Assembly: GCA_016210985.1 (NCBI GenBank)
Contig: JACQTD010000007.1
Coordinates: 1 to 35,469 of the forward strand
DNA: 35,469 nt
From: Acidobacteriota bacterium
Lineage (GTDB): Bacteria > Acidobacteriota > Blastocatellia > HR10 > JACQTD01
Reading direction: 5' to 3'
A model generated the notes under the pieces. It did no database searches and was not told where the DNA came from. It worked only from the letters and a program-made list of their open reading frames with translations. Shown piece after piece: positions 1-35,469 of this stretch. The position numbers and the translations under genes are program-made. Position 1 is the stretch's first letter. Each line of letters starts with the position of its first letter.

Positions 1-131
1 AGCAAGGGCACCAGTGCAGCGCCGTGGGGCGTCGACGTCAAGGCAGAAGCCCGCGCGTCAGCAAGGGCACCAGTGCAGCGCCGTGGGGCGTCGACGTCAA
101 GGCAGAAGCCCGCGCGTCAGCAAGGGCTCAG
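1..131. repeat. 59-bp tandem repeat, two full copies plus a partial third, truncated by the window edge
   Basis: AGCAAGGGCACCAGTGCAGCGCCGTGGGGCGTCGACGTCAAGGCAGAAGCCCGCGCGTC occurs at 1-59 and 60-118 with no differences; a third copy begins AGCAAGGGC at 119 and then diverges. Confidence 0.95.
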
Positions 132-491
132 AAGCTCAACCTACGCGGAGCTCCAGAGCCCTCCCTTACGGTCGGGCTTCTGCCGTGAAATCAGTTCAAA
201 AGATTATCCTGATTTTCAGCGCTTTGCTGACCGCCTCCGACAGAATCGATTTGAATCTGGTTCTCGTTCGACCCGAGCCGTAGCTCCGGCACTTCGACTT
301 CGCCCAGTTCTGACAACCGGTGCACGATCCCGGAGACACGGAGACCACTAATGAAAATCGGAAGTGGCGACTCGGGTCTGTCCGCCTCGGGAATGATCCG
401 GGATAAGCCTTGAGGCGTGCCGAACCCGCCCGGATGATGGGCCCGCACGAACGGGACGGTTCGATTCATCTGTTTCCCCGGTTAAGTTGAA

Positions 492-2192
492 CTATCCCAC
501 CGGTAACCCCGCCGGCAGTAACCGCCAATTCCTACTCGGCTCGGATGGGAATCCGTTGTATTTTTCAACCCATTCAATGATGAGGTTCCTGATTTCGTCG
601 CTGGAACGGTACAACACCTTGGCCCCTTTGAGCATGGTGTAGCCTCCACCCCCGTTCACGCGGTAATTATTGGTTACGACCCGCAGCTTCTCATCCGGCT
701 TGAGGGGACGGCCGCGATAGCGAAGGTTGACGATCCTGGAGCCTCGAGGTCGCCTGAGGTCGATCTCGTACTCGACGCCTTCCGCGGTGTCGTAGTTGTA
801 ACCGATGAATTCCGGATTGGTCAGTTCCCTCGATGACATACCCACGCGGTAGTCATTGAAATACCCCGCCGCGTGCTCCAGGGCCCGGTGCAACTGATCT
901 CCAGTAAGCTCGAGGGTGACCAGCGTGTTCTCGTAAATGTAAAGCGCAGCAATCTGTCGGACGGTAACCGGGCCCGCCGGCATCCTCAGTTCAGGATTGA
1001 GCATCGCCGCCAGGGATACGTCGGCGTGGCCATACTCCAGCTGCGCCCGGTGGACGAGGTCCAGCAGCGCATGGTCGCTTGTACGGGCAGCGCGGCCATC
1101 CAGCTCCCGATCAATCTGGCCTATCCGCTTGCTGAGCCACTGCTGCGTTTCAAGGTGGTAGGGCTCCGCAAGCTGGAGGATTTCGGCGTCAGCCATTATC
1201 TGATCATCCACGGCGATGGCTCGGCTGTGCTTGGCATGAATCTTCCACCGGCCATCGATATCCTGGACGAGTTCGATATCCGCCCTGGCCACGTGTTCCG
1301 CCCATTTATTGGCTTGGGTCAGCAACACGCCGTTGACCAATTCCTCATCCACCCTTCGGTGAGTGTGGCCCATGAACACCAGGTCGACGCCAGGAACCGA
1401 GGTGGCGATCTGGAAGGCGGCGTTCTCACCCTCAAGCGCCTGGTTGAAGAGACGTCCGGTCCTCGGATCCCGGTCGAGCCCCATGTGTGAGGCCACGACG
1501 ACGACATCGCAACGCATCTCTCCCCGCAGGATCGCCACCCACTTTCGGGCTTCCGATACGCCGTCGCGGAAGGTCAAATCGGGATAGTTGGTGATGTTCT
1601 CCCACGTCGGAATACCAGGCGTGGTCAATCCAAGTATCCCCACGCGAACGCCGCCCACCTCACGAATGAGGTAGGGTGTGAAGTAGCCTGATCCGTTGGA
1701 AATACGATAGGTATTGGCAGACAACCATGGAAAATTACACTCGCGCCTCGCCTTGTCGATGATCTGAAGTCCGAAGTTGAACTCATGATTTCCGACGCAC
1801 ATGGCGTCATATCGCATATAGCTCATGGCCAGCATCATCGGATCGGGAGGTTCGGGCTTGATCCGGTTGTGGTAATAGATCAACGGAGTGCCCTGGATTG
1901 TATCCCCGCTGTCAATGAGGAGGGTGTTGGGCTGGGTTCGTCGAATCTCCTTGATGATGGTATAAGCTTTGGCCAGCCCACGATTGGCCGGACGGTCGGC
2001 GTAGTAATCGAACGGGTAGATATGGCCGTGGAGATCGGTCGTCCCGAGTATGGTGATCGTCACGCGTGCTCCTTCCCTTGAAACCGCTGCGGTGGAGAGC
2101 AAGGACAGGAGCGAGAGCCCTAGTGCAACCACGATGACTTTCGTGTTCCATTTCATCCGATTGAATCCCCGTATGAAGGCGATGTTGTTCAA
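492..2192 (-). CDS. 5'-nucleotidase / 2',3'-cyclic phosphodiesterase family metallophosphatase, secreted
   Basis: 566 aa ORF; ILGTTDLHGHIYP, LLIDSGDTIQGTP, GNHEFNFG, GHTHRRVDEE metallophosphoesterase motifs and a 5'-nucleotidase C-terminal region. The start is probably the internal Met of MKWNTKVIVVALGLSLL (signal peptide). Confidence 0.9.
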   Translation of the reverse strand: MNNIAFIRGFNRMKWNTKVIVVALGLSLLSLLSTAAVSREGARVTITILGTTDLHGHIYPFDYYADRPANRGLAKAYTIIKEIRRTQPNTLLIDSGDTIQGTPLIYYHNRIKPEPPDPMMLAMSYMRYDAMCVGNHEFNFGLQIIDKARRECNFPWLSANTYRISNGSGYFTPYLIREVGGVRVGILGLTTPGIPTWENITNYPDLTFRDGVSEARKWVAILRGEMRCDVVVVASHMGLDRDPRTGRLFNQALEGENAAFQIATSVPGVDLVFMGHTHRRVDEELVNGVLLTQANKWAEHVARADIELVQDIDGRWKIHAKHSRAIAVDDQIMADAEILQLAEPYHLETQQWLSKRIGQIDRELDGRAARTSDHALLDLVHRAQLEYGHADVSLAAMLNPELRMPAGPVTVRQIAALYIYENTLVTLELTGDQLHRALEHAAGYFNDYRVGMSSRELTNPEFIGYNYDTAEGVEYEIDLRRPRGSRIVNLRYRGRPLKPDEKLRVVTNNYRVNGGGGYTMLKGAKVLYRSSDEIRNLIIEWVEKYNGFPSEPSRNWRLLPAGLPVG

Positions 2193-2222
2193 CGGCGCCG
2201 GATTCTATCATGTGATCCGCAC

Positions 2223-3449
2223 GTGACCGAACCGATCCCGGATCCACCCTCGAACGCGCGCTGGCGTGCGCTGCTTCTTCTATCCGCCGGCGAATTGTTG
2301 GGCATGAGCCTCTGGTTCAGCGCCTCCTCGGTACTGCCGGCGCTCCTCAAGGAGTGGCAGCTTTCCTCCTCCGGAGCGGCCTGGGTGACGCTCGCGGTTC
2401 AAATTGGATTCGTCGCCGGAACCCTATTGAGCGCGATTTTCAATCTGCCCGACGTAATCAATACCCGGCACCTCTTTGTCTGGTCCTCGATCGCCGGCGC
2501 GGTGATCAACGCCGGCCTGGCCGTGATGGCCCGGGACGCTCACACGGCGATTGCCCTGCGATTCCTGACCGGATTCTGCCTGGCTGGGGTCTATCCGCCA
2601 GGTATGAAGATCATGGCCACGTGGTTTCGCCGCGGGAGGGGTATGGCGATGGGGGTCCTGGTCGGGGCGCTGACCTTGGGCAAGGCTTCGCCATACCTCC
2701 TGAATGCCGCGGGCGGAACCGCCTGGCGTCAGAAGATCCTGCTGACGTCGTTGCTGGCGGGGGCGGGGGGCCTGCTGGTTTTTCTCTTCGTCCGCGATGG
2801 TCCGTACGCCCAGCCCAGAGCCCGCTTCGATATCCACCAAGTCAAACGGATTCTGGGAACCCCAAGCCTGCGACTCGCGAATTTCGGTTACTTCGGCCAT
2901 ATGTGGGAACTCTACGCGATGTGGACATGGACTCCGGTCATGATTCGCGCAAGTCTCGCCGCTGCCGGCCGCGCTCCGGACCTGGCCGAGGCGGCCTCCT
3001 TCTTCGTGCTCGGCGCCGGCGGCCTGGGGTGTGTCGGGGCGGGGTTGCTGGCGGACCGCATCGGCCGCACGGCGGTCACGTCCGGCGCTATGGCCATCAG
3101 TGGACTCTGCTGCCTGTTGATTGGAGCCGTGTTTCAATCGGATCCGTGGATTCTGCTCACGGTGGCGGGAATCTGGGGTGCTACGGTGGTGGCGGACTCG
3201 GCACAGTTTTCGACATGCATCACGGAATTGGCTCATCCGCATTATGTGGGCACGGCCTTGACGATTCAGACCTGCATCGGATTCCTTCTCACCGCGCTCT
3301 CCATCGAATTGATCCCACACCTGGTCGAGCAGGTGGGCTGGCACTATGCGTTCATCGTTCTGGCGCCTGGGCCATTTCTGGGTGTGCTCGCGATGCTCAG
3401 GTTGCGCGGTCTCCCTGAATCGGCCAAACTCGCCGGGGGAAAACGATGA
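2223..3449 (+). CDS. MFS transporter
   Basis: 408 aa, about 12 hydrophobic segments, MFS-like loops (GMKIMATWFRRGRGMAMGVLVGALTLG). GTG start, divergent from the upstream phosphatase. Confidence 0.85.
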   Translation: MTEPIPDPPSNARWRALLLLSAGELLGMSLWFSASSVLPALLKEWQLSSSGAAWVTLAVQIGFVAGTLLSAIFNLPDVINTRHLFVWSSIAGAVINAGLAVMARDAHTAIALRFLTGFCLAGVYPPGMKIMATWFRRGRGMAMGVLVGALTLGKASPYLLNAAGGTAWRQKILLTSLLAGAGGLLVFLFVRDGPYAQPRARFDIHQVKRILGTPSLRLANFGYFGHMWELYAMWTWTPVMIRASLAAAGRAPDLAEAASFFVLGAGGLGCVGAGLLADRIGRTAVTSGAMAISGLCCLLIGAVFQSDPWILLTVAGIWGATVVADSAQFSTCITELAHPHYVGTALTIQTCIGFLLTALSIELIPHLVEQVGWHYAFIVLAPGPFLGVLAMLRLRGLPESAKLAGGKR

Positions 3450-3555
3450 ATACCCTCACATCGTAGCCGACGGCACGGCTGGGTGGATCCCGTTCGGCCG
3501 CCGTACTCCGCGGGGATGATCGAGGTGTGATGTGATTCGTCGGCGGCCCGGCCTG

Positions 3556-4605
3556 CTAAGGACGAAGCGCCGTCAGTTCGGTATTCGGGAAATAGTGTTC
3601 GAGGATCTTTGTGAATCGGTGGCCTGCCCGGGCCATCGCTGCTGCGCCGGCCTGGCATAATCCCAGACCGTGTCCGGCCCCGCTCCCTCGGACAAGAATG
3701 GCGTCGCCCTGGCGGGAGACCCGGTAATGATTGCTCGGCAGGGCATCCCAACCGTAGGCACGGCCCATTCGAAGCCTTCATGCCTCGGAAATCGGCTGCT
3801 TCAGCAACCATTCCGCCTCCCCTAAGCTCCAGCGCCGCTCCCAGTGGCGGGCTCCAGCCTTGCAGTAAGCGCAATCTACGGCGAAGTAGGGATAACCGTC
3901 TGACCGCAATTCAATTGCTGCGAGTGTGGTGGTGCGGCCTCCACAGCTCGCGGAGAATCGGGCGGGAACAATCCGGTTCGCATAAGCCAACACCAGTCCA
4001 CGCGTCGAAGCGACGGCCGACCAAAACCGACTTTCATGGTCGGGCGGCTCGCGGAGAAGCTGGCAGTGCGTCGTATCACAGAAATCGAAATCCAAATGAC
4101 GGGCTGGCGCGCCCAAATAGTAGGACCGCGTGGCCACCACTTGGGCTCTTAAGGCTTCATCGGCTACATCGGGAGAACTCTCTGCCATCGCCGCCGATCC
4201 CGTGGCCATCTCGGCATCCATGATGACGGTGGGAACGAGTATGCCTTTCGATGCGGTGAGCTGGAGAGTTCCGGAAAAGTTGCGGGTGATCCTGCCGGGC
4301 ACGGAGAGCAGGAACCGGGCCGGTTTGCCGCCACGGGCACCGGCGCGAATGGACCGGGAGAGAATCACATATTCCCGGATACGGCATTCGAGCGAGGTAC
4401 CGTGTAACCGGAATTGAGCGCGCTGTGCGCCCTCCAGGAGAATCTGCTCCTCGCCCACCTCAAGCAACAGGGATGGGAGCGGGCCCGCTTGAAGCTCCAA
4501 TCGAACCGGTTTGAAGAGACCGAATACGCCGACTCGTAATGTCCGATCTACGCTGCCGCTCCCCCCGGAGGCGGCCATCGTCAGGCCGGAGACGACCGCA
4601 GGCAT
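3556..4605 (-). pseudogene. SpoIID/LytB domain protein, interrupted by an in-frame TGA
   Basis: 3778-4605 encodes a SpoIID/LytB-like protein (ALRAQVVATRSYYL..., FSASCGGRTT). The same frame continues past the TGA at 3778-3780 into RLRMGRAYGWDALPSNHYRVSRQGDAILVRGSGAGHGLGLCQAGAAAMA, the conserved C-terminal part of this family. Confidence 0.8.
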
Positions 4606-4683
4606 GAGAATTGCACACGCGCCCTAATATAAATATTGCCGGAATCTATGCATGAGTCAATGCCCGCGACCAACTATCGGCCT

Positions 4684-7600
4684 CTACATCTCGGCCAGGA
4701 GGGAAGCGGCTTGAGCGCCGGGGACACCATGCGCGCGAAGCAGTACGGCGACGCCCGAACCATCCGAAGGGTAAAGAACAACAACATCACCGTCCCCGGG
4801 TTCGTTCGGGAGGTGCGTGCAGGGAGCGGTGCCGGTCTTGGCGAGCAGGTCCAATCCTGGAAGCGCGTCACCGATTGCCCGTCCGGTTCCCTGTCGTGAC
4901 GAAATCGAAAGGCCGCGTACGATTTCGGAAACGCCGGGTTCCCCCCGGCGTTTCGCCAGTTCACAGTAGGCTGCAAGGATTCGGATCGGCGCAACTTTCC
5001 ATCCCTTACCCATCCCGATGAACGCGCCGGCCGAAACCCCCGCGTCACGGTTCCCCAATCCGAACCGGCGCGCGACCGCGGACATCGTGTCTCCGTTCAG
5101 CTGTGTCGTAAGGACGTGGAAATAGGCATTGCATGAATGGGCCAGGGCCCGATCGAGAGTCACGCGACCATGTCCGTGGGGCAGCCAGCATTGATCTGCC
5201 GTCCCCCTGCAAAGGAGTTGGGGGTAGTCGAAGGCGTGAGTCTCACCGTAGGCCAGGGCGGCGAAGGGCTTCAAAAGCGATCCAAGAGGCAGGGGACGCT
5301 CCGGATCGTCCCACCGGCTGGTGATCAGACTGCCATCGCGCGCCCGCATCAGCAGGAAGGTGGTATCTGCGGACGCTTTCTCGTGCTCGCGCCGGTAACC
5401 TTCGAGAAACTCGGTCAACCTGCCTTCCCGGACGGAAATCCCGACTTCGATCGGGGCTGTTTCACCCCTCCGGGAGGCGCGCACTTGGTCCGGGACCGAC
5501 TCCAGCATCAGCCGGGCGAGCCGTGGTTCGTTCTGGTCGAGGTAGTACCGGGCGCACTTCAGCTGTAACCGATAGAGCTCGCCCCTGGCCAGCTCACGGG
5601 CCTCGCCGTGTGATTCCGCTACCTTCTGCGCGGCCACTTCGATGATTCGGGTGTAACAAAGGCCCCGTTCCGGCATGGCGATCCATGCCGCGTCCGTGAG
5701 TCCATCGAGAAACGCGGTCTGATCGTTCGCGGCACGCGCAAGATCGAGAATCCACCTCACCCCGTCCGGCGCTCCGGCGGCCGCAAGAATGCCGCGCAGC
5801 ATCGGTTCCACCCGATAGCTTCCGTTTCGCCGGACATAGGTTTGGACCAATCGATCGATCGCCGGTCGCAACTCCGGCAACAGCTTTCGTTCTCCAATAA
5901 GTTCCAGGGTGGAGCGCGCCGTGCCCCAGAAGGATTCCGGGACGTGCCGCTGGTCCTGCAATTCGGCCAGCACGGTCAGGGCGGTTTGGAATCGGGATTC
6001 GGCTTCCGCCCTCCGCCCCTGGTCCCATCGTATGACGGCGATTCGGAGGAGAGCTTCCACGCTTGACGGGTCGAGTTCCAGCGCGTGTTCGTAGTCGATT
6101 ACCGCGCGGTCGAAATCACCGTATTCACGATAGCACTCTGCCAATCTGAAGTACGCACCGGCCTGGGCCGGCGTGCCTTCGATTTCGGAGGCCAGATACG
6201 CGTCGCGATCCGGCTGTCCGGTCGCCTTCAAATACTCCCCGTAACGCGAGCCGTAATAGAACCACAGGTCGCCTGCCAGCTGACGGGCACGGTCGACGGG
6301 TTTCCCGATCCGTTCACCAATGGTGGAGGGTCCCAGCGCCGCGGCGAAAGCATCGGTCACCTCCGGCGCCCAGTGTTGAAAATAGAGTCCCGCGAGCGCG
6401 GTGTAGGCCAGGGTCCAAACCGGGGGAAGAGACCGGCCCCGGGCCGAAATCGCCGCCTGGGAGAGTTTCCGGTCTCCCTGCGCGATCGATTTGCCCTTGA
6501 TCGGCGTAGATCTCGCCGATGCGAATAAGCGTGGATCGATTACCGGGTTCGCCGCGGAGGAGGTTCGCTTCGATTCCGACGGCGACAGCCGCTTCCCCAG
6601 GCTGGAAAGCGGCCAGCGATCGGTGCACCGCGGCGGCCCGTTGAGCGATGGCGCGATCGGTCGGGAATTCATCCGCAAGTCTGGAGAGATGAACTGCGGA
6701 AGCTTCGAAGTGCGACTGCCAGATTTCCGCCTCGGCCGCGAACTGAAGCGAGGCCGGGTTCAATCCCGAGTTGACGACCGATTCCCGCCTCTCCGGCGCC
6801 GCGCGCTGCGATGCCTGGATCGCGCGAAGTTCGGTCTCAAGCCGCCTTTGGCTCGACAGGAATTCGAAGAATCGCGAGCGCTTCCGGGCAGGCTATACAA
6901 CGCATAATAATAACGTGCGCTTTCGTTGTAGCCGTGGATCTCTCGCGAGAGCCTGGCCAGCGTAAGCAGTTCATCCGCCGTCCATGCGGCCCCCCTCGAT
7001 TCCTTGCCGAGGCGATAGTCGGTCAGAACCCGTCCGGCCGCCTCGAGGTTCGCGGACTGCTGGTAATAGTAGAACGCACGCGTGGCCCGTAGAAATCGTC
7101 GGGATTCCTGGCCAGGGCGGACCGCGCATGGTCAAGGAACGCCCGCAGACCATGCTGCTGCTGGAGGAGCGCAAAATAGTCCCGAATCAGCTCCGGCGGC
7201 CAGAGCGGCCGGTAGGCCTGGTCGTAGATGAGGAGCGCTTCCTCCGGCGTGCCTCGCCGCCCGGCAATCGAAGCGCGAGCCCGAACCGGAAACGTCGTCT
7301 CTTTCGGAAACGCATCCTGATATCGAACCAGGAGCGCCTCGGCGCCCGGGAAGTCCTCCGACGCCAGCAGGAAATCGAAGTACTCCATGTAGGGCTTAGG
7401 TTCCTTCGGATTTCGCTTCAGCCACGCCTCATATTGACGTCTTGCCACTTCGGACGGCAGCGCATTCGCCGCGATCCCGGAGAACTGACGCTGGAACGCG
7501 AGCCAGGATCGGCGCTCCGCTACCGGCTTCAAACGATCGCCCGGCAGGTCAGGCGCTTGGGCGACGACCGACAAGGCCTGGACCTCGTCCAGCGGGCGAA

Positions 7601-8014
7601 CCTGTCGATGATAGAAGTCCGCCAGACCCAGGAAACCCTCGCCCGGATCGACGCCAAGCTTGGCGTACCTCTGCCAGTCGGCATCGGCCGCGCTCAGGTC
7701 GAGCCGCTCCTCGTTCACGTGCGCCCGCATGGCCAGCAGCCCGGCATCGGATGGACTTCGGGAAATCAGCTCATCCATCATGGGTGCGGACTCTGCCGGC
7801 GGGCGCCGAACGAGCACGGGACCCGACGGCAATGTTGCCAGCTTGAAAAAACCGCCTGCAACGGGTTTGCGGCTTCAAGATGCTGCAGCCAGGGCGGGAG
7901 ATCGGCTCGAACCGCCGTGGCGAGCAGGCATAGGACGAATAGGGAAAGTGCCGCGACCAGTGGCCGACGCAGCACCGGCTTGACCGCACGATCCCGGTCA
8001 TGGAACCACTTCAA
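4684..8014 (-). pseudogene. TPR protein with C-terminal penicillin-binding transpeptidase domain, multiple frameshifts
   Basis: Signal-peptide start MKWFHDRDRAVKPVLRRPLVAALSLFVLCLLATAVRA at 8014. Fragments 7778-8014, 7023-7832, 6314-6763 and 4684-6678 join into one protein after single-nt corrections near 7846-7851, 7086-7088, 6864-6866 and 6476-6478. SxxK (GSLLKPF), SxN (HSCNAYF) and KTG (LLAKTGTAP) remain. Confidence 0.75.
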
Positions 8015-10471
8015 TCGACACCTCCTGGCTGCCGATATTGTGAGCTATGTCCTCGGCAATTACGTTCAAGCGATAGGTCCCCGCGGGCAGATCCTCCGGC
8101 AGCACCAGTCGCCCGATGTTGACGCCGGCCCCCGGATCCCAGCGCAGCGCGACCGCGGGTACGCCATACATCCGGGCCGTGATCGTTCGCGATCGCTCCG
8201 AGGCCCTGACCCGAAGTTGAACCGTTTCTCCTCGGCGGTACCTGCTCTTATCGAGCTTTACCCTTACCATCGGCGGTGTACTGGCGATCACAAAACTCTT
8301 CGACTCGCGATAGACACGGCCGTCCCGATCCCTCAGCAGCAAGCGAACGTCGTAGGTTCCGTCGGTCATGTCTGCCGGAGCCAGGAAGCGGGTCTGCCAG
8401 ATCCGTTCGTGGGGCAGGTACCGGAGCTTCTTGCTCAGGGGAAACGGGAACAGCGCCACCACCGATACGATCGACTCGTCGGTTCTGACCCTCAGAACCG
8501 GGTCGCCGGGCCGGATGACCCGGGGCCGAAGAAGAGACCGAGGCGCCGCGAGGAATGAAGTGTAAGGCGTAACGAACCGATACTTCCGGGCCAGCCGGAT
8601 AATCTCGTCGACGCTGGCCTGGTCCTCGCCCTCCCGCTCGATCTTTTCGATCAGTGCGTCCACGCGGGCCTTGGCCCAGGTTCGCGGAAGCTGGGGGTGG
8701 TCCCGGTTCTCGCCTGGCAGCGACACCCGGGCGCGCAACGCGAGCGGGCGGCCGTCCCTGACGCCCTGCATCGTGAACGTGCCCGCCGGCATCGGCCGGC
8801 GATATTGGCCTACCCAGGAAGCCATGGACCCGGAGAACCGGCTGTCTTCCAACGGGTAGACCATGTCGAAGTTTGAGGCCGGGTCCGTCTGGAGGCGCTA
8901 CTGTTGAATCGGCCTTCGGCCGATCTTGGACAGAAACGCGTTGAGCTTGAATTCGATCGGTTCCGTGGATCTCACCCATTCGAGCACGCCGTCGTCACGG
9001 GCCAGCACGCGCAGCAGCGGAATGTTGGCATCGTCCCCGACGGCGAAGACATAAGTCCTCGGCCGGGCGTTCTCCGCGAGCCGCTGAAATCCTGCGGCGT
9101 ACCTGGCGGCGATCTTCCCGGTTTGCAGCGACCCGCGCGTGGCCCCTCCATCGCTGAGGAGCACCAGATACTTCTCCGCATCGTTTGACGTCAACTGCCG
9201 GAAGGCGTGATCGAAGGCCAGCTCGGGATTCGTTCCCCCCGAAGCCGGCTGGATGCCACGAATTGAAGTGCGCGATCGATGGTGGGGGTGTCGGCCGCAG
9301 CGACGGATTCGCTGAACGGTATCACCTCAGAATTGAACAAAAGCAGATTGAAGCGGTCGGAGGGTCGGAGCGAGCGCAGCAGGGCTCCGAGCGCCTGAAA
9401 GCTGCGCTCCAGTTTCTCCCATTGCATCGAGAGCGACGCGTCGAACAGGATGATCAGCGTGCGCGGGCGTCCATTTGCCTGCCCGGTACCGCCGGAAGCC
9501 GTGGTCGACTCCTGATTCGGCATCGCAAGCAGTGCCGAGGCCTGAAAGAAACCGGATGTCGCCTCCCCCTCAGTCCTGGAATTCGCGCCCCGGTCCGAGG
9601 TCCGGTCGCCGCCCGGTGTATCCGATCCGTCCTCGCTGATGTTCCGATGCGTGGAGATCTCGAGTGTATCGGCCCGAGATCCGTCGAAGGCATAGCGAAC
9701 GGCAAAATCCTCGGTCAGATTCATATTCCGGCCTTCGAAGCCTCCACGGATGAGATGTGGAGAACGTTCCTGGATCTGCAGGGGGTAAAGGCCGCCGACT
9801 TCCTCGAAGCCGCTGATGGCATGCTGCGACCTTAGCTCGAACCGGATCGATAGCCGCCCGATCGTTTGTGTCTGATAGACATCAGGCCTCAAAGGCAGGG
9901 CGAAGAAGGCCTCGAGTTCTTCGACCGGAATCATCTCGTGGTACTCGATCTCCAGCCGCTTTGTCCCCCAGGCGGGAATGGGGACGATTCGAGCGGTGAA
10001 GACGGTGGTTTTCCGCGCTTCATCCGCGTCAGGCTCGCCCATCTGAAGCAGTCCGGGATCGAGGGCCTGCCAGCGCAGCCGGTGGTAAACCTCGCCCGCC
10101 CGCCGGCGTTCAAGGATCACACCCGGAATCCGGGTGACGCCGTCCCATACCGCAAAGTCGGAGACGATGGCCCGGCCCGGCAGTGAGAATAGGTAGTTGC
10201 CTTCCAGGGTCTGCTGGGCATGGCTGGCGAAGATCTACTTTATTGCAACCCGGGCATCACCGTTATCGACGATGACTTCAACGTCCATCTCGGCGATCGA
10301 GAGGACCTCGGGGTCGGGTTGTTTGCGGTTCGATGGAATCAGCACACCCGCATCGCCGAGAACACTGGGAGCCGCCAGGCAGACGAGCGTGAGCACCAGG
10401 GGTAGCACCGGCTTCAGCCAGCTCCACGTCTCCGGGTGGAATCGCATTCGCTTGGTTCTGTCAGGTCCCAT
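7998..10471 (-). pseudogene. VIT/von Willebrand factor A domain protein, interrupted by two in-frame TAGs and one frameshift
   Basis: Fragments 10235-10471, 9191-10120, 8898-9194 and 7998-8864. TAG at 10235-10237 inside VAIK*IFASHAQQTLEGNYLFSLP; C6 tract 9235-9240 needs C7 to join ALQFVASSRLR to GGTNPELAFDHAF; TAG at 8898-8900. VWA motif LIILFDASLSMQWEK. Confidence 0.8.
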
Positions 10472-10715
10472 GATCATCTTGGCCGGAACGATCCGGGAAG
10501 CGGGTGACTCCATGGTCGGTCCCGACATAAATATATCCGCCCTGAGCGGCGAGGGCGGTAACATTCAGCGACGGCAGGCCTGACCGGACAGGAGTCCAGC
10601 GAAAGGTTTCACGGTCATAGACGTACAGGCCCCGCCCCAGCGTTCCGGCCTAGACATGTTTTCTCGTCACGAGCATGGCGTTGTTATTGACCTCGACCGT
10701 CGGTGGCGTCCGCGA
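10461..10715 (-). pseudogene. C-terminal remnant of a beta-propeller-like protein
   Basis: Minus frame reads VEVNNNAMLVTRKHV*AGTLGRGLYVYDRETFRWTPVRSGLPSLNVTALAAQGGYIYVGTDHGVTR..., with an in-frame TAG at 10650-10652. Its TGA (10461-10463) overlaps the ATG (10469-10471) of the VWA gene. Confidence 0.6.
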
Positions 10716-10899
10716 AACTGAAGCACACTCCGCCGCCCGGGCGGGTATGAGCCGTCTCCGCGGAAATCACACCTGCGGCGGGGAAAGCCCCGTGGACCGA
10801 AACTATTGTTTGGGGTCGTGCGGCATGATAACGGGAGAGCATCGGTATACATGTAAAGACGTCGAGCGAGGCGACAGGAGATGAAGGAATTACCATCAG

Positions 10900-11162
10900 A
10901 AGGGTGGTTCGGGCGATCGAGATTGTCGAGCGGGCCCTCGATCTCTGGACGCCGCCGATCTATCTGTTTCACGAGATCGTCCACGAGCGCTATGCACCAC
11001 GGCGATGACATCGATCCGGTCCTCGACCACGTGATAGATGATCCGATACGGACCCTCGATCAGCTCGCGCGCATAAATCTCTTACATCAATTGTTCCCAG
11101 GACGTGAGCCTTGGGATGTTGTCGATCAGGCGCTTAGCTTCTTCCTGCAGGTCTCGATCCAT
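10900..11162 (-). pseudogene. Collapsed toxin-antitoxin relic: antitoxin N-terminus joined to a RelE/ParE toxin C-terminus
   Basis: SD AAGGAGG then ATG (11160-11162): MDRDLQEEAKRLIDNIPRLTSWEQLM*EIYARE, then LIEGPYRIIYHVVEDRIDVIAVVHSAR, then after a 1-nt shift DDLVKQIDRRRPE. TAA at 11082-11084. Confidence 0.6.
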
Positions 11163-11202
11163 GGGCAAATTCCACCTCCTTATACCCCCCGCCGCGCAAC
11201 AT

Positions 11203-11257
11203 GCCGAACGTACTGCGTTCACTTGCCGGCCCGGTCAAGTGCAACGCTTTGTTGCCG
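11203..11257 (-). other. Degenerate attC-like recombination site downstream of the DHFR-family gene
   Basis: GCGTTCACTTG (11215-11225) pairs with CAAGTG-C-AACGC (11236-11247) with a single extrahelical base, flanked by GCCGAAC and GTTGCCG. Same layout as the site at 11929-11992, but the end boxes are imperfect. Confidence 0.5.
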
Positions 11258-11295
11258 GCACCCCGGAACGAAGATGGACGGTCTCACCCTCATCG

Positions 11296-11853
11296 TCAGC
11301 TCTTCGCTCGGTACCGAACGTGAACCATACCGTTGTCGAACCTGCGTTCATCGAGAAGTTCGAGCTTCACGGGGACCTTGCCTGGCAGATAGGGATTGCC
11401 GCTGCCCGCGATGATCGGCGCGATGAGTAGGTGATATTCGTCGACAAGGCCAGCTCGAATGGCATGCGCTGCGAGCGCCGGACCGCCCACCGCAACCTCG
11501 CGGGTCGCTCCTGCCTTGAGTTCCCGTACAACGTCCGCCTCGAATTTCCGCTCGAGCCGCGTCTTGGCCGTAGAGACCGTCTGCAGCGTCGTCGAGTACA
11601 CGATCTTTTCAGCCGCCTGCCAGATCGGCGCGAACTCCAGCACGGCTGCTGTCCGATGGGGAAACACATCTGGCGTCTCCCAAACGGCCATCGTCTCGTA
11701 CATCTTGCGCCCAAAGAGATAGGTGCCGATCTGCCTCTCGCGGCTGTTAATGAAGGCGTGGACTTCCTCATCTAGCTCCGCCCGATCGAAGTTGCCGGTT
11801 TCATCCGCAACATAACCATCGAGCGACGTAAACGCGGCGTAGATCAGTTTGGC
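11296..11853 (-). CDS. Dihydrofolate reductase family protein (RibD C-terminal-like)
   Basis: MAKLIYAAFTSLDGYVADETGNFDRAELDEEVHAFIN..., LFGRKMYETMAVWE, REVAVGGPALAAHAIRAGLVDEYHLLIAPIIAGSG. The start is taken at MAKL inside the longer ORF 11296-11877. Confidence 0.9.
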   Translation of the reverse strand, partial: AKLIYAAFTSLDGYVADETGNFDRAELDEEVHAFINSRERQIGTYLFGRKMYETMAVWETPDVFPHRTAAVLEFAPIWQAAEKIVYSTTLQTVSTAKTRLERKFEADVVRELKAGATREVAVGGPALAAHAIRAGLVDEYHLLIAPIIAGSGNPYLPGKVPVKLELLDERRFDNGMVHVRYRAKS

Positions 11854-11928
11854 CATCGTGCACACTCCATCTCTCAATCAGCCCTTGAAAAGCCGCATAT
11901 GAGTCCGGCTAACGCTCCCGCTCAGCCG

Positions 11929-11992
11929 GCCTAACGCTCCGGTTCAGCGGCGGGCCGCGTAGCGGGCCGTCCGCTGCAACCGGTTGTTATGC
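11929..11992 (-). other. attC-like site of an integron gene cassette
   Basis: Minus strand: GCATAACAACCGGTTGCAGCGGACGGCCCGCTACGCGGCCCGCCGCTGAACCGGAGCGTTAGGC. R'' and R'-like ends, imperfect stem with one extra base in TTGCAGC versus GCTGAA, central hairpin. R'' extended (GGCGGCATAAC, minus) is the exact complement of GTTATGCCGCC at the kinase-cassette start (minus strand of 13605-13615). Confidence 0.75.
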
Positions 11993-12010
11993 CGCCGTGG
12001 ATGCGGGACT

Positions 12011-12559
12011 TCACGAGTGCCAGCCTTTCCGTGTCCAGTATTCGGACCACCACACACGAAGCGAGCCCCCCTGGCGCAGCACCTCGATGGCTCGTTCATC
12101 GAGTTCGATTCCTTTCTGCGACCAGTACTCGCGGAGCGTCTTGAAAACGACCGAAACGAGCCTTTCCATCGGCGCATGGTACGTCTCGAGCAGCGCTTGC
12201 TCACTCATTTCGACTGCCATCGTTTCGCGAAGGTTCGTGAGCGCTTCGTGGGCGAACTCGAAGACGATCTCCTCAGGTGCGATGCCGAGTGTGTCACTGC
12301 CAACACCGTACACTTCTACGCTCAGGCCCGCAGTGCCACGATCGTCCAGCAGCAAACGGTCGAGCGTCGTGCGAGCGAGTACAGCGACGCGGGCAGCGTC
12401 GATGGGGTTGCCGCGGCGACGCAATAACTGCTGGAGCGTCCTTGCAACCGTGAGCCATCTTGCAGCCGAACGATCGTCGACTCCAGTGGCAAGCACAGCA
12501 AGTCGTTCTTCAAGTTCCGCTATCGAAGCATCGAGCTGGGCCGCGCCCACTCGCGCCAT
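12011..12559 (-). CDS. Hypothetical helical protein, second gene of the kinase cassette
   Basis: 182 aa ORF starting 15 bp after the kinase stop and ending 18 bp before the attC-like site. Confidence 0.65.
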   Translation of the reverse strand: MARVGAAQLDASIAELEERLAVLATGVDDRSAARWLTVARTLQQLLRRRGNPIDAARVAVLARTTLDRLLLDDRGTAGLSVEVYGVGSDTLGIAPEEIVFEFAHEALTNLRETMAVEMSEQALLETYHAPMERLVSVVFKTLREYWSQKGIELDERAIEVLRQGGSLRVWWSEYWTRKGWHS

Positions 12560-12574
12560 CTCCGCGGCTGCCCA

Positions 12575-13585
12575 CTACCCGTGGGATGCTACATCCCACC
12601 CATGGGCTTGGTCGTCTTGGACGGACAGCTGCGGCGCAAGGTTCAGCTCGTGCTCCTGCTGGAGAATGTCACAGCGTGCTGACTTGAGGTCAGAGGCAGA
12701 AGGCCTGGCTGACGGATCTGGAGCTAGCGCCCTATCAACGAGATCGCGTAGGCTCGCCGGGCCGAAGTCGAGGTGCCTGGGTCCTGAGGTTGTCCATGCT
12801 TCCCACTTCCTAGCATCCCACTTCTTCGCGAGGACCTCTGTAACATCGCCCGCCGCGTGTCTTCCGGACAAGAGCTCGCAAGCAATGACACCTATGGCGA
12901 AGATGTCACTCGCTCCCGGCACCACAGTATTGCGGAACCGCTCTGGGGCGAGGTATGGGCGCCACGCGTGGTACGTCCCACCACCCTGGGTCCAGATATC
13001 GGCCCAGCCGAGATCAGCGATGCGCGCTTGCCAGTAGTGGGCCTTGCTTGGAAAGCCGTCTCCATCGGGCAGGGCGAAGCGCTGACGAAGGTCGCTGAGG
13101 AGAATGTTGTCTGGCTTCAGGTCGCCATGCCCCTGGAGGCCATGTTCGTAGAGCCACTGGAGACCGGAGCATATTTGTGCAAGGGTGGTGACGCAATCAA
13201 CTGGCGACATCGTGATCTCACCTCTGACGCACGCCGAAAGGTTGGCATCGCAGAAAGGCATGCGCACCAAGGGCAAGACTTCGAACTCACCCGCGAGATC
13301 CGTAGGAGGGGGTGCGAACTCTAGTCCAAGAGCCGGCAAGACCTGGTAGTGAGGGGGGATACTGAGCCAGAGCCTCATCTCCCGCTCAAACAGGCGCTTC
13401 AGGTCGCGGCCGCCAGGTTTCAGCTTCGCAGGGTTCAGAGTCTTGACGCAAAACCTCTGCGGAGAAACGTTGCTCTCCTTGGCTTCAAGGACAAACACGA
13501 GGCCGTACGTCCCCTCGATGTGTCTCGTGGGTTCATAGGCTGGCCAGTGCTCGCGGAGCCGAGATTCATGTGTCTCAACGATCAT
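12575..13585 (-). CDS. Serine/threonine protein kinase
   Basis: Kinase motifs: FCVKTLNP (ATP Lys), HGDLKPDNILL (HxDLKxxN), ADLGWA (DFG variant), YLAPERF. ATG at 13585 preceded by GGAGGG; the longer ORF starts at 13612. Confidence 0.88.
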   Translation of the reverse strand: MIVETHESRLREHWPAYEPTRHIEGTYGLVFVLEAKESNVSPQRFCVKTLNPAKLKPGGRDLKRLFEREMRLWLSIPPHYQVLPALGLEFAPPPTDLAGEFEVLPLVRMPFCDANLSACVRGEITMSPVDCVTTLAQICSGLQWLYEHGLQGHGDLKPDNILLSDLRQRFALPDGDGFPSKAHYWQARIADLGWADIWTQGGGTYHAWRPYLAPERFRNTVVPGASDIFAIGVIACELLSGRHAAGDVTEVLAKKWDARKWEAWTTSGPRHLDFGPASLRDLVDRALAPDPSARPSASDLKSARCDILQQEHELNLAPQLSVQDDQAHGWDVASHG

Positions 13586-13692
13586 GCGATTCTCCCTCCG
13601 CTCCGGCGGCATAACTCATATTTATCCTAACCAGCATAACACGGCGCGCATGGCAGCGTAACACGGACCTTCCCCTGCCAGTCCGAGTCCGA

Positions 13693-13708
13693 TGTGACTG
13701 TAGTCACA
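13693..13708. promoter_or_regulatory. CRP/FNR-type palindromic operator candidate
   Basis: TGTGACTGTAGTCACA is a perfect 16-bp palindrome of the form TGTGA-N6-TCACA, about 108 bp upstream of the kinase ATG. Confidence 0.4.
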
Positions 13709-13792
13709 CCGATTGCGGAAATCAGTCGGCTGGTTATTCTGTGTCAGGCCCCCCGAGGGCAGGCCAACACGGCTCTGCCGCACCGGCCCGGG

Positions 13793-13867
13793 CCCGGGAA
13801 CGCCAATCTCCTGATTGGCGGGGTTTCAACGTTTGACGAGGCCAATCAGGAGATTGGCGGTCCCGGG
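13793..13867. repeat. Long inverted repeat with nested palindromic arms
   Basis: CCCGGGAACGCCAATCTCCTGATTGGC (13793-13819) pairs with GCCAATCAGGAGATTGGCGGTCCCGGG (13841-13867) with one mismatch; 21-nt loop. CCAATC-TCCT-GATTGG makes each arm self-complementary. Confidence 0.9.
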
Positions 13868-13968
13868 ACTGAAGGGTCGCCAAGCAGATGTTGAAGAAGG
13901 GAGAGCGCCGCCACGGCAGCGGTTTCGGTTCGCAGGATCCGCGGTCCGAGTGTGACGAATCTTCCATT
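13846..13968 (-). pseudogene. rsmE: 3'-terminal remnant of 16S rRNA m3U1498 methyltransferase gene
   Basis: Minus frame: NGRFVTLGPRILRTETAAVAALSLLQHLLGDPSVPGPPIS*, matching the remembered RsmE C-terminus (LGPRILRTETA); no body upstream. Confidence 0.65.
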
Positions 13969-14015
13969 GTGCGCCTAAAACAGAGACAGTTCTTCTCCGC
14001 GGCTCTGCGTGCATA

Positions 14016-14340
14016 TTATTTCCAATAGGTGCGGTCGAGGCTGCGATATTGGATGGCTTCGGAGAAGTGGGGGGACTCGATATGCTCGGAGCCTTCGATG
14101 ATGAATCGCTGGTGCGGAGCCCGGCGCGCCTTCACCACCCGCTCCCGAACTGCTGAAGACGATTCGGCTTGGGATGGACGTGAGATCTCACGGACCCGGA
14201 CGGCGGGCACGTCGATGTGAATGTCGATCCGGTCCATCAGCGGGTCCGAGATCTTCGCGACGTACCGCTGGATCATCTGCATCGTGCAGGTGCATTCACG
14301 AGTCGGATCGCCGAAATAGCCACACGGACACCCCCGCGTT
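14016..14340 (-). pseudogene. C-terminal, internally deleted remnant of a YifB/ComM Mg-chelatase-like AAA ATPase gene
   Basis: CPCGYFGDPTRECTCTMQMIQRYVAKISDPLMDRIDIHIDVPAV...SEHIESPHFSEAIQYRSLDRTYWK. Lacks the segment normally lying between RERF and HLSEAIQYRSLDR, and the N-terminal part is replaced by the HTH unit. Confidence 0.75.
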
Positions 14341-14758
14341 GCCATTCTGCCATGCCGAGCTAAACGGCCCGAGGCCACGCTTCGACCCTTACCCTAAGTC
14401 ATTGAATACGTTAGGTGACCACATCCGCAACAGAAGGCGTGATCTGGGACTGCTTCAACGGGAGGTCGCGGCACAAATCGGCGTCGACCCGGACACCATC
14501 TGGAATTGGGAGAGCAACGCAACCACTCCTGCGTTGACCCTGATCCCGAGAGTGATCAATTTCCTGGGTTACGTCCCCTTCGTTCTGGCTGGTTCGCTGA
14601 CTGAGAAGCTTGCGCTATTTCGAAAGACCCGGGGCCTTTCAATCCGGCAACTCGCCGGGGAGTTGGGTGTCGATCCGTCGACCTTGGCTGGTTGGGAAGC
14701 CGGGAGACACAAACCAGAGAGAAAGTTCCTGGACAGGATCGAAGAGCTCCTCCGCTGA
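14339..14758 (+). CDS. Tandem helix-turn-helix (XRE-type) protein, copy 1
   Basis: TTG start MPFCHAELNG...YPKSLNTLGDHIRNRRRDLGLLQREVAAQIGVDPDTIWNWESNATTPALTLIPRVINFLGYVPF...LSIRQLAGELGVDPSTLAGWEAGRHKP. Confidence 0.85.
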   Translation: MPFCHAELNGPRPRFDPYPKSLNTLGDHIRNRRRDLGLLQREVAAQIGVDPDTIWNWESNATTPALTLIPRVINFLGYVPFVLAGSLTEKLALFRKTRGLSIRQLAGELGVDPSTLAGWEAGRHKPERKFLDRIEELLR

Positions 14759-14932
14759 CAGGACGATGACACGCTCCATCCCAGTGAGCCAGGACACCGA
14801 ACCGGCTCCGTTCTTGCTGGTCTCCACAGTTGGGGGACAACCCCCTCTGAGAGCAGCCGTTTGGGAAAGGCGACGGGCCGAAAGGCTGAGTGTGGCCTGC
14901 TTGACCTGAGGGGGCGAGACCGGCGGAAGGGA

Positions 14933-15958
14933 TTACGGAGCTGCTCGGCATATGGCCTGACTGTTAGCGGAATAGGGTTCGAGGGCCATGCGGCCACGGA
15001 TCAGATGCACCAACACCCGCTCCCATCCGGCGCGGTGAACAATGCGCTCGAACCCCGTCAGGCGGTTCCGGAGCAAATCAAGTCGACTCAGCTTACTCAG
15101 CTCTTCCCAGTTCTCGAACATCACGTAAATGGCATTCCCATATTCGAGGTTCTCGAAAACGACGAGATCGTCCTTGAGCAATGCGCCGAAGTAACGCTGA
15201 AACCCACTTGTCCCGCTAATGTAAGCCACGGGCCTCAGTGTTTCGAGCAGGGTGTAGCGTGAGTGGAGTTTTTGCCTGAGATCCTCACTGGGAGCACGAA
15301 ACCTCGAAAGGACGCGGGTCAATATTTCCGTCCGATCGCCAGGTGGGAGGATATCCCAGTGCACAACTATCGTTTTGAGATACTCTGCGGTTTCGGCTTC
15401 GCTTAGAAACACATCCACGGCACCGACATTCTCCTGAAGGAGATTCACGGTTCGGAAGAGTTCCGCCCGGAAGTCTTTGCTGGTTTTGTCGAGGAGCCGT
15501 TCAATCCGAAAACGGAAGATATATCTCGGATCATCACCAGGCTTCGTCTGCAGCAGGGCAATCGACATGTCCGTTTCTGTCGGCGGGATGAAATCACGTT
15601 GATAGACATCACGATCCCAGTCAACATCGTGGCTACCTTTGCTCCAGTCGCCAAAATTTGGCGCCTCGAGCGTGAAGGTCTTCGTGACCATCGGCAAGTC
15701 CTTTCGTATGATCTCGCGCCCCTGGGCATTCCACGTGGAGAACTTACCGTTCCTAGGATGGGGCATAATGCGCTCGGAGAACTGCGCTCCCTCCGCGTCG
15801 TAGGACATCTCAAGATGCCGATACAGGCCGGCGTGCAGCTCAGAAGCCGATATTGCTTTGACGGCAGCGACAACGATCTGGTCACCATCGATACGTGCAA
15901 TTTTTCTAAGAATTGAATCCGGTGTCTTCCGGAACGTCTTCTTCCAATTTGGATTCAT
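14933..15958 (-). CDS. Hypothetical protein, 341 aa
   Basis: Long ORF MNPNWKKTFRKTPDSILRKIARIDGD...; no family recognised by eye. Confidence 0.7.
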   Translation of the reverse strand: MNPNWKKTFRKTPDSILRKIARIDGDQIVVAAVKAISASELHAGLYRHLEMSYDAEGAQFSERIMPHPRNGKFSTWNAQGREIIRKDLPMVTKTFTLEAPNFGDWSKGSHDVDWDRDVYQRDFIPPTETDMSIALLQTKPGDDPRYIFRFRIERLLDKTSKDFRAELFRTVNLLQENVGAVDVFLSEAETAEYLKTIVVHWDILPPGDRTEILTRVLSRFRAPSEDLRQKLHSRYTLLETLRPVAYISGTSGFQRYFGALLKDDLVVFENLEYGNAIYVMFENWEELSKLSRLDLLRNRLTGFERIVHRAGWERVLVHLIRGRMALEPYSANSQAICRAAP

Positions 15959-15969
15959 ATCGCTTTTCC

Positions 15970-16194
15970 TTATCCTATTGGGGGGAACGGATCGTGTCCG
16001 TGGCTGTCTTTTTCGCGGATTCTGCCATCCCGACCGTGAATCACGAGTTCGGTCCGCTCGGCCCGCGCGATTTCCCGACCGGTCGCGATTGCTTCGGCTT
16101 GTGTCCGGTGCAGAGATGATGCTCTTACTGTGTTTTCACATTTAACGGCCCAGTTGCCGTTCCGTGGTACTACATGGGGGGTCCTGCGTGGCAT
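15970..16194 (-). CDS. DUF2188-type small protein
   Basis: MPRRTPHVVPRNGNWAVKCENTVRASSLHRTQAEAIATGREIARAERTELVIHGRDGRIREKDSHGHDPFPPIG; SD GGAGG upstream of ATG at 16194. Confidence 0.85.
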   Translation of the reverse strand: MPRRTPHVVPRNGNWAVKCENTVRASSLHRTQAEAIATGREIARAERTELVIHGRDGRIREKDSHGHDPFPPIG

Positions 16195-16380
16195 GATGTT
16201 CCTCCAAATATCTGTAATGTAATTCCTTACCAATAGGCTGGCCATCCTGAAGAATGACCCACGCCAATGACTAATGCTCGCAATCGAAGCCCCATCGACA
16301 TCGAATAAGAATATTTTTCGGTCCTGTCGATTGCCGGTCCAATCGAAGCAAGAGACAATGGCAGCCTCGAATCGATACAA

Positions 16381-17040
16381 TTGGACCGGGACTTGCATCA
16401 AGGGGGCGAAAAAACGGCGAGAAAAATACCAGAGGAGAGGGCCGCGACTCCTGAGGAGATTGAGAGCGCAATAGCAGCGCTCTCGGAAGCCGAATGGTAT
16501 CGCCTACGCAGATTTGCCGACTACCAAGTCTTCCGTCTCGGGGTGAAGGCGGGTGATCGGCGCGGTTCGGATCTTCTGAATGAGGTTTTCATACGCCTCG
16601 TTGCGCGGACTCGGAGGTGGGACAAGGCCAAGGTGGGCTTTCTTGGGCTTTTGTATCGCGCTATGGAGAGCATCGCGGACAGCTGGTTGCGAAAACAGCT
16701 CAGTCCAACAGAACAGCCTATTCTGGCGTCCGCTCTCATCACCCAGAATGAAGGCGGCGAACTCTCAGATCCGGCGGAAGAGTGGGGATCAACCGAAGTG
16801 GATCCAGCCCAGATGCTCGTATACAAGGAGACGCTGGATCAGATCGACGGATTGTTTGTCGACGATGAGCAGGTGCAGATGGTGATCGCGGCCCTCCGCG
16901 ATAATTACGATCCAGCCGGTATCCGGGAGCTGTGGGGTTTTTCCCAGAAAGAATACAACGCGATCATCGTGAGGATGCGCAGACACCTTAAGAAGGCCGG
17001 CATTGCTGATCCCAGCAAGGAACCACTCTATGTCCCATAA
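16381..17040 (+). CDS. Sigma-70-family-like (ECF-type) RNA polymerase sigma factor
   Basis: 219 aa; SDLLNEVFIRLVARTRRWDKAKVGFLGLLYRAMESIADSWLRKQ resembles sigma region 2, with C-terminal helices (GIRELWGFSQKEYNAIIVRMRRHLKKAG). TTG start uncertain. Confidence 0.65.
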   Translation: MDRDLHQGGEKTARKIPEERAATPEEIESAIAALSEAEWYRLRRFADYQVFRLGVKAGDRRGSDLLNEVFIRLVARTRRWDKAKVGFLGLLYRAMESIADSWLRKQLSPTEQPILASALITQNEGGELSDPAEEWGSTEVDPAQMLVYKETLDQIDGLFVDDEQVQMVIAALRDNYDPAGIRELWGFSQKEYNAIIVRMRRHLKKAGIADPSKEPLYVP

Positions 17041-17473
17041 AGAACGCTACGACCGTCAGCTTAAAGCCCTGGTCGATGCCCTTGGGCGGTCCGTCGTTGA
17101 GGCCCCTGACGAGGAGATTCTTGAAGATGCGCGGCTCGCCGGGGTGGACTTGGCTGCAAATGCCACCGAGCTGAAGGAGATGTTCGTTAGTACCGCGAAG
17201 AGTTTTCAGAAGAGAAAACTTGTTCAAGCGCAGGAGGATTATGCTAAGGCGGTTGAAAGCCTTAAGGAACGGTCGTTTCAGCTTCCACCCTCATCCGAAG
17301 AACAACGCTCTTTGCTTCAACTGCTGGTAGCGCAACAGGCGCAAAAAGGAGTCATGCTCACGGCCAAGTTCCGTGATTTCGAGAACTTGTCAGACAACGA
17401 CGTAGCGAGCCTGCTCGAAGACCTGATTGCACTTGGACTCATCCCGGAGTCAGATTCCCAGCCCGAGATATGA
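17030..17473 (+). CDS. Small helical protein between the sigma factor and ImmA/IrrE protease, candidate anti-sigma or substrate
   Basis: ATG at 17030 overlaps the sigma stop and this gene's stop overlaps the next gene. MSHKERYDRQLKALVDALGRSVVEAPDEEILEDARLAGVD.... Confidence 0.7.
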   Translation: MSHKERYDRQLKALVDALGRSVVEAPDEEILEDARLAGVDLAANATELKEMFVSTAKSFQKRKLVQAQEDYAKAVESLKERSFQLPPSSEEQRSLLQLLVAQQAQKGVMLTAKFRDFENLSDNDVASLLEDLIALGLIPESDSQPEI

Positions 17474-18291
17474 GCGCCCCCACCTTCCCGTCCGTAGACG
17501 CTCTGTTGGAGGACCTTGGAATCACCGAACCGCATGAGCTGGATCTTAGATTCATAGCTCAGCACTGCGGAGCAACGATTGTGTACAAACCACTAGAGGG
17601 CTGTGCCGCGAGGATTGCTGGCAATGAGGAGCGTGCCATCATCACAGTAGATAACACCTCCCAAATTGAGAGGCAGCGCTTTTCCGCTGGGCATGAGCTC
17701 GGGCATTGGACGTTTGATCGAGGCAAGGTGTCGTTGTTCTCCTGTGAGGACAACCTCTTCATACAAGAGTGGTCCGGAAGTAATCCAGAAACGCGGGCAA
17801 ATCGTTATGCGAGCGATCTTCTGATGCCTCACTTCATGTTCAGACCGAGAGCGGTAACTTTTAGGCAGATCAACTTCGATACGGTGAGGAAACTTGCAAA
17901 CATATTTACGACGAGCTTGACCGCGACTGCAATTCGACTCGTTGAACACGGCCCATTTCCATCTATGCTTGTATGCAACAACGTGAAGGAAATGGAATGG
18001 GTCGTGTTCGGTAGTGGCACAAGGGGTCTTTGGCCCCAAATACCAGGCCCAGACACATACGCATATGACATTCTTAAGGGAAGGAAAGAGGAAGCCTCTG
18101 GAGACATTCTTGCCACCTCATGGTTCGAGCATCCTGTGGCTGAGCGATACAGCGTTCACGAACACTCCATTCGGGCTTACAAAGGACTCGTGCTCTCCCT
18201 GCTGTGGTGGCAAAACGAGACCATGCTCTCGAATCTGGACGATTATGAAGAAGAGCGAGACGCAAGACGCTCCGATTCACGGCGTCGATAA
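17470..18291 (+). CDS. ImmA/IrrE family metallo-endopeptidase
   Basis: AGHELGHWTFDRG (HExxH), then NRYASDLLMPHFMF, typical of ImmA/IrrE. Confidence 0.9.
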   Translation: MSAPTFPSVDALLEDLGITEPHELDLRFIAQHCGATIVYKPLEGCAARIAGNEERAIITVDNTSQIERQRFSAGHELGHWTFDRGKVSLFSCEDNLFIQEWSGSNPETRANRYASDLLMPHFMFRPRAVTFRQINFDTVRKLANIFTTSLTATAIRLVEHGPFPSMLVCNNVKEMEWVVFGSGTRGLWPQIPGPDTYAYDILKGRKEEASGDILATSWFEHPVAERYSVHEHSIRAYKGLVLSLLWWQNETMLSNLDDYEEERDARRSDSRRR

Positions 18292-18396
18292 CCGGAAAGC
18301 GCGATTAGGTCCTCACGACCAACGTGCAACTCATCCTGATCGAGCGCAGACCACACCACGCTCACAATTAGGTTAATTCATACGGGGAGAACAATA

Positions 18397-19260
18397 TTGA
18401 GCGGTCCATATAACCTTGGGAGTTGGCGGTCGACCGGTCATGGATATTCAGCCGCGAACGGGTTGCCGCTTCGCGAGCTTTGGATCGTAAGGGACGGCGC
18501 TGAACGGGGTTCGGGCGAGCCCGACCATCTATTCCTGTTGTCGGAGCAGCCATCCCCGGATGATCTGATAGGCCTAATGCTGGGGAGGGTTGATGTGGAA
18601 TCTCCAGATGTTTTCGTTTCTGGTCAGAAGTGGATGTTCCTGCGTCATCCCTCGGCTGGATGGGGCGTCATTTCCAGCTTGCGCGGTAGGAAGTGTGTGT
18701 TGTGTACGTTCGATGGCGTCTCTTCATGGCAAGTCATCGGCTACTTCCCAGACCTCTCACAGCCGGGTCTTCTCTTCGAATTGAGGCGCCACTCGGCGGT
18801 CGGCTTTGTGACCACCGACTCCCTGCTATTCAAATACAATTTGAATTTCATGCACGACCCCGACCTACGTACCGAAGCTGAGCGCTTGATTCGGGATTTG
18901 GAGACCTGGATAGCGCAGGAACGGTGGGATCCGGTCTTCATGAGCGCTGGTGTTGCATGTGACCGACTCCTCCTTGATGCACTGCTTGCGAAACAAGCCG
19001 CTGGCAATCATCTCCGGCCGCCAAATAATGGTGAGCCGGATCCACGCAAATGGGATCTCTCACACCGGATTCAGGAGGCACATCGCCTCGGTGTCATTAA
19101 CAAGGATTCTATTCAACATTTGCAGTTAGAGGTTGCTCGGGCTTTCACCAACCTACGTCATGCTGGAGCCGCGCAGGCTCGGGTAATCTCTCCGAGTCCA
19201 TTTGATGCAGCGGGATGTTACGCGGCCCTCAAGAATCTCATTGAATGGCTCTCGCATTAG
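18397..19260 (+). CDS. Hypothetical protein with an all-helical C-terminal domain
   Basis: 287 aa, TTG start with GGGGAGA upstream; C-terminus LSHRIQEAHRLGVINKDSIQHLQLEVARAFTNLRHAGAAQ. Confidence 0.65.
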   Translation: MSGPYNLGSWRSTGHGYSAANGLPLRELWIVRDGAERGSGEPDHLFLLSEQPSPDDLIGLMLGRVDVESPDVFVSGQKWMFLRHPSAGWGVISSLRGRKCVLCTFDGVSSWQVIGYFPDLSQPGLLFELRRHSAVGFVTTDSLLFKYNLNFMHDPDLRTEAERLIRDLETWIAQERWDPVFMSAGVACDRLLLDALLAKQAAGNHLRPPNNGEPDPRKWDLSHRIQEAHRLGVINKDSIQHLQLEVARAFTNLRHAGAAQARVISPSPFDAAGCYAALKNLIEWLSH

Positions 19261-19350
19261 TGGAGATACTCTTTGCGAAGAGCTTACCCCCTCGTCCCGA
19301 ACGCGCCGGGGTGTGATGGCGATATCAACCGTGGTGGGAGAATAGATTTG

Positions 19351-19686
19351 ATGAAGTTCTTCATTCCCGAAACAATGAGCGAAACGCTCGCGGAGCAGAT
19401 CCACGCGACGATCCGCGAGTTCCTGGACAGGGGGGTTGGGGCAGTTGTTTCCCCTGACCGCATCTTCCGCCTTGAATACGCTCATGAAGGGAAGTACTAC
19501 CGGGCCGAAGTTGGAAAACCTCATCCTTACGATCGCGGAGCCGTGGTGGCAATCTTTTTCGAACCGTTACGGAAGGTCTATCACATTTGCACTCCAAATC
19601 GTGGTATGGGCCACACCATGTCGCTTCTCGTCGGGGCTTATGAGGTTCACTCCCGGGAGGATTTCGAGCCAGCCAGCTCGAATTGA
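19351..19686 (+). CDS. Hypothetical small protein
   Basis: ATG MKFFIPETMSETLAEQIHATIREFLDRG...VYHICTPNRGMGH...; the longer ORF begins at 19273. Confidence 0.5.
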   Translation: MKFFIPETMSETLAEQIHATIREFLDRGVGAVVSPDRIFRLEYAHEGKYYRAEVGKPHPYDRGAVVAIFFEPLRKVYHICTPNRGMGHTMSLLVGAYEVHSREDFEPASSN

Positions 19687-20050
19687 CTGCTTGCGACACT
19701 CTGACGCAATCCTCGATATATTACGTCGGCCTCCACTTCCCTCCCCGCTTCCAACGTAAAATGCCAAGATCGGTTCTCTCAGATAGAGATTCTCTCGACG
19801 ATGTTCCGGGTGAGCTTCTTCTGCCGGCGGTCGTGGAGGCGGGGGATGGGCGGAACGGCGTGACCGGCCGGATTCCTGAAAACTCACAGCGGCACATCCT
19901 ACTCCCGCTTTCCAGCCAAGATTCTGGAACCCTCATTCCCAACCACAAGGAATGGTGAATTTATCAACGCTCGGTGATCGCAAACAGTCTCCGGGGCGGC
20001 TATCCTTCCCACCTACCGAGAGACGTCTGGCTTGAATCGGAATCGATTCG

Positions 20051-21211
20051 ATGAGAAGGAATTCTCCTGAGTGGTTGCAGTTCGTTGGTGAAACCGGGCG
20101 ATGGGATGAACCCCCATTCTGGGAGAGTGAACAGTACCGAGCGCAATCCCCGTGGTCGCCCGCTGAGATTGCCGATGCATTCCAAGCCTTACGAGGACTC
20201 TACCCGCCAAAAGTCGTGAAGCAAATTCTCAAGAAGCGTGAGTGGCCTCTATTCGGACTCTTGGTTGATTCATTTGTCCCATCCCGAAGTAGCCTTTTGG
20301 CCCTTGGCTTAGACCTGCACTTAGTCCAGCCATGGTCACATGCTAGCCTGCTGCGGCAACTCCGTAATGCCGCACAATACGAAAGTGGACGCTTTGAACT
20401 CGCTATTTGGGCTGCCTTCGTCAGGGCGCAGCTCTCGGTCAGGTATGAACCCCTCCGGCGACAGGGTGGCAAAAACCCGGATTTTCTTCTCACCGACCTC
20501 GGTGGTCCGGGTGGCTTGCTGATGGAAGTAAAAATGCCACACGAAAGTGCAAGGAATACCCAGGCGTATGACTTCTATTCTCATATCATCGGGTTCGGTG
20601 ACCCTTCCTGTCCGGTCGCTCCTTTTCATATCGAGTTGACACGGAAATCTTGGGAGCTTTTTCAAGACAAGCGAGAGAGATCGCAGCTATGGCGCCGCGC
20701 GGAAGAGCTGGGCGGAATGGTTCGAGAAGCCAAGGCACGGCTCGTTAATTCACCTTCATTTCCTGCCGAAGAGAATCTTGAAGGACTCATACGAATCATA
20801 TGCAAGAAATCTGTTGGTGCGGCGACGGTAGGCAGCTTCTGCGGCTTCCCGATCGATACACGTGAAGAAGCCTCCCGAATCGTGCGAAATTGCCTCGCGG
20901 ATGGGGCGGACCAGATCGAACGTTCGGGACCTGGTCTTGTCCTTATTCGCATCAATTACCTGAGTACGCCATCCGATGCCGTGGGTGAGGCTCAATGTTG
21001 GCTCCAGGAGAGGAATGGGCGCCTCCATAATCTCCTTGGTGTGCTGTTGATTTTCGACGGAGCCTATCAGCCGGCTGCCATTAGCCAACGGGCGGTACTC
21101 GTTTGGCGAGAAAGCACCCCAAATCAGGTTCGGGAGAGCGACATCTGGAAGCGCCTGACGATCGCAGTTAACTGGTACAACGATCGCGTCTTCGAGTGGC
21201 AGGCTACCTAG
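20051..21211 (+). CDS. Putative PD-(D/E)XK-like nuclease
   Basis: 386 aa; GRFELAIWAAFVRAQL...KNPDFLLTDLGGPGGLLMEVKMP matches an E...PD...ExK active-site layout. Confidence 0.55.
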   Translation: MRRNSPEWLQFVGETGRWDEPPFWESEQYRAQSPWSPAEIADAFQALRGLYPPKVVKQILKKREWPLFGLLVDSFVPSRSSLLALGLDLHLVQPWSHASLLRQLRNAAQYESGRFELAIWAAFVRAQLSVRYEPLRRQGGKNPDFLLTDLGGPGGLLMEVKMPHESARNTQAYDFYSHIIGFGDPSCPVAPFHIELTRKSWELFQDKRERSQLWRRAEELGGMVREAKARLVNSPSFPAEENLEGLIRIICKKSVGAATVGSFCGFPIDTREEASRIVRNCLADGADQIERSGPGLVLIRINYLSTPSDAVGEAQCWLQERNGRLHNLLGVLLIFDGAYQPAAISQRAVLVWRESTPNQVRESDIWKRLTIAVNWYNDRVFEWQAT

Positions 21212-21440
21212 GATGCTTTGACAGAGCATGAGCGATGGGTCGAGTTGCACTCACCGGCCGGGTCCGGAGCTGAGACCGAATCAGCGCACCCGCAACCCTA
21301 ACGAAAATGGATATCCGCCGAAAATGCGTCACCCACATTCGTCCCGAATACTGCGTTCAGAGAGTGCGATTCTGAAATGGGCCTCGGCGAAATTCCTGCT
21401 GTGTTGGTGCTGATCGCCTCTCTGATCCCGCACCCCCGCG

Positions 21441-21866
21441 TTGCCTTTCTGCCATTTAGTGCTCAAAGGCTCGAGACCCCTCCCCGACTCCTACCCTAAG
21501 CCATTGAATACATTAGGGGATCACCTCCGCAAGAAGAGGCTCAACCTCGGACTGCTCCAAAGGGAGGTCGCGAAACAGATCGGTGTAAACCTGGATACAA
21601 TTTGGAACTGGGAAAGCAACGCAACCACCCCTTCGTTGCCTATGATGCCGGGAATAATCGGATTTCTGGGGTACTCTCCTTGTGTTGGGGCAAGTTCTCT
21701 GGCCGAAAAGCTAGCCGTCTATCGCAGAACGCGAGGTCTCTCCCGCAAGGAATTGGCCGAGCAGCTTGGGGTTGATCCCGGCACGCTGGCACGGTGGGAG
21801 GGCGGAACAGGCAAGCCGGGGAGAAAACACCTCGAGAGGATCGAAGATTGCTTTTCTGCAAGGTAG
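21441..21866 (+). CDS. Tandem helix-turn-helix (XRE-type) protein, copy 2
   Basis: TTG start MPFCHLVLKG...YPKPLNTLGDHLRKKRLNLGLLQREVAKQIGVNLDTIWNWESNATTPSLPMMPGIIGFLGYSP...LSRKELAEQLGVDPGTLARWEGG. Confidence 0.85.
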   Translation: MPFCHLVLKGSRPLPDSYPKPLNTLGDHLRKKRLNLGLLQREVAKQIGVNLDTIWNWESNATTPSLPMMPGIIGFLGYSPCVGASSLAEKLAVYRRTRGLSRKELAEQLGVDPGTLARWEGGTGKPGRKHLERIEDCFSAR

Positions 21867-22280
21867 CGTCAACTAAGACGAGTGCCTTCCCAATCGTGTA
21901 CCCATTGAGCTTGGATTTCCCAACGCAAGAGCGAACTACCTGGTCGCCACTCACAAAAGATTTGGCGGTTCGGGGCAATACCTCGTTCGTAAGAAACTGC
22001 AGGACTTCGGGTGCGCAACCGATATTTACTGATCCCAGCAAACCACAAAGCCTTCCGGCCCGCCCCGAAAGGGGTGGGTGAAGGGGGCTACAAATCGGAG
22101 ACAGTCTGAGTGACGTAGAACCTCGAGCAGAGGCATGGTCCACTAATTCTAATGAAAGACGCCGCGGCGGGAGGATAACTCGCCAATATGCAGTGAATTA
22201 GGCGTTGACTTCTCACCGTTGACCGTGCTAGGGTTGCAGACATATTAAGTATTACTGGCTGAGAAGTCGATGTTCTTGAG

Positions 22281-23369
22281 ATGAAGGTGGACATAAGCCT
22301 TCGGGATTTGCAAAGATCTTTGCTCTCCGTTCGCCGACAGCTAGAGGCGACGGGACTCGATTGGCTTCGGCTAACCATCAGGAGGAACGTCTCCAGAGGA
22401 AGAGCGTCTCTCTGTGCTGTCATTCGAGACCAGAGCAAGGCATCTTCTCTTGCAGGACAAGGGTTTAAGGTTACTGTAAGGGGTGATGGATTCTTGTGTC
22501 GGGCTCCTGAAATAACCCTCTTGGATCTTTCGAACCTCGATTTCGCTTTTCCTTACCCCAGGCTATTCCCATTAAGATATTGGGACTTTTTGAAGGAAAA
22601 CCTCCCGCATCTTCTACGGGACATCTCAGCTGTGGTTGGCACGCCGGTAGTAATGATTACCGGTGGCGCACGTGAGTGCCAAATCCGTATCTCAGGGATA
22701 GACCGGCATGCCCTGAAGTTGATCAGGGGACAATTACTCGAAACCGCGAAACGTGGGCTGAGCACGAAGGAACCCTTGGTGAGAGGCCGTCCATTAATTG
22801 AGAATCAGCCCATCACACTCTGCCGGAAAATCGTGAGGGTGAGGCTACGCCACCTCCGGGACGAATACTCAAGATTCATCCGAACTAATTCGAGAAAATA
22901 CTTTAAGCTTTATACCTGCAAGTCGGTCGTGCATCATCCAGTTTGGCAAGAGGTTAGGGCGTTGGGACATGAGTTCATCTTTAATCTCCACGACGGTACA
23001 CCCTATGGTTTTGGATTTATGCAATCTACTGGTATCTCGAGCCGGACGCACTTCGTTGAAATCCATCACGGACCCGACCCATACGAGCTATTTCGCAGAA
23101 GAGCGGTTGGTCGTCCATTCACGCTCAATCCCGCCAGGTCCCTAATTCGTCCCGTGGTGATCGATCGCTCAGTCAGTGGACGGGCACTAGCCCATACAGC
23201 TAGGGTAGTCAATTCCAGCCTTAGCTTGGCCCTGCTGCCTAAATCAAGAGCCGCTATCCGTGCCGCGAGCTACATCGTATTCAACGGTAAGCTATTTCGA
23301 GCCTGTGTGGTCCCTACCGCAGATCCGGAGTGGTTCAAGGGCTTGTACCTCCGATCCGTGGAAACCTAG
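22281..23369 (+). CDS. Hypothetical protein, 362 aa, first gene of the seven-gene operon
   Basis: ORF ends 15 bp before the glycerate kinase ORF; no family recognised. Confidence 0.65.
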   Translation: MKVDISLRDLQRSLLSVRRQLEATGLDWLRLTIRRNVSRGRASLCAVIRDQSKASSLAGQGFKVTVRGDGFLCRAPEITLLDLSNLDFAFPYPRLFPLRYWDFLKENLPHLLRDISAVVGTPVVMITGGARECQIRISGIDRHALKLIRGQLLETAKRGLSTKEPLVRGRPLIENQPITLCRKIVRVRLRHLRDEYSRFIRTNSRKYFKLYTCKSVVHHPVWQEVRALGHEFIFNLHDGTPYGFGFMQSTGISSRTHFVEIHHGPDPYELFRRRAVGRPFTLNPARSLIRPVVIDRSVSGRALAHTARVVNSSLSLALLPKSRAAIRAASYIVFNGKLFRACVVPTADPEWFKGLYLRSVET

Positions 23370-23384
23370 AAGCGGGCCGCAACC

Positions 23385-24542
23385 ATGAAAATCTTAGTTG
23401 CTCCGGGACCCTTTAAGGAATGCCTCTCTGCAGAGGAAGTGGCGGCCTCGATTGAGTACGGCATAAGCGAGGTCGATCCCGAGAGCACGATCATCAAAGC
23501 TCCCTTGTGCGATGGTGGGACGGGCCTCGCGACCCGGTTTGCTAGTTTTTCCAATGGAACAACTGAGTCGTGGCCGACGGAAGACCCTTTGGGGAAGCCT
23601 ATTGAGGCCATTGTTGGTATCAGTGGCGATGGTTCCATCGCGTTCATTGAGAGCGCGACAGCGGGTGGCTTATCGCTTGTTCCAAAGGAGTTGAGAAACC
23701 CGCTCAAAACGTCAACCTTCGGTGTTGGACTCCTGATTCGGGCTGCGGTGGAGAAGAATTTCAGGAGGATCATAATCGGTTGCGGGGATAGCGCCACCAA
23801 CGACGCAGGTGTCGGTGCCGCACAGGCCCTGGGTGTACGGTTCCTGGATGAGAATGGTCTTGAGATTCCCAGAGGCGGTGGCGCCCTTGGACAGCTCACC
23901 AAGATTGACACATCCAACATCTGCATACCTGAAGCCTCACTAGACGTGACGGTCGCCTGCAACCTGACCAGCATCCTGTGTGGACCGGAAGGCACATCCA
24001 TGATCTATGCCAGGCAGAAGGGAGCGGACGAAGATCAACGCCAGCTCCTGGACGAGAACCTGACACACTTCGCCGCGATCGCTGCGAAACAGTTCGAGAA
24101 GGATATCCGGTACCTGCCTGGCCTAGGTGGATCTGGGGGCTTGGCCGCTTCGTTGTTTCTATTCCTGAATGCGAGGATACGGTACAGTTTCGACGTCGTT
24201 AACGAATTCTTTGATCTCGACCATGTCCTTCGCGACATCGACCTCGTGTTCACTGGTGAGGGCATGATCGACGATCGCACGGCGACGGGGAAAATTGTCT
24301 GTGCGGTGGCGTTGAGAGCGAAGAAGTATGGGATTCCCGTCATCGCATTGGCGGGAGAAATCAGTATCGATTCCGAGGATGTCCTTTACAATGGAGTAGA
24401 TGTCCTGGAATGCATCCTTGACCGTCCGATTGACCGGCAACGCGCAATGGAACGATCCACGTGTATGGAGTTCGTGCGGCGCTCTGCTGCAAGGACGATG
24501 AGGTTCGTAAGGTTGTGGCCGAGAACCGAGGGAAGGGAGTAA
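23385..24542 (+). CDS. Glycerate kinase (GlxK-type)
   Basis: MKILVAPGPFKECLSAEEVAASIEYGI, PLCDGGTGLATRF, GCGDSATNDAGVGAAQALGVRFLD, FTGEGMIDDRTATGKI. Confidence 0.85.
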   Translation: MKILVAPGPFKECLSAEEVAASIEYGISEVDPESTIIKAPLCDGGTGLATRFASFSNGTTESWPTEDPLGKPIEAIVGISGDGSIAFIESATAGGLSLVPKELRNPLKTSTFGVGLLIRAAVEKNFRRIIIGCGDSATNDAGVGAAQALGVRFLDENGLEIPRGGGALGQLTKIDTSNICIPEASLDVTVACNLTSILCGPEGTSMIYARQKGADEDQRQLLDENLTHFAAIAAKQFEKDIRYLPGLGGSGGLAASLFLFLNARIRYSFDVVNEFFDLDHVLRDIDLVFTGEGMIDDRTATGKIVCAVALRAKKYGIPVIALAGEISIDSEDVLYNGVDVLECILDRPIDRQRAMERSTCMEFVRRSAARTMRFVRLWPRTEGRE

Positions 24543-24543
24543 C

Positions 24544-25251
24544 TTGAGCAAGAGAATGAGTCCAAGCCACAAGAGTGTCAAGGCCATAATCTTTGACTTA
24601 GGCAATACGCTGATGCACATACCCCGTGAATTCGACGAGGAGCTACTCTCTGCTGAGTTGCTGACAGGTCTTACGGAGGATGTCGTGCGCACAATTGCGT
24701 ACAGAATATGCAACGTGTACAGGGGGTTGAGTCCAGATCAATTCTTGGCCAAACTCCTTGAGGCACCGGAGATACGTGCTAGATGCAATGCGGAGACGGC
24801 TGCACGGTTAGCGGAGATCTGGTATCGGAGCGTCGAAATGGCCGTTCCAAGTAGTGATGCACACTCAGTATTGGAGAATCTGAAGTCATCGGGTTTCCAC
24901 TTGGCCCTAGTCTCCAATACAACGCCGTTCAGTTCAATCATCATTGATCGTCTCTTGCTCCAACCGTACTTCGAAACCATCGTCTTCTCATGCAATGTAG
25001 GTTACCTGAAACCCGACCCAAGGATTTTTAAAGTTGCGCTCGAGGCCCTTGGGACACAACCCGAGGAGACGTGTGTGATTGGCGACAAGATTCGGACTGA
25101 TATCTTGGGCGGACAAATTCTGGGCGCGAAAACGGTCTTGCTAGAGACAAGGTTATCGACCCCACTTGTAGGAGAGCAAATACCAACGCATGCCATAATC
25201 AGCTCGCTCTCAGATCTCCTACAGCTCGACATCTTTCGACCTAACTGTTAG
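24544..25251 (+). CDS. HAD-superfamily hydrolase
   Basis: KAIIFDLGNTLMH (motif I), LALVSNTTPF (motif II), YLKPDPRIFKVALEALGTQPEETCVIGDKIRTDILGGQILGAKTV (motifs III/IV). Confidence 0.85.
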   Translation: MSKRMSPSHKSVKAIIFDLGNTLMHIPREFDEELLSAELLTGLTEDVVRTIAYRICNVYRGLSPDQFLAKLLEAPEIRARCNAETAARLAEIWYRSVEMAVPSSDAHSVLENLKSSGFHLALVSNTTPFSSIIIDRLLLQPYFETIVFSCNVGYLKPDPRIFKVALEALGTQPEETCVIGDKIRTDILGGQILGAKTVLLETRLSTPLVGEQIPTHAIISSLSDLLQLDIFRPNC

Positions 25252-25281
25252 ACTGATAATTGGATACGACGGAGAGGAGGT

Positions 25282-25947
25282 TTGACTAGAATGCAGCTAA
25301 CCAAATTTGCGCAATCTACAATCCTGCTGGAGGCTCAAGGCTATCGAGTGCTCGTCGATCCCGGCTCTTACAATTATGAACCTGGGCGAATGACTAGGTC
25401 AGGCTGGCCGAACGTAGACATTTTGATTTTCACGCACAAGCACGCGGATCATTTCGATTTGGATGCCGCATCAATCATCTATCATGCTTGCGCGCCGCAA
25501 ATACTCACGGTGCCAGAATTGTATGAGAGGCTCGCAGAGAAAGGAATACCGGCGCAAGTGTTCAAGGTTGGTGAGACGATCACCCGAGCATCTCTGAAGA
25601 TCACTGCCATGATGATTGATCATGTGGTTGACGGCGAACGCATCGATGGCTTCGGACTGACGTTTGAGGATGGAAGGAGTAAAGTCTACTGGGCTGGAGA
25701 TACCTTTGTCCTTCCGGACGCGCCGAGCGCTGATGTTGTTCTCATTCCCATAAACAACCGCGGTGTCTCTATGAGCCTGGATGAGGCCGTCGACTTTGTC
25801 AGAACAATTCAACCACAGTTAGCCATTCCGATGCACTATGATAGCCCAAAGGACAAACACATCGATCCTCGTGAATTTGTCACCAAGGTAACTGCGGCAA
25901 ATATTAACTCAACCATCATTGAATTTGGCACATCCATTGAGATTTGA
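25282..25947 (+). CDS. MBL-fold metal-dependent hydrolase (UlaG-like)
   Basis: MQLTKFAQSTILLEAQGYRVLVDPGSYN, FTHKHADHFD, WAGDTFVLPDAPSADVVLIPINNRGVSMSLDEAVDFVRTIQPQLAIPMHYDS. Confidence 0.85.
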   Translation: MTRMQLTKFAQSTILLEAQGYRVLVDPGSYNYEPGRMTRSGWPNVDILIFTHKHADHFDLDAASIIYHACAPQILTVPELYERLAEKGIPAQVFKVGETITRASLKITAMMIDHVVDGERIDGFGLTFEDGRSKVYWAGDTFVLPDAPSADVVLIPINNRGVSMSLDEAVDFVRTIQPQLAIPMHYDSPKDKHIDPREFVTKVTAANINSTIIEFGTSIEI

Positions 25948-25974
25948 TCATCGTAACATCGTCACCGCCTAGAA

Positions 25975-26604
25975 ATGTTAATTGCATTTGAGGGTATTGA
26001 CAGTAGTGGCAAAAGTACTCATGCGACGTTACTCTATCACCGCATCCTCGCCTTGGGTGGTGATGCATTGCTGGTGGCACCGGCATCTGAGGACTATCCG
26101 AGAATCTGCGGACAGATCAAGTCTATTACCCATGACTACTCAAACCGTAACATGGATACTGCGACCGAACTTTTTCTATACCTGGCTAACCTTGCACAGA
26201 GGTATCGAGAGCTGATACAACCGGCTCTCGCTACGTCCCGTGTAGTGATTGCCGATCGCCTTATCGATTCCCTATTTATTCTATCCGTCAAGGGTCGCGA
26301 TATGCCACCACGCTTTGTTCAGCGACTCATCACATTCTGCACAGATGCCTGCCGACCAGATTTGACGGTGATCTGTGACGTACCCGACGTACGACGATCC
26401 TTCGCGGGAAGAGCCTCCTCCCAAGCGATGAGCCGAAAGGAGTCTGAACCCGTGGAATTCCACATCCGCCTGGCTTCTGGTTATCGAGACCTCGCAACTA
26501 GTCGGCGGAGACGATTCCTCGTTCTCGATACACAGACCAAGCCTCAGGAAGAAAACGCGGAGATCGTGTGGCGATCATTCCTGTCACTCGGTGAACATAC
26601 CTAA
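25975..26604 (+). CDS. Thymidylate-kinase-like P-loop kinase
   Basis: MLIAFEGIDSSGKSTHATLL (P-loop), LFLYLANLAQRYRELIQPALATSRVVIADRLIDS, LTVICDVPDVRRSFAGRAS. Confidence 0.85.
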   Translation: MLIAFEGIDSSGKSTHATLLYHRILALGGDALLVAPASEDYPRICGQIKSITHDYSNRNMDTATELFLYLANLAQRYRELIQPALATSRVVIADRLIDSLFILSVKGRDMPPRFVQRLITFCTDACRPDLTVICDVPDVRRSFAGRASSQAMSRKESEPVEFHIRLASGYRDLATSRRRRFLVLDTQTKPQEENAEIVWRSFLSLGEHT

Positions 26605-26620
26605 GGGAGCAACGCTAATG

Positions 26621-27322
26621 TTGAACCAAACGCCCTCACGCATCACAACTCTAGCTTGGGAAAGGGCCCTGCGTAGTGAATTCCTAGCTGACACGACCCC
26701 AGACGAGAGCGTAGATCGATTTGCGCAGATACTTCTCGCACTGGGAAAGAGCACTGTCCTTGACGTCGGTTGCGGGAATGGGAGACATTCACTCCTTCTG
26801 GCTCAGAAAGGATTCGATACTTATGCACTCGACATGACAGAGTCTTCGCTTCAGCTTACTCAGGCTCTGCTGAAGCAGCATCAGCTTAGAGCAACTATGA
26901 CAAAGGCCTACATGGAGGAACTGCCCTTCCCAGATGAAACGTTCGACGGACTCCTTGGTTTCTGCGTTTATAATCATGGAGACGGACCACAAGTCCACGC
27001 CTCAATTGTGGAAAGTCAGCGAGTCTTGTGTCGAGGCGGATTCATGTACCTCTGCCTCATGACCCCGCGAGATTTTAGGTACCAACTGGGCAAAAGGGCC
27101 AAGCCTCGAATGCTGATATTCGACCGCGGACCAGAGCGAGGAATACCCCACTATTTTATCTCACGCTTGCAGCTCGAGACGCTGTTCCGGAACTTTTCAA
27201 TTGTGGATTTTAGATTGGAGGAAGAAGAAGCCAATGAGCTAGTCCTGAGAGACTACCTGTGCGGAGCGGGGCAAGGCACTCGTCTAATTAGTCACTATAC
27301 TTTAATCGCGACAAAGAATTGA
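26621..27322 (+). CDS. Class I SAM-dependent methyltransferase
   Basis: STVLDVGCGNGRHSLLLAQKGFDTYALDMTESSL, ELPFPDETFDGLLGFCVYNHGD, VLCRGGFMYLCLMTP; start at MLNQTPS. Confidence 0.85.
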   Translation: MNQTPSRITTLAWERALRSEFLADTTPDESVDRFAQILLALGKSTVLDVGCGNGRHSLLLAQKGFDTYALDMTESSLQLTQALLKQHQLRATMTKAYMEELPFPDETFDGLLGFCVYNHGDGPQVHASIVESQRVLCRGGFMYLCLMTPRDFRYQLGKRAKPRMLIFDRGPERGIPHYFISRLQLETLFRNFSIVDFRLEEEEANELVLRDYLCGAGQGTRLISHYTLIATKN

Positions 27323-28032
27323 TTCTTGTGTCCCTATTTTCAACGCTGCCGCGATCAACCAAAGGAATCGCATTCGACTTTTGTGGGACCCTTGATGCGG
27401 ATGGCGGGAGTTGGAAAAGGAGGATGTACAGCTTGCTCAAGTCTAACGGAGTCGTAAGGCTCCCTTTGGAGGACTACTCTCCGATTTTTGCGACAGCGAA
27501 CAGATGGATGTTGGAAACTGGCATATGCAAAGAATCCACTTATGCCGACACGGTCAGAACTCACCTCGAGAAGCAACTGGATCTATTAGCTGTTCGCTCC
27601 ATTCAGGATCTGGCTCAGATAACGGGCCAGTTCTGTGCCGACGCAGAACTTGCTATCGCGCGGAATTCGGGTATCCTGAGATCCTTGAGCCGGACCTACC
27701 GCTTGGGTATCGTTTCTAACAATTATGGGAACACACACGGGTGGTGCGTTGGTTTCGGCATAGAAGATTTGCTCGATCCGATTCTCGACTCCACTATCGT
27801 TGGCGCGAGGAAGCCCAATCCAGCGATTTTCGAGAATCTTCTGAGTCGCTGGAACACTAATGGCTCCAGTGTCATATTCGTTGGAGACAATTACGACCTT
27901 GATATCATTGGCGCTAAAGAGGCTGGATTCACAACCGTCTGGATTTCAGCCGAATGTACCGGCCAAACAGCGCGTGCTGCCGATTACATAGTCCCCTCGG
28001 TCTGTGAGCTACCAGCGCTCCTACGGCCCTAG
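27319..28032 (+). CDS. HAD-superfamily protein, second in the operon
   Basis: KGIAFDFCGTLDADGGSWKRRMY, YRLGIVSNNYGN, VGARKPNPAIFENLL, VIFVGDNYDLDIIGAKEAGF. Confidence 0.8.
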   Translation: MILVSLFSTLPRSTKGIAFDFCGTLDADGGSWKRRMYSLLKSNGVVRLPLEDYSPIFATANRWMLETGICKESTYADTVRTHLEKQLDLLAVRSIQDLAQITGQFCADAELAIARNSGILRSLSRTYRLGIVSNNYGNTHGWCVGFGIEDLLDPILDSTIVGARKPNPAIFENLLSRWNTNGSSVIFVGDNYDLDIIGAKEAGFTTVWISAECTGQTARAADYIVPSVCELPALLRP

Positions 28033-28159
28033 CCAACGAGGTCGGTTCGATACTGGGGACACCGCTGTTCCGCGATTTATTTCCCTCGAAGGAGCGACGT
28101 GGGTTCGATAGCACGTCTAATTCGCCGATTTGACGTACACACACTGATGCCATGCGTAT

Positions 28160-28205
28160 TCCGGCAAAGCCGGCCACTGATTCCGGAGTGATTCCGGCCG
28201 TGTGC
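28160..28205. mobile_element. Possible IS-end relic (IS21-like terminal-repeat style)
   Basis: Clustered ATTCCGG/CCGG units: ATTCCGGCAAAGCCGGCCACTGATTCCGGAGTGATTCCGGCCG. Assignment is from memory of terminal-repeat style only; no transposase in the window. Confidence 0.25.
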
Positions 28206-28298
28206 ATGCATCAGACCCGAGTCGAGTTTTGATTGCGGCGGAATCTAAGGTGCCTGTTCGCTTTATGCTGATCAGATCTCTGAGTCCGCACCCCTGCG

Positions 28299-28745
28299 TT
28301 GCCATTTTTCCATGCCGTGCTGAGAGGCCTGAGACCCTTCTCCCACTCTTACCCTAAGTCGTTGAATACGTTAGGTGACCACCTCCGGAAGAAAAGGCTC
28401 GACCTCGGGCTGCTTCAAAGAGAGGTCGCAGTTCAAATCGGCGTCGACCAGGACACAATTTGGAACTGGGAGAGCAACGCAACCCACCCTGCGTTGCCCC
28501 TAATCCCGAAAGTGATCGAATTCTTGGGTTATGCCCTCTATGTTCGCGCAGCTTGTCAGACTGAGAAACTGTCCCGGTTTCGGAAGACGCGAGGTATGTC
28601 GATCAAAGAGATGGCCGGCCACTTGGGGGTTGACCCATCGACCGTGGCCGGTTGGGAGGCCGAACGGCATAGACCGGGGAGGAGATACCGGAGAAAGATC
28701 AGAGGATTCTTCTCCAATGGCGACTACAGAGAAAATAATACTTGA
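28299..28745 (+). CDS. Tandem helix-turn-helix (XRE-type) protein, copy 3
   Basis: TTG start MPFFHAVLRG...YPKSLNTLGDHLRKKRLDLGLLQREVAVQIGVDQDTIWNWESNATHPALPLIPKVIEFLGYALY...MSIKEMAGHLGVDPSTVAGWEAERHRP. Confidence 0.85.
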   Translation: MPFFHAVLRGLRPFSHSYPKSLNTLGDHLRKKRLDLGLLQREVAVQIGVDQDTIWNWESNATHPALPLIPKVIEFLGYALYVRAACQTEKLSRFRKTRGMSIKEMAGHLGVDPSTVAGWEAERHRPGRRYRRKIRGFFSNGDYRENNT

Positions 28746-28866
28746 CGCTGAACAGATTCTGCTCAAAACCAACCTACACCCTCCTCCTTTCTACGCAAAG
28801 GTACTTACATCACCCAGCACTGGATCCGTGTGTTGCAGAAAGGCAAGGTCGGTCTATAATAAGAGT

Positions 28867-29595
28867 ATGTCTTCCTTCAACATACGCCCGCCTTTTCGAC
28901 CGCAAACGCGAGTGGTTATCGTATGTTTACTGGTGACAGCTGTTCTCGCCTTCATATACGTGGGCCAGATGACGGGGCGAGATATCGCCATTGAGCGTCT
29001 GCTGACTGAATCCGACAGCGTCTCTTCGTCATCCCTGGGTATTGCCGACAGCACTAGCACATCTTGGTACGATTTTTGGCCAGAAAGTTCCTGGCCAAAA
29101 CGACCCTGTAGTAGTCCTGCAGAGTATGAGAGCCTGCTGAATGCGCTGGGAGTAATGCCGGATGGCTTCGGAGAGGTCTTAACAGATGCGATTGAATATA
29201 TTAAGAAACACCCGAGGGATATTTGCGAACTTTACTTAGATGGAGGGTTGTTTTCGGAACTAGGCGCTCCTTCAGAGATCGGGCAGTTTGGTAATGTGTT
29301 ATTCCTACGATTGGATAGCAACCAGCTTCAAGAGTTGCCACCAGAACTTGGCAATCTCACGAAACTGAAGAACCTTGATCTCACGGATAACAATCTTACT
29401 CAACTTCCTGAGGAGATTGGCAACCTCACGCAATTGGAGGAGTTAGACGCGAGCTACAACGAGCTGGAGCGGCTTCCTGAGAAGATGAGAAACCTTTCGA
29501 ACCTCAAATTGCTAGACCTGCGTATGAACAACCTTTCCCGAGAAGAGCGCTTGAGAATTAGAGAATTGCTCCCAGCGACCGACGTGCGTTTCTGA
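28867..29595 (+). CDS. Leucine-rich-repeat protein with N-terminal transmembrane segment
   Basis: LQELPPELGNLTKLKNLDLTDNNLTQLPEEIGNLTQLEELDASYNELERLPEKMRNLSNLKLLDL; TM segment VVIVCLLVTAVLAFIYVG. The longer ORF begins at 28531. Confidence 0.85.
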   Translation: MSSFNIRPPFRPQTRVVIVCLLVTAVLAFIYVGQMTGRDIAIERLLTESDSVSSSSLGIADSTSTSWYDFWPESSWPKRPCSSPAEYESLLNALGVMPDGFGEVLTDAIEYIKKHPRDICELYLDGGLFSELGAPSEIGQFGNVLFLRLDSNQLQELPPELGNLTKLKNLDLTDNNLTQLPEEIGNLTQLEELDASYNELERLPEKMRNLSNLKLLDLRMNNLSREERLRIRELLPATDVRF

Positions 29596-29653
29596 GAAAA
29601 GGTGCACGAGCCATAATGCGAGGAGATTGATGACGGCTCCAATGGAAAGTAGC

Positions 29654-31183
29654 TTACGGATTGAAAAGCGTTTGTGGATCCTCCCAGTGGTCACGAAAAG
29701 GCGGCAGTCCACCTTGGATTGGCCCACTAAAACACGGCTGGCACCCGCGGGTGCCAGCTGGCGGGAGCGCTCCGCGATATGAAGCACTCTTGTTCAGTTC
29801 ATCAAACGACGCCCTTCTGAAACCGAAGTGTAAGTGCGGGCCAACCGCACATCGGCGACAAATCTTCCCAATCGGATCCCCTTGCTTCACCATCGCATCT
29901 CCGGTCACAGATGTTGGATCTAGGTGCAAATAAAGCGTTGTCACGATATCTCCTGTGGTCCTGGGATTTCGGTCCAGATCATGTTCTAGAACGACGGCCG
30001 CTCCAAATCCGCCCCCTATATCCCGAGCAAACTTTACTTCTCCATCGGCGCTAGCCCTGACAATATCATCGGCGGGGGGCCGAGCATCGAATCCTACATG
30101 CTTAAACGGGTTGCCGCCCGTGGGAGGGTCGCAAGAGGGAGGTCTTGTAGAGCACCTAGGGTACTCCCATTCATCTGCGAAACCATATCCGCTCTGGATC
30201 CAAGGCTCAAACGGATGGACAAATGTCAGCGGTTGATTGATGACCGTCAGAAAGCCGTGGATCGTGCTACCCTCACCGTACTCGCCTACAATTTGACCAG
30301 CGAGATTGATCGCGGAAGCCTCCGTGTAAGAGGCACCCAGGATATCTATTGGGATAGGGGTAGAAATTCCATCATAGAAAAAGCCATGTTCGGTGTTCCC
30401 ATCGGAGTAGCTGCCTACGATCTTCCCCGAGTCGTTAATCCCCAAAGCCCTGGTGCTGGCAGCGCTCGGAACATCGATTGGACTGAACCCCCCACTACGG
30501 AGAAAGCCATGGCGCGAACCACCGGCGTCATATAAACCCACAATATCACCAGCATCATTAATTCTACGGGCTGAACTGAGCGTGGCGCCTGGGTAGTCGA
30601 TGGTCTCAAACTTGGTGCTATCGACTGTGGTTAGGCTTCCATAATAGCGAAATCCGTGGATCGTGCCGGCGGTCTCGTATTGACCGACGATCTGGCCGGA
30701 ATCGTTGATACCCAGCGCAGCACTTGTGGTTGCACCGGGTGGATTGATAGTAAGGAGGTTACCGTTGTCATACAACAAGCCGCGGAACGCATTTCCATCC
30801 CAGTACTCACCAACGATCTGCCCAGACTCATTGATATCGAAGAGGATAGTCTCGTAAAAACCCTGGAAATTGATGGTTGTGAAAGTACCGTTTGGCTCCC
30901 TGAGAAAGCCCTGGCCCTGCTGCCCCTGAAACATTCTGTAGTAACCCACGATCTGGCCGGAATCGATGATTCCGAGGGCTGAGGTAACCGCTGCGCCTGG
31001 GTAATCGATAATGGTAGGGGTGATCCCGACGGCCCCGCTGCGGGGAAGGGCTAAGGGTCGAGATGATGTACCCGCCGACGATATCACATAGAGAGCGATT
31101 AGTATTGATGTGACAATCAAGTTCTTCACGCAGTCACTCCTCTCTGGATGTTGGGAATCGGTTCCTACAATACGATAACGCAT
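29654..31183 (-). CDS. HAF-repeat (extracellular) protein with C-terminal M23 peptidase domain
   Basis: Six ALGINDSGQIVGxY-type repeats, then HVGFDARPPADDIVRASADGEVKFARDIGGGFGAAVVLEHDL...GPHLHFGF (M23 HxxxD and HxH motifs). Signal-peptide-like N-terminus. Confidence 0.85.
   Translation of the reverse strand: MRYRIVGTDSQHPERSDCVKNLIVTSILIALYVISSAGTSSRPLALPRSGAVGITPTIIDYPGAAVTSALGIIDSGQIVGYYRMFQGQQGQGFLREPNGTFTTINFQGFYETILFDINESGQIVGEYWDGNAFRGLLYDNGNLLTINPPGATTSAALGINDSGQIVGQYETAGTIHGFRYYGSLTTVDSTKFETIDYPGATLSSARRINDAGDIVGLYDAGGSRHGFLRSGGFSPIDVPSAASTRALGINDSGKIVGSYSDGNTEHGFFYDGISTPIPIDILGASYTEASAINLAGQIVGEYGEGSTIHGFLTVINQPLTFVHPFEPWIQSGYGFADEWEYPRCSTRPPSCDPPTGGNPFKHVGFDARPPADDIVRASADGEVKFARDIGGGFGAAVVLEHDLDRNPRTTGDIVTTLYLHLDPTSVTGDAMVKQGDPIGKICRRCAVGPHLHFGFRRASFDELNKSASYRGALPPAGTRGCQPCFSGPIQGGLPPFRDHWEDPQTLFNP
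29737..29758. repeat. Perfect 22-bp palindrome inside the M23 domain gene
   Basis: GCTGGCACCCGCGGGTGCCAGC is identical to its reverse complement. Confidence 0.95.
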
Positions 31184-31282
31184 CCGACAGGCGGATTTCC
31201 CGGAGGCGTGAAGATTATTTTGTCAGGCGTGCCAGCCTGTGGATGAGGGTAGAGATAGCAGGATGGTCATCCGATCAAGGTC

Positions 31283-34066
31283 TTAACCCTTCCCCACGAG
31301 CACAAACGGCGCCCAGAAGTAAGGAAACCGGTGGAGCGGCCTTCCGGACCGGATCATGTCGCGCTTCGCCTCCCGCAGCGCGTCGGCTTTGCTCTTGCCA
31401 GTTCGCAAGTGCCTGTAGAAACTCTTCATAAGCTCGGCCGTCGATGAATCTCGCACGTTCCATAAGCTTACCAGAACCGAAGGCGCGCCGGCGTACATGA
31501 ACGCCCGGGTGAGCCCGACCATTCCTTCCCCGCGAACCAACTTTCCGAGCCCTGTCTGGCATGCCGAGAGTGTTACCAAATCCGCATGGAGTTCTAGGTT
31601 GAAGATCTCGTTCATTGTCAGCACGCCGTCCTCATCCTCGCCTTCGGTGGAAAGCGAAAGAACTATGCCTGACAGCGCCGGGAACTCCTCGTCGATCACC
31701 GCGTGCGTCGCGAAATGGATGAAATCGAAATCGGTCAATCGCTCGCGTTTGAAAGAGGTTTCGGTGGCTGCGCCGCCTACATAGAGCTTGGCAGTTCCTC
31801 TGGGATAGAGCGCGGCGATACCCTTGACTTCCTCTTTGGCAAATCGAAGCGGTTCGAAATTCACCCCGCGCTCCTCAAATCCACCTCGAACGATATCAGC
31901 GAGGCGAGTATGGCTGCTCGCTCGACGCCGGGCATTCCCTTTCGGTCGAAACTGTGGGTCGGCATAAGCAAGGAGGCGACGCCGGCCATCCCGGGGAGTC
32001 CGGCTTCGGCTGGCCAAGACGCCCAGCACCGTGGCTGAGGAGATGGTGCTCATCGTGTGTGTTGTCAATAAGTAGTCCGGCAGAGTTGCTCTGCCACCCC
32101 GCTTGCCCTTGATAAGGGTCTCAAATGGCAAGTAATGAAGTATGCCGTCCGGCACAATGACCAAATTCTCGAACTTGTCCAGCAACTCATCGGCTGGTCG
32201 TAGCAGCATTCCATATAGGTTGCGGGAGGTGGCGTAGCACCGCTCAAATGCCTTTTTGTCTGCCGTCGGGGACGCGAGAAGTTTCCGGAATCGATCAATA
32301 TCCCGTTTGATACTCTCCCGTCCGGGCAGCTTGTACATCTGGCATCGGTCCTTCGTGACGGCCCATAGATATGAGCCTTCCTCGCCGAGCAGGTACTCGA
32401 CGAGTAGCGTCTTCTCGTCCAGCACGTCGCGCTGGACTCGTGTCAGGTCATAGGGCTCAGGGTACTGGATATCGGCATAGGCCGGATGGTTCAGTCGTAT
32501 CCGTTCCCGAAAGTCCTCAAGCCGCTCCTCCACACGGGCCAGAGCGCTCTCCATCCTGGCCGTTTCCGCTCGGCCAACATTCTCCTTGAATAGCGCCCTT
32601 CGAATCCTTGTAATCTGGTCTTGGATGACCCGCTCTTCCTGCAAGACCTCGGCCGGGAGTCCCCGCTGGATGCGCACTCTCCCCTCGGCGAGCAGATCGA
32701 CAAGCGCCCTTGCCCTGGCTTGTTCCGCATAACTGAAAGCTTGGGCCGCATGATTTCCGCTCCCGCTTTCCCGGTGGAGTTTGAACAGGAGCCCGATGAC
32801 TCGCTCGAAGGTCAATTGCCTTGTCTGCCAGAAGCCGATCTTCCGCTCCTCGGACAGCGTTTCAATCCGCACCTCTTGAACGGACTCGATTGCCCGGCCG
32901 TAATTCTCCAGCGCCCGGTTCGTCTCACCCAGAGCTTCATAGCAACTGGCCAGTGCCGAGAAAATGTTGGACTTGAGTTCGGGAGAGAGGCTGGCGCCGC
33001 CTGTCTCCAGCGCACGCCCGAGATACTCGACAGATTCTTTGTAATCGCCGAGTTGGAGGTAGTCGGCTCCGAGCTCCGCGAGGGCCGAAGCCTGCAAGAC
33101 TTGGAGGCCAATCTCCTCGCCCAGGATTAGGGCCTGTCCGTGATGTCCAATGGCGGCTTCGGCTCGACCCCGGCTGCGTTCGAGGCTTCCCAAATTGATA
33201 AGACTCTTGGCGATCAACCTCCGGGTCCCCAATCGCTGGCTTGTTTCCAGCGCCTCTCGAAGCGCGGAAAGCGCCAGATCGTATTGCCGCTCCCGCTGGT
33301 AGAGGGCGCCTATGTCGGTTAACACATCGACTAGGTAGGCCGGATTGTAATCCTCTAGATCGGGAATACGCCCGATCCTGACAGCCTCTTTCAGGTACGC
33401 AAGAGCCTTGCCGGAGTTTCCAGAAGCGGCTTCCAAAGCAGCGAGGTGCTGGAGCGCCCGCGTCTGTTCCATCGCCTGGCGCTCAGGCGGAGGGTTGACT
33501 TCGTTTTCCTTCCGGACTCTCTCGTACCCTTTCCGAAGGTACTTCATGGCCCGTGAGTAATCACCCGTGGCGAAATGCACTACGCCGATATTGATGAGCG
33601 TCCTGCCGAGCGGGTTATCGTAGTCGTCTCCGATAGCAAGTTCCGATCTCTTCAAGTGCGTCAGTGCCTTGTCATACTCTCCCTTGAGATACAGCACGCG
33701 GCCTATCTGGGTGAGTGCATCAGTTCCCGACGGATCCACGGTGCCTGCCATGTCGAGCGACAGGGCCTCCTGAAACAGGACAAGGGCTTGGTTCAATTCG
33801 TCCAGGTACAGGTAACACAAGGCCTCCATCTTGAGGGCCGAGCTAGGCAAATGCTCAGGGAGCTGGCTTGAAATCACATCGGCGAGTTCATAGGCCTCAC
33901 GGAGTCGTTCCTTCCCTCTCGCATAATCGCCACCATAGAAGAGTGCGAGACCTTGCCGGTAGACTCTCCAAAACTCATCCGCTTCAGACTCGTCTTGAAG
34001 GTGTGAGGACCCGCTGATCGCCAGAGCTGCCATAAGAAAACCCGCAAGTACAGTTTTGGTTATCAT
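31283..34066 (-). CDS. TPR protein with C-terminal CHAT protease domain
   Basis: 927 aa; N-terminal signal-like MITKTVLAGFLMAALAISGSS; many TPR units; CHAT His FIHFATHAVID and Cys LVTLSACQTGLGKLVRGEGMVGLTRAFMYAGAPSVLVSLWNV. Confidence 0.92.
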   Translation of the reverse strand: MITKTVLAGFLMAALAISGSSHLQDESEADEFWRVYRQGLALFYGGDYARGKERLREAYELADVISSQLPEHLPSSALKMEALCYLYLDELNQALVLFQEALSLDMAGTVDPSGTDALTQIGRVLYLKGEYDKALTHLKRSELAIGDDYDNPLGRTLINIGVVHFATGDYSRAMKYLRKGYERVRKENEVNPPPERQAMEQTRALQHLAALEAASGNSGKALAYLKEAVRIGRIPDLEDYNPAYLVDVLTDIGALYQRERQYDLALSALREALETSQRLGTRRLIAKSLINLGSLERSRGRAEAAIGHHGQALILGEEIGLQVLQASALAELGADYLQLGDYKESVEYLGRALETGGASLSPELKSNIFSALASCYEALGETNRALENYGRAIESVQEVRIETLSEERKIGFWQTRQLTFERVIGLLFKLHRESGSGNHAAQAFSYAEQARARALVDLLAEGRVRIQRGLPAEVLQEERVIQDQITRIRRALFKENVGRAETARMESALARVEERLEDFRERIRLNHPAYADIQYPEPYDLTRVQRDVLDEKTLLVEYLLGEEGSYLWAVTKDRCQMYKLPGRESIKRDIDRFRKLLASPTADKKAFERCYATSRNLYGMLLRPADELLDKFENLVIVPDGILHYLPFETLIKGKRGGRATLPDYLLTTHTMSTISSATVLGVLASRSRTPRDGRRRLLAYADPQFRPKGNARRRASSHTRLADIVRGGFEERGVNFEPLRFAKEEVKGIAALYPRGTAKLYVGGAATETSFKRERLTDFDFIHFATHAVIDEEFPALSGIVLSLSTEGEDEDGVLTMNEIFNLELHADLVTLSACQTGLGKLVRGEGMVGLTRAFMYAGAPSVLVSLWNVRDSSTAELMKSFYRHLRTGKSKADALREAKRDMIRSGRPLHRFPYFWAPFVLVGKG

Positions 34067-34122
34067 CCGCTCAGTCTTCGCACCCGACGCGCTGGCTTGC
34101 TGACTCGGCAGCGAGACAATGT

Positions 34123-34977
34123 CTAGCGCTTCCCGACCAACTCCTCAATTTCAAAACGGTAGCTGGCTACCAGTCTTGACGACTTAGCCCCCTCGTTCAC
34201 TTCGTTCACCGCGAGCTCGTACCGGCCCACCGGGAAGAGGCTGCGAGGGCAGGTCAAGAGGAAATTCCCCAGCTCATCCTGCGGCCGTGCCTGCTTCTCA
34301 TCAGCCACCACCCGACCTTGACTATCTCGGATTTCCAATTCGTACGAGAACGCCGCGCTCATGTGAATGGGCACGAGAAAGGAGAGAGCGAACGCCTTAT
34401 CCTGCGGAGCCAATCGAACAACATTAGCGCGGGCCTCGCCACTGCGCTCAGCGGCATTAAGCTCGAAAGACTTGATGCTGGCAATCACCGGCATCGCTTC
34501 CTTGCTTTCGGCCGATTCCTTCACCGTGACTACTTCCCGGATCACCCGCGGCTCTCGCAAAAGGGTTGTCCATATCAAGTACCCAGTCGCCAGGAACAGG
34601 AGTGAATAGGCCAAGGCCGGATGCATCAAGACTCGCCTCAACCTCTCCAACAGAGTCGACCCCACGGCCGCCGGCGCGCTTCTCTGGTTGAGGAATGCCT
34701 CAAACCGCTTCCGAGACCGCTCAGCCACTTCCGGCCATTCGGGAGGCTCGCGTATTTCCTTGGTCTCGACCTCCTCGAATCGCTTCAACATTTCAAGGGC
34801 TAACTCGCAACTTCCGCATAGTCGGACGTGGGATTCAATGATCTCCCTCTCAGCGTGGGGTGATGAACCTTGCTGGAACGCGACCAATTCCTCATCGCTC
34901 GGACAGGCGCCGCGTTTCGCCCGCAGGTGACTGATGAAGTCCTGTTCCAGATCGGAGAGCGGTTCCCGTTCGCTCAT
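34123..34977 (-). CDS. Anti-sigma-factor-like membrane protein with zinc-finger-like N-terminus
   Basis: HVRLCGSCELAL zinc-finger-like motif, TM segment ALAYSLLFLATGYLIWTTLL, extracytoplasmic C-terminal domain; overlaps the upstream sigma gene (ATGA). Confidence 0.7.
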   Translation of the reverse strand: MSEREPLSDLEQDFISHLRAKRGACPSDEELVAFQQGSSPHAEREIIESHVRLCGSCELALEMLKRFEEVETKEIREPPEWPEVAERSRKRFEAFLNQRSAPAAVGSTLLERLRRVLMHPALAYSLLFLATGYLIWTTLLREPRVIREVVTVKESAESKEAMPVIASIKSFELNAAERSGEARANVVRLAPQDKAFALSFLVPIHMSAAFSYELEIRDSQGRVVADEKQARPQDELGNFLLTCPRSLFPVGRYELAVNEVNEGAKSSRLVASYRFEIEELVGKR

Positions 34978-35469
34978 CTCAGCCCCTTCCTCAACGCCTC
35001 TCGGGCAATTCGGAGGTATTTCTTCACCTCAGTCTCGCTATATCCTGTTCTCTCGGAGATCTCCTTGTAAGAATATCCTTCGAGGTAGAACATCAGCCAG
35101 CAACGCCGGGGACCTTCATCCATCGCAGCGAGTATTGCCTCAGCCTCACGAAAGAGATGAGTTGGCTGTGTCCTTCCGTTGTCGGGAATGTCGGGCATCT
35201 CTCCTGGTAGCAGTGGCCGCTTTCGCCTAATCCAACTGCGACATGAGTTTCGTGCGATCGTCGCGAGCCAGCGCGCGAAATTTACTCCGTCGCCTTTTCC
35301 ATCAAACCTCTCGATCGCCTCCAGGGCGTTGACGAACGTGTCGTGGGCTAAGTCTTCCGCTGAAGCGCTGTCCCTGAGCAACTTATTGCACACTTTATAG
35401 ATAGGTAGGTAATGCCGTTCATAGAGCAGGACAAACCACTTTCGGTCGCCGGTGCGCTGGTAACTCTCG
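34974..35469 (-). CDS. ECF-family RNA polymerase sigma factor, partial at the window edge
   Basis: Frame open to the window end: ESYQRTGDRKWFVLLYERHYLPIYKVCNKLLRDSASAEDLAHDTFVNALEAIERF...YLEGYSYKEISERTGYSETEVKKYLRIAREALRKGLR. Confidence 0.88.
   Translation of the reverse strand, partial: ESYQRTGDRKWFVLLYERHYLPIYKVCNKLLRDSASAEDLAHDTFVNALEAIERFDGKGDGVNFARWLATIARNSCRSWIRRKRPLLPGEMPDIPDNGRTQPTHLFREAEAILAAMDEGPRRCWLMFYLEGYSYKEISERTGYSETEVKKYLRIAREALRKGLR

Follow-up and report, generated by a model that had tools for sequence, protein, structure and literature searches.

Does the serine/threonine kinase gene that lies between integron recombination ends in this DNA travel with a dedicated partner, or is the apparent partner something else? 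A preliminary description of the window (the whole stretch analysed, 35,469 nucleotides) had proposed that the kinase moves together with a 182-aa partner as a single two-gene unit. Both open reading frames are present as given there, at 12575-13585 (or with a start at 13612) and at 12011-12559. On balance, we think it quite probable that both belong to one Ser/Thr-kinase gene, which encodes a new helical C-terminal domain and has been interrupted by a nonsense codon, and that this gene lies in a decaying cassette cluster without an integrase. The features on which this reading draws are collected in Table 1.

Table 1. Coordinates of the cassette, its gene and the adjoining cassette-like features
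Feature	Position	Strand	Details
Cassette 5' end GTTATGCCGCC, R' half-site	13605..13615	(-)	Exact complement of 11986-11996
Ser/Thr kinase part	12575..13585	(-)	Pfam Pkinase 70.7 bits, cut-off 31.7; ATG 13585; alternative in-frame ATG 13612 inside R'
In-frame TAG stop interrupting the ORF	12575..12577	(-)	TCT (Ser) in L009; codon alignment, bases checked
C-terminal helical domain	12011..12574	(-)	69% identical to the C-terminus of the L009 535-aa ORF
Probable original 3' end of the ORF	11987..12013	(-)	TGA 12013-12011, CGA in L009; next in-frame stop TAA 11989-11987 inside R''
attC recombination site, kinase cassette	11929..11992	(-)	R'' GCATAAC, R' GTTAGGC
Dihydrofolate reductase-like gene (RibD_C), likely neighbouring cassette	11296..11877	(-)	Pfam RibD_C 70.8 bits
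Degenerate attC-like site after the RibD_C gene	11200..11259	(-)	L arms GCGTT-G-CACTTG / CAAGTGAACGC, one unpaired base
ParE-like toxin ORF	10985-11162	(-)	Pfam 19.3 bits, just below cut-off; in-frame TAA 11084-11082

Cassette ends and the second copy

Read on the minus strand from 13615, the locus runs from GTTATGCCGCC through the kinase frame and the 182-aa frame to an attC site that starts with GGCGGCATAACAACCGG and ends with GAGCGTTAGGC. Minus-strand bases 11992-11929 take the canonical attC form, with a small hairpin at the centre and long complementary L arms that include an unpaired base. A covariance model built from eight attC sites, all of them from class 1 resistance-integron cassettes, scores this site at 33.3 bits (E 9e-7 for the window), against 10.9 bits on the opposite strand and 12.9 bits for the runner-up anywhere in the window, and ranks it fifth best genome-wide (E 1e-4). 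As single-stranded DNA the site folds at -26 kcal/mol, compared with -15.3 +/- 2.2 for shuffled sequences (z -4.8). It is also the sole hit in the window for an R''/L''/L'/R' scanner that recovers some known attCs and has a background of 0.3 hits per shuffled window; an Rfam search gave no match. By covariance score and by fold, then, the site that the preliminary description had called attC-like stands well above background. The 11-nt match it had reported between the extended R'' and the end upstream of the kinase is also real and not a product of chance, as the window holds just two copies of GTTATGCCGCC, at 11986-11996 (+) and 13605-13615 (-), with 0.03 expected by chance. Crossover is predicted after the first G of R', i.e. 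G/TTATGCCGCC, and the cassette measures 1,680 bp (13614-11935).

In uncultured phyla, the limits of cassettes mostly have to be inferred; a second copy from another phylum establishes them here at single-base resolution. A scan of one genome per species in 84,980 species returned a single relative, in the Chloroflexi MAG L009; the scan detects close relatives only, because it requires a short exact peptide match. Viral contigs (queried with the fusion protein, the partner and the alignment), plasmids, phages and about 760 genomes drawn mainly from the two phyla yielded no copy beyond L009. A weak match in another Chloroflexi-group genome, L021, is a sigma factor and was discarded as a relative. 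DNA identity between the window and L009 is 82% inside the cassette and about 25% outside it. Similarity sets in at 13615, where GTTATGCC starts with the first G of R', and breaks off within the attC, past the L'' arm, while the flanks agree at only 13 of 60 bases upstream and 16 of 60 downstream, which is the random level. Because similarity starts and stops at these points and the flanks are random, we conclude that a single cassette of 1,680 bp was transferred between phyla, and the claim of a single cassette of about 1.7 kb with integron recombination ends is thereby borne out. The two genomes appear to belong to different phyla, as samples of about 300 genomes from each phylum had no genome in common; since dS between the copies is only 0.44, this argues for lateral transfer of the unit together with its cassette ends, and for a fairly recent transfer between phyla.

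The L009 copy has a truncated attC and only half of an upstream site, and so is stranded itself. The half attC sites in its flanks fold no better than shuffles and receive no covariance-model score. Directly 3' of the intact kinase cassette, at L009 2430-3067, lie two small genes that by eye resemble MNT-type nucleotidyltransferases, which are often parts of toxin-antitoxin systems; beyond them come a tRNA-like stretch and then a murA-like gene.

A reading frame divided by a stop codon

In L009, the kinase and its 'partner' form one uninterrupted ORF of 535 aa. In the window, the two ORFs share one frame, a point that the preliminary description had missed, and the gap between them consists only of the TAG and five more codons; a second stop, the TGA near the C-terminus, falls 188 codons beyond the TAG. 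Codon alignment with L009 keeps the frame throughout, its indels of 3 and 15 bases both being multiples of three. What the preliminary description took for a dedicated partner in a two-gene unit is thus, judged from this alignment, in all likelihood the kinase's own C-terminal domain, and its ORF corresponds to the portion of that domain after an internal Met that is conserved in L009.

We consider it unlikely that the cassette is a genuine two-gene unit, in which a separate 182-aa partner would be made by coupled translation as half of a two-component signalling or defence module and L009 would represent a later fusion. As a rule a cassette holds a single ORF; cassettes with two have been described, some of them toxin-antitoxin pairs (PMC8618304). 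Two open frames are present here, the second remains open at a dN/dS of 0.38, and its ATG, 15 bases past the TAG, is close enough for re-initiation; yet that ATG is abutted by GGAG, without a spaced Shine-Dalgarno, whereas the kinase ATG at 13585 has GGAGGGAG upstream at good spacing. The 19 bases from just past the TAG through the ATG (TGGGCAGCCGCGGAGATGG) are identical in L009, where they encode WAAAEM, and the shared frame and its second nonsense change are likewise at odds with a separate gene. Two independent genes between the ends were therefore not found, a result that is not absolute, as only two copies are known. Since there are only these two copies and no outgroup, we infer the direction of change (a stop gained here as opposed to one lost in L009) from the frame, the spacer and the missing Shine-Dalgarno. 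The window comes from a draft assembly and a local error is possible at the TAG, yet four of the six bases around it differ from L009.

Two further explanations of the split frame can be weighed against the same bases. Fusion of two cassettes through loss of the first attC, as in bla-GES-1/aacA4 (PMC4670013), is a known route to two-gene cassettes, and the kinase cassette resembles that example in having one attC for two coding segments. It differs in that the segments are not separated by any attC remnant and the L009 reference copy is one gene; the bases between the ORFs are conserved coding sequence in L009, and we regard such a fusion as highly improbable. Readthrough or recoding of the TAG, so that the full kinase is still made, would account for the conserved frame past the stop, but it is hardly credible given that none of the 31 Pfam kinase matches in this genome has an internal stop, that no known readthrough element could be seen by eye and that a second stop (TGA) follows downstream.

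Pairwise dN/dS against L009 is 0.24 in the kinase part and 0.38 in the C-terminal part; on these ratios, purifying selection has acted on both, in keeping with the one interrupted gene that we favor. The C-terminal value is somewhat higher, as could be expected if constraint was relaxed once the gene had been broken, although it is no proof of this. An in-frame stop likewise cuts the ParE-like gene nearby, which also speaks for the favored reading. Searches for defence systems among cassettes may be misled in this way, since a nonsense codon can make a gene in a decaying array look like a 'two-gene module'.

The kinase, its C-terminal domain and their proposed function

On sequence grounds the identity of the kinase domain is certain. 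It exceeds the Pfam Pkinase cut-off, and both copies retain VKTL, the Glu of the C-helix, HGDLKPDN, DLG and APE, i.e. the Lys, HxD, DxG and APE of a eukaryotic-like (Hanks type) Ser/Thr kinase. The nearest profile by score is that of the MADS kinase MAD6 (PADLOC, 80.9 bits), over kinase-domain residues 118-335. The NCBIfam model NF047741, however, gives 47.6 bits against an equivalog cut-off of 460, and no other MADS component was noticed beside the kinase, so that we do not assign it to MADS. The anti-phage kinase PD-T4-6 is likewise a stand-alone Ser/Thr kinase of similar kind, and matches at 64 bits over kinase positions only; this is less than the 70.7 bits of the general Pfam kinase model and therefore points to no specific kinship. 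Similarity to PD-T4-6 does not extend beyond the kinase domain, and the C-terminal domain here is unrelated to any model searched.

A structure model of the C-terminal domain, made from two sequences, is all-helical at moderate confidence (mean pLDDT 66). The domain has no match in Pfam, NCBIfam, PADLOC, plasmids or phages, and its fold has none in the PDB (best E 0.15). A full-length model was poor (pLDDT 43) and was set aside. No description of a kinase with this new C-terminal domain as cassette cargo was found in the literature searched, and we see it as a novel cargo of an established type of element.

The intact gene would encode a soluble Ser/Thr kinase of about 535 residues, comprised of an N-terminal kinase and a roughly 190-residue all-helical C-terminal domain. 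The cassette would have been moved by integrase-mediated recombination at attC into its present chromosomal position, on a 35-kb contig that lacks an integrase, and decay since then would have separated the kinase from the C-terminal domain (TAG) and trimmed the last residues (TGA). Most likely the helical domain serves as a regulator or sensor that switches the kinase, although it may also localise it, and the kinase would phosphorylate host proteins upon a trigger, e.g. stress or phage infection. The window copy can probably still be translated over its kinase part; for the C-terminal part, translation would have to re-initiate at the ATG shortly past the stop, and through such re-initiation the split proteins could still cooperate.

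Defence is one possible use of the kinase and only a guess, because the resemblance to defence kinases is generic and lies at the level of the kinase domain. We find it doubtful that the cassette carries a defence or stress switch, complete and portable and based on phosphorylation, which would have spread between phyla with a hitherto undescribed helical domain as its sensor or effector and would function either as a single protein or as two split halves. The version worth testing is the intact Chloroflexi copy and not the window copy.

The surrounding contig

An attC above the covariance-model background, a start at an R' complementary to its own R'' and movement as a unit mark the locus as an integron gene cassette. 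It does not lie in a complete integron with intI beside the array, as no integron integrase was found on the window's contig; matches occur on other contigs of the genome, the best on C94. The locus shares with integrase-less arrays (CALIN or lone attC) the complementary R boxes, an extrahelical L-arm base, a gene in attC orientation, a frame that ends at R'' and boundaries fixed by a second copy. It differs from a CALIN in that one attC passes the covariance model, versus the two that IntegronFinder 2 takes as its default (PMC9024848), and that program would therefore report the site only with the threshold lowered to one.

The sequence 3' of the kinase attC holds a half attC, the dihydrofolate reductase-like gene, a degenerate attC-like fold and a broken ParE-like gene, and the region looks like a small decaying cassette cluster. 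The RibD_C gene has relatives on many plasmids. The degenerate site folds at z -2.6, with 2 of 200 shuffles as good, and is weak because the covariance model does not find it; the ParE-like ORF that adjoins it is another broken cassette-like gene. Elsewhere in the same genome, a strong attC (53.7 bits) lies at and around 11428-11487 of contig C243 (L029), near an integron-integrase fragment, and more attC sites lie on contigs C220 and C12; the genome therefore holds, or held, at least one integron.

On the other side of the kinase cassette, a double-HTH (XRE-type) gene with its leader is present in three direct copies on the plus strand (14329-14628, 21431-21730 and 28289-28588) that are 74-79% identical and spaced about 7 kb apart, with one more relative only in the whole genome, on contig C168. 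The copies bracket blocks of unknown genes, one of them with an IrrE-like peptidase (17470-18291), which suggests an island built around repeated HTH modules. A ComM/YifB Mg-chelatase-like gene is represented at 14016-14378 (-) by its C-terminal portion only; it lacks its 5' part at the start of the first HTH module, a possible insertion point of the HTH island.
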